A stretch of 59,775 nt of DNA from positions 1 to 59,775 of the forward strand of contig VXOF01000089.1 of the NCBI GenBank assembly GCA_009840285.1, given 5' to 3'. A model generated the notes under the pieces. It saw only the letters and a list, made by a program, of their open reading frames with translations. It ran no database searches and was not told where the DNA came from. Source of the DNA: Nitrospira sp. SB0662_bin_26. Its GTDB lineage: Bacteria; Nitrospirota; Nitrospiria; Nitrospirales; UBA8639. This document shows, piece after piece, positions 1-59,775 of the stretch. Each line of letters starts with the position of its first letter. The first letter of the stretch is position 1. The translations under genes were made by a program, and so were the position numbers.

Positions 1-2
1 GG

Positions 3-593
3 ACGCCGATGGTGTCGATCGTGGGGTACACCAACGCCGGGAAATCCACTTTGCTGAACACCTTGACTCGCAGCTGCGTTTCGGCCAAAGATCAGCCGTT
101 TGAAACCCTGGATACCGTCAAGCGACGACTCAGGCTTCATTCCGGCCGGCACGTGATTCTGACCGATACCGTGGGTTTCATTCGAGACCTGCCCCAGGAT
201 CTCCTGGAAGCCTTTCGGACGACGCTTGACGAGCTTCACCAGGCTGACGTACTGGTGCACGTCGTGGATGCGACCGCGCCGGATCGTGATCAGCAAATTC
301 AGGTGGTCGAAGGACTCCTGCATGAACTTGACCTGCAACACGTGACCCGGGTCCTCGTCATGAACAAATGCGATCAATTGCCGCCGGACGACGTGGACGT
401 GCTCGAACGGCGCTTTCAGGCCTGCCCTGAGCCTGCCCTGCCTGTCCTGAGCGGAGTCGAAGGAAGCATAGTCGAAGGGCGAAGTCGAAGGGCCTTGTGC
501 GTCTCCGCGCTTCGGAAAGAGACTTTGACCCCGTTGAAGGACGCGATTGCCGACGCCTTGGAATCCGGCGTGCCCGTAGCGGAGGCAGGGTGA
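3..593 (+). CDS. hflX: GTPase HflX, C-terminal part (5' truncated by window start)
   Basis: G1 motif GYTNAGKSTLLN, DTVGFIRDLP, NKCD; frame open to the window edge; repeat-derived in-frame segment PALPVLSGVEGSIVEGRSRR. Confidence 0.88.
   Translation, partial: TPMVSIVGYTNAGKSTLLNTLTRSCVSAKDQPFETLDTVKRRLRLHSGRHVILTDTVGFIRDLPQDLLEAFRTTLDELHQADVLVHVVDATAPDRDQQIQVVEGLLHELDLQHVTRVLVMNKCDQLPPDDVDVLERRFQACPEPALPVLSGVEGSIVEGRSRRALCVSALRKETLTPLKDAIADALESGVPVAEAG
421..496. repeat. Dispersed short repeat (GAGCGGAGTCGAAGG type), in frame within hflX
   Basis: cctgagcctgccctgcctgtcctgagcggagtcgaaggaagcatagtcgaagggcgaagtcgaaggg; related copies near 15139, 15715 and 31494. Confidence 0.7.
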
Positions 594-598
594 AGGAG

Positions 599-706
599 CA
601 TTGTGGATTGTGAATTGAGGATTTTGGATTGGGAAATGGCAGTGAAAAATCAAAAATCAGCAATCGGCAATCCAAAATCAACAATCCACAATCAAAAATC
701 CACAAC
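599..706. repeat. AT-rich imperfect inverted repeat (TTGTGGATT...GATTTTGGATTG / CAATCCAAAATC...AATCCACAA)
   Basis: Left arm attgtggattgtgaattgaggattttggattg and right arm caatccaaaatcaacaatccacaatcaaaaatccacaa are imperfectly complementary. Confidence 0.75.
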
Positions 707-1340
707 GACCCGTGCCCGGCGGATTCTGAAACGCCTGCGCACGCAGGGGACGAACGCGCCGGTGGAACTAAGCTACACCACCCCCTTTGAGTTGCTGGTG
801 GCGACGATCCTGTCGGCCCAATGTACGGATGAACGGGTGAACCGGGTAACGCCGGCGCTCTTCGCGGCCTATCCCGGGGCCCGGGAATTGGCCGGCGCAT
901 CCCAAGTGAAACTCGAAGCATTGATCAAACCAACGGGGTTTTACCGGAACAAGGCGCAACATCTGGTCAAGTGCAGTCAAGCCTTGGTGTCGCAGTTCCA
1001 AGGAGCCGTACCCAGGACCATGGAGGAATTGACGTCGTTACCCGGGATCGGCAGAAAGACCGCCAACGTGGTGTTGGGCGCCTGTTTCCGCGTGCCGGCG
1101 ATTGTCGTGGATACGCACGTGAAACGGGTGGCGCAACGTTTGCACCTGACCCGGAATACCGACCCCACCAAAATCGAGTTTGACTTGCAGGCGGTCTGGC
1201 CTGCCCGGGATTGGACCGATGGCTCGCAACGCATGTTGCTTCATGGCCGCTACGTATGCCTGGCGCGGAAGCCTCAATGCTCCGGCTGCGTGCTGTATGA
1301 AGACTGTCCGTGGGAAGGAAAGGTGTCGCGGCCATGTTGA
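603..1340 (+). CDS. nth: Endonuclease III
   Basis: HhH motif LPGIGRKTANVVLG, catalytic VDTHVKR, C-x6-C-x2-C-x5-C FeS motif (CLARKPQCSGCVLYEDC); N-terminal ~35 aa encoded by the repeat. Confidence 0.93.
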   Translation: MDCELRILDWEMAVKNQKSAIGNPKSTIHNQKSTTTRARRILKRLRTQGTNAPVELSYTTPFELLVATILSAQCTDERVNRVTPALFAAYPGARELAGASQVKLEALIKPTGFYRNKAQHLVKCSQALVSQFQGAVPRTMEELTSLPGIGRKTANVVLGACFRVPAIVVDTHVKRVAQRLHLTRNTDPTKIEFDLQAVWPARDWTDGSQRMLLHGRYVCLARKPQCSGCVLYEDCPWEGKVSRPC

Positions 1341-2206
1341 AAAGCATGACGGGTTTCGGCAAACGGGAGGGAACCAGTCACGGACTTGCCGTGACCGTGG
1401 AAGTCCGGTCGGTGAACCATCGATTCCGGGAAATCGTCCTTCGGGTGCCCAAGGGAGGGTTTGAGTGGGAAGAAGAATTGAAGGAGTTGGTGGCCGGAAC
1501 ATGTCGCCGGGGACGAATCGAACTTGTCGTGGTCTACGGGAAAGGCCATGAACGCGGCAAACACGTCACGCTGGATCGTCCCTTGGCGCGGCATTATTAT
1601 CGGGCTCTCAAGGATTTGCAGCGGGAGTTCCGGTTGGGAGGACAAATCGACGTCGAACTGTTGGCCTCATTCAGAGACATTTTTCGCGTTGCCGACATCC
1701 CGATCGACGACAAGCACCTGAACCGGGTGGTGAAGCGGCTCACGTCGGGAGCGCTTGCGGATCTCGATCGCATGCGGTCGAAAGAGGGGAAAGCCCTCCA
1801 GGTGGATATGGCGAAACGGCTGAAGCTGATTCGCGAGATGCACCGATCGATCGAACGCCGCCTGCCCCGCGTGGTCAAGGGCCTCCAGGAGCGTCTGCGG
1901 TTGCGCGTGCCTGCCTTGGCCGGAAGTGAGCAGGAAACCTGGTTCAACAAGGAATTAGCGCTCGTGTCCGATCGGTGCGACGTGACGGAAGAACTCACCC
2001 GGTTCCAAAGCCATGGCATTCAATTTGAAGAAATGATAAAAAAACGGGAGCCGGTCGGACGGCAGTTGGATTTTTTGTTGCAGGAAATGGGTCGCGAGGT
2101 GAATACGATCGGATCCAAGGCGAATGACGCGGAAATCGCCAAGCACGTTATCCAGCTCAAGAGTGAACTGGAAAAGATTCGCGAGCAGGTGCAAAATGTG
2201 GAATAG
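1334..2206 (+). CDS. yicC: YicC family protein
   Basis: MLKSMTGFGK start, C-terminal DFLLQEMGREVNTIGSKANDAEI typical of YicC; ATG overlaps the nth stop. Confidence 0.93.
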   Translation: MLKSMTGFGKREGTSHGLAVTVEVRSVNHRFREIVLRVPKGGFEWEEELKELVAGTCRRGRIELVVVYGKGHERGKHVTLDRPLARHYYRALKDLQREFRLGGQIDVELLASFRDIFRVADIPIDDKHLNRVVKRLTSGALADLDRMRSKEGKALQVDMAKRLKLIREMHRSIERRLPRVVKGLQERLRLRVPALAGSEQETWFNKELALVSDRCDVTEELTRFQSHGIQFEEMIKKREPVGRQLDFLLQEMGREVNTIGSKANDAEIAKHVIQLKSELEKIREQVQNVE

Positions 2207-2232
2207 AACACCTTGCGGAGAAGGAGTGACTG

Positions 2233-2874
2233 ATGTCGGCTAACGGTGTCATGGTTGTGGTGTCAGGCCCTTCCGGGGTCGGAAAGAGCACGTTGTGCAA
2301 GAACATCGTGACGCAAGTCCCGAGTACCACATTGTCGGTGTCTTATACGACCAGGAAGCCGAGACCGGGCGAGCGTGACGGGGTTGAGTATAGTTTTGTC
2401 GATGAGGCCACGTTTCAAGGTCTGGTTCAGGCGGAGGCATTCGTGGAGTGGGCCGAAGTGTACGGCAACAAGTACGGCACTCCGAAACAGCCGTTGTTGG
2501 CGGCCTTGCAAAAAGGGACCGACGTGTTGTTGGATATCGATGCGCAGGGGGCCAGGCAAATTATGGAACGCTTTGCCTGGGCCGTGTACGTGTTCGTGGC
2601 CCCGCCGTCGCTTGAGGTCCTTCGCAACCGGCTCTGCCGGCGGGCCAAGGATCCCCCGGAGGAAATCGAGCGTCGCCTGCAAAAAGCGAGTGATGAAATC
2701 GCCAATTTCAAAGCCTATCATTACTTCGTGCGGAATGACGAACTCCTGCAGGCGACGAAAGAATTGGAATCCATTATTTTGGCCGAACGGGTGAAGACCA
2801 ACCGGTTGGACCCTGACGTACTCGTGGAAAACGGGTTGATCGAATCCATGACGATGAAGAAGATTGCCACGTAA
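2233..2874 (+). CDS. gmk: Guanylate kinase
   Basis: VVSGPSGVGKSTLCK, SVSYTTRKPRPGERDGVEYSFV, DIDAQGARQIM. Confidence 0.96.
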   Translation: MSANGVMVVVSGPSGVGKSTLCKNIVTQVPSTTLSVSYTTRKPRPGERDGVEYSFVDEATFQGLVQAEAFVEWAEVYGNKYGTPKQPLLAALQKGTDVLLDIDAQGARQIMERFAWAVYVFVAPPSLEVLRNRLCRRAKDPPEEIERRLQKASDEIANFKAYHYFVRNDELLQATKELESIILAERVKTNRLDPDVLVENGLIESMTMKKIAT

Positions 2875-2900
2875 CCGTATTCACCAAAGGAGTTTCGATT

Positions 2901-3269
2901 ATGATTGATACGCTTCCTTTACTTCCGGACGATCGAGCCGGCAAGTTCGATTCCCGCTATCGAGTCGTGCTGGTTGCCGCTCAACGGGCAAAACAACTCA
3001 TGCGCGGGACCCCGCATGCACAAACGAGTAAATTCACCAAAGAAACCTCCATTGCGCTCGAGGAAGTGTTGGGAGACAACGTGGAGTATTTGATGGGACA
3101 AGAAGCGCGTGAGGCGCTTCGTGAAGCCAGGAAAAGCCTGGACCGTGAATTCGAACCGGCGTTGTTGGCGGAGGCTGATGAAGATGCCAAGGAAATCAAA
3201 AAGCAACTCAGCGTCTACGTTGACGATTCGCCAAATGAACCCGCCGGGGAAGCAGAGGCCGAGGGGTGA
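2901..3269 (+). CDS. rpoZ: DNA-directed RNA polymerase omega subunit
   Basis: SRYRVVLVAAQRAKQL...KETSIALEEV; position between gmk and coaBC. Confidence 0.9.
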   Translation: MIDTLPLLPDDRAGKFDSRYRVVLVAAQRAKQLMRGTPHAQTSKFTKETSIALEEVLGDNVEYLMGQEAREALREARKSLDREFEPALLAEADEDAKEIKKQLSVYVDDSPNEPAGEAEAEG

Positions 3270-4522
3270 GCGAAAAGGCGTTACACGGCAAACGAATCGT
3301 CCTTTGCGTGACGGGAAGCATTGCGGCCTATAAAGCCGTGTCCCTGCTCCGGACGCTGGTCGAGGAAGGGGCGGAGGTGTCCGTGGTCATGACGCCGTCC
3401 GCCACGCAGTTCGTGGCGCCGCTGACCTTCGAAGTGTTGTCCGGCCGGCCGGTGTTGAAACGGCTCTTTGCGGGTGACCAACCCATGCCGCACCTGCAGG
3501 TGACGGAAGACGCGGACCTGATCCTGGTGGCGCCGGCCACGGCGAACTCCCTGGCCAAATGTGCGTTGGGTTTGGCGGATGATCTGCTGGGGACGTTGTT
3601 CGTGTCCGCACGATGTCCCATTGTCATGGCCCCGGCCATGGACGTCGAAATGTGGGACCATCCTGCGGTGGCGGCGCATACGCGGACGTTGCGCGAGCGC
3701 GGGGTCATGGTGCTGGAACCGGAGGAAGGCCCGCTGGCGTCCGGCCTGATCGGGAAAGGCCGGTTGCCTGCCGAACACGTGATTCTGGATGCGGTGCGTG
3801 CCCGCCTGGCGCGTCTGCGGGACTGGTCCGGTCAACGGGTGCTCGTCTCGGCCGGCCCCACGCGGGAACCGATCGATGCGGTTCGCTTTATCACGAACGC
3901 CTCATCAGGAAAGATGGGATACGCGATGGCGGAAGCCGCGGCCCAACGGGGAGCCGAGGTGCTGCTCGTCAGCGGACCGACGGCATTGCCGTGTCCGCCC
4001 AACGTGACGCGCGTTTCGGTGGTGACGGCTGAAGAAATGGCTCAGGAGCTGGATGCCCGGTTCGCGTGGGCCACCGTCCTCGTGATGACCGCGGCGGTCG
4101 GAGACTTTCGACCCCGGAACCCTTCGTCCGAAAAGGTCAAGAAACACAAATGGACCGGCGAGTCCCTGGAACTCGAACGGACTCCGGACATCCTGCAAGC
4201 GTTGTCACGGAAACGGACGCACCACGTGCTCGTCGGCTTTGCCGCGGAATCCGAGGACCTGCTCGCCAACGGCCGCAAGAAGCTGCATCAAAAAGACCTC
4301 GATTTGCTGGTCGTGAACAGGATTACGGGGCCGCAATCGGCATTCGGCAACGAGACCAATGAAGTCATTCTCCTGCCTCGTCATGGAACGCCCATCGAAG
4401 TTGAACGCCTGCCGAAACGGTTCCTGGCCGACCGCATTTTGGATACGGTTCAGGAACAGTGTATCGGTTCCCCATCCTCTGGGTCTCAGCAACCCCATGA
4501 AGGAATCCGCCGGATTCAGTAG
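3266..4522 (+). CDS. coaBC: Bifunctional phosphopantothenoylcysteine decarboxylase / phosphopantothenate-cysteine ligase
   Basis: GKRIVLCVTGSIAAYKAVSLLR, APAMDVEMW, SAGPTREPIDAVRFITNASSGKMGYA; GTG start overlapping the rpoZ stop. Confidence 0.95.
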   Translation: MSEKALHGKRIVLCVTGSIAAYKAVSLLRTLVEEGAEVSVVMTPSATQFVAPLTFEVLSGRPVLKRLFAGDQPMPHLQVTEDADLILVAPATANSLAKCALGLADDLLGTLFVSARCPIVMAPAMDVEMWDHPAVAAHTRTLRERGVMVLEPEEGPLASGLIGKGRLPAEHVILDAVRARLARLRDWSGQRVLVSAGPTREPIDAVRFITNASSGKMGYAMAEAAAQRGAEVLLVSGPTALPCPPNVTRVSVVTAEEMAQELDARFAWATVLVMTAAVGDFRPRNPSSEKVKKHKWTGESLELERTPDILQALSRKRTHHVLVGFAAESEDLLANGRKKLHQKDLDLLVVNRITGPQSAFGNETNEVILLPRHGTPIEVERLPKRFLADRILDTVQEQCIGSPSSGSQQPHEGIRRIQ

Positions 4523-4601
4523 CGCCTCCAGCCCGTCCGCCTACAACATCATCCCCGGCAAGACAGTACCGTACTACCTGAGATGACAAAATGCATACAT
4601 T

Positions 4602-5114
4602 TTGACTATTTTTGGATCCATTATGAATCCTTTTAGCGGTATTTTGGCTCCATTTTGGCGCCATTTAGATTCTTTGTGTCATCAAGCGGTTCTTTGTGTG
4701 TTGGTGGCCCAACTCGGCGGTGGAGCGGTTTTCCCTTTGCAAGATGCGTACGGTCAAACGAGACTTGTCTTTGATGATTCTTCGTCTTCACAACGACCTG
4801 CCGTTGTCGAATTACCGGAACCCCTGCCTGAGTTCGACCCGGACAATCCACAAGCCATAGGGATCATTCTTGTCTTTCATCGTTGGCCTGACGACGAGGA
4901 CAAGAGAATCATTCTTGAAAAGGCCGCGGCAGCAGGCTTGACGAAGACCGACGAGATCTCTCGTTTCAAAATGTGGCTTTTTAAATGGAGCGAATGGCAA
5001 AAGGCGGCAGAGGCCGAGAAGGTCTGTCGCAGCCTGCCGGATCTTTCCTCCCTGGAGTACTGCGAGCCGGATTCTTTACTCGGCCCCGCAGCCGGCTTGT
5101 CAACGAATGAGTGA
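4602..5114 (+). CDS. Hypothetical exported or membrane-associated protein
   Basis: ORF with hydrophobic N-terminal segment; no recognised family; start uncertain (4623 ATG possible). Confidence 0.45.
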   Translation: MTIFGSIMNPFSGILAPFWRHLDSLCHQAVLCVLVAQLGGGAVFPLQDAYGQTRLVFDDSSSSQRPAVVELPEPLPEFDPDNPQAIGIILVFHRWPDDEDKRIILEKAAAAGLTKTDEISRFKMWLFKWSEWQKAAEAEKVCRSLPDLSSLEYCEPDSLLGPAAGLSTNE

Positions 5115-5208
5115 ACGCGTATCAGGGACAGTCTGAAGTTGGATGCCAAAAGTCATCGCGGGCTGCCCTGAAACCTGATGTCACCGCTCACGGGCGGACC
5201 TTAGCGGA

Positions 5209-6633
5209 TCAAGAGCCGTGGCGTTTCAGACAATACAAAACGCGCTTGCCGGTGGGCAGTTCGTGGCGGTCCACCAGTGAAAAGTGTTTGAAGGCTTCGG
5301 CTTCAAAGGCCGGCAGGTTGTACCAGGGATAGACGTCCTCCCGGTTGGCAAGGAGCTTTTTCACCATGGGATCCGATTTGGGCACAAACTCGATAACGAC
5401 ATATTTGGCTTCAACGACCAGCAGCAAATTGAAGACATACGCAAAGGGTACATTGTGTGTAAGGCAGAGATGATGCAGGAGGGCCAGTATCAACACAATC
5501 GTCGGCTTGCCCCGGTCGAGGAACCCTTGCCGCGCGAGGTTGTTCCACCCTAAGCCGGGCGAGGGGTTCGTCACATCCAGGACCAACGGCAAAATCCCCG
5601 AAATGTCGTTTTGTCGACAGTGCCGATAGAGGTGATTGACTGATTCCGGATCAGCGTCCGCCGCGATGACCAGATCAGAATATTTACGGGCAATTAAGGA
5701 GAATTCTCCTGTATTGCATCCAAGATCCCAAACGGAAAGAGGTCGTATGTTCTCCAAATGTTTTTCCACAAATCTTTGCTTAGCCTCAATTTCCGGAGAC
5801 GTATAGGAACGATTTTCGGAATACTCGACCCAGTGACGTTGGGACGACGACTGATGAAGTTGAGTCACCACTTTTTTTACGGCACGAACAAGCGCATTGA
5901 CATGATCCAGGGAAAACTTCAGTGATTGAAAGCTAGACTTCAGTGCCGGGTTGTCAGCTTGAAACCCCGTTTGGAAAAACGATTGGAGAAACACGTGTTT
6001 GAACATACCGGCTTTTCTCCAGCCCCACCTTCCGAGAAGAGATTTCATCACATGAAGAGGAATCCCTTCAAAATAACTTCTCAGTAATGGTTGGAAATCG
6101 ACGCCTTTGTGGGCCGCCAAAGCCAGGGGAAATAGGAACTGTTGGCAAAACTGCGTATAGCCTGCCCACGGTGTGCCAGGAACATATTTTGCTATTGAGA
6201 GGATATCAATAAAAATCGGGCGATGTCCCATAAATTGCATGTTATAGGAAGTCGCATCCTTTAGAGTAAACCCATGTTGCCCACTATGAAGCAGAAGATC
6301 CAGGGTGTGTAATGCGGCATCCTTCAACATGTCAAAGGACCATTCATAGGGATAGCTGATGAAGGGAATTCGGCTCTGTTCAATGATTCCTATAATCTCC
6401 GGGAACCTTTCGGCAATGGCACCCGCCGACTCAGTTTCCCACGTTCGAGTTATCCAACGTTCCTCCTCCAACCATTGACACAAAGGACTTTGGCGAAAGT
6501 CATGATACGAAGCCAACCCATCCTTCGTAAGTGCTCGAAACACCCGGTCGCCCTGAAAAAAAACAAACCCCTCGGGATCACGGTAGGATCCTGAAGCCCG
6601 CACGAGTTCCGGGATGGGCTCAGGGCTGGTCAT
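5209..6633 (-). CDS. NoeA-like class I SAM methyltransferase with kinase-like N-terminal domain
   Basis: MTase motif VWDLGCNTGEFSLIA; N-terminal block FISYPYEWSFDMLKDAALHTLDLLLHSGQHGFTLKDATSYNMQF..RPIFIDILSI. Confidence 0.8.
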   Translation of the reverse strand: MTSPEPIPELVRASGSYRDPEGFVFFQGDRVFRALTKDGLASYHDFRQSPLCQWLEEERWITRTWETESAGAIAERFPEIIGIIEQSRIPFISYPYEWSFDMLKDAALHTLDLLLHSGQHGFTLKDATSYNMQFMGHRPIFIDILSIAKYVPGTPWAGYTQFCQQFLFPLALAAHKGVDFQPLLRSYFEGIPLHVMKSLLGRWGWRKAGMFKHVFLQSFFQTGFQADNPALKSSFQSLKFSLDHVNALVRAVKKVVTQLHQSSSQRHWVEYSENRSYTSPEIEAKQRFVEKHLENIRPLSVWDLGCNTGEFSLIARKYSDLVIAADADPESVNHLYRHCRQNDISGILPLVLDVTNPSPGLGWNNLARQGFLDRGKPTIVLILALLHHLCLTHNVPFAYVFNLLLVVEAKYVVIEFVPKSDPMVKKLLANREDVYPWYNLPAFEAEAFKHFSLVDRHELPTGKRVLYCLKRHGS

Positions 6634-6850
6634 CTTTCTCCTTGCGGAAAAGCTTGGTGAGTTTGCCCCAATACAGTTTGACCAAGACCCCGATGCCGGC
6701 AATGCCGCCCAGTAATATTTGGACCAGCAAGCCTCCGGCCGACGGGTCAATGTAGGCTAGAGCATAGTCAGGCTCGATTATGACAACTCCTAGTAAAAGG
6801 GCTGCGATCGTATTTTGCATGGTCTTCATCCTCATATGAGTCACGGTCAC
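6620..6850 (-). CDS. Small membrane protein (YIDPSAGGLLVQILLGGIAGIGVLVKLYWGK family)
   Basis: Overlaps both neighbours (14 nt and 4 nt); signal or TM segments. Confidence 0.7.
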   Translation of the reverse strand: MTVTHMRMKTMQNTIAALLLGVVIIEPDYALAYIDPSAGGLLVQILLGGIAGIGVLVKLYWGKLTKLFRKEKDDQP

Positions 6851-8337
6851 TGAAGTGGCAACTGTCCTTGGCGTTTCACTCTTTCCATCTCGTCCAGTAA
6901 AATCTCAAAGAACTCGGCTGTATGAACAGGCTGCGGATTCACCACACCCCGTGTTTGTCCGGGTGACTTGAGCAAAAACGGCACACGGGCCACATGCTCA
7001 AGCTCAAGATGCCGACCGGGCTTGAGAGGGTCAAAACTTATGCCATGGTCGCTCATGATCACGATATATGATTGGTCATACAGTTCTTTGGCCTTGAGTT
7101 GAGCGACAAATTCTCCAAATAAGGAATCTGTATATGTCACCTGTTCTCTGTAAAATTGTTGCATTTCTTCGAGTTCGTCGCGACTCATTTCCCGTAGAGG
7201 ACCACCATCATATGCTCTTTGCCTAAGATCGCCGTTACTTTTAAATCGATAAGGAAAATGAGGCAAGCCCTCATGAATAAAGGTAAACGTGGGATGGTCG
7301 AAAGATTGCCCCATGCTGAGCGTACGAGTGATTGGGCGTCCCTGGAGAGCGAGTTGATCGGATTGCAGGAGAATCAGTCTTCGTAATTTCCTTCCTGCTT
7401 TGGTATCGCGTAATACCCCGGGGACAGATCTGCGCCACACACTGTTGGCCAAGTGGACATAGTCAGTAAATCCTCCTTCAAGATAAACCCGACACCGTTC
7501 AGCCACCTCCTTGAAAGCATGGCAATAGGGCAGGTAATTTCCAACGATGAATACTTCCATGTTTTGAGCGATGGACGAAAGATAATTTTGGGAATTGAAG
7601 TCGTATAAAAATTCTCCCTTAAAGTCGGTGACATCTTTCTTCCCCAAAAGCAAGGACGGAATGGCTCGTTCGGTCGATTTAAAGAGGGTCCGCGCATAAG
7701 GATACCACGTACTGGCCCGGGAGAATGTTGCCAAATTCGGAACAACGTTCACGTCAAACTTATCTCTCTCCAAACTTTGAACAAGCGAAAATTCATCGAA
7801 AATTATCCAAAAGACATGATGCCCATCCTCGTCCAAAGCAACCGGATCTACCCTGTCATGGGTGGACTCGATGTTGGCTTCCACTTCGCGCGCCTGAAGC
7901 ATGACCCGGCCAAAATTAAAGACTTCATACAAGAAAAGGAGGAAGAAAAACTGATGCACAAGAATGACCGTCTTTTTCTGTCCTCGTAAAAACCCTATCA
8001 CAGCCGGAGCAAGCATCACGACGCAAACGATGACGTACAGGGTTCTCATTCCGGAGGGAACCATAGTCAATTGAATCAGATGCAAAAAGGACACGATGCC
8101 TATAACCGTCAGAAATTTCTGAACACGTAGAGCAATCTTTTCACCTCCCCACCAATTCGCCAAAAACAGGGAAAAGCCCGCCACGAGTATTCCACCCCCG
8201 TAGACTGTCAAAAGGCAGGAAATGCAGACCGGTTCAAAGGGATGAGCTAAGATGTGACTGTTCAAGGGGACCATTAACGATAGCGTGACCACATTAATGG
8301 CAATAAGAACAGCCTCAAAAACTGAGCCTGAATTCAT
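6847..8337 (-). CDS. Membrane-anchored sulfatase-like / alkaline-phosphatase-superfamily protein
   Basis: N-terminal TM helices; FDEF, STERAIPSLLLGK (Thr in nucleophile position), SYIVIMSDHGISF. Confidence 0.8.
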   Translation of the reverse strand: MNSGSVFEAVLIAINVVTLSLMVPLNSHILAHPFEPVCISCLLTVYGGGILVAGFSLFLANWWGGEKIALRVQKFLTVIGIVSFLHLIQLTMVPSGMRTLYVIVCVVMLAPAVIGFLRGQKKTVILVHQFFFLLFLYEVFNFGRVMLQAREVEANIESTHDRVDPVALDEDGHHVFWIIFDEFSLVQSLERDKFDVNVVPNLATFSRASTWYPYARTLFKSTERAIPSLLLGKKDVTDFKGEFLYDFNSQNYLSSIAQNMEVFIVGNYLPYCHAFKEVAERCRVYLEGGFTDYVHLANSVWRRSVPGVLRDTKAGRKLRRLILLQSDQLALQGRPITRTLSMGQSFDHPTFTFIHEGLPHFPYRFKSNGDLRQRAYDGGPLREMSRDELEEMQQFYREQVTYTDSLFGEFVAQLKAKELYDQSYIVIMSDHGISFDPLKPGRHLELEHVARVPFLLKSPGQTRGVVNPQPVHTAEFFEILLDEMERVKRQGQLPLQ

Positions 8338-8625
8338 TGTTCCTCTCCTATTAGTGTTGGCGGCTGAAAAAAGTCGGAAAAGTTTTTTCGTGGCAGGTCG
8401 AATATATCAGAAAGCTCCTCTTATCACATGTCTCTTAAACGAGGAAGTTTACGGAATCTCCAAATCTTTGCATAAACTGATGGAGTGTTATACCATTTCC
8501 GAACCCATGAGATAGTTTCCAGCAACACCGTATTAAGACAGAAATTGTAATCCACCGAGCATGTAAAGCTCTTTCCTTTCCGTTCTGCAAAATTTCCCAG
8601 TTCATCGCTTCGACAGGGATTTCCG

Positions 8626-9693
8626 GTGAAAATTGCACAGGTGATGCTCGACCCAAATTATGGGGGTGCGCAAAGATATTTTGCAGATCTTTGTTTGGAA
8701 CTCGCCTGTAGGGGACATTCGGTATTATCCATAATCCGTAATAACAGCGCCGTAGAGTCTGAATTAAGCTCGATGGGAAATATAGAGGTGGCAGTTATCA
8801 ACAACCGGTTTGGGTGGTATGACCCATTTGCCGCAAATCAAATTCAAAGCGCACTCAACCGGTTTCAACCGAATATTGTCGAAACGCATTTGGCTCGTGC
8901 TGCGTTTCTCACAGGGAAAATCAAACCTGCCGGCAAGTGGCCGCTGATTGCCAAAACGCACAACAACATCAACGGCAAGTACTACCGGAAAATGGATGTC
9001 ATTGTTCCATTTACAGCGCAGGCCGCGAAATCGGAATACCACCGCAATATTCCCCAGCAAGAATTTGCTACGGTCATTCCCAACTTTTCGCGACTTAAAC
9101 CCGTGTCGGAAGTTGCAAATCCTACTCGAATGAATAAGGTTTTTGCGGCAGGTCGGTTTGTAAAGAAAAAGGGGTTTAGTATTTTGCTGGAAGCACTAGC
9201 CGAGTTGAAATCGACTGAAACAAATTTTTCGCTACAGATAGCCGGAGATGGTCCGGAATTCCACTCGCTAAAGGCACTGTCAACGGAATTGGGATTAAAC
9301 GAAAATGTGCAGTTTCTTGGCCACAGAAACGACATTCCGGATTTGATGAAGAATGCCGACCTGTTTGTACTCCCGTCTCTGAGAGAACCGTTTGGAATCA
9401 TTGTCCTGGAAGCAATGGCAATGGGAACTCCGATTATTTCGACCCGTTGTGAGGGTCCGCTCGAAATACTTGATGATCAATCAGCAATACTTGTCGACAA
9501 AGGTGAAAAGTCGGCACTCTTTCATGGACTGCGAAAAGCCCTACAAGACCCGGAAGGTTGTCGAATTCGGGCACAAAACGCGTTAACTGTATATAAAAGC
9601 TGCTATGCCGCCGATGCCGTCGTGCCAAAAATATTGACTCTTTATGATGATGTCATACAGAAGTTCGAATGCAAAAATGGCACTCGGCATTAA
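8626..9693 (+). CDS. Glycosyltransferase family 4
   Basis: YGGAQRYFADLCLELACRGH N-terminal motif; VLPSLREPFGIIVLEAMAMGTPIISTRCEGPLEIL. Confidence 0.9.
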   Translation: MKIAQVMLDPNYGGAQRYFADLCLELACRGHSVLSIIRNNSAVESELSSMGNIEVAVINNRFGWYDPFAANQIQSALNRFQPNIVETHLARAAFLTGKIKPAGKWPLIAKTHNNINGKYYRKMDVIVPFTAQAAKSEYHRNIPQQEFATVIPNFSRLKPVSEVANPTRMNKVFAAGRFVKKKGFSILLEALAELKSTETNFSLQIAGDGPEFHSLKALSTELGLNENVQFLGHRNDIPDLMKNADLFVLPSLREPFGIIVLEAMAMGTPIISTRCEGPLEILDDQSAILVDKGEKSALFHGLRKALQDPEGCRIRAQNALTVYKSCYAADAVVPKILTLYDDVIQKFECKNGTRH

Positions 9694-9727
9694 TTGCACG
9701 TAACCAATTCGATTTGCGCTTAAAATA

Positions 9728-10480
9728 GTGCCTGTCAACGTCATCACCATCAAATGGGGCGATAACCTTTATGGGCCCCACTATGTCAATCGCTTGTATG
9801 CGGGAGTTCGACGAAACTTAAGCGCCGCATTCAGATTCATCTGCTTTACGGACAATTCGCAGGGGATTCGACCCGAGGTAGAAGTTTACCCGTTACCGGA
9901 AATCAATCTTCAAGCCGCAACCCACTTCACAAACGGTCGAAAACTGGGACTGTTTCAAAATGGAATCGGCGATCTCGATGGCCCATGTCTATACTTCGAC
10001 CTGGATGTCATTATCGTCCGATCCATCGACTGTTTTTTCGAATATATGCCGGGCAAGTTTTGTGTCTGCCGCGAGTGGGTCCCGTCCAATAAGCGCTTAT
10101 TGAATAAACTTTTTAGTCGTGCAATGGGTGTGAATACTTCGATTTTCAGGTTTGAAGCAAATTCGATGCAATTCGTTATCGATAGGATGAACGAGGCACC
10201 ACAGATCTTGAAAAACATTAAACTCGAGCAGAGGTGGGTCGCCCACGTTGTGGGAGAGCAAGTCAATTGGTGGCCGTCGGAGTGGGTATCCAGCTTCAAG
10301 CATAGAAGACCTGTTTATCCGTTCAGCCTTTTCTGGCCACCCGTACTGCCCCGTCAAACACGGGTCATGGTATTCAACGGACCATTGAAGCCCTCACACG
10401 CAGTAACAGGAAACTTCGAGTTGTCGCCCCGGCGGGTATGCCGTTCTGCGCAATGGGCGGCACAGCACTGGATCGACTAG
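9728..10480 (+). CDS. Putative glycosyltransferase-like protein
   Basis: FRFICFTDNSQGI, CLYFDLDVIIVRSID (DxD-like), VFNGPLKPSHA; GTG start. Confidence 0.65.
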   Translation: MPVNVITIKWGDNLYGPHYVNRLYAGVRRNLSAAFRFICFTDNSQGIRPEVEVYPLPEINLQAATHFTNGRKLGLFQNGIGDLDGPCLYFDLDVIIVRSIDCFFEYMPGKFCVCREWVPSNKRLLNKLFSRAMGVNTSIFRFEANSMQFVIDRMNEAPQILKNIKLEQRWVAHVVGEQVNWWPSEWVSSFKHRRPVYPFSLFWPPVLPRQTRVMVFNGPLKPSHAVTGNFELSPRRVCRSAQWAAQHWID

Positions 10481-10502
10481 AAATTATCTAATAGATAGAA
10501 GA

Positions 10503-10549
10503 AGGGGCTGTCCTAAATGTTTTGCTTAGCTAGGACAGCCCCTATTACT
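10503..10549. terminator. Hairpin between convergent genes
   Basis: AGGGGCTGTCCTA/TAGGACAGCCCCT 13-bp perfect stem, 15-nt loop. Confidence 0.7.
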
Positions 10550-11282
10550 TTCTCACCACCGGAATATACTCTTTGAAAATAAATCCATTCATAGGCAATA
10601 CTCTAGGTGCCCCTTTGGTCGGCCAATGATTTCGACATTCAATCAAATAGGGTTGTATCTCGGCGGGTGCATCGTCTGAGTCAGTGATATCGACCTGTGA
10701 AAAAACGTCTTTTAGGCGATCGAAGTAATCCGGACCAGGCGCCCTCCAATGACCTGAACATTCAAGCGGCTCGCCGTATTCAATTGTTTTTTCTGCGTAT
10801 ATTGGCACCGGTAGGAGTGCGATTCCACCCGGCTTCAGTATTCTATGGATTTCCTTAAGAGCCTTTCGTTCATCCGGGACGTGCTCCAAAACATGATTCG
10901 CGACAACGCAATGGCAGAATTCATCGTCAAGATCCAGTCGGGTGATATCGAGCTGCAACTGTTCGTTACCGCTGTAGTCCGATGCGAAATATTCTAAAAC
11001 CTGAGACTCGAGCATCCTCCTTAAATGTGCTTCTGGAGCGAAATGAACGACCATCCAATTGCTGACATCCGTGTTAGAGAGAATCCTCTTCCATACAACA
11101 GATTCAAGCCGATGTCGTTCTTTTGCGCCACAACTTGGGCATGATGAAGCATAGCGCCTTCCCATATAGCGATTATTGGTGATAACGAAAGGGCCCAAAT
11201 AATCGCAAAGAGGACACCGGAAACTAGGACAAGGATGAAAGAGCTTTTGCTCTATGAGTTTCAGTCGGTTTCGGAGTTTCAT
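10545..11282 (-). CDS. Class I SAM-dependent methyltransferase with N-terminal zinc-ribbon-like region
   Basis: CPLCDYLGPF...CPSCGAKERHR; ANHVLEHVPDERKALKEIHRILKPGG. Confidence 0.85.
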   Translation of the reverse strand: MKLRNRLKLIEQKLFHPCPSFRCPLCDYLGPFVITNNRYMGRRYASSCPSCGAKERHRLESVVWKRILSNTDVSNWMVVHFAPEAHLRRMLESQVLEYFASDYSGNEQLQLDITRLDLDDEFCHCVVANHVLEHVPDERKALKEIHRILKPGGIALLPVPIYAEKTIEYGEPLECSGHWRAPGPDYFDRLKDVFSQVDITDSDDAPAEIQPYLIECRNHWPTKGAPRVLPMNGFIFKEYIPVVRK

Positions 11283-11363
11283 GTATCGGCTGATACATTA
11301 CTAGAATCAAAAAAATCTTTTATACAGGCGTGTCGTCTACACCTCAAGGGATAAAAATGAGAA

Positions 11364-11591
11364 TTATATACTTAATTCCCCATCGGAGGCGCTTTCCGAC
11401 AACACGGGGCGTGCCGCGGTTGGAATTTCCTGAGGCTTTCGGATGCCAGGCGTGAGCAGGACGATATCGACCCGATGGCCCAATCCGATCAACCCATCCG
11501 CCGTCTTCAATAAAACGCGGTCCGAACCGCTGCCCCGCAGATTGGTAATAACGAAGGCGATATGGAGGCGTACACTTCGTAAAAGCGTCAT
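11364..11591 (-). pseudogene. Truncated glycosyltransferase (N-terminal fragment only)
   Basis: HIAFVITNLRGSGSDRVLLKTADGLIGLGHRVDIVLL resembles a GT4 N-terminus but ends after ~75 aa; start overlaps the upstream GT gene by 4 nt. Confidence 0.65.
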
Positions 11592-12649
11592 GGCCTGTCT
11601 TCACCGCCGTCAAGCAGGCTCCGGTAGAGCGCGTTGAGCGCAGCCGCTTCGTCCTCGATCCGAAACCTTTCCTCGACGTGGCGACGGGCCGCGGTCGACC
11701 ATTGTTGCAGCGTGGCGGATGAGGCAATCGCCGTAGCGACCGCCGCGCGCATCCGATCTATATCACCGGGAGGGATCAGGCGCCCGGTCTCGCCCTCCAC
11801 CACCAATTCGGCGAATGCGCCGACAGTCGTCGCGATCACCGGCACACCGCACGCCATCGCTTCGAGCGGGGTCAGCCCGAAGCCTTCCCAGCGCTGCGGG
11901 GCTACGAGCAGGTCGAGCGCCTGATACCAGCGCGGCATCTCCTCCACCGGCACCTCCGGCAAAAACAGGATACGGTCCTGGAGCCCGGCCCGTGTCACCT
12001 TCTCGCGCAGGCCCTGCAGAAACGGTACATGCTTGTGCGCGGCGCGGCCCATTACCAGGGCGGTCACGCCGGTGTGTTGGGGCAGCACTTCGAGCATCGC
12101 GTCGACAAACACGTCCGTACCCTTCTGGCGCCGGATGCGGCCGTAGCACCCGATGGTCACGTTCTCGGACAGACCGAGCGAGCGCCGGTGAGCGCGCCGG
12201 TCGGGAGGCGGGCGAAACATCCCGGTGTCGATTCCATGTATGATCACGTGCGACGGCCGGCGCAGATAGGACGCGGACTTGCGGGACGTGGCGACGACGG
12301 CGTTCATGCCCGAGATCAGCAGGCGGGTGTAGCGCGTGTGATGCCGCTGCGAGGCGGAGGTAAACACCAGCTTCAGGCGCTTTCTGAGAACGTGACGCAG
12401 GACGAGACCGAGGAGCATTTCGGTGTTGCGCCGCGCGTGCCAGACCCGATAGCCCCGGCCGGACATCAGGATCACGGACCGTAGCGGGACGCAGGGTACG
12501 TGCGCCGGCAGCCCCGGCCCGGTTGCCACGATCCCGATCGATTGGGCCTGCACCGGCAACAGCCGTGCGATCGTTGCCGTGACACCCGACAGGCGCCGTT
12601 TCAGATTCGGCGCGATCACTTCGATCCTGTTGTCGATCGTCTCGGGCAT
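11588..12649 (-). CDS. Glycosyltransferase family 4
   Basis: GCYGRIRRQKGTDVFVDA, PQRWEGFGLTPLEAMACGVPVIATTVGAFAELV. Confidence 0.9.
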   Translation of the reverse strand: MPETIDNRIEVIAPNLKRRLSGVTATIARLLPVQAQSIGIVATGPGLPAHVPCVPLRSVILMSGRGYRVWHARRNTEMLLGLVLRHVLRKRLKLVFTSASQRHHTRYTRLLISGMNAVVATSRKSASYLRRPSHVIIHGIDTGMFRPPPDRRAHRRSLGLSENVTIGCYGRIRRQKGTDVFVDAMLEVLPQHTGVTALVMGRAAHKHVPFLQGLREKVTRAGLQDRILFLPEVPVEEMPRWYQALDLLVAPQRWEGFGLTPLEAMACGVPVIATTVGAFAELVVEGETGRLIPPGDIDRMRAAVATAIASSATLQQWSTAARRHVEERFRIEDEAAALNALYRSLLDGGEDRP

Positions 12650-12689
12650 GAATCATTATCCTCAACATCAGCTATCGGCCTGGAGAGAC

Positions 12690-13283
12690 TCAGGTGGGGG
12701 GGTGGGCGGCCCTTAGGTCGTCCAGGGTTAGGAGACTGATCAATGACACCCCCTGCGCTTCGATTTTCTGTTTACCTCCTTGCTCTTGCCGGTCCACGAT
12801 CACGAGGGCGCGGGTGACATGAAGTTGCGCGTCCCTGGCAGCCTGGATAGCTTGCAGGAGCGACCCGCCGCTCGTCAGCACGTCATCGACGACCAGCGCG
12901 GGGGCGCCGGCCTTAACGGCGCCTTCGATTCGTTTGCCCAGTCCATGATTCTTGGCCTGCTTTCTCACGACAAAGGTACGATAGGTTTTCGACGGTTGAG
13001 TCGCAAAGGCATAATCGGATATAGCTGTGGCCAAGGGAATGGCTCCGATTTCCAGGCCGCCTACCGCTTCGAAGGAAAGGTCGCGGATGGCCGTGCACGC
13101 GAGTTTCGCCACGAGCCACCGGGCATCGGGATGCGCCAACAGGGCCCGGCAGTCTACGTAATAGGGACTGGTTTCTCCGGAGGCCAGCAGAAAGCCGTTG
13201 TCCGGGTCCCATTTGAACGCCTCGTGTAGCCAAAACAGGGTTGCCAGTTGTCGGGAAGCGTCCATAAAGAGCAGATCTAGCAT
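12690..13283 (-). CDS. pyrE: Orotate phosphoribosyltransferase
   Basis: PRPP motif ALVVDDVLTSGGSLLQAI; FLLASGETSPYYVDCR. Confidence 0.9.
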   Translation of the reverse strand: MLDLLFMDASRQLATLFWLHEAFKWDPDNGFLLASGETSPYYVDCRALLAHPDARWLVAKLACTAIRDLSFEAVGGLEIGAIPLATAISDYAFATQPSKTYRTFVVRKQAKNHGLGKRIEGAVKAGAPALVVDDVLTSGGSLLQAIQAARDAQLHVTRALVIVDRQEQGGKQKIEAQGVSLISLLTLDDLRAAHPPT

Positions 13284-13345
13284 TTGACGACCGGGAATGA
13301 CAACGATGAAAATCGGCGCGACGGTTTCACCTGTCGGACACGATC

Positions 13346-14197
13346 ATGTTCAAGATAAAAAAGCGGCCGCTTAAACCGGCCAAAGAGCCGCAGCTCTATA
13401 ACGTATTGGAGAATTACACGGATTTCGATCCTCCGGGGAACGTCATGGTCTGTGCCATGGCGGGCGAGGAGAATATCGAGCATCATGCCAAAGTGCTCGG
13501 GGAAAGTTATGAGATCCCGCTGGACGATATGCGCCGGCTGTTGACGGACGGAGGGCTGTATACGTATCCGGAAGCCGGGGGTGTGGTGACGCGCGGGATG
13601 TTCGTGTGCCGGATCGATCCGGCCGGGCCCAAGCAGACCTGGGTCCTGGATTTGGAGCAGACAGCCCAGGCCGAGCAACTCGCGAAGTTTTCGAACATCC
13701 CCTTGGCAGAGGCCGTGGAGCGCGTGTTTTACAGGGGGCTTTCCGAGGAATTGCAGGAGCGCCTCACACAGAAGAATCTCGGTCTTGATTACAGCAAGCT
13801 GGAGCGGTCGGTGGCTCGAGGGGGTGATATTCGCTACATTGATTTTCGCAAAGACTGGTCTCCGTATTTCAAACGCAAGTGTTCGATGCCGGACGGGTCG
13901 ATGGTCGAAACCGGCGGGATCGGGGAATTTGCCGAACTTCACGGCATTTCGGTGGCGCAGGCGCAGACGTTGATGGAGCAGGGAGGGACGTTGGATCTCG
14001 AAGACGGAGTCTTGGCGTGCCAGGTGATCAACAACCAGCCGACGGTGGCCCGCTTCAATACCAAACAGTACGCCAAGGCCAAGGAGCTGATGGATACCAA
14101 GGGTCTTCACGTCATGGACGCGCTGAGTGAGGTGGCGTTGAACGACCCCGTGCTGATGCGCGCGTTAAGGCGGGCCGAACGGGAAAGCTCGGGTTGA
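13346..14197 (+). CDS. Conserved hypothetical protein
   Basis: Long ORF with coding-like composition; no family recognised. Confidence 0.6.
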   Translation: MFKIKKRPLKPAKEPQLYNVLENYTDFDPPGNVMVCAMAGEENIEHHAKVLGESYEIPLDDMRRLLTDGGLYTYPEAGGVVTRGMFVCRIDPAGPKQTWVLDLEQTAQAEQLAKFSNIPLAEAVERVFYRGLSEELQERLTQKNLGLDYSKLERSVARGGDIRYIDFRKDWSPYFKRKCSMPDGSMVETGGIGEFAELHGISVAQAQTLMEQGGTLDLEDGVLACQVINNQPTVARFNTKQYAKAKELMDTKGLHVMDALSEVALNDPVLMRALRRAERESSG

Positions 14198-14280
14198 CCG
14201 GGAACGCGTGGTTCATGTCCCGCCCTGTCGCTCGACAGGGGGCGCGGCTCCGGTCGTTTTAGCATACAGAAAGAGAGATG

Positions 14281-15123
14281 ATGATGAAGAGGATATTGGC
14301 TATCGCCACGTGTGTATTGATGGGAATAAGCGTGAACGGTGCCGCTATCGAGCAGGTTCACGCGGACGTGGCCGTTTCGAGCAAGGACGGCGCTCCCATG
14401 GTGGTCATTCCCGCCGGTCCGTTTTTTATGGGGGTGCCCAAATGGGCACGGGACGGCGGTCTGGATGAATACCCCAATCACGAAGTCGAATTGGATGCCT
14501 TCGCCATCGACACCTATGAAGTGACCAACGGCCTGTATTTGGAATTTATTCGCTCGACCGGTCATCGCACGCCGTCGCATCCCACCGACTCGTCGAAAAA
14601 TCTTTGGCAGGGTGGACTCATGCCGGAATCCATTGCGTCCCTGCCGGTGGTCAACGTGGATTGGTTTGACGCCGATACCTATTGTCGATGGGCGGGTAAG
14701 CGGTTGCCGAGCGAAGCCGAATGGGAAAAGGCCGCGCGGGGGACCGATGATCGACGGTTTCCATGGGGAGACGTCGAACCCACGCACAAACACCTGAATT
14801 TCAACCAGTCATGGCAAGGTGAAAAAACCCTGGTGCCGGTTGGGATTTATGAAAAAGGCAAAAGCCCCTATGGGGTTTATGATATGGCGGGTAACGTCTG
14901 GGAGTGGGTCGCCGATTGGTATGACGCGACGTATTATTCCAGGAGCCCGAGCCGTAATCCTCAGGGGCCCTCGACGGGGACCCGACGGGTCATTCGCAGT
15001 TCCGGGTGGCAGGTCGAAACCCCACAGGTGAGAATTTTTACCCGGGTCGCCAGCGATCCACTCGACCGGAATCACTCGACCGGATTCCGCTGTGCCGCCA
15101 CTCTCCCGACGCCGACGCCGTGA
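14281..15123 (+). CDS. Exported SUMF1 / formylglycine-generating-enzyme-like protein
   Basis: Signal peptide; VVIPAGPFFMG, TYEVTNGLYLEFI, VNVDWFDADTYCRWAGKRLPSEAEWEKAARG, GNVWEWVADWYD. Confidence 0.92.
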   Translation: MMKRILAIATCVLMGISVNGAAIEQVHADVAVSSKDGAPMVVIPAGPFFMGVPKWARDGGLDEYPNHEVELDAFAIDTYEVTNGLYLEFIRSTGHRTPSHPTDSSKNLWQGGLMPESIASLPVVNVDWFDADTYCRWAGKRLPSEAEWEKAARGTDDRRFPWGDVEPTHKHLNFNQSWQGEKTLVPVGIYEKGKSPYGVYDMAGNVWEWVADWYDATYYSRSPSRNPQGPSTGTRRVIRSSGWQVETPQVRIFTRVASDPLDRNHSTGFRCAATLPTPTP

Positions 15124-15138
15124 CCCCCGGGTTGTGGG

Positions 15139-15184
15139 GACAGGCCCGAGCCTGCCCTGAGCGGAGCCGAAGGGTGCCTGTCCG
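15139..15184. repeat. Dispersed short repeat (CCTGCCCTGAGCGGAGCCGAAGGG type)
   Basis: gacaggcccgagcctgccctgagcggagccgaagggtgcctgtcc; related to copies at 421, 15715 and 31494. Confidence 0.7.
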
Positions 15185-15423
15185 AGGTGAATTTGTAGGG
15201 GCCACCAATGGATGGTGCCATGAGGCATGTCCTTACCCGTAAGGCGTGGATAGCCGTATAAACCGGTAATGATAATGGCTGAGAGAGACAATCCCAATGA
15301 GGAGGCCTACGCCACATGAGTCGGTCTTACCTCCTAGGCCACAACCTGTAGTTGTTTACGTGTGGTTCAGTTGAAATGAGTCCACAAGATCTTGAATATT
15401 TGTTTGTTAAGCATGATAAATTC

Positions 15424-15452
15424 TTGACAGAGGCGGGCATTCCGGCTACATT
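15424..15452 (+). promoter_or_regulatory. Sigma70-type promoter upstream of lytic transglycosylase gene
   Basis: TTGACA-17 nt-TACATT. Confidence 0.5.
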
Positions 15453-15483
15453 CGCATATCACGTCTGAAAGTCTGGATAAAAT

Positions 15484-16902
15484 ATGATAAAAATCAATTG
15501 GTTGGAAGGATATAGATCTTTTTGGAACCTTCCGTTGGTTTCTACGCTCTGCCTCTCAGGGTTTCTCTTTAGTGCCGGCGACGTTCGTGCTGCCGGTATG
15601 TCCCATTCGCCGGATGCCGTGGTTTCGTCATCTCTTCCCTTGCCGGCCAACCCCAGGGGGCTTATGTATTTCCCCCCAGACCGCCGTTCTGCAACTTCCG
15701 TCCCCTTGAATTCAGTCCCTTCGACCCTTCGACAAGCTCAGGGCTCAGGGCAGGCTCGCGCCCACCAGGGAAGCGAGGATCTTGGGTATGAAGATATTCC
15801 CGTTATCGTCAATCCTGCGGTCGAACGCAATATTCACTACTTTCAAAACGTGATTCATGATCGTTTTCAAGAATGGTTGACCAGATTCTATGCCTACCGA
15901 CCCTTAGTCGAAGAGATTTTCGTTGAAGTCGGCCTGCCCAAGGAATTGATTTACCTGTCGTTGGTCGAAAGCGGATTTAATCCCAGGGCCTATTCGCGTG
16001 CCCGGGCGTCCGGGCCTTGGCAGTTTATCAAGAGCACGGGACGGCTATACGGCTTGTCGGTCAATTGGTACGTGGATGAACGCCGGGATCCCATCAAGTC
16101 CACGGTTGCGGCAGCCGTCCACTTACGAGATCTCTACGACACGTTCGGTTCGTGGCCCCTGGCGCTGGCGGCGTACAACGCCGGGGCCGGGAAAATCAGT
16201 CGTGCGATTCAAAAAACCGGCACCCGTGATTTCTGGAGAATCGCGAGGACTCGCTATATCCGACGGGAAACCAGGCAATATGTTCCTAGGTTCATGGCCG
16301 CCATGATTATCGCGACGCGTCCCTCGTTGTTCGGTTTTCACGCTCATTCCCAAACGGTTCACCAATACGACGAGATTCGCATGGACGAGTCCATACATTT
16401 GCGGTCCGTGGCCAAGGAGACGGGAATTTCCTTTGATGAGCTTCGCCGGTTGAATCCCGAACTCCGTCGCAGTATCACCCCACCTGGCCGGGAAGGCTAT
16501 TATTTAAAGGTCCCTGTGGGAACGTCGGAGAGCGTGGAACAGGCCAAATCCCGAATGAAGACGTGGACGCAACCCGCGCCGCCTGCACGGACGTGGTATC
16601 GTGTACGCCGGGGAGACAGCCTGTCGGTGATTGCCCATCGCTTCGGGACGAGCGTAAGGCAATTGAGAAACCTCAATGATCTTTCGGGGAGTTTAATCAG
16701 GGTCGGACAGCGGTTGCGCGTGGCCAGAGGCGGCAAAGACGTGACGGATAGCGGGGACGTAAAGTGGTACCGTGTGCGCCGCGGTGACAGCCTCTGGAGT
16801 ATCGCCAAACGGTTTCGGGTATCGGTTCAGGACTTGAAGATTTTGAATAATTTGCGAAGCAGTCTGATTCGGGCCGGGCGGATGTTGATGATCACTTCCT
16901 GA
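15484..16902 (+). CDS. MltD-like lytic transglycosylase with two LysM domains
   Basis: LYLSLVESGFNPRAYSRARASGPWQFIKSTG, LALAAYNAGAGKI; two WYRVRRGDSL... LysM repeats; repeat-derived segment STLRQAQGSGQARAHQG. Confidence 0.92.
   Translation: MIKINWLEGYRSFWNLPLVSTLCLSGFLFSAGDVRAAGMSHSPDAVVSSSLPLPANPRGLMYFPPDRRSATSVPLNSVPSTLRQAQGSGQARAHQGSEDLGYEDIPVIVNPAVERNIHYFQNVIHDRFQEWLTRFYAYRPLVEEIFVEVGLPKELIYLSLVESGFNPRAYSRARASGPWQFIKSTGRLYGLSVNWYVDERRDPIKSTVAAAVHLRDLYDTFGSWPLALAAYNAGAGKISRAIQKTGTRDFWRIARTRYIRRETRQYVPRFMAAMIIATRPSLFGFHAHSQTVHQYDEIRMDESIHLRSVAKETGISFDELRRLNPELRRSITPPGREGYYLKVPVGTSESVEQAKSRMKTWTQPAPPARTWYRVRRGDSLSVIAHRFGTSVRQLRNLNDLSGSLIRVGQRLRVARGGKDVTDSGDVKWYRVRRGDSLWSIAKRFRVSVQDLKILNNLRSSLIRAGRMLMITS
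15715..15760. repeat. Dispersed short repeat in frame within the lytic transglycosylase gene
   Basis: gtcccttcgacccttcgacaagctcagggctcagggcaggctcg. Confidence 0.75.
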
Positions 16903-16919
16903 AAACGTGGCCCCTTCCC

Positions 16920-17699
16920 TTATTCTCCGGTTTTCTTCCCTTCCTGCTTCTCTTTTTGTTCGGGTTCCTCTTTTGCGGCTTCAGGTTCGTCCGCGGGCGG
17001 TTCAAGGATCTTGACTCGCAAGGTGGCTTCACTCGCATATGGGGAGTTCGGATATTCATCCAACAACTGTTTGTAACGGGCAAGCGCCTCGTCATTGCGT
17101 TTTTCATGTTCCTCGAGTTTGGCGAGTTCGAACAGCACTTGATCTTTATTGAGCGTTTGGGGCATTTGAAGCACTTGCGTGTAAGCGGTGATTCCCTTTT
17201 CGCGGTTCCCGCTTGCCAGGTAGCTGGCCCCGAGTCGTTGGTAGACCAATCCGAGCAGAGCGGGAGAATTTCCTGCCTGGTCGATGAAATGTTGATACGC
17301 CTCGATGGCACCGGCGTAGTCGTCTTGTTCGGCCAGGGCGTTTCCGATTATATACCACGCGGAACGGGCGCTGGCGGTGCGAGGGAACTCCTGGATGATC
17401 CGCCGATACAACGTGATGGCTTCTTGCAGCTTCTCCGTGGCCGTGTCGACGTCAACGAGGGAACGGTCGAGATAAGCTTGGGCGGCTTGATGTTCAAGGG
17501 CCAGTGCTTCCTGTTCCTGTTGGTGTTCCACCACGTACAGAGCCCCGAGAATGATCGCCACCGCGATTGCGACGACGATTCCGGTAATGAGCGCCCGGCG
17601 ATGGAGTTCGGCAAAGAGCCACATCCGTTCGCTTCGGGACAACAATTGTGGGATCTCTGCCCCCACCTGTTTGCTGATGTGTCTGATTTTATAGGTCAT
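16920..17699 (-). CDS. Tetratricopeptide-repeat protein with N-terminal TM helix
   Basis: ALITGIVVAIAVAIILGALYVV TM segment; TPR-like repeats. Confidence 0.7.
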   Translation of the reverse strand: MTYKIRHISKQVGAEIPQLLSRSERMWLFAELHRRALITGIVVAIAVAIILGALYVVEHQQEQEALALEHQAAQAYLDRSLVDVDTATEKLQEAITLYRRIIQEFPRTASARSAWYIIGNALAEQDDYAGAIEAYQHFIDQAGNSPALLGLVYQRLGASYLASGNREKGITAYTQVLQMPQTLNKDQVLFELAKLEEHEKRNDEALARYKQLLDEYPNSPYASEATLRVKILEPPADEPEAAKEEPEQKEKQEGKKTGE

Positions 17700-17822
17700 G
17701 GTTCGGTTTCGGCATTCGTCCGATAACGAAGGTTGCACTCTAAAGGGTCGCACCCGTATTTCTCAAGGGCGCCGTCGATTTTTATGCCGATGGGTCGTCA
17801 TCATGGTCGGTTTTCCTTACGG

Positions 17823-17850
17823 TTGACACAGCTTACTTGGCTGATATAAT
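17823..17850 (+). promoter_or_regulatory. Consensus sigma70 promoter upstream of tRNA-Val
   Basis: TTGACA-16 nt-TATAAT. Confidence 0.75.
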
Positions 17851-17885
17851 GAAAAAACGTTGGATTTTTGAATGCATGGAGTGTG

Positions 17886-17961
17886 GGGCGGATAGCTCAG
17901 TTGGGAGAGCATTGCCCTTACAAGGCAGAGGTCGCAGGTTCGAGCCCTGTTCCGCCTACCA
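17886..17961 (+). tRNA. tRNA-Val (anticodon TAC)
   Basis: 76 nt cloverleaf; loop CTTACAA; CCA encoded. Confidence 0.95.
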
Positions 17962-18074
17962 TCTATCTCAGACTATCCAAATAGAACGTCGGACGTCCAA
18001 CCTGGCGGGTTGATCAGCCCAGGCCGGGGGCTCGTTTCGACAGCACGGTCAAAAGGCTACCCTCATACGTGAAT

Positions 18075-18152
18075 GGGGCCGTCGTTCAGCCAGGTTAGGA
18101 CGCCAGATTGTCAATCTGGAAGTCGCGGGTTCAAATCCCGTCGGCCCCGCCA
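18075..18152 (+). tRNA. tRNA-Asp (anticodon GTC)
   Basis: GGGGCCG/CGGCCCC acceptor; loop TTGTCAA; CCA encoded. Confidence 0.95.
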
Positions 18153-18227
18153 TTCACGTCGTTGTGGCTGTTCTCACCGACACGGTGAGTCTTCATTTTT
18201 CGCGTGACAGGCTGATCGTCATATCCG

Positions 18228-18959
18228 ATGTTTTCAACCGACCCTCTTGAACTGCTTGGTTCCCTGGGGACCATCTCCATTATTGTCCTCTTGGTCCTGC
18301 TGGTCTTTTCCGTCTTTTCGTGGGGCATCATCCTGTACAAATGGCGCATGTTCCGGCTGATCAAAACAGAGGAACGACAGTTTCTGCAGGCCTATCAGGA
18401 CGAAGGCGCACTCAGCGAAAAGGAGTTGCATCTCCTTCAACACGTGGCCGCAGAATTGCCTTATAGTCCCAGCGGCTCAGTGTTGCTTGACGTGTTGAAT
18501 CGCGTGGGGCATCTTGCCGATCACCACACGGGCGACGTCGCGGTAGCAACCAGGAAGACGGGACCCTGGCCGGACCGCCAGTATCTGGAGAAGGTTGTCC
18601 AGTATCTCATCCAGCAACAAATCGCGCGGCAGGAAGCGTACCTGCCCTTCCTGGCCACCACGGGCAATATTACCCCCTTCATCGGCTTATTCGGAACGGT
18701 TGTCGGCATCATTAACGCCTTTCAGCAAATCGGCATCGAAGGCACGGCCAGTATCGCTTCGGTCGCGCCCGGTCTTTCCGAGGCCCTCCTTGCAACCGCT
18801 GCCGGCCTGTTTGCTGCGATTCCCGCAGTCATCGGTTATAATTACTACCTTTCCCAAATTCGGAAAACCATCTTCGGCGTAGAAGCCTTCAGCATTGAAT
18901 TTCTGAATGCCCTTGACGCGCCTGCGCCTGCCGGCAAAAGAGGTCGAAGTCGCTCGTGA
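18228..18959 (+). CDS. tolQ: TolQ/ExbB-type proton channel protein
   Basis: TTGNITPFIGLFGTVVGIINAFQQIG; first gene of a tolQRAB-like operon. Confidence 0.9.
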   Translation: MFSTDPLELLGSLGTISIIVLLVLLVFSVFSWGIILYKWRMFRLIKTEERQFLQAYQDEGALSEKELHLLQHVAAELPYSPSGSVLLDVLNRVGHLADHHTGDVAVATRKTGPWPDRQYLEKVVQYLIQQQIARQEAYLPFLATTGNITPFIGLFGTVVGIINAFQQIGIEGTASIASVAPGLSEALLATAAGLFAAIPAVIGYNYYLSQIRKTIFGVEAFSIEFLNALDAPAPAGKRGRSRS

Positions 18960-19390
18960 TTGTTGAACCCCGGCATCGTCGGTTTCTTTCTGAAATCAAT
19001 GTCGTGCCTCTCGTCGACGTGGTTCTGGTGCTGTTGGTGATCTTTATGGTGACGGCGCCGATGCTGCACCGGGGCCTTGATATTACACTTCCCCGTTCGC
19101 AATCGAATACCGTCGTTCCCATGGAGCGCCTCGTGATCACGATTGAACCCGACATGCGGGTCTATCTGGGAAAAGATCTTGTCACGTTGCTTGATTTGCG
19201 GAAACGTCTGGATGAAGCCAAAACGCTGAACCCTCTCGTGTCGGTATACCTTCGAGCCGACCGAGACGTTCCGTATGGACGGATCGTCCAAGTCATGGAT
19301 GAAGTCAAGGGGGCGGGAATCGAACGGTTGGGCATGGTCACGAACCCCCAGGGGAGAGTGGTGGAAGAAGAGGTCTTCGAGCCCCTGTAA
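18956..19390 (+). CDS. tolR: TolR/ExbD-type biopolymer transport protein
   Basis: EINVVPLVDVVLVLLVIFMVTAPML. Confidence 0.92.
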   Translation: MIVEPRHRRFLSEINVVPLVDVVLVLLVIFMVTAPMLHRGLDITLPRSQSNTVVPMERLVITIEPDMRVYLGKDLVTLLDLRKRLDEAKTLNPLVSVYLRADRDVPYGRIVQVMDEVKGAGIERLGMVTNPQGRVVEEEVFEPL

Positions 19391-19404
19391 GTTGGAATGA
19401 CGCA

Positions 19405-21009
19405 ATGTCGTATGCGGCGCCTTTCAGTCTCTTGTCATGGCATTTGCCGGACCATGGCGAATCGGTGGCAGAACGGCTCAGGTGGCCGCTTGCCGGTTCG
19501 GCGTTCCTTCATGCGGTCGTGTTCGTCGCGGTACTGAGTCTGCGTTTCGGGTCATCGCTCGAACAGTCCTCAGGGTCTTACGAGGTCACGCTAGTCACGC
19601 TTCCGGAAATCGCGGCGCCTCCGACGGCCGCACCGCAGAGAAAGGCAGTGATTCCTCCAAGCAAAGGAGTCAGAACGACCTCCCGGCCCCAGGTGAAAGC
19701 GAGAGTCCCCGACCGGGCCGTGGATGCTCTCGTGAGCGTGCCGAAGCCGCAGACCACGGCCATACCCAAGGTTGTCACACCGCCGGTTTCAGCGGACCCA
19801 AGGCCGATTCTGAAACAGAACGTAGACAGGCCTCCCCCTTCGTCCCGGGAGGATGTCAGAGACGTACCCAAACCTGAACGGGTGACGGAGTCGCTCGTCA
19901 GTGCCCTTGATGCCGTGATCGTGCCAAAGCCGCAAACTCTGTCATTGCCCCAGGAATCTGCCCCGGTGCGGCCTTCGGTCCCTGCTCCCGTCAAACAGTC
20001 GCCTGCCGTGGAGAAGGACATGCCGGCCTTCAAAGCTCCTCCGCAACCTCCGCAATTGGTTGTCAGGAAGCCGGCGGAACCCCCCACTCCCGCTCCGAGC
20101 GGCGATCTGCTGGCCCCAAAACTGAAGCAGGCCGTCGGCGCCACCTCCGTTCCCAAAAAGCCGGAGCAGGTTTCCAAACGCGTGAGCGCGGCCGTCGCAT
20201 CGAAACGTCAGCAGAAACAGTCTGCGCCCAAGGCTCCTGAAGCACCAGCCATTACCTTACCGTCCCGGGCCCCTCGCTTGGCGGCCGTTGCCCTGCCTGA
20301 GATGCGGAAAAAGGAGACACCACTGCAAACGGAACGGCAGAGCAGTACGGTGGAGTCGTTCAAGGAGGCGATTCAATCCGTGCGGATCCCTCAGAGAAAT
20401 CCCAAGAGCAAGACGGTATCCCCAAAGAAAGCGGTGCCGCTCGTTTCCGAAACTGTGTCCCCCGCGAAGGCATCCGAGGCTCGAAACCAATCGCTCCCCA
20501 AGATCGTGCCCCCTCAGGCTCCGCGGTTAGCCGAGGTTCAGGATCCCGTCCCTTCTGAACCCTCTGTTTCCGAGCCCGCGTCCGAGCCTGATACTCCTCT
20601 CAAACAGGAGATCGATGTTTCGATTCCCGATTTATTGACTTTTGACCCCCAGCCGGTTTCCGAACAACCGGAGAGTGGAGGGGCGAAAGCGCGTGGTCTG
20701 TGGAAGGTGGGATTGTGTTCCCCAAATAATCCCTATTGGGAAAACGTAGAGGCAAAGATTGATAACATTCATAGAAGCCTTTATCGGTACCATTATCGTG
20801 TTGAATCTCCGGCTATCCTGACTTTTCATGTCAAGCGAAATGGTCAGGTGACGGATCTGGACGTCGTCCAGTCCTCCGGAAACGAAAAATTTGATCTGGT
20901 TGCGAAACGTGCAGTCCTGGAGGCCGCTCCGTTACCGCCTTTTCCCGCGAACATGACCAAACCTTTTTGTCTGGTACAACACAATTTTAGGGTCAAGCCG
21001 AATCGATGA
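19405..21009 (+). CDS. TolA/TonB-like envelope-spanning protein with long Pro/Lys-rich linker
   Basis: N-terminal TM; low-complexity linker with VPKPQT repeats; TonB/TolA-like C-terminal domain (ILTFHVKRNGQVTDLDVVQSSGNEKFDLVAKRAVLEAAPLPPFP). Confidence 0.8.
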   Translation: MSYAAPFSLLSWHLPDHGESVAERLRWPLAGSAFLHAVVFVAVLSLRFGSSLEQSSGSYEVTLVTLPEIAAPPTAAPQRKAVIPPSKGVRTTSRPQVKARVPDRAVDALVSVPKPQTTAIPKVVTPPVSADPRPILKQNVDRPPPSSREDVRDVPKPERVTESLVSALDAVIVPKPQTLSLPQESAPVRPSVPAPVKQSPAVEKDMPAFKAPPQPPQLVVRKPAEPPTPAPSGDLLAPKLKQAVGATSVPKKPEQVSKRVSAAVASKRQQKQSAPKAPEAPAITLPSRAPRLAAVALPEMRKKETPLQTERQSSTVESFKEAIQSVRIPQRNPKSKTVSPKKAVPLVSETVSPAKASEARNQSLPKIVPPQAPRLAEVQDPVPSEPSVSEPASEPDTPLKQEIDVSIPDLLTFDPQPVSEQPESGGAKARGLWKVGLCSPNNPYWENVEAKIDNIHRSLYRYHYRVESPAILTFHVKRNGQVTDLDVVQSSGNEKFDLVAKRAVLEAAPLPPFPANMTKPFCLVQHNFRVKPNR

Positions 21010-22373
21010 TGAAGCGCCTCACGCAGTTGATCTTGCTTGTCTTCTCCTTCGTTCTGCCCCTTGTTGCGGATGCGCAGATGAACGAAGCTGAGGTGATTCT
21101 GGACACCGACCGACTTCCAAAAATTCCCATCTGGATCATGGGGTTCGCCGATGGTGAAACCGGACAACAGGATGACGCCGGAATCGGCAAACAAGTCGAC
21201 GCGATTCTTCAGGCTGATTTGCGGCGCACCCACGTGTTTAAGGTCATGAAACGAGCAACGGACACGCTCCCGCTTTCGAAAGCAGGGTGCCGGGCAAAGG
21301 CCCCCATTGTGAAAGCCAAGGCAAGCACCGCTCCGGTGGTCACCTGGGGACGACTCGGTCGAAAAGATGGAAAATTGTTCTTGGAGGCCTGTGCCTACGA
21401 TGGCGGGAAGACGGATTTGATCGCGATTGGCAAACGGTATGCCGGTGCTCCGATCACCGTGAGACTCCTGCGGTCGATGGTTCATCGATGGGCTGATGAA
21501 TTGGTCTCGCATTACACTCTCGGTCGCGTTCCCGGCATCGCCCGGACCGAGATCATCTATGTTTCCAAAGTCAAGGCTGGTCGACGGGATTTGTTCAGGA
21601 TGGATTATGACGGGTTCGGTCCCAGGCGCTTGCCGTCGGATCCCAAATTACACCTCAGCACCACGCCGAACTGGTCGCCGGATCGTCGCGCCGTCGTGTA
21701 TACGACCTGGCGTGACCACAACCAGGAAATCGCGTGGCTGGATTTGGGTAAAGGGAAGAGACGAATCCTGGTTCCTCCTGAAGAAACGTTGAATATGACT
21801 CCGTCGGTTTCCCCGGATGGCCGATTGTTGGCGTATGCTTCCGCCAGGGATTCCACCACGCGGGGGAATTCCCATATCTTTATCATGAACTTGAAAACAG
21901 ACGTAAAGAAGCAATTAACCGATGGTGCCAGGGCGGATTTGTCGCCCACGTGGTCGCCGGATGGTCGAGAAATAGCTTTTGAGTCAGACCGGACCGGTCG
22001 ACCGCAAATCTACATTATGAGGGCCGATGGCTCAAATGTCCGCCGGTTGACCTTTGAAAAGAGTTCCAACAATGCCCCGGCCTGGTCTCCGCTGGGAGAT
22101 TGGATCGCCTACGTCTGTGGGCTGAAATTGTGCCGGATTTCTCCTGATGGGAAGCGGCGTTTTCAAATAACGAGCGGCCCCCCCAGCGAAAGGGATGAAT
22201 CTCCTTCGTGGGCGCCGGATGGCCGTCACCTGATATTCAGTTCGAAGCGAGGCAGGGGGCGTAAGAGACCGAGTCACATTTACATGATTCAGTATGATGG
22301 CACAGGGTTGGAACAGTTGACGAAGGGCGGGATGCACCATAGTTCTCCTGCCTGGTCTCCATTGTCGGAGTAA
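21006..22373 (+). CDS. tolB: Tol-Pal system protein TolB
   Basis: Repeated WSPDGR...I.F.S motifs; position after TolA-like gene. Confidence 0.92.
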   Translation: MMKRLTQLILLVFSFVLPLVADAQMNEAEVILDTDRLPKIPIWIMGFADGETGQQDDAGIGKQVDAILQADLRRTHVFKVMKRATDTLPLSKAGCRAKAPIVKAKASTAPVVTWGRLGRKDGKLFLEACAYDGGKTDLIAIGKRYAGAPITVRLLRSMVHRWADELVSHYTLGRVPGIARTEIIYVSKVKAGRRDLFRMDYDGFGPRRLPSDPKLHLSTTPNWSPDRRAVVYTTWRDHNQEIAWLDLGKGKRRILVPPEETLNMTPSVSPDGRLLAYASARDSTTRGNSHIFIMNLKTDVKKQLTDGARADLSPTWSPDGREIAFESDRTGRPQIYIMRADGSNVRRLTFEKSSNNAPAWSPLGDWIAYVCGLKLCRISPDGKRRFQITSGPPSERDESPSWAPDGRHLIFSSKRGRGRKRPSHIYMIQYDGTGLEQLTKGGMHHSSPAWSPLSE

Positions 22374-22496
22374 TCAGAATCAAGAGCTGACCAGAGAACA
22401 AGGACAAAAGGGTGGGCTTTTCCCTCTTCGGAAAAAGTTCCCGTCCTGACAAAGGAGGGGAAGGAGGGCACAGCAAGATGGAGGGAGTGAAAAACC

Positions 22497-24302
22497 ATGT
22501 GGATTGATCGTGTTTCTATCTTGACCTCGACAAGCTCAACACGACTAACCGGTCGTAACCTGAAAATGGGGCTGTGCCTGACCTGTCTGGTCTTCAGCCT
22601 GACCGCCTGTGCCCAGCAATCTGATTTGGTGAAAGTGGAAAAAGATCTTGGCGGAAAAATCACCAAATTGGATCAGGAGAAAAAAGCCCTGGCCCAAGTC
22701 CTGAAGCAAGCGAAGCAGGAAATCGCCGAGGCCTTGGAGCAACAAAAAGCCGAGTTAAACGAAGAAATTGTGAGGGCTCGTGCGCAATTGAACGAAGAAA
22801 TCAGGAAGGCCCGAGCGCAATTGAACAGTGATTTGCGGAGCCTGCGAGAGGAGAACTTGCCCAAGGTTATCGGTGATTTGGAGACCCAACTACATCAGGT
22901 CCGCAAAAACCTTGAGAAGGCTTTGCAGCAGCAGCGTCAAAAGGTAGGTGTCTTGAAGGAACAGCGGGAACAACGTGAAACGGAATTGTCCGAGAAGATT
23001 GACGCCGTGGGGCTGCGCCTTGAGCAAGCCTTGAAGCAGCAGGGTCAAACGGTAAAAGACCAGTTCGCCGCGTTTCAAAAGTCATTGGGCCAGTTTAAGA
23101 ACGCCTTGAACGATGTCAAAAAACAGTTCGCTCAGGAGGCGAAACGGGCAAAGAATTCCGAGACGAAAGTCAGACAGGATTTCGATAGGCACTTGCAAGT
23201 CTTTCGTTCCAAACTCGACGCCGATACCCGGGCGTTGAAGAAGTATTTGGAAACCGAGGTCAAAACGACAATTGAATCCATCAATGCCGCATTGAATGAG
23301 GGCAACCGGAACTTGAAAACCGACATTGGGGCCCAAGCGAGTCGCTTGTCCGAGTTTAATATCAAATTGGGCGCTGAACTGACGGGGCTGCGACAGACCG
23401 ATGCTTTGCACGGCAAGAATCTGGAGGAGGTGACACGATCCCTGGCTCAACTTCGTGACGTGTTGGGGACGACCGGAACCCAACTCGGTACGAAGCTGGA
23501 CAGCCAGGGCAAAGGGTTGGAACAAACGGCAAAACGGATTGAGCAGTTACAAGGTCAGCATGCGGCGTTGGCCAAAAAAATGGACACCGACCTGAAGGGC
23601 CTGCATGGGTATTTGGACAAGGACGTTCGGCCAAGCTTGGAATCGATCGCCAACGCGTTCGATCAGGAAAAGAATCGAGTCTCTCAGGAGTTCATAAAGG
23701 TCTCGTCCGGTCTCCAACGCATCGAACAAACAAACGTCTCGAACGTGACCCAAGCTCAAAAGCAATTGGAAGTTCAAGCCAAACACGTTCAGGAACTGAG
23801 TCAAGCGGTAGCGGGGATGCGGGAGGTATTGGATTCCATGGCCGGCATGTTGGGCAACCGCACCGATCAGCACATGAATCAGCTTGGACAGTTGACGGCA
23901 CGATTGGCACAAATGGAGAAAGACCAGGCAGCCGAGGCCGCCAAGCAGGCAACAAATACCCAAGTGGTTTCAACGCATCTCAACGAGGTGACGGCGAGCG
24001 TGCAGTCGGTCGGGCAATCGTTCGAACAATTCCAGAACGTGATGTCATCCAAGCTGAGAGAACAGGCCAACCGCATTGAGTCCCAGGCCCGGCAACTGTC
24101 GAAATCGACGAAATCGTCCGCTGCCGTCTCGAATCTTCAGCAGGGCTTGAAGGCCAACGTCACGCAATTGAATGAATTGACCAAGTCCGTTGCGCAGTTG
24201 AAAGAGGTGGTCAGAGCCATGGGCGAAAAGCTGGGATCCAAGGTGGACGCGCACGAATCCCAACTCATCGAGGTGGAGCAAGCTCTCAAGAAACTCAAGT
24301 GA
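22497..24302 (+). CDS. Large coiled-coil lipoprotein
   Basis: Lipobox-like LVFSLTAC; ~560 aa heptad-rich sequence; exact start uncertain. Confidence 0.75.
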   Translation: MWIDRVSILTSTSSTRLTGRNLKMGLCLTCLVFSLTACAQQSDLVKVEKDLGGKITKLDQEKKALAQVLKQAKQEIAEALEQQKAELNEEIVRARAQLNEEIRKARAQLNSDLRSLREENLPKVIGDLETQLHQVRKNLEKALQQQRQKVGVLKEQREQRETELSEKIDAVGLRLEQALKQQGQTVKDQFAAFQKSLGQFKNALNDVKKQFAQEAKRAKNSETKVRQDFDRHLQVFRSKLDADTRALKKYLETEVKTTIESINAALNEGNRNLKTDIGAQASRLSEFNIKLGAELTGLRQTDALHGKNLEEVTRSLAQLRDVLGTTGTQLGTKLDSQGKGLEQTAKRIEQLQGQHAALAKKMDTDLKGLHGYLDKDVRPSLESIANAFDQEKNRVSQEFIKVSSGLQRIEQTNVSNVTQAQKQLEVQAKHVQELSQAVAGMREVLDSMAGMLGNRTDQHMNQLGQLTARLAQMEKDQAAEAAKQATNTQVVSTHLNEVTASVQSVGQSFEQFQNVMSSKLREQANRIESQARQLSKSTKSSAAVSNLQQGLKANVTQLNELTKSVAQLKEVVRAMGEKLGSKVDAHESQLIEVEQALKKLK

Positions 24303-24366
24303 CCGGCCGGCACCACATCCCCCGGCCAAAGAAGTCGTAGAACCATGGGGATGCCCCCACAACGCG

Positions 24367-26151
24367 TTGTCTATGGAATCTGTTGAATCCAGAATCAAAG
24401 TCCTCCCGGAATCCGTGGCCTCTCAAATCGCCGCCGGCGAGATCGTCGAACGTCCGGCGTCAGTCGTCAAGGAATTGCTCGATAACAGCGTGGATGCCGG
24501 CAGTACGGTGGTTTCCGTCGACGTTGTGGACGGCGGGAGAACGCTCATTCGCGTGATTGACGACGGCGAAGGGATGAGTCGAGCCGATGCTCCGTTGGCT
24601 TGCCAACGATTTGCCACCAGCAAAATCAGTCATCCACGCGATCTGACGGGCATCGCCACCTATGGATTTCGCGGGGAGGCCTTGCCCAGCATCGCCGCGG
24701 TTTCACGCTTTCGTATGCTGACAGCGAGACATCATTCATTGACGGGGACCGCCGTCGTGATTGACGAAACAGGCGCCCAATCGGTCGAAGAGCGAGGTGC
24801 CGCCCCGGGGACACGAATCGAGGTCGAAGAATTGTTTTTCAATACGCCGGGACGACGAAAATTTTTGAAGACGACGTCCACGGAGTTCTCCCACGTTGCG
24901 CACGTGGTTCAGCAAGCTGCCTTGGTCAACCTTCACACGCAATTTCGATTGACGCACAATGACCACGTGGTGTTCGACTATCCCAAGGTCACCACGTTGG
25001 AAGATCGATTACTCCAAGTGTATGGCCCGAGACTCATGGGTATGATGTTGCCCGTTCATTACGAGCAGGCCGATGTGCGCGTGCGTGGTGCGATCGTCAA
25101 TCCGTATCATGCGAAAACAGGACGCACGCCACAGGAAATATTTGTGAATCGGCGTCCCGTCAAGAATTCGACGATTTCCCATGCCGTGTATGAATCGTAT
25201 GGCTCTTTTTTACCGAAAGGACGGCACCCGACGTTTGCACTGATGGTAGAAGTCGCCCCCAACGAGGTGGACGTCAACGTGCATCCGTCAAAACGAGAAG
25301 TGAAATTTTGTAGCCCGGACTTGATCCATCGAGCGATCAAGGCTGCGGTGCGTGGTCCGTTGCAAAAAGACGTGACGGGGCGCTCGACTCTTTCATCCGG
25401 GCGCGATGAGCGGGAGGCTGGCGTCGTCGAGAAGGAGACGGCCGGAGAAAGCGGCGAACGGTTTGTCACGCGGTCGGCCTCTTTCATGGCGTGTGACGTG
25501 CCATCGAGTTCCGGGAATGGACAAAACCACGAAGCGGCTCAGGTCAAAGAATCTCCGGTCCTCTATCAGCTTGAGCCGGAGGTTCGGATTTTCGGACAAA
25601 TCCATGCCACCTATATCGTCGCGCAAATTGAAGATGAGTTGCACGTTTTGGACCAGCATACGATTCACGAACGCGTGCTGTTTGAAAGGTTGTGGAGAGG
25701 TTGGGAGGGTGGCGATATCCAGACACAAGCGCTCCTGATTCCCGAACCGGTGGACGTCCCGGTCACGGCGGCAACGCGGTTGACGGAAATTTTGCCGGAG
25801 TTGGTCAACGTGGGTCTCGAACTTGAGAGCTTCGGTCCGTCCTCTTTTGTCATTCGATCGGTTCCGGCGCTTGTCGGGCAGATGGACTATGGCGCCTTAC
25901 TCGAAGATATCATCGAGGACCTGTCGGAGTGGAACTCCGTGGATTCACTCGACAAACCTATCCGATCCGTTCTGGCGTCGATGGCTTGTCAGGGTGCGGT
26001 CCAGGCCGGCCGTCGGATGGAGCAACCGGAAATGAAACACGTGGTGGACGAGTGGCTTCGTGAAGGGAGCCCCATGACGTGTCCCCATGGCCGAAGAATC
26101 TCTTTACGGTTTGGCAGTGAAGAACTGCATCGGATTTTTCGGCGTCTATGA
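24367..26151 (+). CDS. mutL: DNA mismatch repair protein MutL
   Basis: IAAGEIVERPASVVKELLDNSVDAG, FATSKI, YGFRGEALPSIAAV; C-terminal DQHTIHERVLFE. Confidence 0.97.
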   Translation: MSMESVESRIKVLPESVASQIAAGEIVERPASVVKELLDNSVDAGSTVVSVDVVDGGRTLIRVIDDGEGMSRADAPLACQRFATSKISHPRDLTGIATYGFRGEALPSIAAVSRFRMLTARHHSLTGTAVVIDETGAQSVEERGAAPGTRIEVEELFFNTPGRRKFLKTTSTEFSHVAHVVQQAALVNLHTQFRLTHNDHVVFDYPKVTTLEDRLLQVYGPRLMGMMLPVHYEQADVRVRGAIVNPYHAKTGRTPQEIFVNRRPVKNSTISHAVYESYGSFLPKGRHPTFALMVEVAPNEVDVNVHPSKREVKFCSPDLIHRAIKAAVRGPLQKDVTGRSTLSSGRDEREAGVVEKETAGESGERFVTRSASFMACDVPSSSGNGQNHEAAQVKESPVLYQLEPEVRIFGQIHATYIVAQIEDELHVLDQHTIHERVLFERLWRGWEGGDIQTQALLIPEPVDVPVTAATRLTEILPELVNVGLELESFGPSSFVIRSVPALVGQMDYGALLEDIIEDLSEWNSVDSLDKPIRSVLASMACQGAVQAGRRMEQPEMKHVVDEWLREGSPMTCPHGRRISLRFGSEELHRIFRRL

Positions 26152-27164
26152 ATCCCCCGTTTGAACAGTACCTTTCTTCGCACCACAAACTCCGGAATTT
26201 CATCAGGGCCGCCATCGCGTCGCAGCCCCTCGTTGTGCTGGCGGGTCCGACGGCCATCGGCAAGAGTCGTATCGCCATTGAAGTGGCGCAAGCCCTGGGC
26301 ACGGAGATATTGACCGCGGATTCGACACAAGTCTATCGAGGAATGAATATCGGGACGGATACCCCTTCGGAAGAAGACCGGCACGGTGTACCCCATCGGC
26401 TCATTGACCTGGTGGAACCGGATGAGCCGTTTAACGCCGGGGCGTTCCGGCGGCGGGCGCTTCCGGAAATCTCACGTCTGCACGAAAAAGGCCTTCTCCC
26501 TTTGGTGGTTGGCGGGACGGGGCTCTACATCCGCGCGTTGTTACACGGGTTATGGTCCGGTCCTCCCAGCGACCATGCTCTTCGCGGGCAACTCGAAGAA
26601 GAAGCACGGGTCCGGGGAGGGGAATCGATGTATCAGGAATTGGGTCGCGTGGATCCGGTCACGGCGCGTCGCCTGCATCCCCGCGATTCGGTGAAAGTGT
26701 TGCGGGCACTGGAAGTATACCGGCAAACCGGCACGCCTCTCTCGAAGGCTCACGAAAAACACGGCCAGAAGAAAACTCCTTTTCGGGCACTCATGTTGGG
26801 GTTGACAATGGAGCGGGGCGCTCTCTATCGACGGATTGATCAGCGAGTCGACGCGGAGTTGGCCAAGGGACTGGTCGAAGAAACCCGGACCCTGTTGGCG
26901 AAAGGGTACTCCAGAGGTCTTGTTTCAATGAAAAGTTTGGGCTATCGTCAGATGGCGGGGTATCTGGAAGGAGAATATCCATTCGCCGAAGCGGTGAGGC
27001 GATTGAAACGGGACACCCGTCATTTTGCGAAACGGCAAATGACGTGGTTCAGAAAAGAACCCGGTCTGGCGTGGGTCGAGGTTCGCCCGGACGAGTCCGT
27101 TCGGTCGGTCTCTCAGCGTATCCTCATGCTCATTGAAGGATTTGTGAACAATCCTCAAGTATAA
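26148..27164 (+). CDS. miaA: tRNA dimethylallyltransferase
   Basis: VLAGPTAIGKSRIAIEVAQ, DSTQVYRGMNIGTD, FAKRQMTWFRKE. Confidence 0.96.
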   Translation: MNPPFEQYLSSHHKLRNFIRAAIASQPLVVLAGPTAIGKSRIAIEVAQALGTEILTADSTQVYRGMNIGTDTPSEEDRHGVPHRLIDLVEPDEPFNAGAFRRRALPEISRLHEKGLLPLVVGGTGLYIRALLHGLWSGPPSDHALRGQLEEEARVRGGESMYQELGRVDPVTARRLHPRDSVKVLRALEVYRQTGTPLSKAHEKHGQKKTPFRALMLGLTMERGALYRRIDQRVDAELAKGLVEETRTLLAKGYSRGLVSMKSLGYRQMAGYLEGEYPFAEAVRRLKRDTRHFAKRQMTWFRKEPGLAWVEVRPDESVRSVSQRILMLIEGFVNNPQV

Positions 27165-27182
27165 TCGACAAGGATCAAGCTC

Positions 27183-28079
27183 GTGCCAGCAAAACCACGT
27201 GCCGATATTGCCATTATTGGAGGCAGCGGCTTGTACGAAATGGAGGGTTTGGAACACGCGCGAGAAACGCGCGTGTCCACTCCCTTCGGACGCCCTTCGG
27301 ATGCCGTGATGCTGGGAACCTTGTCCGGCAAGCGCGTGGCGTTTCTCTCTCGTCATGGACGAGGGCATCGTATCATTCCCTCCATGATCAATTACCGGGC
27401 AAACGTATACGCGCTCAAATCACTCGGCGTGACGCGGATTTTATCCGTCAGTGCGGTGGGTAGCATGAAAGAAGGCATCCACCCGGGTCATATGGTCCTT
27501 CCCGATCAATTTATCGATCGGACGACCAAGCGAATCAGCACGTTCTTCGATCAGGGGCTTGTGGCTCACGTGACGTTTGCCGACCCCATTTGTCATGCCT
27601 TGGCGGATGACCTGGGCGAGTCAGCCCGGTCGACGGGTGCCACGTTTCACGCGGGCGGAACGTATCTCTGTATCGAGGGGCCGCAGTTTTCCACGAAAGC
27701 GGAATCCTTGTTGTATCGGCAATGGGGCGTGGATATCATCGGGATGACCAATGCGACGGAAGCCAAGCTCGCGAGGGAGGCGGAAATCTGTTATGCAACT
27801 TTGGCCCTGGTCACGGATTACGATTGCTGGCATCAGAGTGAGGAGCCTGTCTCCGTCGAAGCGATTTTGAGCGTGATGCACGCGAACGTGGCCCAGGCCA
27901 AAACGCTGCTCCGGGACGCCATTCAACGCACCGGGGGAGCCAGAGCCTGTCCATGTGCGACGGCGCTTCGGCAGACCATCGTTACGGCACCGCAAGCCGT
28001 GACGGCCTCCGTGAAGCGGCGCTACGGCCTCTTTTTGAAACCAGCCAAAACATCGAAGGGGAGAAGATCACATGGGTAG
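27183..28079 (+). CDS. mtnP: S-methyl-5'-thioadenosine phosphorylase
   Basis: ADIAIIGGSGLYEMEGLE, FLSRHGRGHRIIPSMINYRANVYALKSLG, IIGMTNATEAKLAREAEICYATLALVTDYDCW. Confidence 0.95.
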   Translation: MPAKPRADIAIIGGSGLYEMEGLEHARETRVSTPFGRPSDAVMLGTLSGKRVAFLSRHGRGHRIIPSMINYRANVYALKSLGVTRILSVSAVGSMKEGIHPGHMVLPDQFIDRTTKRISTFFDQGLVAHVTFADPICHALADDLGESARSTGATFHAGGTYLCIEGPQFSTKAESLLYRQWGVDIIGMTNATEAKLAREAEICYATLALVTDYDCWHQSEEPVSVEAILSVMHANVAQAKTLLRDAIQRTGGARACPCATALRQTIVTAPQAVTASVKRRYGLFLKPAKTSKGRRSHG

Positions 28080-28986
28080 ATTGTTGGTCGTAGGTTCCGT
28101 GGCGTTTGATACGGTGCGCACGCCTTTCGGGGAGGCCACGGAAGTGTTGGGAGGATCGGCCACGTATTTTTCCACGGCCGCCAGTTTTTTCACCGACGTC
28201 GATTTGATTGCGGTCGTAGGAGAAGATTTTCCCGATGAGTACGTCACCTTTTTGAAGAGTCGAGGGATCGACGTGTCCGGGCTCGAACGCCGTAGCGGCA
28301 AGACCTTTCGCTGGCAGGGGGAATATACGTATCAACTGAATGAGGCTCATACGCTCGACACCCAACTCAACGTGCTGGAGTCCTTCCGCCCCAAAATTCC
28401 CGACCACTATCGAACTCCCGATATGTTGTTCCTGGGGAATATCGACCCCGAGCTTCAAATGGACGTCCTGCATCAAGTCGAACGGCCGCGAATCGTCGCT
28501 TGTGACACCATGAACTTTTGGATTCATGGGAAGCGCGACGCTCTATGGCAGGTGTTGGAAAAGGTTGACGTGCTCGTCATCAATGACGGGGAAGCGCGTG
28601 AATTGGGTCAGGATTTCAGCCTCGTTAAAGTTGCGAAAGACGTTCTGGCACGCGGGCCCAAGTATTTTATTATTAAACGTGGGGAGTATGGTGTCTTGAT
28701 GTTTCATGAAAAAGGCGTCTTCGGCGCACCGGCGTTCCCGTTGGAAATGGTAAAGGATCCGACCGGCGCCGGCGATACGTTCGCAGGCGGCTTTATGGGA
28801 CACCTGTCGGCGACGGGAGATTTCTCCGATGCCGGGTTGAGGCGGGCCATTGTTTTCGGAAGCGTGATGGCTTCATTTACCGTTGAGGGTTTCAGTCTCG
28901 ACCGCTTACGGCCACTGAAATATCAGGACATCGAAACCCGTTTCCGGGACTTCAAGCGTCTGACCCATTTCGAGGATCTTTCGTGA
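28072..28986 (+). CDS. PfkB-family sugar kinase
   Basis: VVGSVAFDTV; KDPTGAGDTFAGGFMGHL. Confidence 0.92.
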   Translation: MGRLLVVGSVAFDTVRTPFGEATEVLGGSATYFSTAASFFTDVDLIAVVGEDFPDEYVTFLKSRGIDVSGLERRSGKTFRWQGEYTYQLNEAHTLDTQLNVLESFRPKIPDHYRTPDMLFLGNIDPELQMDVLHQVERPRIVACDTMNFWIHGKRDALWQVLEKVDVLVINDGEARELGQDFSLVKVAKDVLARGPKYFIIKRGEYGVLMFHEKGVFGAPAFPLEMVKDPTGAGDTFAGGFMGHLSATGDFSDAGLRRAIVFGSVMASFTVEGFSLDRLRPLKYQDIETRFRDFKRLTHFEDLS

Positions 28987-29120
28987 GCACTCAACGTTTT
29001 TCACGCTTAATCCGTGCTCCCGCGGTTTCTTTTCCGGGGCAAGACGAAAAGAGGAACATTTGAGTTAGCAGACACGACGTGTTCTTCAGATTGTCCGGTC
29101 ACGTTCAGCGTTGGAGCGAT

Positions 29121-30023
29121 ATGGCGTCACTAGGTAACAAGTTCCGAACCGCCCGTGAAACTCAAGGGTTTACGCTTGAGCAGATGGTCTCGAGGACCCG
29201 GATCCAAGAGTCGCATTTGAAAGCCTTGGAAGAGGATTCTTATGAGCAGTTGCCCGAACGCGTTTTCGCCAAAGGCTTTGTCCAGACTTATGCCCGCTTG
29301 CTCGAACTCAACGAAAAAGAATGTCTGCGGTTGTTTGAAGAATGTTCCGCCTCGTTCTACCAAAAAGAAAAAGAGGGCGAGGGGCTACGGAACATGTTTC
29401 TGCGCAAGGAAGACCTGCAAAAAAAGAGCACGAGCGGCACCATGGTTGTTGTGCTCGTTGGGGGGCTTCTCCTGCTGGGAGGGATGATGTTACTCCAACA
29501 ACAGTCACCTTCAAGATCCATCCTTTCCCGGTTTTCGCAACGGCCCGTGGAACCGCGCGACGGGGTTGCCTTGAAACCGGGTCGCGCGAACGAAGTCGTT
29601 GAGGATCCTCGGTCTTCGGCGAGCGCACCACAAGATGGCACCTCAGGCGTCGCAAATACGGAGCCGGCCTTGGAGACGGAAGCCGGCGGGCCATCGGCGG
29701 AATCGGCGGTTGACGACGGAGCGTCCACGCCATCCGTGTTAGCTCCGGACCCTGCGCCTGCCTCCACCACAGATTCGGAAGATGGTCCGTTGGTTCTTGA
29801 AATACGGACGTTGGACATGACATGGGTCATGATTCGTTCAGATGAGGATAAGCCTCAAGAAGCCTTATTGCAGGCTGGTCAGGTGATACGACGGCGGGCT
29901 CGCGACCGGTTTCTGTTGTCGCTTGGGAACGCCGGAGGGGTCGAAGTTCGCCTTAACGGCGAGTTGCAGGGACCATTCGGTGAGACCGGGGCCGTGGTTA
30001 AGGACGTGGAAATAAGACCGTAA
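29121..30023 (+). CDS. RodZ-like protein (N-terminal HTH, TM helix, C-terminal DUF4115-like domain)
   Basis: KFRTARETQGFTLEQMVSRTRIQESHLKALEED; TM MVVVLVGGLLLLGGMMLL. Confidence 0.85.
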   Translation: MASLGNKFRTARETQGFTLEQMVSRTRIQESHLKALEEDSYEQLPERVFAKGFVQTYARLLELNEKECLRLFEECSASFYQKEKEGEGLRNMFLRKEDLQKKSTSGTMVVVLVGGLLLLGGMMLLQQQSPSRSILSRFSQRPVEPRDGVALKPGRANEVVEDPRSSASAPQDGTSGVANTEPALETEAGGPSAESAVDDGASTPSVLAPDPAPASTTDSEDGPLVLEIRTLDMTWVMIRSDEDKPQEALLQAGQVIRRRARDRFLLSLGNAGGVEVRLNGELQGPFGETGAVVKDVEIRP

Positions 30024-30209
30024 CGATCACTTGGGATTCTTGACAGGGAGAACCCACATTGATATGTTCCACAGGTTTGCAGCTTTTTGATATTGATTTT
30101 GATGAGGGTGTAGTATGAAAACGTCGACGTTCTGAGGGCCTGTACCCTCAATCCAATCGGCCTTCCAGACAGGGGATGCAACACGGACTTATTATCAAAG
30201 GAGGGATTC

Positions 30210-30692
30210 ATGAAGCGGTTTTTAGCGATTTGCAGTTTGTTGACGGCATTTGCCTTCGTCGGTGGCGATTTGGCCTTTGCCGGACCCGAAAAAGACCCGC
30301 TGAAACCACGGGTTCCGAAGAACGAGCGCGGGAAGGCCAAGAAGATCAAGCCACCCGCCGAGTTGTACAAGAAAACGAAAAAGGCCTCGGACGAGATCGT
30401 TGCCGAAGGCAAGAAGATTTTTGAAGGTAAAGGTACCTGCGTCAATTGTCACGGGAAAAAGGGAGACGGCCAGGGACCGGCCGGAAAAGTGTTGAATCCC
30501 GGTCCGCGGAACTTTACCAATTGCAAATTCCACAAGAAACGCAAAGATGGCGAATTGTTCTGGATTATCAAGAACGGCAGCCCGGGAACCGGTATGGTGT
30601 CCATGATTCCGGCGACCATCACGGAAGAAGAAGCGTGGAAGGTGTTGGCTTACGAGCGTAGCTTCTGTAAGAAATGGCGCAAGAAGAAGTAG
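30210..30692 (+). CDS. Exported c-type cytochrome
   Basis: Signal peptide; CVNCHGKKGDGQGPAG haem motif; distal GMVSMIP Met. Confidence 0.93.
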   Translation: MKRFLAICSLLTAFAFVGGDLAFAGPEKDPLKPRVPKNERGKAKKIKPPAELYKKTKKASDEIVAEGKKIFEGKGTCVNCHGKKGDGQGPAGKVLNPGPRNFTNCKFHKKRKDGELFWIIKNGSPGTGMVSMIPATITEEEAWKVLAYERSFCKKWRKKK

Positions 30693-30715
30693 TTTTGTCA
30701 CTTGACTGTGTATCC

Positions 30716-30755
30716 AAAGCCCCGTTCAGGGTTGAACCTGAACGGGGCTTTTTCT
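30716..30755 (+). terminator. Rho-independent terminator after cytochrome c gene
   Basis: AAAGCCCCGTTCAGG-GTTGAA-CCTGAACGGGGCTTTTT. Confidence 0.9.
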
Positions 30756-30792
30756 CTTAGCCTAACGTGCAACCCGTACCTCGACCTTTTTT

Positions 30793-30936
30793 AGGAACCT
30801 CTGATTTAATGCCCTATCGGGCGCAGGGCTGCGTTGTGTCCTCGCTCAACCCTCACCTATCTCTATGATACGCTTCGGGTTTCGCTCCGGGACGCCTTGC
30901 CCTGCATCCCGCTATCACAATCGATCAGAGGTTCCT
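30793..30936. mobile_element. MITE-like element (144 bp)
   Basis: 13-bp perfect TIRs AGGAACCTCTGAT / ATCAGAGGTTCCT, with imperfect complementarity continuing ~60 bp inward. Confidence 0.7.
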
Positions 30937-31422
30937 TCATCCAAATTCCTGAGCAGAGGACTGCTGGTCGTGACCATGGGCCTGATGAATTGGATCGCCG
31001 GCCCAGCCCCCGGTCTGGCAGAAGAGGTGCAACCCTTACGACCCAGGGTCCCCGTGAGTGAGAGAACATGGGCCAGAAAGCTGGTCCCGCCCTTCGGTTC
31101 GACGAAAACGGCTTCCCCCGAGATCGTTGACCAGGGAAAAGTCCTGTATGAGGGAAAAGGTGCCTGCGTGTCGTGCCATGGAAAAACCGGCTTGGGAGAT
31201 GGTCCGGTCGGCAGGCGCTTGCAGCCCGGACCTCGTAATTTCACTAATTGCAAGTTCCACAAGAGAAGACACGACGGCGAACTGTTCTGGATCATCAAGA
31301 ACGGCAGCCCTGGGACCGGCATGGTGCCGATGATTCCTGTGACCGTTAGCGAAGAAGAAGCTTGGAAAATCTTGGCCTATGAACGAAGTTTCTGCGAAGG
31401 CTGGCAGCACGGCACGCGGTGA
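30865..31422 (+). CDS. Exported c-type cytochrome, paralog of 30210-30692 (true start possibly 30976)
   Basis: CVSCHGKTGLGDGPVG; PGPRNFTNCKFHKRRHDGELFWIIKNGSPGTGMVPMIP shared with the upstream gene; ORF 5' end lies inside the MITE-like element. Confidence 0.9.
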   Translation: MIRFGFRSGTPCPASRYHNRSEVPSSKFLSRGLLVVTMGLMNWIAGPAPGLAEEVQPLRPRVPVSERTWARKLVPPFGSTKTASPEIVDQGKVLYEGKGACVSCHGKTGLGDGPVGRRLQPGPRNFTNCKFHKRRHDGELFWIIKNGSPGTGMVPMIPVTVSEEEAWKILAYERSFCEGWQHGTR

Positions 31423-31493
31423 CGACCTCCGGTTGACACCCGTGAGAACCGTTGACTAGACTCGGCTGTTCAATAATCAAGAGTTGTCCAACG

Positions 31494-31522
31494 CCTACCC
31501 TGAGTGAAGTCGAAGGGTGTTG
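31494..31522. repeat. Dispersed short repeat (CCCTGAGTGAAGTCGAAGGG)
   Basis: Same family as copies at 421, 15139 and 15715; immediately upstream of the next gene's RBS. Confidence 0.7.
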
Positions 31523-31536
31523 AGGAGAGAGAAAGA

Positions 31537-31737
31537 ATGGCAAAAAAACGAACGCAAGAGGAAGATAAGGCAATCCTTGAAAAAAAAGTCCGGGAAAGGC
31601 GCGCCGGCAGCGAAAATCCCGAGGGCGACCCTGACGCACGACAGTTGCGAAAGCGCCTCAAACGGGTCCAGCGAAAAATTCGTCTCAGGGCGTCACGGAT
31701 AGCCACGGCTGCCGGAAACAAAGCCAAAGCGGCCTAA
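31537..31737 (+). CDS. Small basic hypothetical protein
   Basis: MAKKRTQEEDKAILEKK...RIATAAGNKAKAA; purine-rich RBS GAGGAGAG. Confidence 0.6.
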   Translation: MAKKRTQEEDKAILEKKVRERRAGSENPEGDPDARQLRKRLKRVQRKIRLRASRIATAAGNKAKAA

Positions 31738-31791
31738 CGGCGAAACCCGGGTGACGACCGCCCTGCTGCATTCACTGAAAGGGGAACGTTC

Positions 31792-32655
31792 ATGACTGAT
31801 GATGTGCAATCTGCCGCCGAAGATGCTCAAACGCCTGATGAGGATACCGAAGCCGTCTCGCAGGATGAAGTGACGGATGAATACGTGGACGCAGTCTCGG
31901 AATCCTTGATGGAAGGCGACACCGTTGCGACGGCGGAGAACGCGGACGGTGAAGGCGAGGAACAGACTGAAGAGGAAGAGCCTGAAATAGAAGAAGAGAA
32001 GGTCAAAGATGAAATCGATATCCAAATCGACCTTCTCCATGATCCGGATTGGGTCGTCAGGCGTGAAGCTGTCGTCACCCTTGGTGAAATGGGCGACGAA
32101 CGGTGCGTGGAGCCCCTCGTCAGAGCGTTGCGCGACGGGGATTGGCAGGTCCGTGAAGCGGCCGTGGAGGCTATTGCCGAAGTGGGGTCTCCCGCCGTCG
32201 AGTTGTTGGTCCGGTTCGTACGCGATTGGGAGGCCCGGAAGTACGTGATCCAGGCCATGGGGAAGATCAATGACGAGCGGGTCCTGGATCCCCTGATGTC
32301 GATGCTGCACAACGACGAGTTTAAGGATGATGCCACGAGGGCCCTCATTGAGCTGGGGAAACCCGCCGTGCCCAAGTTGATTGCGGCCCTGACCGATAGG
32401 GAAGAGTTCGTGCGTAAGCAGGCTATTCTGGCCCTCGGTGAGATCAAGGATTCGGAGGCCGTTGATCCCTTGATCGCCATGCTCCAGGATCAGGATTGGT
32501 TTACGCGTCTGACCGCAGCGGCCGCCTTGGAACAAATCGGAGACTTGCGTGCCAGGGACGCGATCAAACCGTTGATGAAGGATCCGGACCTTATCGTTCG
32601 GCTACGGGTCGAACGGATCCTCGCTGCGTGGAAAAAACAGCCGGCCGGCGCCTGA
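31792..32655 (+). CDS. HEAT-repeat / PBS-lyase-like repeat protein with acidic N-terminus
   Basis: Repeated DPDWVVRREAVVTLGEMGDERCVEPLVRAL-type units. Confidence 0.88.
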   Translation: MTDDVQSAAEDAQTPDEDTEAVSQDEVTDEYVDAVSESLMEGDTVATAENADGEGEEQTEEEEPEIEEEKVKDEIDIQIDLLHDPDWVVRREAVVTLGEMGDERCVEPLVRALRDGDWQVREAAVEAIAEVGSPAVELLVRFVRDWEARKYVIQAMGKINDERVLDPLMSMLHNDEFKDDATRALIELGKPAVPKLIAALTDREEFVRKQAILALGEIKDSEAVDPLIAMLQDQDWFTRLTAAAALEQIGDLRARDAIKPLMKDPDLIVRLRVERILAAWKKQPAGA

Positions 32656-32757
32656 ACCCCCTCACCCCAGCTTTCTCCCTATTTCCCGCTTAATGCGGAA
32701 AATCGGAGAGGGGCAGGGACAGGCCCCTGTGCCTGCCCTGGTTCCCCGTGCACACGT

Positions 32758-33219
32758 TCACATCTCCAACAGGAGGGCTTCCAACTTGGCCTGCACGTCT
32801 TCCAACGCCTCCTGAGAGACGGCTTGGCCGTCTGCCAAGGATTGTCGAAGGTCATCAATGTTCGACATGGTTTCGATCAGGGCATCCGAGGATTCCGCTC
32901 CCTTCATCTTGAGGGCTTCCTTCAAATAGTCAAGAGTTTCCTCTATTTCGTCTATGGCTTCATCAGGTTTGCCGGCCAGGATTTTTGCTTTGCCGTCCAC
33001 AAACTCTGACATCGCCCGTAAAACTTTCTTTTGAGCAACGAGTTTTTCTCCTTCTCCCAGGCCGATCGTTTGTTCCACTACTTCTTGAGATAATTCCTGA
33101 AGCTGTCTCTTGACCTCCTCCAGTGGCCGTTGTCCCACGTAATATCCTGCCCAAAAGCCCAATCCGAAGATCAGGATCATTGCCAAGAGTTTTTTCCCCG
33201 TGTGGTTTTTTCTCTCCAT
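32758..33219 (-). CDS. Hypothetical membrane-anchored helical protein
   Basis: N-terminal TM LLAMILIFGLGFWAGYYVG followed by helical acidic region. Confidence 0.6.
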   Translation of the reverse strand: MERKNHTGKKLLAMILIFGLGFWAGYYVGQRPLEEVKRQLQELSQEVVEQTIGLGEGEKLVAQKKVLRAMSEFVDGKAKILAGKPDEAIDEIEETLDYLKEALKMKGAESSDALIETMSNIDDLRQSLADGQAVSQEALEDVQAKLEALLLEM

Positions 33220-33411
33220 CGGATGCGACTCCGGATCAGACTTTCATTATAGACTTCGTCTGATGGGAAAAAAAGAGGGAGAAGAAAAATCGTGAGATCG
33301 CTTGTCGGTTGAAGTAGTTGCTATGACTTGGCGAATCGAGGTGTTGACACATGCAATCGGGCAGTGCGCGGGAGGGGTGTGGGTTGGTAACCGGTGCCGG
33401 AAGTTTTGTTG

Positions 33412-33440
33412 TTGACTTACATGTGGCGGGTCAGTAGTAT
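33412..33440 (+). promoter_or_regulatory. Sigma70-type promoter upstream of TonB-dependent receptor
   Basis: TTGACT-17 nt-TAGTAT. Confidence 0.6.
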
Positions 33441-33444
33441 ATAT

Positions 33445-33463
33445 GATATTGAAATTAATTATC
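33445..33463 (+). promoter_or_regulatory. Putative Fur box
   Basis: GATATTGAAATTAATTATC matches 15/19 of GATAATGATAATCATTATC; starts 4 bp after the -10. Confidence 0.65.
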
Positions 33464-33485
33464 GTTACCGTTAAAAGACTTTCTC

Positions 33486-35786
33486 GTGCCGCATCTGACG
33501 ACTATGGTGAAGAAAGTGATGACAATGTTGAAACGAGACTTTTCTCTGCAGTGGCATTCCATCGCGGTCATGGTGGCGCTTCTCATGCCGTCAATGCCCG
33601 ACGCCGCATTTGCGCAGTCTGCAACTCCCGGTTCTGTTATCGTGCTTCAGGAAATTGTCGTTGAAGGTCGTCGAATGGGAGAGGAAGATCTGGCCAGGGA
33701 GAAACTGGAGGCCATACCCGGTGGTACGGGACTGATTGTCGATAGTGCCCTTAGGAGCAAGACAAACCTGAATATCTCTGACGCTCTCGTCTCGACACCC
33801 GGGGTGATCGTGCAGAACTTTTTTGGCGGCAATGATCAACCGCGGATTCAGATCCGCGGGTCCGGCTTGCAGCAGAATCCCGTTGAGCGCGGGATCCTGG
33901 TGCTGCAAAACGGGCTGCCGATCAATCGTGCCGACGGCTCATACGCGGTGGGTCTCGCCAACGCCAGGCAGGCTCAGTTTACCGAGGTGTATCGCGGGTA
34001 CACGGCCAACCGGCTCGGAGCCACCGTCATCGGCGGCGCGCTCAATTTCGTCTCGCCGACCGGTTCGTCGGCACCCGGTGCGACTGCGGGAGTGGAAGGC
34101 GGAAGTTTCGGGCAGGTGTCGGCCTCCGCCCAAGTCGGCGGGAAGCAGGGAAATCTCGATGGTCTCGCGCAGGTGCATTTCAGTCGACGGGATGGATTTC
34201 GTGTGTACAATGAGTCGGACCGGCTGAACCTTGATGCCAATATCGGTACCGAGTTGACGGATAATATCTCCAGCCGCCTCTTTGTGGGGTATACGGATCT
34301 CAGTTTTGACGTTGCCGGTCCGTTACCCAAGGACAAACTCAATCAGGATCCCACGCAGATCCACCCGGGTCCCACGGCCCGTCCCAATCCGACACCGCCG
34401 CCCGGGTTGCTGGTGTCCAATCCCGGGCCGAACGTCATTCGCGACCAACCGCAACGCGAGGTGGACCAGTTCCGGATCGTCAGCAGGACAACCGCCACGT
34501 CAGGTGCGCAACTTGCCGACGTAGTCCTCGGATACACGTTCACGGATGACGCATTCCGGTTCCCCATCCCGGGCGGAATTCGCGAGACGGAAGGCGGCGA
34601 CTTCACGGCCGTCGTGCGCTATGCCTATAGTCCCGACGAGACCCGAGTCCTCCCTCTGTTCGAGGCCACCGCCAAATACGTCGTGGGGTCGGCCGAACGG
34701 CGAAACTTTATCAATAGGGCGGGAGCCACGGGACAGCTGTTTGGCCAGAGCGAACTCGACGCCAGCACGCTTTCGCTCTATGCCGGGCTGAATATTTCCA
34801 TCGGCGACGCCTTCACGCTCTCGCCGGCGGTTGCCTACGCGCAGGCGGAACGCGACAACGCCGATACCTTCGGTGCGGCAACGCGGCCGACCATCGCCTT
34901 TAATCCCAGGAATCAGACCATGCCATTGCCGGGCGGTCAGGTGCCGGCAGGAGACACCAGCTACTCGTGGTCTTATGACGGCTGGAGCCCAAGCCTCGCT
35001 TTGACCTTTCAGCCTATGGAAAACCATACGTTGTTCGCAGCGGTCAGTCGCAGCTTCGAACCCCCAACTCATGATGACCTGATTGCCACCGTCGGTGGCA
35101 CGCCCTTCAGCAGCCCCGGTCGGCCGATGCCTCCCAACCCGCGCTTTTCCGCACCCGCGTTCCGTACGCCGGATCTCAAAGCACAGACGGCGACGACGAT
35201 CGAAGGCGGTTGGCGCGGCAGGTCAGGAATAATTGCTTGGGATGCCGTGACCTACTATGCGTGGGTAAAAAACGAGTTGCTGAGCCTGCGTGACGTGACC
35301 GGCGCACCGTTGGGTGCCGTGAATGCCGACGAGACCACCCATTTTGGCATTGAACTTGGACTCAGCGCACAATGGACCAAGGCATTCAGCAGCCGTCTTG
35401 CCTATACTTATCAGGATTTCCGCTTTGATGGAGACGCGGTGCGCGGCAATAACCGCTTAGCGGGTGCGCCGCCGCACGTCGTCAACGCGATTGTGCAGTA
35501 TGACCTCCTGCCGGAACTGTTAGTTCAGACGGAAATCAACTGGCGCGCCGCCCGGACTCCGGTCGACAATATGAACACGCTGTTCAACGATTCGTTCGTG
35601 GTTGTGGATTTCCGCGCAAACTATGATTTCAATGACCACTTCAGTGTTTTCGGAGAGGCACGCAACCTCTTCGATAAGGTGTATGCTTCATCGACCCTTA
35701 TCGTTGATCAAGCCAGACCCGATCAGGCGGCGTTTCTGCCCGGTGACGGGCGGGCATTTTACGCAGGTCTGAAAGCGCGATTTTGA
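33486..35786 (+). CDS. TonB-dependent outer-membrane receptor
   Basis: Signal peptide; IVLQEIVVEGRR TonB box region; plug motif NQPRIQIRGSGLQ-like; C-terminal YAGLKARF. Confidence 0.93.
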   Translation: MPHLTTMVKKVMTMLKRDFSLQWHSIAVMVALLMPSMPDAAFAQSATPGSVIVLQEIVVEGRRMGEEDLAREKLEAIPGGTGLIVDSALRSKTNLNISDALVSTPGVIVQNFFGGNDQPRIQIRGSGLQQNPVERGILVLQNGLPINRADGSYAVGLANARQAQFTEVYRGYTANRLGATVIGGALNFVSPTGSSAPGATAGVEGGSFGQVSASAQVGGKQGNLDGLAQVHFSRRDGFRVYNESDRLNLDANIGTELTDNISSRLFVGYTDLSFDVAGPLPKDKLNQDPTQIHPGPTARPNPTPPPGLLVSNPGPNVIRDQPQREVDQFRIVSRTTATSGAQLADVVLGYTFTDDAFRFPIPGGIRETEGGDFTAVVRYAYSPDETRVLPLFEATAKYVVGSAERRNFINRAGATGQLFGQSELDASTLSLYAGLNISIGDAFTLSPAVAYAQAERDNADTFGAATRPTIAFNPRNQTMPLPGGQVPAGDTSYSWSYDGWSPSLALTFQPMENHTLFAAVSRSFEPPTHDDLIATVGGTPFSSPGRPMPPNPRFSAPAFRTPDLKAQTATTIEGGWRGRSGIIAWDAVTYYAWVKNELLSLRDVTGAPLGAVNADETTHFGIELGLSAQWTKAFSSRLAYTYQDFRFDGDAVRGNNRLAGAPPHVVNAIVQYDLLPELLVQTEINWRAARTPVDNMNTLFNDSFVVVDFRANYDFNDHFSVFGEARNLFDKVYASSTLIVDQARPDQAAFLPGDGRAFYAGLKARF

Positions 35787-35787
35787 T

Positions 35788-36615
35788 ATGCGAGATGATC
35801 CGGTTGTGACGCAGAGAAGCACGGATCTGGAGGCACCCGGTCATGGGCTGGATTACGGCAAAATGCCCGGCCACTGGCTGCTGGCGCAGATGGGCAAGAG
35901 GGTGTTGCGGCCCGGAGGTGTGGAGCTGACCAGCCGTATGCTGGAGGCCTTGGATATTTGCTCCACTGACGAGGTGGTGGAGTTCGCGCCGGGGCTCGGA
36001 TTGACGGCACGGGCGGCCTTGGAGCGACAACCGGCCTCTTACACGGGCATCGAAAGGGACGAGACCGCATCGCGACAAGTTGGAAAGTATCTGAAAGGCC
36101 CTGGCCGACAGTGCTTGGTGGGCAGGGCGGAGGCTACCGGTCTTCCTGACGCCTCGGCGACGGTGGTCTTTGGCGAGGCTATGTTGAGCATGCAGACGCC
36201 TATCCTGAAGGCGTCGATCGTCGAGGAGGCGGCGCGGCTCCTCAGGCCTGGAGGAAGATACGGAGTCCACGAACTATGTTTACAGCCGGATGACCTGGAG
36301 GATGCCAAAAAGTCGGAGATCAGCCGGGTTTTGTCGGATGCTATTCGAGTGGGGGCGAGACCCCTCACTCCCGGAGAGTGGAAAGCGTTGCTGGAGGACC
36401 ATGGATTCGCGGTCGAAACGCAAGTTACCGCCCCCATGCATTTGATGGAGCCCAGGCGATTTATTCGGGATGAAGGGTGGGCGAGGACGATACGTTTCGT
36501 TCTGAAGGTTGCGAGGACACCAGCGGCCAGGCGGAGAATTCTCCGGATGCGGGCGGTTTTTCGTGAATACGCGGGAAATTTAGCGGCGATAACGCTGGTT
36601 GGCGTAAAGAAGTGA
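35788..36615 (+). CDS. Class I SAM-dependent methyltransferase
   Basis: EVVEFAPGLGLTARAAL; ARLLRPGGRYGVHEL; begins 2 nt after receptor stop. Confidence 0.88.
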   Translation: MRDDPVVTQRSTDLEAPGHGLDYGKMPGHWLLAQMGKRVLRPGGVELTSRMLEALDICSTDEVVEFAPGLGLTARAALERQPASYTGIERDETASRQVGKYLKGPGRQCLVGRAEATGLPDASATVVFGEAMLSMQTPILKASIVEEAARLLRPGGRYGVHELCLQPDDLEDAKKSEISRVLSDAIRVGARPLTPGEWKALLEDHGFAVETQVTAPMHLMEPRRFIRDEGWARTIRFVLKVARTPAARRRILRMRAVFREYAGNLAAITLVGVKK

Positions 36616-36700
36616 TGGAACGACAGGCCCTTAAGGGGCGTGGGACGGCATCATGATGGAATAGAAACCATCATTGCCCGCGCAAGTATAAAGCGAGAAA

Positions 36701-37552
36701 TCACGCGTTCCCGACGGGTGGGTCGGCCTTGCCTAAGACCTTGGAGGATTCGATGGCAAAACGGTCGCCCACGATTTGGGCCACGCGGTTCATATAGTCG
36801 GTCAGGGCTTCGACCTGATCCGGCCTCAGGTCCCGTCGAAATTGCGGGAGCAGCCCCCACCGGGTTTCAAATTCCTCACCGGAAATCGAGGCCACCACGC
36901 TGATCAGTTTGATCACGCGGGTGCCGGAAGGATCGGTAGAAGGACTTGAGGATTGACCTGCCGCCCGGGCCTGCGTTTCCGGAGACGATTCGGTTTCGGG
37001 TTCCGGTGTTTTCCCTTCAAAGAGCGCGGTCAAAGCAGGGATTACGGCGCCGATACAGAGGGTGGTCGTCGATATGATGGCCTGGTTTTTGACGGCACCG
37101 ACTCGTCCGGCCACGCGTTCGCCCACGTGTTGCAAGAACGCATTGCGCTCCTTGCTGTCTTCCGAACACACGAATTTGTAGGGTTCGTAGGTCTCGCGGC
37201 TTTCAGCCACGGCCCGGCCGATGGCCACGACGATTTCCTGCTCATCGATCTGAGCGGAACTCAGCGAGGGCGCCAACAGGGTTTTGAGCCGCTCACTCAC
37301 GTGATCTTCCAGACTGTTCATAAATTCGGGTTGCTGTTGGATGGAGACGTGGAACGCGGAGATGCGGTCCACCAGGTTGAACAGGACCTTCAGGAATTCC
37401 AGGTAAATCTCCCATTCCTGCTTTTGAGTGAGCGTGCTCGTGACGGTTTGATCGCTTCGTTTAACCAGTGTCACGGATTCCCGGCACACGTCCAGGATGG
37501 TGTTCGACAAGTCTTTGAGAATGGGTTCGTGTTCTTGGATGGAATGTTTCAT
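36701..37552 (-). CDS. Hypothetical protein
   Basis: Long ORF; possible TM segment (ISTTTLCIGAVIPALTALF). Confidence 0.6.
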   Translation of the reverse strand: MKHSIQEHEPILKDLSNTILDVCRESVTLVKRSDQTVTSTLTQKQEWEIYLEFLKVLFNLVDRISAFHVSIQQQPEFMNSLEDHVSERLKTLLAPSLSSAQIDEQEIVVAIGRAVAESRETYEPYKFVCSEDSKERNAFLQHVGERVAGRVGAVKNQAIISTTTLCIGAVIPALTALFEGKTPEPETESSPETQARAAGQSSSPSTDPSGTRVIKLISVVASISGEEFETRWGLLPQFRRDLRPDQVEALTDYMNRVAQIVGDRFAIESSKVLGKADPPVGNA

Positions 37553-37749
37553 GAATCGAAAAGCCTGAGGCGTATCTAACAAATGGAGGGACGGCTTCGC
37601 AAGTAGGGGCGGTGTCCGCCCTCCCCCCTCTGCCATATCTGTGGCAGACGAGTACCCGGCATTGCGTGGGGGCAGGCCCTATGTTATACACGACGGATGG
37701 AGTGGGTCTCGAGTCCATTCCCGTGAATCAATTCTCCCGCGTACCCGTG

Positions 37750-39753
37750 ATGGACTCCGTCAATGCCGATTCCAAAGTCTATGTGTTAAAGCGTGCCGAG
37801 GCGCCGCTCAAACCCCTGTCCCGAGATTACGCGCAGGAACTGAATCCCCAGCAGCTCGCCGCAGTGGAAGTCGTCGATGGGCCGGCCTTGGTCATTGCCG
37901 GTGCCGGAAGCGGCAAAACCCGGGTCCTCGTGTATCGCGTGGCCAGGCTGATCGATACGGGCATCGATCCGGCCTCCATCCTGCTGTTGACGTTCACGCG
38001 AAAGGCTGCCCAGGAAATGTTGGGACGGGTGGGCCTGCTGATCGGCCCGCAAAGCGAGCGGGTCATGGGTGGGACGTTTCACTCCGTGGCAAACGTGCTG
38101 CTCCGGCGCTATGGCCGGACCATCGGCCTGGAGCCGGGCTTTACGATCCTGGACCGGGGCGATTCCGAAGACCTGGTCAACCTCGTTCGCGTTCAATCCG
38201 GTCTTAGCGAGACGGGAAAGCGCTTCCCCCGCAAGAAGACGATTGCCGATCTCTTCAGCAAATGCGCCAATACCATGCAATCGCTCGAGGACGTCCTCTT
38301 CACCGAGTACAATCATTTTGGAGAATTTCTCGGTGAACTGACCAAACTGCACGACGCGTATGAATCCACCAAGCGCCAGCGGCAGTTGGTCGACTATGAT
38401 GACCTGCTGACCCGCCTCCTGGAACTGCTGACGCTGGATGAGCGTGCCCGACAGATGATCTCGGAAACGTATCGCTTCATTTTGGTCGATGAGTATCAGG
38501 ACACCAACCGGCTCCAAGCGGACGTGGTGCGGAAACTCGCCGCCACTCATGAGAACGTGATGGCTGTCGGGGATGATTCGCAGTCGATCTATTCGTTCCG
38601 CGGCGCCACGGTTCGGAACATCATGGAATTTCCCGGGTTGTTTCCGGGAACCCGCGTGTTCAAGCTGGAAGAGAATTACCGGAGCACGCAATCCATCCTG
38701 GCGTTGGCCAATGAGATCATTCAAGGCGCAACGGAAAAATACAGCAAAACGTTGTTTACCCAAAAAGGGCAGGGTGAACGACCGGCTCTGGTCCAAACAA
38801 TCGGGGAGAGTCCCCAGTCCAGGTTCGTGGCGCAGAAAATCCTGGAGTTGCGGGAGGAGGGCGTGCCGTTGGATGACATCGCGGTCCTGTTTCGCTCCAG
38901 TTTTCACGCCTTTGATTTGGAAATCGAGTTGGCCAAACGAGACGTGCCCTTCGTCAAGCGAGGCGGGTTCAAATTTCTCGAGACCGCCCACGTCAAGGAC
39001 GTGCTGGCACATTTGCGTGTCGTCCACAACCCCCTGGACACCGTCAGTTGGAACCGTTCGTTGCTGCTGGTTGACGGGGTGGGACAAAAGCGGGCGAGGG
39101 ACCTGATCACCCAACTGGCAAACAGCGAGGCGCCGCACGAAACGTTGCGGCAAGGAGGCGGACGGGCCGCGTTGGGGTTGAGCAACCTGGCGGCGGCCTT
39201 GGAGTCAGTCGGCAGCATCGAGGATGGATCGCCTCCCGATCAGGTCAATCGTCTCCTGGAATACTATTATCCGATCCTCAAGGAGCAGTACGACGACTAT
39301 CCGAAACGCATCCGGGACTTGGAGCATCTCTTGGTGATGGCGGAGCGCTATGGGGATTTGGAGGGGTTTCTTGCCGACGTGACGCTCGAACCGCCCGACG
39401 AAAGCGTAACGGGTATCGAGCCCCAGGACCGCGATGATGAACGGCTCGTGTTGTCCACTATCCATTCCGCGAAGGGGCTGGAATGGCGATGCGTGTTTGT
39501 CATCTGGCTCGTGGATGGACGGTTCCCGTCTTCCTATTCATTTTTGACTGATGAAGAACTCGAAGAGGAACGGCGGTTGCTCTACGTCGCAGTGACCAGG
39601 GCCAAGCAGTGTCTGTATTTGACGTTTCCCGTGCAGATCTATGATAAGGTCACGGGGTCGGTGCTCTCGAAACCGTCACGATTTCTCGATGACGTGTCCG
39701 CTTCCCTGGTCGAACCCTGGAACGTGGTTGAAGATAGTGAACCCTGGAGGTAA
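37750..39753 (+). CDS. UvrD/PcrA/Rep-family DNA helicase (start uncertain)
   Basis: ALVIAGAGSGKTRVLVYRVARL, LVDEYQDTN, VGDDSQSIYSFRGA, LSTIHSAKGLEW. Confidence 0.95.
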   Translation: MDSVNADSKVYVLKRAEAPLKPLSRDYAQELNPQQLAAVEVVDGPALVIAGAGSGKTRVLVYRVARLIDTGIDPASILLLTFTRKAAQEMLGRVGLLIGPQSERVMGGTFHSVANVLLRRYGRTIGLEPGFTILDRGDSEDLVNLVRVQSGLSETGKRFPRKKTIADLFSKCANTMQSLEDVLFTEYNHFGEFLGELTKLHDAYESTKRQRQLVDYDDLLTRLLELLTLDERARQMISETYRFILVDEYQDTNRLQADVVRKLAATHENVMAVGDDSQSIYSFRGATVRNIMEFPGLFPGTRVFKLEENYRSTQSILALANEIIQGATEKYSKTLFTQKGQGERPALVQTIGESPQSRFVAQKILELREEGVPLDDIAVLFRSSFHAFDLEIELAKRDVPFVKRGGFKFLETAHVKDVLAHLRVVHNPLDTVSWNRSLLLVDGVGQKRARDLITQLANSEAPHETLRQGGGRAALGLSNLAAALESVGSIEDGSPPDQVNRLLEYYYPILKEQYDDYPKRIRDLEHLLVMAERYGDLEGFLADVTLEPPDESVTGIEPQDRDDERLVLSTIHSAKGLEWRCVFVIWLVDGRFPSSYSFLTDEELEEERRLLYVAVTRAKQCLYLTFPVQIYDKVTGSVLSKPSRFLDDVSASLVEPWNVVEDSEPWR

Positions 39754-39759
39754 ACAGTC

Positions 39760-40650
39760 GTGAGTACGGGAACAATGAAATGGATTCTCGCGGTGCTCTT
39801 GTTGGGGGCCGTCCTGGGCCTGAACAAGTTTGCTCATAGTGCTCCGGGTCCCGACCGGACCGTCAATGCCTGGCTGAACCTGATTGATCAGGCCGAAGCC
39901 CTGCATCTGCCGACGGGGTTTCTCAAGGAGATCGACCCTGATTTTGTCACGGTGACATTCGAAGACTTGCGGACCTATGCCGCTGAATATCATCCGGAAG
40001 ACCATCGCATGATCCTGAGCCTGCGGTTATCGTTCAACAAGGCCGGTGGGGCATTGATGGATCTGGAGCGTATGACCCACCATGACGTCAGTCTCCTGTA
40101 TCATGAACTCTTTCATTCCTACCTGGATTACATTTTCAATGGTCCGGGACCCGGGAAGTTGAGTCCCCAGGCCAATCACGTCCTGTCGTTCGCCCGCGAG
40201 CAAATGCGCTGCCATTACCGTTTCGTGCGCATCAATCCGATTCGCCAGCGGAGGGACATGACGGAAATCCGGTTTCTGTCCCAAGAGGATTCGTGGGAGG
40301 TATTGAACGAAACCTGGGCGGTCTTTGTCGGATGGCAAATTTGGACGAAACTGGAACAGCAGGCCAACGGGATCGGCCCATGGACCGATCCATTGATCGA
40401 TGCTTGGGCAACGTTGCTGTCCGAGGCCAATACGAGTGGAGAATTACTCGGTTATTACGAACCGGACGACCCGGAGGAACGCCGGGTGGCGCGCAAACGG
40501 TTTATTGCGCCCTCCAACGGCCTGACCCCGGAAGGAGCTGAACTCTTGCTGACCATCGTGTTGGAAGAACCCGATGCCGTCGTGAAGGAAGGCGGCGTTG
40601 TCATCAAAGCCTCTAGAGATACCACCGCCGAAGCGCTTCCGTGTGAATAG
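39760..40650 (+). CDS. Exported putative zinc metallopeptidase
   Basis: Signal peptide/TM; HELFHSYLDY (HExxH) and downstream LNETWAVFVGW (possible third ligand). Confidence 0.55.
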   Translation: MSTGTMKWILAVLLLGAVLGLNKFAHSAPGPDRTVNAWLNLIDQAEALHLPTGFLKEIDPDFVTVTFEDLRTYAAEYHPEDHRMILSLRLSFNKAGGALMDLERMTHHDVSLLYHELFHSYLDYIFNGPGPGKLSPQANHVLSFAREQMRCHYRFVRINPIRQRRDMTEIRFLSQEDSWEVLNETWAVFVGWQIWTKLEQQANGIGPWTDPLIDAWATLLSEANTSGELLGYYEPDDPEERRVARKRFIAPSNGLTPEGAELLLTIVLEEPDAVVKEGGVVIKASRDTTAEALPCE

Positions 40651-40744
40651 TTGAACACATCCACTCGTCCCTCTGGACAACGGTTAGGCAAAGATGGTAG
40701 CGTCGCTTCAGCCACACTTCAGTTCAGCTTTGCACCGAAAAAAG

Positions 40745-40820
40745 GCGCCTGTAGCTCAGTGGATAGAGCACTGGCCTCCGGAGCCAGGTGCCGCAGGTTC
40801 AAATCCTGCCAGGCGCGCCA
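40745..40820 (+). tRNA. tRNA-Arg (anticodon CCG)
   Basis: GCGCCTG/CAGGCGC acceptor; loop CTCCGGA; CCA encoded. Confidence 0.95.
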
Positions 40821-40844
40821 TAACAGACATCTCACCTCTTGAGT

Positions 40845-40920
40845 GGGTCGTTAGCTCAGCTGGTAGAGCAGCTGACTCTTAATCAGCGGGCCACAGGTTC
40901 GATCCCTGTACGACCCACCA
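40845..40920 (+). tRNA. tRNA-Lys (anticodon CTT), integration target
   Basis: 76 nt cloverleaf; loop CTCTTAA; CCA encoded; 3' 48 nt repeated at 51384-51431. Confidence 0.95.
40873..40920 (+). repeat. attL: 48-bp direct repeat, 3' part of tRNA-Lys
   Basis: TGACTCTTAATCAGCGGGCCACAGGTTCGATCCCTGTACGACCCACCA, identical at 51384-51431. Confidence 0.95.
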
Positions 40921-40985
40921 TTTTTTATCAGTATCCATGCATGTTTTGAGAGATTTAGAGAAAGCGGAGAATTAAGGGAAAATAA

Positions 40986-41006
40986 AAAGATAGCCGAAAG
41001 ATAGCC
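40986..41006 (+). promoter_or_regulatory. Candidate integrase arm-type sites, left end
   Basis: Two AAAGATAGCC copies at 11-bp spacing; similar pair AAAGATAAC at 51268 and 51279. Confidence 0.5.
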
Positions 41007-41020
41007 CGACGAGGAGCAAA

Positions 41021-41329
41021 ATGGACATTTCGAAAAGGGCAGAGGGAACCATTCTTTTTGAGGAAGGTGTGATTCTGAAAGCCTACCCGGAGACAGAGAA
41101 CCATACAGACATCGAACTCGCACCGGGAACTATTGTCGGCTCGATTGTTCGGAGTCCCAAAACGGGGAGGTGGCGATACGATGACACTATGCGCATAACC
41201 TTGAAGATTGAAGCCAACCCGGATTTTTCTACAGACGGAGAAGCGGCAAACGAAATCAAAAAATTCTTGCCTCCATTAACGGAAATTCATGCGCTTGCGA
41301 AAACATACATGAAAGGTGACATTCGTTGA
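41021..41329 (+). CDS. Hypothetical protein in phage-derived element
   Basis: 102 aa ORF. Confidence 0.5.
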   Translation: MDISKRAEGTILFEEGVILKAYPETENHTDIELAPGTIVGSIVRSPKTGRWRYDDTMRITLKIEANPDFSTDGEAANEIKKFLPPLTEIHALAKTYMKGDIR

Positions 41330-41341
41330 GAACGTGGTAAG

Positions 41342-41773
41342 ATGACGCAACCGAAAGGAGACCCCATGCCGCGAACTGTCACCGGCGGAGCCAAACTCAA
41401 ACGATTTATGCAGAACGTCAAACAGTCCGCCAGGAAGCCCATTGACGATATTGAAATCGGCTTTTACTCCGAGGATCGTCACCTACCGAGTCGCTTGCCT
41501 ATGCCGATCTTGGCCGTCATTCACGAATTTGGATCACAGGACGGCAAGACCCCGGAATCACCCTATTTCCGGTCAGCGATTAACCGGGCCAAAAGCGAAT
41601 TGCGACCGTACCTTGTCGCCGCGATTGACCCCTTGAGAATGACCTTGATTGATGCAGGGGCCAAGGCGATAGGCGAGGCATTCAAAAAGATTTTGCAACA
41701 GGAAATTTTGCGGTATCAACTGAAAGACACCGGCCAACTGGTCAAGGCCGTCAAAGTGAAATTGCTACGGTAA
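41342..41773 (+). CDS. Phage HK97-gp10-like / virion-morphogenesis-type protein
   Basis: LAVIHEFGSQDGKTPESPYFRSAINRAKSEL resembles neck/tail-completion proteins. Confidence 0.6.
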   Translation: MTQPKGDPMPRTVTGGAKLKRFMQNVKQSARKPIDDIEIGFYSEDRHLPSRLPMPILAVIHEFGSQDGKTPESPYFRSAINRAKSELRPYLVAAIDPLRMTLIDAGAKAIGEAFKKILQQEILRYQLKDTGQLVKAVKVKLLR

Positions 41774-41775
41774 GG

Positions 41776-42861
41776 CTACGCTTGCAGGGCCATGAGGCCG
41801 GACTTCGTGACGGCTTCTTGGAGATCCATGCCGCCCTCTACCATCTTTTTGAAGGACGCTGCCCGCCCGCTTAAATCGTGCGCTTGGAGTTCATCGAAGG
41901 AAAGGGAAATATCGAGGTCTAACTTCGTGGAGAGTTCCAGCGCAAGCAAGCGACCGACCGGGACACAAGACCCAAACACAAACCGCCGCCACGATTCGCG
42001 CCCCTCTTGACTTGAGCCGCTTGAATCAAACACGCCCACCGGAACGCCGCAGGCTGCCAGGACCGACCGAAAGATGGAGTCCCGTGCTTTCGTCACGCTA
42101 TCGGGAAGCATCGGGCCAAGGCGTGACGGTTTCCAGTCCGTCAAGGGAGCGGCTTGCCGCCCTTCCCCATGCCCCGCCGCCGTCGTTTCGACTAGTGCGG
42201 TTTTCCCGTTGAGGCTTTGAATATCCGTCCGTAGTTTGTCGAACGCGCCCGGCTCAGTGTCCGTGCCGGGTGCATGATCTTGCGGCATGGGCAGGACAAA
42301 GCCCGTGGCCGCGCCCGCCTCATCCCCGAAACTTTTCTCTAACCGCCCCAGCGCCCGGCCCGTGCTTTCGGCATAGCGCAAGGGAGAGAGACCTCTCCAC
42401 GGCGTCCGAGGATCGCAGGCATACTTGAAATGCAACACGCTGTCAGCGGAGACGAGCCGACTCACCCAGCCCGTCGGCGCTGGCAAGTCAACCCGATACA
42501 TCCATGTGCGTTCAGGATAGTCCCCGGTTTCCACGGTGAAGGAACTACACGGAACCAACGTGAGGCCCATATCCCCGGCTTCAAGGGCAAAGACAATTTC
42601 CCCTTTGCGGATGAGTTCACGCACCGTCATGGACAGCATCGCCGCCGTCACCGGCATGGTCCGAAGATTATCAGAAGGGGAGACCATCGCCGCCGCGAAC
42701 GCCCGGGCATACGCGCCCGCGCAGCTTTCGACCGCCGCTGTTTCAATGGCTGATTGAAAGGCCGTGGAGCCGCCCGCTTGCGCCACGATATAATTGACCA
42801 GCTCGTCCGAATAGGACACGTCCCGGCGTTCCACTTTCTTTTTCGAGGTAAAGGGCCACAT
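41776..42861 (-). CDS. Phage portal protein (HK97 type)
   Basis: HFKYACDPRTPWRGLSPLRYAESTGRALGRLEKSFGDEAG; RSVLAACGVPVGVFDSSGSSQEG. Confidence 0.88.
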   Translation of the reverse strand: MWPFTSKKKVERRDVSYSDELVNYIVAQAGGSTAFQSAIETAAVESCAGAYARAFAAAMVSPSDNLRTMPVTAAMLSMTVRELIRKGEIVFALEAGDMGLTLVPCSSFTVETGDYPERTWMYRVDLPAPTGWVSRLVSADSVLHFKYACDPRTPWRGLSPLRYAESTGRALGRLEKSFGDEAGAATGFVLPMPQDHAPGTDTEPGAFDKLRTDIQSLNGKTALVETTAAGHGEGRQAAPLTDWKPSRLGPMLPDSVTKARDSIFRSVLAACGVPVGVFDSSGSSQEGRESWRRFVFGSCVPVGRLLALELSTKLDLDISLSFDELQAHDLSGRAASFKKMVEGGMDLQEAVTKSGLMALQA

Positions 42862-43223
42862 TATGAGGACGGGTACTTTCCTACGGCTTCGGTATATCCT
42901 TCGCCCCAATCTTCAGCAACCATCATTCGATATTCCTTTGACAAGTAGCGGATTTTGTCGCCTGCATGGTCATCGTCCAACACTTCAATGTCATGCCGGA
43001 GATAAAACTTCCGTAAATCTTCTTCCCGCAATCCTTCCGGGAGGATCAACCGTTCCTCGCCGTCAACGGGAACTGTCACCACCGTCACCGGCGTTTCCGT
43101 AATCACCCCCGGCACAAATTCCCCGTACATATTTCTTGAACCTTCGGTTTCCCGAATCAAGGTTGCCGATTCGGATAACTGGTGAGACAAAATCCGCCGC
43201 GCCACGCGGACCCGTGGATTCAT
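42861..43223 (-). CDS. Head-closure/connector-like phage protein
   Basis: Small ORF between portal and adaptor; RILSHQLSESATLIRET...GDKIRYLSKEYRMMVAEDWGEGY. Confidence 0.55.
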   Translation of the reverse strand: MNPRVRVARRILSHQLSESATLIRETEGSRNMYGEFVPGVITETPVTVVTVPVDGEERLILPEGLREEDLRKFYLRHDIEVLDDDHAGDKIRYLSKEYRMMVAEDWGEGYTEAVGKYPSS

Positions 43224-43531
43224 ACCGCCCGCCGTTGTTTGAAGGGAGACAAGAGCGCCATAGCCCCGGAATGCCGCAAGGCACTCACGTTATTGGCCGC
43301 ATAGTGAACATTGAGCGGCCCCGCCGTTTCTGAACGAATCGCAGACTTCGGCATTCCGTACAGAAAGCCCGCACAGCGAATGACCGCCTCATTCAAGACC
43401 GGCCCCGGCACCGTTGAGCCGTGTGCATACCGTTCGACTTCGGCAGACGCAACCCCCAGCAACCGCGTTGCCGTGTCAAGATCCACGTCAATCAGTGTTC
43501 GGAGTTCGTCGGCTGTCAGTGTGATAGCCAA
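43220..43531 (-). CDS. Head-tail adaptor-like phage protein
   Basis: LDTATRLLGVASAEVERYAHGSTVPGPVLNEAVIRCAGFLYG. Confidence 0.65.
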   Translation of the reverse strand: MAITLTADELRTLIDVDLDTATRLLGVASAEVERYAHGSTVPGPVLNEAVIRCAGFLYGMPKSAIRSETAGPLNVHYAANNVSALRHSGAMALLSPFKQRRAV

Positions 43532-44112
43532 ATCATGGCCTTTCGCTTTGCATGAGTATCGGCTTGCCGTCGCTGTTCCTCAGACCGCACCGCAACCTCT
43601 GTTCCGTCTTTATACACGCCTCGTGTGACGATACTCATTTCAAGCAGGATTGCATCGTTGATTTCCCGAATATCGACCGAGGGATTGCCCGGTTCAGGAA
43701 TGAAGCGTTGAGGGTTTGGATTGATGGTGGACGGCGGCAACACAAACCCAGGAGACAAGTCAGCCATGAGGCCAGATTCCACAGCTAACACCGCATCGCG
43801 CATCCAGGACGGTCGCCGTGCCTCCTCCGGGAGTGTCGCCTCAAACGTCAAGGCCTCCGCGCTATCAGTGAGCCGCAGCGTTCCGGCTCGCTTGCTTGCC
43901 AACGGTGCATCGAAGGAATGCCCGACCAACAAGTTTACGTCGGCTTCCTCCGTTTCGACCGCATAGCGAAACGCCCTTGGCCCAAACCGTTCCTTTCGCG
44001 TTTTGCCCGATCGTGCAATCACCCCGATCGAGTTATACCGAAATGAGCCGACAAGGAGACGGCCCGCTTGTCGGATTTCCAACCGGCTTTCATAAATCGC
44101 GTATTCCATCAT
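43516..44112 (-). CDS. HK97-family prohead protease
   Basis: LVGSFRYNSIGVIARSGKTRKERFGPRAF...VNLLVGHSFDAPLASKRAGTLRL. Confidence 0.88.
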   Translation of the reverse strand: MMEYAIYESRLEIRQAGRLLVGSFRYNSIGVIARSGKTRKERFGPRAFRYAVETEEADVNLLVGHSFDAPLASKRAGTLRLTDSAEALTFEATLPEEARRPSWMRDAVLAVESGLMADLSPGFVLPPSTINPNPQRFIPEPGNPSVDIREINDAILLEMSIVTRGVYKDGTEVAVRSEEQRRQADTHAKRKAMIWLSH

Positions 44113-44130
44113 GCACCAAAGAAGGAAAGC

Positions 44131-44259
44131 GGCCAGGGTTGCGCATGGTCTTGGTAGGAGCTACCAAGTCATCACCCTGGCCGGTTCCCCGGAGTCCCTG
44201 GACGCTGGATGAGAACGTCCAGGAAAGCGGACCCGACCGCCTGACTGGTAAGGGTCCGC
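44131..44259 (-). other. Three consecutive hairpins between capsid and protease genes
   Basis: GGCCAGGGT/ACCCTGGCC enclosing CTTGGTAG/CTACCAAG; CCTGGACG/CGTCCAGG; GCGGACCC/GGGTCCGC. Confidence 0.7.
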
Positions 44260-44265
44260 CCACCG

Positions 44266-45537
44266 TTATGAGGTGACGCGGAAACTGTCTTGCACGTACA
44301 CGTCGGAGCGGAGCAACACCACGTCCCCGACCAGCATATGCACGACAATTTTCACTTGGCCCTTATCCGCGTTTGAGTACATATCCCGGATCGTCATATC
44401 AAACCCCGACCACGCGGGCATGACCGCTGGCGCATCATTCGCCGGATTCATCCGCACGACTACGGCCTGCTGAATATGTGAGGCCGGAGACGCAATCTTC
44501 CCGGATAACCGCATGCCCCCGCCGACACGATCCCAATAGGCCGGGAAACTTTCGTTTGATTCAGTTGCACGGAACAGGCCCGCCGCTTGCTGATAGGAGA
44601 CTGTGCCGACCAGAAGCCGAATGTCACGCAACGACGTGGCCCAAGGGTCCGCTAAGTGGGAGACCGCTGCGGTATGCCACCGCGCCCAGGTTTCCACCCC
44701 TGCTGCCGGAGCCGAGGGGTCCGTCAACTGGACCAACAAGCCCCGAATTTGCCCGTCCGTGTTGTACGCGCTGGCCGCGCCGTTCAAAATTTCATCATCC
44801 AGTTTTTCCGCAATGACCCCTTGAATGGCTGTGCGTAACGCTTGCTCCATCCCGGCGAGCCGCGCCAAATCTTCCACGCGGACCTCGAAGGCCGCGCCGA
44901 TTCGCCGGGGCTGTTGGGTGGAGACCGTGAACGCGCCCGCCGCGGCATTCACCGCCGCATCCTTCGCCACCGCGCCGACCCCACTCGCCGGAGTCGTCGA
45001 GAGGACCGGGAACGTCATATCCCCGATTCCGGCGTCAGGCATGCTGATGCCGAGATATTCCGCCACCGACCGTTTAAACACAGCGGGGACAATCGCTGCT
45101 TGATTCACCCCGCCCTGTTGCCCCGGCGTAACGGCCCGCACCTCTTTCCCTTGGTTGTGGGTCCGTTGTTCTGTGGGTTCAAACACGGAGATCGGCAACT
45201 GCGTATCGGTCCCCATCGCCGCCATATACTCCGTTTCAGCCCCGGTCAACTGGGCCTTGCCCGCTTGCCAGCCAATATACCGACCCACGCTGAATTTGGA
45301 GCGTAGTTCCAGCTTTTCCTTATCCTCTGCACTCATGGTGTCATGCCGCACGTCGGGTGGGTCTGGTTCGGCCAATTCAAGAGCGGTCAACTGGGCATCC
45401 GTATCACGCATGGCACCCATGACCGTATTGAGTTCCGCCCGTTGTTCCTCCGTCAATGTCAGATTCGGGTCGGAGAGTTCCGTTAATTTATCCTTCTGCT
45501 CCTTGAGCTTCAATTTGAGTTTTTGTTTGTTCGTCAT
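44266..45537 (-). CDS. HK97-type major capsid protein
   Basis: Coiled N-terminal delta-domain-like region, RIGAAFEVRVEDLARL..AIQGVIAEKLDDEILNG; adjacent to protease. Confidence 0.88.
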   Translation of the reverse strand: MTNKQKLKLKLKEQKDKLTELSDPNLTLTEEQRAELNTVMGAMRDTDAQLTALELAEPDPPDVRHDTMSAEDKEKLELRSKFSVGRYIGWQAGKAQLTGAETEYMAAMGTDTQLPISVFEPTEQRTHNQGKEVRAVTPGQQGGVNQAAIVPAVFKRSVAEYLGISMPDAGIGDMTFPVLSTTPASGVGAVAKDAAVNAAAGAFTVSTQQPRRIGAAFEVRVEDLARLAGMEQALRTAIQGVIAEKLDDEILNGAASAYNTDGQIRGLLVQLTDPSAPAAGVETWARWHTAAVSHLADPWATSLRDIRLLVGTVSYQQAAGLFRATESNESFPAYWDRVGGGMRLSGKIASPASHIQQAVVVRMNPANDAPAVMPAWSGFDMTIRDMYSNADKGQVKIVVHMLVGDVVLLRSDVYVQDSFRVTS

Positions 45538-45627
45538 CGTGCTTTCCTTCTGTTAATGTGGCCGAGCATGCCGCCCGTTCCTGTATAGAATACGCTTGTT
45601 TGATGAATATGTAAAGACAAGTAGGGG

Positions 45628-45656
45628 TTGACCGAATTAGCAGAAACCCCTATGCT
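45628..45656 (+). promoter_or_regulatory. Sigma70-type promoter for small plus-strand ORF
   Basis: TTGACC-17 nt-TATGCT. Confidence 0.55.
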
Positions 45657-45698
45657 GGCAGAAGATCAATTCACATTCTAAAAAAGAAAGGTTTCAGC

Positions 45699-45908
45699 AT
45701 GACGGAATCAAACAAAGACAAAGAAGAACGCTTGCGACTCTTGGCCGAAAGTCAAGGGAAGCAACTACTGGAATCAGACCACCGCGACGAGCAGGGATTG
45801 CTCAATAGCGAATACATGATTGTAACGGGCCAGGCCCCGTTTGAGCTCGTTAAGATCTATTGCAAGGACCTTGGGGAGGTCGAAGCCCATTTGAACGACC
45901 CGGACTAA
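45699..45908 (+). CDS. Small acidic protein, accessory gene opposite the head operon
   Basis: 69 aa; own promoter and RBS (AAAGG). Confidence 0.6.
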   Translation: MTESNKDKEERLRLLAESQGKQLLESDHRDEQGLLNSEYMIVTGQAPFELVKIYCKDLGEVEAHLNDPD

Positions 45909-46174
45909 CGGGAGACGAGCGACCGGGCCAGCTTGCGCAACTGCACCCGCGCCCGCGTCAAGGGTCCGGCGTGTTCGTCAATGTGACAGTCTCTGCACAA
46001 CACTTCGAGATTGTCCGGCGTTTCGTCCCCGCCGTATTCCAACGGGATGATATGATGCACTTCGAGTTTCCCCGGACCTTTGCACCGTTCGCACCGATAG
46101 CCCCGCGCTTCGAGCGTGACGCGCCGCACCCGTTGCCAATAGGACGCCGCCCTTGCTCGATGGTAGTTAGACAA
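45905..46174 (-). CDS. HNH endonuclease
   Basis: CERCKGPGKLEVHHIIPLEYGGDETPDNLEVLCRDCH. Confidence 0.93.
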   Translation of the reverse strand: MSNYHRARAASYWQRVRRVTLEARGYRCERCKGPGKLEVHHIIPLEYGGDETPDNLEVLCRDCHIDEHAGPLTRARVQLRKLARSLVSR

Positions 46175-47747
46175 AGGCCACCCGCGCCGGTTTCGGTTTC
46201 GGCTTGCCGGCTTCCATCAACCCCAGGCCCGCCGCAATCACGCCCGCCTGTAACGGGTCAATCCGTGCAAGGCCCTTCTGTTTATCCAGCGCCGGGTTGC
46301 CCGCTTCATCAAACCGCACGGACGCCCCGGCGATTGCTTGCGTCAAGACCGCCGCGCCGTGCGTGACGTGCCATTTCCCTTGCATGACCAACCGTTGAAA
46401 CGCCCGCACGTCATAGGACCCGTCCGCCGTCTTACTTGCCCCCGTGCCCCGCCACGTCACCGGCCACGGAACGCTTGCCTTCTGCAAGGCTTCTTCGGCT
46501 TCGGCTTTGCGGTATCTGTCAGCCCCGGCGACAATCACCGGCGACCCGTTCAACTGGTCTGCACAATCTTCGAGGAATTGCGCAACCGGCGTGACCCGCG
46601 TTCCCTCATAGGCCCACAGTTCCCCCGCCTGTTCCAACTGGCAATAGAGGTTGCCGACCCCGTCACGCTTGCCCCTGGCTTCGAGCGAAGGAAAGCCCGG
46701 AAAGGCCGCATAGCATTCGACCCGCCCGGAGTCGATCCAGTAGGCGACCAGCGAACACATAGCCGCCGACCCGCCCAGGTCGAAACCGACCACGCAGCGC
46801 CCGCGCCGGTCCGGTTTCCCCTGCAAACACTTTTCCCAATCCGCCGGGGAGACGATTAACTGCTTCCCCGGATGTTGCGGCAAGTTCATTTCATGGGCCA
46901 GAAAGAAAGCCTGATCGCTTGGGGTTGCCAGGACCCGCGCCGATTCATGCCGCATGTGGTCGAGGCTTTTGATTCCCGCCTTCAAGCCGGGATTCGCTTT
47001 ATGCCATGCGCGTTCGTCATCTATGGCCGCGCCCTTCTCAGGTTGATAGAGATGCACCGCCACGCCCGGCGATCCGCGCCGCGCCACCATTTCAGGAATG
47101 AACGGCCCGAAGCCCCATATCGACAAGGCGATAAACCGGCCGTTTTTTGCACTGGTCGAGGAACGCAGCGAGGCGACAAAATCCCGTTGACTCTCCGGCA
47201 CTAAACCGAGTTCATCAAAGACCGCGTCATCGAGGCCGCTTGAATGCGCCCCGCAATCGGCAGCCAAGAGGTCAAGGCTTCCCGTCGAAGAGACCACGCG
47301 CCCCGGAGCAGGGGAACGGTAAAAGGTCAAGTCATCAAGCCCGGAGGCTTCGGCAATCTGCTCCACTTGTCGTTTCAGTTCCCCCGCCTTTTCCTTACTC
47401 ATGCTTGCGACCCCGCCGCGCCACCCGTGAAACCTCAACGGACCCACCAAGCGCCCGAGGAGATAGACCGCCACGATTGCAGACTTGGCATTCTTTCGTG
47501 CGACCGTCAAAAGGCTTTCCCGTGCGGTCAAGGCGTCACTCAGAAACGACACCCCGTAGTCAGGCAAGGTCAGAGGTTCCCCGGCCCGTGGATGCCCCGG
47601 AGGGACCCGCAACTTCGTTTCCGACCATTCGACCAGGGCCTTGACTGGATCATCAGGGTAGGGGGCAGTCTCCACGGATTTTGACACCCGTTTCTTGGCC
47701 CGATATTCCCGCATGTAAAGACGCATGGCCGTTTTGCTTAGTGGCAT
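46167..47747 (-). CDS. Phage terminase large subunit
   Basis: LLTVARKNAKSAIVAVYLLG Walker A-like; LDDAVFDELGL Walker B-like; VVGFDLGGSAAMCSLVAYW nuclease motif. Confidence 0.9.
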   Translation of the reverse strand: MPLSKTAMRLYMREYRAKKRVSKSVETAPYPDDPVKALVEWSETKLRVPPGHPRAGEPLTLPDYGVSFLSDALTARESLLTVARKNAKSAIVAVYLLGRLVGPLRFHGWRGGVASMSKEKAGELKRQVEQIAEASGLDDLTFYRSPAPGRVVSSTGSLDLLAADCGAHSSGLDDAVFDELGLVPESQRDFVASLRSSTSAKNGRFIALSIWGFGPFIPEMVARRGSPGVAVHLYQPEKGAAIDDERAWHKANPGLKAGIKSLDHMRHESARVLATPSDQAFFLAHEMNLPQHPGKQLIVSPADWEKCLQGKPDRRGRCVVGFDLGGSAAMCSLVAYWIDSGRVECYAAFPGFPSLEARGKRDGVGNLYCQLEQAGELWAYEGTRVTPVAQFLEDCADQLNGSPVIVAGADRYRKAEAEEALQKASVPWPVTWRGTGASKTADGSYDVRAFQRLVMQGKWHVTHGAAVLTQAIAGASVRFDEAGNPALDKQKGLARIDPLQAGVIAAGLGLMEAGKPKPKPARVAFV

Positions 47748-47852
47748 GGTGAACCCCAGTAAACCCGGTTTACCCCCCTGTCAGAGCTTGACCCACCCCA
47801 CGCCCCTCTGGATTTCGCCCTTTTATTGCGGGTCCCATAAGCAGAGCGCCGA

Positions 47853-48158
47853 TCAATTCAGGTTCGAGCCCTTCACCCCGAACAGGCGAGCCCGCCACCG
47901 GCACTGGTCAATCAAGGCCGCATCCATGCGAGCCCGTAGCAAGTTCAGATATTCCACGTCATAGCTGCCCTTGTGTTGCTCAAGCCCGCGTCGAATGATG
48001 GTGTCATACCGTTGCATGAATTCGTTTGCATCTTTGGGTCCGTTCTCTCTATCGGCTATGGCAATCATGCAGTCGGCCAACGCCCACGCGGAAAGCCCCT
48101 CGCTGTTCATCAACTGCAACCGTGCGATTTCTCTTTCTTCATCATCGTAGTCGTGCAT
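47853..48158 (-). CDS. Hypothetical protein in phage-derived element
   Basis: 101 aa ORF upstream of TerL; TerS role possible by position only. Confidence 0.5.
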   Translation of the reverse strand: MHDYDDEEREIARLQLMNSEGLSAWALADCMIAIADRENGPKDANEFMQRYDTIIRRGLEQHKGSYDVEYLNLLRARMDAALIDQCRWRARLFGVKGSNLN

Positions 48159-48162
48159 GGGT

Positions 48163-48420
48163 TCACCTCACAGTAAAACTGCAATAGCACCCGCGCTTGA
48201 CGGGTTCAGTAAAGCGAGGCGTGTTCTGTATGGCCTGAATCGCGCCCCGCAGTTTGTCGGCTTCCTGCTTGCCCTTGTGTCGCACTACGTCTTTCACAAT
48301 GCTGGATACGTGATTCTTTTCGAGGTCGTGAATCTCATGCGACCGGGAGCAGAGGGTACAAAACAACACGGCGTCGGCGATTTTCCAAGCGTGTTTTGAG
48401 TGCGGGCAATAGCGCCTCAT
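48163..48420 (-). CDS. Hypothetical protein in phage-derived element
   Basis: ORF with C/H-containing motif YCPHSKHAWKIADAVLFCTLCSRSH. Confidence 0.5.
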   Translation of the reverse strand: MRRYCPHSKHAWKIADAVLFCTLCSRSHEIHDLEKNHVSSIVKDVVRHKGKQEADKLRGAIQAIQNTPRFTEPVKRGCYCSFTVR

Positions 48421-49079
48421 GGCATGGTCAACTTGAACAGTTCGATAGGCCAATTCAAGGACGGGTCCGCAGACCCGGCCACGTCCGGCCAGGCCACGCC
48501 CGCCGTGTTGCCGTTGATCGCTACGCCGTCCCGGATTGCGTCATGGATGGTATGCAACCGCCACGGCCCCGCCGTTTGATAGTAGCCGCGCCATTGATCC
48601 CCGGCATACCGAAGGAACGAGCCGCCGCTTGTTTGTGCTTCGGCGAGCAGCACGGCATAGGTGGAATCCGTGGTCACGTTCGCATCCACCAACAGCGCCC
48701 GCATCATGGCTTCAATCTGTGAGGTCAATTTCTCCATATCGGCGTCACGCAAAGACACGTGAACAAACGGTATCCAGTTTTCGAGTAGATGACGCGCTAC
48801 CACGCGCCGCCGTGTTTCGGCGATTTGCTCAGGCGTGCGGGTTGTGACGGGTTGCCGGAACGTCACGCCGTCCCAGGTCGAGCCTGGCTTGATCGAGTGA
48901 GGAGCGCCCGCCGCGTGCAAGGTCGCATCCTTGACCCACGTTGACCCCTTCACGGGTGCCGGGTTGGTCTGTTCCGTGTACGCCGTGATGACGTGCGTTG
49001 AATCGTTGACGAGGTACATGGCCGCGTGTGCCGTCACTGGCAGACACACAAGCACGGCCACTATCAGAAAACGGGTCAT
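48417..49079 (-). CDS. Exported hypothetical protein, candidate satellite cargo
   Basis: Signal peptide MTRFLIVAVLVCLPVTAHAA; no family recognised. Confidence 0.55.
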   Translation of the reverse strand: MTRFLIVAVLVCLPVTAHAAMYLVNDSTHVITAYTEQTNPAPVKGSTWVKDATLHAAGAPHSIKPGSTWDGVTFRQPVTTRTPEQIAETRRRVVARHLLENWIPFVHVSLRDADMEKLTSQIEAMMRALLVDANVTTDSTYAVLLAEAQTSGGSFLRYAGDQWRGYYQTAGPWRLHTIHDAIRDGVAINGNTAGVAWPDVAGSADPSLNWPIELFKLTMP

Positions 49080-49302
49080 GGTCTGGTATCCTTTCGTTAA
49101 AAGCCGCCGCCTTTTTTTCGACCGCACATAAAGAAATCCCTTTCTTCCCAGACAGAGCCCCAGGAATGCCCACCGGGGAGAAACATCTGGTTCCTTGACT
49201 ACAGGAAATTCTTTGATAGAGAGGCTTGAAAAATTTTGGCGCCGCCGCTATCAAAAAACGAATACTCGGATTTTGTCTCTGTCACCCAAAGAGACCATGA
49301 GA

Positions 49303-49347
49303 GGGAGTCACCCGCCCATGCCTTCCCAGGGGAGCCACCTCCCCATG
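49303..49347 (+). repeat. Two-copy 18-bp direct repeat at 27-bp spacing
   Basis: GGGAGTCACCCGCCCATG (49303-49320) and GGGAGCCACCTCCCCATG (49330-49347), 16/18 identical. Confidence 0.6.
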
Positions 49348-49608
49348 ACTGTCTATCTCAACCGGGTTGTGGGTAGGGTGAAATTCACAGCGCCCGGATT
49401 CTTCCCACGGTTTTCTGGTAGGAGCCGGAAAGCCCGCGCAACTGGGTTTCCTCTATTGCCTATTTGTCGATCCGCAAGCAACGAGCGGCACATGGTGCAA
49501 CCCCATGGTGAAATCAGGGTTGACGGCAAAGAGGAAATCCCCCATACTTGGACTTGCGTGTATTGGTGTCCTCTTGTCCACTGTCAACCCATGATGAGGC
49601 GGACACAG

Positions 49609-49645
49609 AAAGGGGCTTCGGGTGCTACCGAAGCCCTTTTCTTTT
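49609..49645. terminator. Rho-independent terminator
   Basis: GGGCTTCGG...CCGAAGCCC followed by TTTTCTTTT. Confidence 0.85.
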
Positions 49646-49841
49646 ATCCCGCCACATGCTGTTTTGTTGTTCTCCGTTCAATCCACTCATTCAAAGATCG
49701 CCCCGAATAGCCGATCCGCTTACCGAGCCGAACAAAGTCAGGCCCTTCGCCAGTCGTTCGCCACTTTGCCAACGTCGAAGGCCGGCCGATTTCGTGTAAG
49801 GCTGGATCGCCTACGCGATATATCTTTTGTTCGTTGAACAC
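49644..49841 (-). CDS. AlpA/excisionase-like HTH protein
   Basis: IYRVGDPALHEIGRPSTLAKWRTTGEGPDFVRLGKRIGYSGRSLNEWIERR. Confidence 0.8.
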   Translation of the reverse strand: MFNEQKIYRVGDPALHEIGRPSTLAKWRTTGEGPDFVRLGKRIGYSGRSLNEWIERRTTKQHVAG

Positions 49842-49960
49842 GTCGCACCCCCTTGTTTGATAGCGTATTATTGCGACGTATCACGGCTCAAAAACCGTGT
49901 CAATTCATGTTTCTACGCTGGTGCACCATACAGGATTGCATGAACGGGGAAAGGATGAAG

Positions 49961-50012
49961 GCAAAGAAAAAGGGCATGGATACAGGCGATTCACCGCCTC
50001 ACCATGCCCTTG
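49961..50012 (-). terminator. Terminator downstream of integrase
   Basis: AAGGGCATGG/CCATGCCCTT with inner AGGCG/CGCCT; minus strand continues TTTTTCTTT. Confidence 0.8.
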
Positions 50013-50030
50013 TGTGTTCAAGAAATCAGC

Positions 50031-51212
50031 TTAAACTTTTTTTTCGAGTAACCCCGCAATCAGCGCCGCGCCCTGTTCCGCCGTGTCACTCAAGGCGTCA
50101 CTCGCTTGTTGGACGTAGCGGTTCGACATGGCAAGTGTTTTGTGCCCCAGGGTATCACGCAAGAGAAAAGCACTCACCCCACGCGCCGCCAGATGGGTTG
50201 CAAACGACCGCCGCAAATCGTGAAGGCGTACATCCTCAAGCCCCGCCGCGTGACAGGCTTGCTCAAACACTTTTCGCGTTGACTTGTACGTGACGGCACA
50301 GGCCCCGCGCCGCGTGTAGTGTGAAGGAAAGACCCACTCCGAATCGTTGACCCGTGGCAAGTCTTCGAGAATCGCCTTGACCGGCCCGGCCAAAATGAGG
50401 GTGCGCTTTCCTGTTTTCGTAACCGGCAACACGGCCCTTGAGGTTTCAAGGTTCACGTTCGACCAATGCAGACTTAACGCTTCGCTGATCCGCAAACCCG
50501 TCAAGGCCGCAACCACGATTGCCCGCACTTCAAACAAGTGTTGCCCTTCGAGATTCAGTAAGGCCGCGTTGAGCCGTTGCATTTCACTCTCACCTAAGAC
50601 GCGATCCCGCGCCGTTTCTCTTGCCCGCATGATACCCTTGACCGGGTTGGAATGTTGCGGACGCAGTTCCCACGTTTCGGCAAGGTTCATCAATCGAGAC
50701 AGGACGGCCAATGCCCTATTGCGTGACGTGGAAATGTGCATCATCCGTTTGGCCGTGCGTTCAATGTCAGCCCTGGCAATGTCTTTGACTTTCTTTTCTC
50801 CCAACCACGGCAACACATGACGCCGGATGATCTTTCGATATTCCATCAACGTGCGTTCCTTCATGCGGTCAAGTTTAATCAGGTTCGGGGCAAAGTCAGT
50901 TTCAAACCGCGCCCACAAGTCGGCAAACGTGGGAGCCTTCCGTTCCTCATGCCGCCGCGTTGCTATATCCTCTTGTCCGAGCCGCACCTTTGCCAGTTCC
51001 GTTGCCGCCCGTTTCCGCGCCGCGTGTAACGTCACGTCCCCGACCATTGCCAGCTTGACCAACTTGAGTTTGCCGTTGACCCGGTACATGATGACGAAAG
51101 ACTTCTTTCCCTTCGGGAACACCCGACACCCAAAGCCCTTGAGTTCTGAATCCCACAGGATGAACGGCTGATCCTTCGGCATGGCCCCCTGAATGTTTTT
51201 GTCTGTCAGCAT
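50031..51212 (-). CDS. Tyrosine-type site-specific integrase (P4-like)
   Basis: ALTGLRISEALSLHWSNV; RLHDLRRSFATHLAARGVSAFLLRDTLGHKTLAMSNRYV. Confidence 0.95.
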   Translation of the reverse strand: MLTDKNIQGAMPKDQPFILWDSELKGFGCRVFPKGKKSFVIMYRVNGKLKLVKLAMVGDVTLHAARKRAATELAKVRLGQEDIATRRHEERKAPTFADLWARFETDFAPNLIKLDRMKERTLMEYRKIIRRHVLPWLGEKKVKDIARADIERTAKRMMHISTSRNRALAVLSRLMNLAETWELRPQHSNPVKGIMRARETARDRVLGESEMQRLNAALLNLEGQHLFEVRAIVVAALTGLRISEALSLHWSNVNLETSRAVLPVTKTGKRTLILAGPVKAILEDLPRVNDSEWVFPSHYTRRGACAVTYKSTRKVFEQACHAAGLEDVRLHDLRRSFATHLAARGVSAFLLRDTLGHKTLAMSNRYVQQASDALSDTAEQGAALIAGLLEKKV

Positions 51213-51267
51213 GGCCGCCCCCTTTTTGTTGCTCGCTGAGCAGAATCAGCGAGTCACGCGCCCCTGA

Positions 51268-51287
51268 AAAGATAACAAAAAGATAAC
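51268..51287 (+). promoter_or_regulatory. Candidate integrase arm-type sites, right end
   Basis: AAAGATAAC at 51268 and 51279, 11-bp spacing. Confidence 0.5.
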
Positions 51288-51383
51288 ATATCCCATGTTA
51301 TACCATGATCTACCGCTTTCTATCAAGCGTTATAAATCAATGATTTGAGAGGATTGTAGAGGGTAGGAAGGGAGGGGTAAAAA

Positions 51384-51431
51384 TGACTCTTAATCAGCGG
51401 GCCACAGGTTCGATCCCTGTACGACCCACCA
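51384..51431 (+). repeat. attR: 48-bp direct repeat (tRNA-Lys 3' fragment)
   Basis: Identical to 40873-40920. Confidence 0.95.
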
Positions 51432-51523
51432 ATTTTCTAACAGGCCTCTCTCAATACACGGAAGCGGGCAGGAATTTCTGCCCGCTTCCGTGTGCCGCTT
51501 TCCTGTCAAGGAAACGCCGGTCG

Positions 51524-51916
51524 TCACATGCCTTTCTTGAGCATTTTGACGTGGCCCAGCAGGATCTTCGAATTCTGAATGTCGGGATTGTCTTTCCCGA
51601 TGTCTTGAGCCATTTTAAACTCATTAGCCGCTTCCATGTGCTTGTCCGTCTTATCCAACGCGAGCGCAAGGTTATAGTGCGCTTCCGCCGATGCCGGGTC
51701 GGCCTCGACCGCTTTGATAAAATGACCGAGAGCCACGTCCCAATGTTCCTGGTTATAATGCTCGATGCCCTCATTGTTCGCGGCATGAGCTTTGGAGTCA
51801 GGCGACGTCATGAGCGCCGGTGGGCCGCCGGCAACGGCCGTTCCAATGCCGAAGCCCACCAGGGCGACAAATGCGACGAACGAAGTCAAAAGAATCAGTC
51901 TGAAGATGTGCTGCAT
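51524..51916 (-). CDS. Exported TPR protein
   Basis: Signal peptide; HYNQEHWDVALGHFIKAVEADPASAEAHYNLALAL. Confidence 0.8.
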   Translation of the reverse strand: MQHIFRLILLTSFVAFVALVGFGIGTAVAGGPPALMTSPDSKAHAANNEGIEHYNQEHWDVALGHFIKAVEADPASAEAHYNLALALDKTDKHMEAANEFKMAQDIGKDNPDIQNSKILLGHVKMLKKGM

Positions 51917-52038
51917 CACGAAACCCCCTATGTGAAATGTGAATGAACGTGCATCATGGTCTAACACCGATTGGTGAACAATCGGTTACGAAAAGCATTC
52001 CGTTTCGAAACAAATTCAGTTTCCAGAATGCGTGAATC

Positions 52039-52623
52039 TTACCAATACATAAATCGGTACGGTCCGTAAAATCCGTACGGGCCCCAGTAGGGTCCGGCGT
52101 ACCAGTAAGGATAGCCGTAATAGGGGAAGCCGTAGCGCCCAAACCTGGGGGGAACTTGCATGGCTTCGGGCCACACTTTAATGAATTCGATGGTGACCGT
52201 CGGATACGTATAATTCATTTCATCAAGCAACTCGGTGGCTGCACCGGATATTTTCCCGACGATCGTGATTCGGGTGCCGTTCGGGACGGTAGCCGGATCC
52301 AAAAACTCCGTCTGAAACGCAAGGAAGCGCCCTTGGGATTTCGTGCGATCCATGGCCGGTTCGTGATTCCTGCCGGTCGGAAGCTGCAGCACGGTCAGAC
52401 GGGTGTGTTCCTTGAGGCGCGTAGCGTCCAGGACTTCGCCACCCAGGACAATGACCTTTCCCTGGTGAGTCGATGGCGATTCTTTGACCTGCGCAAACGA
52501 AAGCGTCGGGTCAACCTGCTTTTCGATATCCAACGGGATGATCGAGTGCCCGGCACAGGCCGACAGCAAGACGGTCGCCATCGAGACCATTCCAAACCGG
52601 GCTTTGGATAATATCCTCTGCAT
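52039..52623 (-). CDS. Slp-family outer-membrane lipoprotein with Tyr/Gly/Pro-rich tail
   Basis: Lipobox VLLSAC; Slp-like body; tail RYGFPYYGYPYWYAGPYWGPYGFYGPYRFMYW. Confidence 0.8.
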   Translation of the reverse strand: MQRILSKARFGMVSMATVLLSACAGHSIIPLDIEKQVDPTLSFAQVKESPSTHQGKVIVLGGEVLDATRLKEHTRLTVLQLPTGRNHEPAMDRTKSQGRFLAFQTEFLDPATVPNGTRITIVGKISGAATELLDEMNYTYPTVTIEFIKVWPEAMQVPPRFGRYGFPYYGYPYWYAGPYWGPYGFYGPYRFMYW

Positions 52624-52869
52624 GAGAATAGGTTCCTGAACAGAGTCCCTGACCTGTACTCTTCAGCCTACTCCCACTGTTGCGTTTTCTCAAGACTGCC
52701 CTACACAACAGTTGCGTTGCCGATTTGGTTGCGTCACTCAAACAGAGAGGACATTGTTACGTAAGAAGGAACGGAAGGCGCAATAAAGCCCCGTGCTTGC
52801 CTCAGAACGGCGGCCACACGGCTACTGAGACAACTGACAGGCCTGCGGCTGGTGTGGCAGATCCATGCT

Positions 52870-53283
52870 CTACGATGTAGCCTTGTCAGGCTTGGTCGCA
52901 ATGGCAAAGTCGAAAATGCCGGCTTCTCTCACGGCATCCATGACCTCGATCACCTGGCCATGCGAAACGGCTTCATCGGCGTTGATTACCACCGCGGGTT
53001 TTTCCCCATAATACAGGAGATCGTGCAGGCGCAGCTCGAGTTCCGAGACCGTGCAACGGTCTTTATTGAAGAAGAGATCGCCTTTTTCGGAGATCGTAAG
53101 CGTGACCTGTTCGGGAAGGTCATCCGACGCCGAACTCGCCTTCGGCAAGTTCACTTCCATGCCTTTCTGGAGAGTCATGGACAGGGTGGAGATCATGAAA
53201 AACACCAACAGAAAAAACATGGTGTCGATCATGGGAATAATCTCAATCCGGGCTTTTTTCTTGTCGCCAGCAGCTAGCTTCAT
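52870..53283 (-). CDS. exbD: ExbD-type biopolymer transport protein
   Basis: IEIIPMIDTMFFLLVFFMISTLSM. Confidence 0.9.
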   Translation of the reverse strand: MKLAAGDKKKARIEIIPMIDTMFFLLVFFMISTLSMTLQKGMEVNLPKASSASDDLPEQVTLTISEKGDLFFNKDRCTVSELELRLHDLLYYGEKPAVVINADEAVSHGQVIEVMDAVREAGIFDFAIATKPDKATS

Positions 53284-53909
53284 GAGGCCACCTGTACGGC
53301 AGCAGTGGCTTGCAGGGCTGCCTCATTGCGCGTGGCATAGTGCTCGATCTGTTCGGTTATGCCTTCCGCGCGAGCCACGAAGTAGTTGTAGGGGATGAGG
53401 GCCAGCACGGCAACGGTAATGCCGCCGGCCGTACAGATGAGCGCTTCGGCGACTCCGCCGGTCACGGCATGGGGGGAGCCCATACCCTCAATGGCCATGA
53501 TGCCGAAGGAATCAATCATCCCGATGATGGTGCCCAACAACCCCAACAACGGGGAGAGCGTAATGATGGTGTCCAACGAAGGAAAGCCTCGTTTCATGCG
53601 GCTCACCTCGACCAGGCCCGTTGCTTCCATGGCCTTCTCCGGAGCGACCGAGCGCGAGCGAATCCCCGATGCCAACACCCGAAGCACGGGATGCTGCGTT
53701 TCCTCGCTGACAGTGAGTGCGTCGTCGAATTTGCCCTGAGCGACCAACTCAATCATCTCATCGGCTTTCCCAGAGGAGGGCATCTGGTAAAAAAACCATG
53801 CTCGTTCAAGAATAATGGCCAAGGCCACCAGCGAACACAGGATGATGGGAAGCATGAGTAATCCACCGGCCATCAGGACTTTGATGAAAGCAAATGACAT
53901 GTCAATCAT
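53280..53909 (-). CDS. exbB: ExbB/MotA/TolQ-family proton channel protein
   Basis: IITLSPLLGLLGTIIGMIDSFGIMAI; AEALICTAGGITVAVLALIPYNYF. Confidence 0.92.
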   Translation of the reverse strand: MIDMSFAFIKVLMAGGLLMLPIILCSLVALAIILERAWFFYQMPSSGKADEMIELVAQGKFDDALTVSEETQHPVLRVLASGIRSRSVAPEKAMEATGLVEVSRMKRGFPSLDTIITLSPLLGLLGTIIGMIDSFGIMAIEGMGSPHAVTGGVAEALICTAGGITVAVLALIPYNYFVARAEGITEQIEHYATRNEAALQATAAVQVAS

Positions 53910-53937
53910 GGCGTGTGATCCTTACGGTTAAATGGGG

Positions 53938-54837
53938 TTAGGCTTTGTCCAAAGAAAACTTGATGGGAATGACCACCTGGGTGCGAATGGGAATGTTGCC
54001 GTCCCGTGCAGGGCGAAAAGTCCACCGTCTGACCGCTTTGACCGCTGCGTCATCCAGAACTTTTCGCCCGCTGCTCCGTGACACGTCGACCTTACTGGCC
54101 CTGCCGTTCGTCTCAACGGTCACGCGAAGGAGTACCGTTCCTTCCCACCCGGACTTTTTGGCGATCCGTGGATAGATCGGATGAACGGAGCGCAACACCC
54201 CGACGCTGGTGGAGGTTTGAGCTTCGCCGCTGGCAGAGGCCTGCAGGGTTCTTCTTCCGCGGCCGGGAGTCGTTGGCGGTAAAGACGAGCGTACGATGTG
54301 CTGCCGGTTTGCGGCTCCTCGCAAGGCGGCGACGGTCGAAAACCCGGGGACGAACATCGATGGTGCCTCAACCTTGGTTGTCGTTTTCGTGGTGGTTTTG
54401 CGTGATGCGGTTTTAGTCAGGTTGCGTGCTTGTAAGGTGTCCGTGGCACGGTTATCCTGAAGGAGCCGTCGTTTCATAGGCTGAGGAGGCGGCTGTTGGG
54501 GTGGCGGCGTCTGGGCAACCTTGGGCATCTCCACCGGTTGAGCAATGTCGGGCGGTTGCGGCGTAGGCTGAATCTGTTTCCGTTGGACCGGCTGCGGTTG
54601 CATTCGTTGAGCCTGGCGCATGGCCGGGGCTTGGGGCTCGGGTTCTGGTGGAGGGGGAGGCGCCGGGACTTCAACAAAAGTGACCTTGACCGTCGGCGGG
54701 GGTTTTTCCACCTGGAGAGAAAAATGCACGAAACTCACGAACACGAAGAAGAGGACGTGCACCACAAGGGACCACGTCCCGAATCGCAGAAAGGACGAAT
54801 CCTGCCCGAATTCATTCATAGAGGCGACGTGGTTCAC
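53938..54837 (-). CDS. tonB: Energy transducer TonB
   Basis: N-terminal TM, Pro-rich linker (PAPPPPPEPEPQAP), YPRIAKKSGWEGTVLLRVTVETNG. Confidence 0.93.
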   Translation of the reverse strand: MNHVASMNEFGQDSSFLRFGTWSLVVHVLFFVFVSFVHFSLQVEKPPPTVKVTFVEVPAPPPPPEPEPQAPAMRQAQRMQPQPVQRKQIQPTPQPPDIAQPVEMPKVAQTPPPQQPPPQPMKRRLLQDNRATDTLQARNLTKTASRKTTTKTTTKVEAPSMFVPGFSTVAALRGAANRQHIVRSSLPPTTPGRGRRTLQASASGEAQTSTSVGVLRSVHPIYPRIAKKSGWEGTVLLRVTVETNGRASKVDVSRSSGRKVLDDAAVKAVRRWTFRPARDGNIPIRTQVVIPIKFSLDKA

Positions 54838-55886
54838 TTCCCGACTTTTTTCAGCAGTTTCTTGACCCGGTCGTCCTGGCCGCCGAGCTCGATGTATTTA
54901 CGGTATTGTTCCAGAGCGCTATCCGTATCCTTGCGGTGAAATTCGTAGAAAACTCCCAGGTTGTAATAGCCTTCGACCAGATTCGGGTTTAACTTCAGGG
55001 CGGCCAGATAGGCCTGCTCGGCTTGGTCCAGCTTGTCGAGGTTCGCCAGGAGCACACCCAGGTTGAGTTGCGCTTCGGCGTGCTTCGGATTCAGGCGGAC
55101 GACCTCCTGGAAGTGGTTCACCGCTTGTTCAGGTTGATCCTGGGCTTGCATAAGATACCCCAAGGCGTAATGGGCATCCAGCAAGTCAGGTGAGATTTGC
55201 AAGGCCTTTTTGTATGCGTCGATCGCCTGCGTCTCTTTCTGGTCCTTTTCGGACAACTGGGCCAACAGGAGCCAGGCGTTGGCGTCCTGAGGGTCCAAGC
55301 TCGTCAACTTTTGCAGTTGTTTCGTCGCCTGGTCCGAGTCGCCCTGCAAATCATAGAGAGTCGCCAGGTTAAATCGGGCGGTGAGTTGTTTGGGATCATC
55401 CTTGAGCACGGCCTGGTAGGCGCTGATGGCCTGTTCGCGTTCACCCAGTTGGTCATAGGTAAACGCCAGGTTCAGTTGCGCATCGCCGAAGCGTGGATAA
55501 ATCTCCATGGCTTTCTTGAGCGCCGTTTTGGCTGCGTCCAGGTTTTTCTGATGCTGATAGACCAACCCGAGGTCAAAATAGGCCCTGGCGAAATTGGGGT
55601 GCAATTCAACGGCTTTTTTCAGGTGGGTGACGGCCTGGTCGGGTTGTTGCAGGCCCGAAAACGAGACGACCCCCAGGAGATGATGAGCGGCTGCAAAACG
55701 AGGAAATATTTCCAACGCTTGTTTCAACGATTCGGCTGCTTGCTGGAACTCGCCATTGTTGGATTGGAGAGCACCCTGGTTAAACAAGGCTTGGGCTTCA
55801 TCCGCCGCCAGGCTCGTGAGAGGAGTGAGCGCCAGCGCGAGGCCCATGATACCGATAGACATGATTCGCAAGAGTTGTCTGTTCAT
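54834..55886 (-). CDS. Exported TPR protein (multiple tandem repeats)
   Basis: Signal peptide; repeated AxxxLGxxxxxxxxxxxAxxxxxxAxxxxP units. Confidence 0.9.
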   Translation of the reverse strand: MNRQLLRIMSIGIMGLALALTPLTSLAADEAQALFNQGALQSNNGEFQQAAESLKQALEIFPRFAAAHHLLGVVSFSGLQQPDQAVTHLKKAVELHPNFARAYFDLGLVYQHQKNLDAAKTALKKAMEIYPRFGDAQLNLAFTYDQLGEREQAISAYQAVLKDDPKQLTARFNLATLYDLQGDSDQATKQLQKLTSLDPQDANAWLLLAQLSEKDQKETQAIDAYKKALQISPDLLDAHYALGYLMQAQDQPEQAVNHFQEVVRLNPKHAEAQLNLGVLLANLDKLDQAEQAYLAALKLNPNLVEGYYNLGVFYEFHRKDTDSALEQYRKYIELGGQDDRVKKLLKKVGK

Positions 55887-55967
55887 AACGCCTCTATATG
55901 GTTTGTAAGGGGTTGGTAATGAAATCGGGATTCCCCACGTTCATATTTTAAAAGAAAAACAGCCCCT

Positions 55968-56001
55968 CCTGGCCCTCTCCCTCACAAGGGAGAGGGCCAG
56001 G
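55968..56001. repeat. REP-like hairpin (15-bp perfect stem), possible terminator
   Basis: CCTGGCCCTCTCCCT-CACA-AGGGAGAGGGCCAGG. Confidence 0.75.
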
Positions 56002-56040
56002 GTGAGGGGGCAAGTAAGTAAATTTGAGGGTGGAAAGTGG

Positions 56041-58614
56041 TTAGAATGCATACAACGCCCTCAGGTAATAGTATCCGCCGTTGAATCCAAAGGGCGAATA
56101 CTCGGGGTACATCGTGCCTGAAACCCCGGTTGATCTGTCCGGATACGAATCGAACAGGTTTTGCGCACCTGCCGAGACCGTCAGCCCGTTTTTCATGGTG
56201 TACGACGTTTCCAGGTCCACGAGCCACTGCTGACCGGCGTCGACACGGGTATTAGGTCCACCGTCTGTCGTAAACTCCGTAAAGCCGTCGTACCAATAGA
56301 CCCGGCCCAGGAACCGCCAGGGCCCCTGCCTGTGATCGCCTGTCAATGTGAACCGGAACCACGGCAGGGTTTTTTCCAACTGTATCACCCGCTTGGCATC
56401 GATGGCATCCGGATTATTGATGTCGGTGACCTCGGTCCGGTTATAGTTGCCCGCGAACGTCCAGAGGGTGTTCCCTCCGGCGAACTGCATCGGGTAAGTC
56501 GCCACGATGTCCACCCCGTTGGTGGTAGTATCGAACGCGTTGGCATAGTAGGCCACCCGGCCCCACTGCTCGGGATTTTGGATGCCTAAACGTCGCAACT
56601 CATTATAATCAGCTGCAGTCAAATCAATTTGGGCGCTCCGTGCGATACGGTCCCGTACCGCGACCCGGTAGTAGTCGATGGTCACGTTCAGGCCGCCCAC
56701 GTCCAACACCGTGCCCGCGGATAGGTTGAAGGACTTTTCCGGCTTCAGCGGCTCAGCCCCTTTCAGGAGCGCAACCGGATGGCTCGCCGGGAAGGTTCCC
56801 ACGTCAGTCAGTCGCTCATCGACGAACGCCGTGGTCACGTTCGTAATGTTCGCCTGTCCCACGGTCGGGGCGCGGAACCCCGTGCTGACCGCACCGCGAA
56901 GCGCCATGAAGGGCGTGGCTTGCCAACGGGTGTCGAACTTGCCGTTCAGGGTGTCTCCGAAGGTTTCGAATTCCTCATATCGTCCGGCCACGCCGACCAG
57001 CAGGTCCTTGTTCACGTTGGTTTCCAAATCCACGTAGGCGGCATAGCTGCCCCGGTTGTTTGTTCCCGCGATATTGGGGTGGAATCCGGTAAATCCGTTG
57101 GACCCGATGCCGAAGCCCTGTGCTGCGAGATTTGGGTCAACGAACCAGGAATTCTCCCCGCCGGCCGTGACCTCGAATTGCTCCACTCGATACTCCAGGC
57201 CCAAGCCGACGTTCAGGGGGGAGGGGAGCATGGCGGTCTGCATTGATCTGGAGAGATCCAGGTTGATCACGTGATCCGTCTCGGTGTACTTGCCCGGATT
57301 ATAGGTCGTCGGAATATTGGTTCTCATTCTAGCGAGTTGCGGGTTGATGGTGTTCCTCATGAAGAAGTCCGTGCTGTGTTGACCGAGCACGGCGCTGAAG
57401 TCATAGTGCCAGTCGTCCAACCAGGGATTGTCGCTGGACAGGTCCCCGCGGATACCCCCGGCAACGCTCCAGTCGCGCACCGTCCCCCCGAAGAACGGGG
57501 TGAATCCGCCGGGAAATTTTTCATTGAACATGAAACAGTTAGAGGGAAGGTCTGCGATGTCACTGGCATAGTCGGCCGCCTGGTCCGTCGGTACGGCAGG
57601 GCAGCCCTCGCCGGACAGATCGGCTACGAGATGGGTTGCGCCGTCGTCATTGGAGAATACACCTGATCGCGTATTGGGATTACGGTAGTAGAACCCGCCT
57701 TCGATTTTGCGTTGCGAATAGTTGCTCCAGCCGTACAGTTCGGTGCTGCTGTTCAGATCCATTCCGAAGTTGCCGAAGAGTTTGTAGTCATACTGAACCT
57801 CGGGCGCGCCCCAAACCATGGCATTGGGTTTCCGCGTGTACTGGCTGCTCACCACGTGCCTGTTGCCCGCGTCAATCAGGGCCTGCGCATCGCTGCGTTG
57901 TTGGCTGCGGTCGGTCCAGTCCCTCGTTCCATATTCGAAGCTGAAATTGGCAAATCCGGACTGGATGAACGGGAGCGGCAGAGGCACGCCAAGGTTGCCC
58001 GCAATACTGGCGGTATCGCCGTCTCCTGCATAATACTTGCCCCAGCGGGCTTCCACCGTGCCGCTGTCCGGGGCGTCCTTCAACACGAAATTCATCACGC
58101 CGGCCACGGCATCGGACCCGTACTGCGCGGCCGCGCCGTCGCGCAGTACTTCCACGCGCTTCATCGCAATGGCCGGGAATGCGGCCAGATCAGTCGCGTG
58201 CGCTCCGTCTGAAATGCCACCGCCCAGGAACGTCAGGACTGACCCCCGGTGCCGCCGTTTGCCGTTGACCAGGATCAGCGTGGAGTCCGGGGGCAGGCCG
58301 CGCAGGTTCGCCGGGCGTACCAGCGTGGCCGCGTCGCCGATGGGTTGCTGGTTGACGTTGTAGGACGGCACGGTGGCCCTCAGGAGGGTGTTCATGTCCC
58401 TGACCCCGTAGTTCCTCATGTCTTTCCCTTCAATCACGTCAATCGGCACCGGGGAATCCTGGGCCGAACGTGTGGGAACACGGGAGCCGACCACCACCAC
58501 TTCTTCGAGTTTGAAAACGTCCTGATCCGCGGCGTCCTGTGCTAAAGACTGTTGAGTCGGAATAGCCAACAGACACAACAGGAAAATTGATGGGATGATT
58601 CGATAACCGTTCAT
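56041..58614 (-). CDS. TonB-dependent outer-membrane receptor
   Basis: VFKLEEVVVVGSRVPTRSAQDSPVPIDVI; NLRGLPPDSTLILVNGKRRH; C-terminal YYYLRALYAF. Confidence 0.94.
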   Translation of the reverse strand: MNGYRIIPSIFLLCLLAIPTQQSLAQDAADQDVFKLEEVVVVGSRVPTRSAQDSPVPIDVIEGKDMRNYGVRDMNTLLRATVPSYNVNQQPIGDAATLVRPANLRGLPPDSTLILVNGKRRHRGSVLTFLGGGISDGAHATDLAAFPAIAMKRVEVLRDGAAAQYGSDAVAGVMNFVLKDAPDSGTVEARWGKYYAGDGDTASIAGNLGVPLPLPFIQSGFANFSFEYGTRDWTDRSQQRSDAQALIDAGNRHVVSSQYTRKPNAMVWGAPEVQYDYKLFGNFGMDLNSSTELYGWSNYSQRKIEGGFYYRNPNTRSGVFSNDDGATHLVADLSGEGCPAVPTDQAADYASDIADLPSNCFMFNEKFPGGFTPFFGGTVRDWSVAGGIRGDLSSDNPWLDDWHYDFSAVLGQHSTDFFMRNTINPQLARMRTNIPTTYNPGKYTETDHVINLDLSRSMQTAMLPSPLNVGLGLEYRVEQFEVTAGGENSWFVDPNLAAQGFGIGSNGFTGFHPNIAGTNNRGSYAAYVDLETNVNKDLLVGVAGRYEEFETFGDTLNGKFDTRWQATPFMALRGAVSTGFRAPTVGQANITNVTTAFVDERLTDVGTFPASHPVALLKGAEPLKPEKSFNLSAGTVLDVGGLNVTIDYYRVAVRDRIARSAQIDLTAADYNELRRLGIQNPEQWGRVAYYANAFDTTTNGVDIVATYPMQFAGGNTLWTFAGNYNRTEVTDINNPDAIDAKRVIQLEKTLPWFRFTLTGDHRQGPWRFLGRVYWYDGFTEFTTDGGPNTRVDAGQQWLVDLETSYTMKNGLTVSAGAQNLFDSYPDRSTGVSGTMYPEYSPFGFNGGYYYLRALYAF

Positions 58615-58635
58615 AAGCAGATCTCCTTAGGTGAG

Positions 58636-59730
58636 CTATTCCTCGTTTCTTGTCTCCTCTTTATATTCCTCGAGATCGAATGTAACTGGCAGGTCGACAG
58701 CGGAAGAAATGGGATCGTCTCCAAGTTTCGCCGGATCGAATTGCCACGTTTTGACCGACTGTGCGGCGCTCTCGTCAAGCTCGGGAAATCCCGAGCTTTC
58801 TTGAATTTTGACGTTTTTAACGTCTCCGCCGGTGCCGATGGTGATTCGCAGTACGACCGTGCCTTCCCAGCCTTGCTGGCGCGCCGTCTGGGGATAGTCG
58901 GGACGTGCGGATTTGACCAGTCTGGCGGGTTTCTTCACCTTCACGGGTTCAGGCTCGGGCTCGGGTTCAGGTTCCGGCCGCGGGGCTTGGATTCCATACT
59001 CGTCAAGGTTGAACCTGATGGGCAGATCCACCACGCTGGGAACAGGAAACTCGCCATCTTTCGCCGGATCGAATCGCCACGTCTTGACGGATTTTGCGGC
59101 GCTTTCGTCAAGGGCGTCATAGCCCGTGCTTTTTTGGGTAGCGACGTTTCCCACGTTCCCGCCCGGATCGATGTTTATGCGTAACACGACCGTACCTTCC
59201 CAGCCCTGCCTGCGGGCCACTTGGGGATACGGTGGACGTTCGGATTTAATGAGTCTGACGGTTTTTCGAAGTGCTTTGCGGTCCGCAATGGAATCCCGAG
59301 GGAGTTCGGGTGCAGGTCTGTCCCACGGGGCAACGGAATTCTTGGAAATCGTGGTGACCGGTAAGCTGTTGAACGGCGTGGCCGCGGTCGTGTCGATGGC
59401 GGCAAGGCTGATGCGGCGCTCGGCTTGGGCAGCCGTCAATGGGACGGTTTGCCACAATCCTTTGCGATTCGCTATGGAATCCCGCGCAACTGTACGCTTG
59501 GCCTGCGAGACGATGGGAGTCTTGGCTATCGTAGAGATAATAAGGTCGTTCAACGGCATCGAAGTCGTGGTATCGGGTGTGGGTATGCTGATTTCCCGCT
59601 CTTCTTCTTCGGCCAATGTGTCGGCAATTTCGAGGGTCTCCAGGAACTCGATAGAATCGTCAGGCGCGCTTTGCGCCCCTGCCGGAGAACAGACGGCACA
59701 ACTCAGCAACGGCACAAGAACTGCCCCCAT
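58636..59730 (-). CDS. Exported protein with two tandem TonB C-terminal domains
   Basis: YPQVARRQGWEGTVVLRINIDPGG and YPQTARQQGWEGTVVLRITIGTGG; EPEPEPEPEP linker. Confidence 0.85.
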   Translation of the reverse strand: MGAVLVPLLSCAVCSPAGAQSAPDDSIEFLETLEIADTLAEEEEREISIPTPDTTTSMPLNDLIISTIAKTPIVSQAKRTVARDSIANRKGLWQTVPLTAAQAERRISLAAIDTTAATPFNSLPVTTISKNSVAPWDRPAPELPRDSIADRKALRKTVRLIKSERPPYPQVARRQGWEGTVVLRINIDPGGNVGNVATQKSTGYDALDESAAKSVKTWRFDPAKDGEFPVPSVVDLPIRFNLDEYGIQAPRPEPEPEPEPEPVKVKKPARLVKSARPDYPQTARQQGWEGTVVLRITIGTGGDVKNVKIQESSGFPELDESAAQSVKTWQFDPAKLGDDPISSAVDLPVTFDLEEYKEETRNEE

Positions 59731-59775
59731 TGCCCCGGTCTATTATAAACAACACCCAGCCCACAAGACGTAGAG

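Follow-up and report, generated by a model that had tools for sequence, protein, structure and literature searches.

A tail-less mobile element with its own phage head and packaging genes in a Nitrospira tRNA-Lys gene, probably a helper-tailed satellite

Described head-encoding satellites and small-capsid candidates

The cf-PICIs provide a precedent for satellites that encode their own head and packaging genes and need a helper phage only for tails (PMC10690885), and three radiations of cf-PICI capsids have been reported (PMC11389934). The Streptomyces satellites MulchRoom and MiniFlayer also encode head and packaging genes; MulchRoom takes a long tail of the helper type, and MiniFlayer binds the neck of its helper through short tail fibres that it carries (PMC10690885). 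Moreover, circles of ~7-13 kb from gut metagenomes, with predicted capsids of T about 2.3-3, have been presented as small-capsid candidates by Luque et al. 2020 (PMC7762592). In HK97-like phages, genomes of ~40 kb follow the order terS-terL-portal-protease-capsid and continue into a tail module.

The mobile element described here lies in the window, a 59,775-nt stretch of contig VXOF01000089.1 from Nitrospira sp. SB0662_bin_26. It is complete and was inserted recently, and it codes for a head and a packaging motor but lacks a tail. It meets the cf-PICI traits of self-encoded capsid, protease, portal and connectors, of absent tail genes, and of an integrase and AlpA-type regulator within a discrete att-bounded island. 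The island at NZ_CP008957 1680329-1694760 in E. coli EDL933, which we take to be the cf-PICI EcCIEDL933, shares with it an integrase, an HTH/AlpA-type regulator, capsid, protease, portal, closure, connector, HNH and TerL, and tail genes are absent from both. However, the EDL933 island runs MCP-protease-portal-closure-connector-HNH-TerS-TerL over ~14.4 kb with replication and SSB genes, whereas the window element runs TerL-HNH-MCP-protease-adaptor-closure-portal over 10.5 kb, with neither TerS nor a replication gene recognisable; similarity between the two portals and the two major capsid proteins (MCPs) is undetectable, and the TerLs agree at 20-21%. MulchRoom and MiniFlayer depart from the present family in their virulent helpers, direct terminal repeats and low GC. 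The candidates of Luque et al. resemble it in being circular and in encoding phage head or packaging genes, within ~7-13 kb, but come from gut data, and genome length was the basis for treating them as tailed phages (PMC7762592). The TerL of HK97-like phages is related, at about 25% identity, and their portal, protease, capsid, connector and gp10 are of matching types, but these phages differ in gene order, tail module and genome size. A P4-like satellite, with its own replication protein and capsid-size redirection without a capsid gene, was rejected, as the window element has capsid, portal and TerL genes; Pfam and PHROG recognised no replication protein in it.

Insertion site and gene content

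The insertion (40921-51383, 10.5 kb) lies in tRNA-Lys(CTT), which ARAGORN finds intact at attL (40845..40920, plus strand) with tRNA-Arg(CCG) as its upstream neighbour (40745-40820). The 48-bp perfect att repeats bounding about 10.5 kb in tRNA-Lys that were noted in the preliminary description are present as the initial part of a 53-nt repeat, whose attL (40873..40925, plus strand) and attR (51384..51436, plus strand) copies are identical at 52 of 53 positions. Because the only other direct repeat in the 17 kb checked is a single 19-nt pair, an exact 48-bp repeat at 10.5-kb spacing on a tRNA 3' end is not due to chance. The same tRNA-Lys site carries no insertion in ten same-genus genomes, the insertion being found in one genome only, and family- and phylum-wide searches among the host's relatives returned no additional copy of the element. 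Near its ends are two AAAGATAGCC direct repeats (40985..41007, plus strand) and two AAAGATAACA direct repeats (51267..51289, plus strand), each pair 11 bp apart, which are inferred to be probable integrase arm sites; a Rhodospirillaceae element also has 11-bp repeats close to each end.

On the attR side, a tyrosine integrase with an arm-binding domain (50031..51212, minus strand; Phage_integrase 1e-26, Pfam/PHROG) shares 46% identity with its counterpart in the Rhodospirillaceae tRNA-Lys element. An AlpA-like excisionase/regulator (49644..49841, minus strand) is weakly supported by profiles (HTH_17 9e-4 in Pfam, phrog_66 8e-4) and is 47% identical to the gene at the same position in a Rhodospirillaceae element (L063). 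It is followed by a terminator-like hairpin with a 9-bp stem (49613..49636, minus strand), although such sites are not more frequent in the region than in shuffles, and neither promoter nor terminator counts there exceed those of shuffled sequence.

The packaging genes, on the minus strand, comprise the terminase large subunit (46167..47747; TerL_nuclease 7.7e-10 in Pfam, PHROG TerL 1.5e-36), in which the motifs ARKNxKS, DExG, FDLG and GADRY are all found, and an HNH endonuclease (45905..46174; Pfam HNH 3.7e-13). The HK97-type major capsid protein (44266..45537, minus strand) is weak when taken alone (Phage_capsid 2.8e-5, 0.1 bit below the cut-off); eight of nine family members match Phage_capsid, the best at 5e-10, and the protein is 34% identical to that of a second element in the same genome. 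A capsid profile gave only weak capsid matches to PDB sequences (0.016), and the AlphaFold capsid model was too poor for use (pLDDT 48). Also on the minus strand are a prohead protease of type S78 (43516..44112; Peptidase_S78 3.6e-12 in Pfam) with both His and Ser motifs, a head-tail adaptor or connector (43220..43531) that is weak in PHROGs (phrog_442 0.023) but shares 44% identity with the second element's adaptor, a head closure protein (42861..43223; phrog_939 1.5e-8, collar gp28 0.0045), and a portal protein (41776..42909; Pfam 3.1e-9, PHROG 7.4e-11) that is 45% identical to its counterpart there. A gp10-like tail-completion/Neck1 protein (41342..41773, plus strand; phrog_222 6.9e-12) is encoded convergently to the portal.

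Every head gene is open and without frameshift, in keeping with the intact head module claimed at the outset, and the claimed set of integrase, AlpA-like protein, HNH, TerL, capsid, protease, adaptor, closure, portal and gp10 is supported by Pfam and PHROG matches and by relatives. The layout first given for these genes required correction in that HNH lies downstream of TerL and that gp10 and a 102-aa ORF are encoded by the other strand. Apart from the gp10/neck connector, no tail family was matched by Pfam or PHROG, and neither database recognised lysis, repressor or replication genes, as the preliminary description had also judged. Of the cf-PICI packaging set of HNH, TerL and TerS, the first two were recovered, whereas no ORF of the element matched a TerS family in Pfam or PHROG. 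Five ORFs have no family match. A 101-aa ORF directly upstream of TerL (47853..48158, minus strand) is only a positional candidate for the small terminase. A 220-aa protein (48417..49079, minus strand), with an N-terminal hydrophobic segment that appears signal-like by eye, found no match in Pfam, PHROG or PADLOC, and a 96-aa ORF (48163..48453, minus strand) found none in Pfam or PHROG. The others are a 69-aa ORF (45699..45908, plus strand), opposite in strand to its neighbours, and the 102-aa ORF adjoining attL (41021..41329, plus strand). PADLOC detected no defence genes in the element.

Relatives, integrated and free

The element is one of a family of uniform ~10-kb elements, which has members in several bacterial phyla and also, in the form of free circles, in viral metagenomes; the gene order TerL-HNH-MCP-protease-adaptor-portal is conserved. 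The second element in the same genome has the same layout and occupies a tRNA-Leu gene (14-bp repeat, 11.5 kb). One Rhodospirillaceae MAG holds three elements, in tRNA-Lys, -Ser and -Arg, whose tRNA-end repeats close at 9.8-10.7 kb; in a control for such repeats, random 50-mers gave zero matches scoring at least 14 in 120 trials. An alphaproteobacterial element in tRNA-Met measures 10.2 kb, and one on a Pseudorhodobacter plasmid lies between 54-nt repeats 10,645 bp apart. The integrated elements (n = 7), each closed at a tRNA gene or by a flanking repeat, thus span 9.8-11.5 kb, and three genomes contain two or three copies.

Among viral contigs, neither a scan with a single TerL protein nor a two-row portal alignment recovered anything; relatives were found with two motifs, one for TerL and a hand-made one for the portal. 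Of the portal-motif contigs, 18 of 20 were not confirmed by tblastn. The TerL-motif scan yielded 22 contigs, all of 4.8-11.9 kb, seven of them closed. Together with two Chloroflexi contigs, these give nine closed circles of 8,952-11,632 bp with the same content. Some free circular relatives have the adaptor fused to, or beside, a fibre-like protein of 600-940 aa; one relative (L106) has matches to tail-fibre and collagen-like families, the best at 1.2e-10. The AlphaFold model of an adaptor-fibre protein was too poor for use (pLDDT 34). Replication genes occur in some relatives, for example a primase zinc-ribbon and AAA ATPase pair in L063.

The satellite reading and its alternatives

The window element is probably a phage satellite, integrated and complete, that has its own head and packaging module and borrows a helper's tail. 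The sequence itself shows insertion at the 3' end of tRNA-Lys, an undamaged head module and relatives of equal size that lack tail genes; helper, induction and particles are inferred. When a helper tailed phage infects the cell or is induced, the integrase and AlpA would excise the element as a circle, its DNA would be replicated by helper or host proteins, and TerL with HNH may cut and package ~10.5 kb into a small capsid for which the element supplies capsid protein, protease and portal. The neck at which the helper tail docks would be prepared by adaptor, closure and gp10/neck protein, and the hybrid particle would inject its DNA into a new cell, leading to integration at tRNA-Lys. For the family as a whole, the most likely interpretation is that of satellites whose particles are completed by the tail of another phage. 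No resident helper was found, since the host genome (113 contigs) matched none of the tape measure PF10145, sheath PF04984 and Phage-tail_3 PF13550 families, models that do not cover all tails. This, and the lack of a recognisable TerS or replication gene, tell against the satellite reading.

A tail-less, capsid-encoding family of such uniformity, spread across Alphaproteobacteria, Chloroflexota, the lineage of the window itself and viral metagenomes, would show that head-only satellites form a lineage beyond the well-studied Enterobacteria, and would give real candidates for the ~10-kb phage heads regarded as "missing" in the small-capsid literature. Multiple copies per genome and closed circles raise the testable question of whether such elements borrow tails from other phages or enter cells by means of a single protein.

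Differing from the satellite reading only in ancestry, descent from within one of the three cf-PICI capsid radiations would explain the common set of integrase, AlpA-type regulator, HNH, TerL, portal, protease, capsid and connectors without a tail. It seems unlikely in view of the undetectable portal and capsid similarity to the EDL933 element, the distant TerL, the altered order and the missing TerS. In the TerL tree, moreover, the family forms a single fully supported group on one side of a 100/100 branch, outside which the EDL933 TerL falls. The preliminary assignment to cf-PICIs therefore holds for the compact, tail-less, capsid-encoding type, whereas membership goes beyond the evidence; judged by comparison with the EDL933 element only, the window element looks like a separate lineage that would work as a cf-PICI does.

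A less favoured possibility, improbable although not excluded, is that the family comprises self-sufficient minimal viruses of the HK97 lineage, ~10 kb in size, for which head, portal and an adaptor-borne spike or very short neck would replace the phage tail at entry, the integrated forms, including the window element, being proviruses. The adaptor-linked fibre-like proteins of some free circles could provide such a tail-free entry route, which would count against the satellite reading; the replication genes of some relatives and the lack of resident tail genes under the models used point the same way. The window element, however, has no adaptor-linked fibre and no recognisable replication or lysis gene, and it retains gp10/Neck1, a protein of the head-tail junction in HK97-like phages.

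Decay of a full tailed prophage that lost its tail, lysis and replication genes could account for the missing tail and for the inversion of gp10 relative to the head operon, but it is very doubtful and was rejected. The seven integrated elements close at the same size in different tRNA genes or repeats, the nine circles share their content, and the window head genes are open with intact motifs. A tail module is absent from the closed circles and the att-bounded ~10-kb relatives, which speaks against a tailed prophage, intact or decayed, and the tail-less circles refute decay for the family. In addition, portal and capsid had zero matches among 50,697 phage genomes, tailed or of any other kind, although the presence of MulchRoom and MiniFlayer in that collection is unconfirmed. 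The proposal of a satellite-type element instead of a prophage remnant is thus upheld by the ten empty sites, the seven elements and the circles, and neither of the outcomes named beforehand as refuting it, relatives with a complete prophage at these att sites or frameshifted head genes, was encountered. Least credible is that the host has domesticated the particle for its own use, as with a gene transfer agent: the base composition of the element equals that of the host (0.566 vs 0.567), but this reading is rejected because a function that the host retains would be common to relatives and would not be mobile, whereas the insertion occurs in a single genome, the site is empty in the ten others, and the element has near-perfect att repeats and its own integrase and AlpA.

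Organization and insertion site of the tRNA-Lys element

The 3' end of tRNA-Lys(CTT) is duplicated at 40873-40925 and 51384-51436, bracketing a 10.5-kb insertion, and the two att copies are identical at 52 of 53 bases, with the first 48 perfect; the preliminary description of an att-bounded element of about 10.5 kb with 48-bp perfect repeats and head and packaging genes is thereby confirmed. Read from the right end, the minus strand encodes an integrase, an AlpA-like protein, three ORFs without matches, TerL, HNH, an HK97-type capsid, an S78 protease, an adaptor, a closure protein, and a portal. The plus strand carries a gp10/Neck1 protein and one unknown ORF at the left end, as well as a 69-aa ORF between HNH and capsid. 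The head genes are open and tightly packed or overlapping, and the TerL and protease motifs are intact, in keeping with the intact head module initially proposed. The element shows no recognizable gene for tails, lysis, a repressor, replication, or TerS, and the lack of the first four had already been remarked. AAAGATA occurs as a pair of repeats 11 bp apart shortly inward of both att sites (40985-41007 and 51267-51289), and these pairs look like integrase arm sites; a Rhodospirillaceae tRNA-Lys element possesses its own repeats with 11-bp spacing at equivalent positions.

Judging from sequence comparison, the insertion is a recent arrival, because sites without it occur within the genus and its TerL and portal are absent from relatives. 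It is missing in 10 of 12 same-genus genomes inspected, where 0.1-2.5 kb separates the tRNA-Arg/tRNA-Lys pair from the TPR-type gene that here flanks the element on the right (51524-51967); at four loci (L029, L032, L035, and L039), the alignment continues straight on from the tRNA. The TerL was not found in 49 other genomes of the host family (E up to 1e-10), nor the portal in 395 other genomes of the phylum sample (E up to 1e-15).

Integrated and free relatives

The host genome contains a further element (G000 contig C106, about 26.6-38.2 kb; L003 12630-20000 and L004 1-4192) adjoining tRNA-Leu, whose 3' end recurs over 14 bp at a distance of 11.5 kb. It is tail-less, has its own integrase, and carries portal, adaptor, protease, capsid, HNH, TerL, and integrase genes ordered as in the tRNA-Lys element, with 24-45% identity between the head and packaging proteins. 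Among its genes is one with a weak match to the candidate defence model PDC-M32A (5.7e-4).

A portal-alignment scan across 85,462 species genomes, which gives a lower bound, revealed at least two hosts, one Rhodospirillaceae MAG and one Chloroflexi MAG. The Rhodospirillaceae element is likewise inserted in tRNA-Lys(CTT); it shares 46% (integrase), 47% (AlpA), 44% (TerL), and 40% (portal) identity with the Nitrospira element and also encodes HNH, capsid, and adaptor. Together with two further elements of that genome, in tRNA-Ser and tRNA-Arg, it is closed by tRNA 3'-end repeats (10.7, 10.6, and 9.8 kb for tRNA-Lys, -Ser, and -Arg, respectively). An alphaproteobacterial tRNA-Met element is closed at 10.2 kb by a 17-bp repeat, and a Pseudorhodobacter plasmid copy is flanked by 54-nt repeats spaced 10,645 bp; random 50-mers gave no such matches in 120 trials. 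The family is rare, since portal matches occurred in only 4 of 338 and 2 of 349 genomes sampled around the two hosts. Two more Chloroflexi elements (G425 contigs C83 and C58; L077 and L078) have portals each reported with one in-frame stop in the genome search, despite which L078 forms a closed circle on assembly.

A TerL motif scan over 2.9 million viral contigs yielded 22, all between 4.8 and 11.9 kb long; within the limits of each contig and of the search, their gene order is TerL-HNH-capsid-protease-adaptor-portal. Such collections are rich in short contigs, so that length by itself counts for little, and the argument rests on the closed ones: seven with exact terminal repeats of 55-127 bp and two Chloroflexi MAG contigs (10,880 and 9,040 bp), giving nine closed assemblies of 8,952-11,632 bp. 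Such exact end overlaps denote circular assemblies, in which circular DNA, concatemers, and terminal redundancy are indistinguishable.

Relationship to phages and cf-PICIs

The portal and capsid of the Nitrospira element and the Rhodospirillaceae portal had no tblastn matches among 50,697 phage records, and phage matches to its TerL were limited to HK97-like phages at about 25% identity. A maximum-likelihood tree built from 43 TerL rows has a 100/100 branch between the 32 family members and HK97, Rhizobium phage 16-3, Javan8, plasmid prophages, and the EDL933 element; the tree has no known root, long rows are among those included, and phages are represented by a few nearest matches rather than a full sample. 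On these comparisons, the element is part of a large, uniform lineage whose capsid and portal have no counterpart among the phage records searched; the literature searched, with partial coverage, contains no description of the family.

The EDL933 island 1680329-1694760, which we take to be EcCIEDL933, encodes an integrase, an HTH protein, replication genes, capsid, protease, portal, closure, connector, HNH, TerS, and TerL. Its functions match those of the Nitrospira element one by one except for TerS and replication, recognized only in EDL933, whereas gene order differs and clear sequence similarity is confined to TerL (20-21%) and integrase. The initial interpretation as a cf-PICI-like, capsid-encoding satellite was right in kind. 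According to a review and a paper on Streptomyces satellites, cf-PICIs form their own capsids and provide their own packaging but need a helper for tails, and their capsids comprise three radiations (PMC11389934; PMC10690885).

Proposed tail acquisition and accessory genes

Integration and the head module of the element are documented by its sequence, from which it is inferred that the element could be induced, would be replicated by helper or host, and would form its own capsids and obtain tails from a helper phage; the gp10/Neck1 protein favours tail docking. No resident helper was found, as the host genome lacked tape-measure, sheath, or Phage-tail_3 matches and the Rhodospirillaceae and Chloroflexi MAGs lacked sheath or Phage-tail_3 matches. 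For the satellite reading this absence is not decisive, because the cf-PICI of EDL933 was not mobilised at detectable frequency by any of the 17 prophages of its strain (PMC11389934).

Several free members encode a 600-940-aa protein fused to or adjoining the adaptor. That of the viral contig L106 matches tail-fibre and collagen-like families (1.2e-10), to which repetitive sequence may contribute in part, and those of L093 and L105 match weakly. Large fibre-like proteins, either adaptor-fused or freestanding and beginning with a hydrophobic, signal-like segment, lie between adaptor and portal in L057, L064, L090, L093, L096, and L103-L107, and might represent a spike or helper-binding fibre, for which MiniFlayer, a satellite whose short fibres bind the helper neck, provides a precedent (PMC10690885). 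Given these adaptor-linked proteins in free members, cell entry without a borrowed tail by part of the family is left open.

The Rhodospirillaceae contig L063 encodes a primase zinc-ribbon protein and an AAA_25 ATPase between alpA and TerL (3590-5039), a replication module missing from the Nitrospira element. In the Rhodospirillaceae tRNA-Ser element (L075:16544-17032), a protein matching tail-fibre and endolysin PHROGs (1.3e-18 and 2.3e-7) is the sole possible lysis-type gene seen in the family. The small circular Roseomonas mucosa plasmid pTT14-8 (L086; CP099479.1, 16,883 bp) encodes HNH, portal, protease, capsid, and TerL with no tail annotated, and may be a head-only element from a different lineage.
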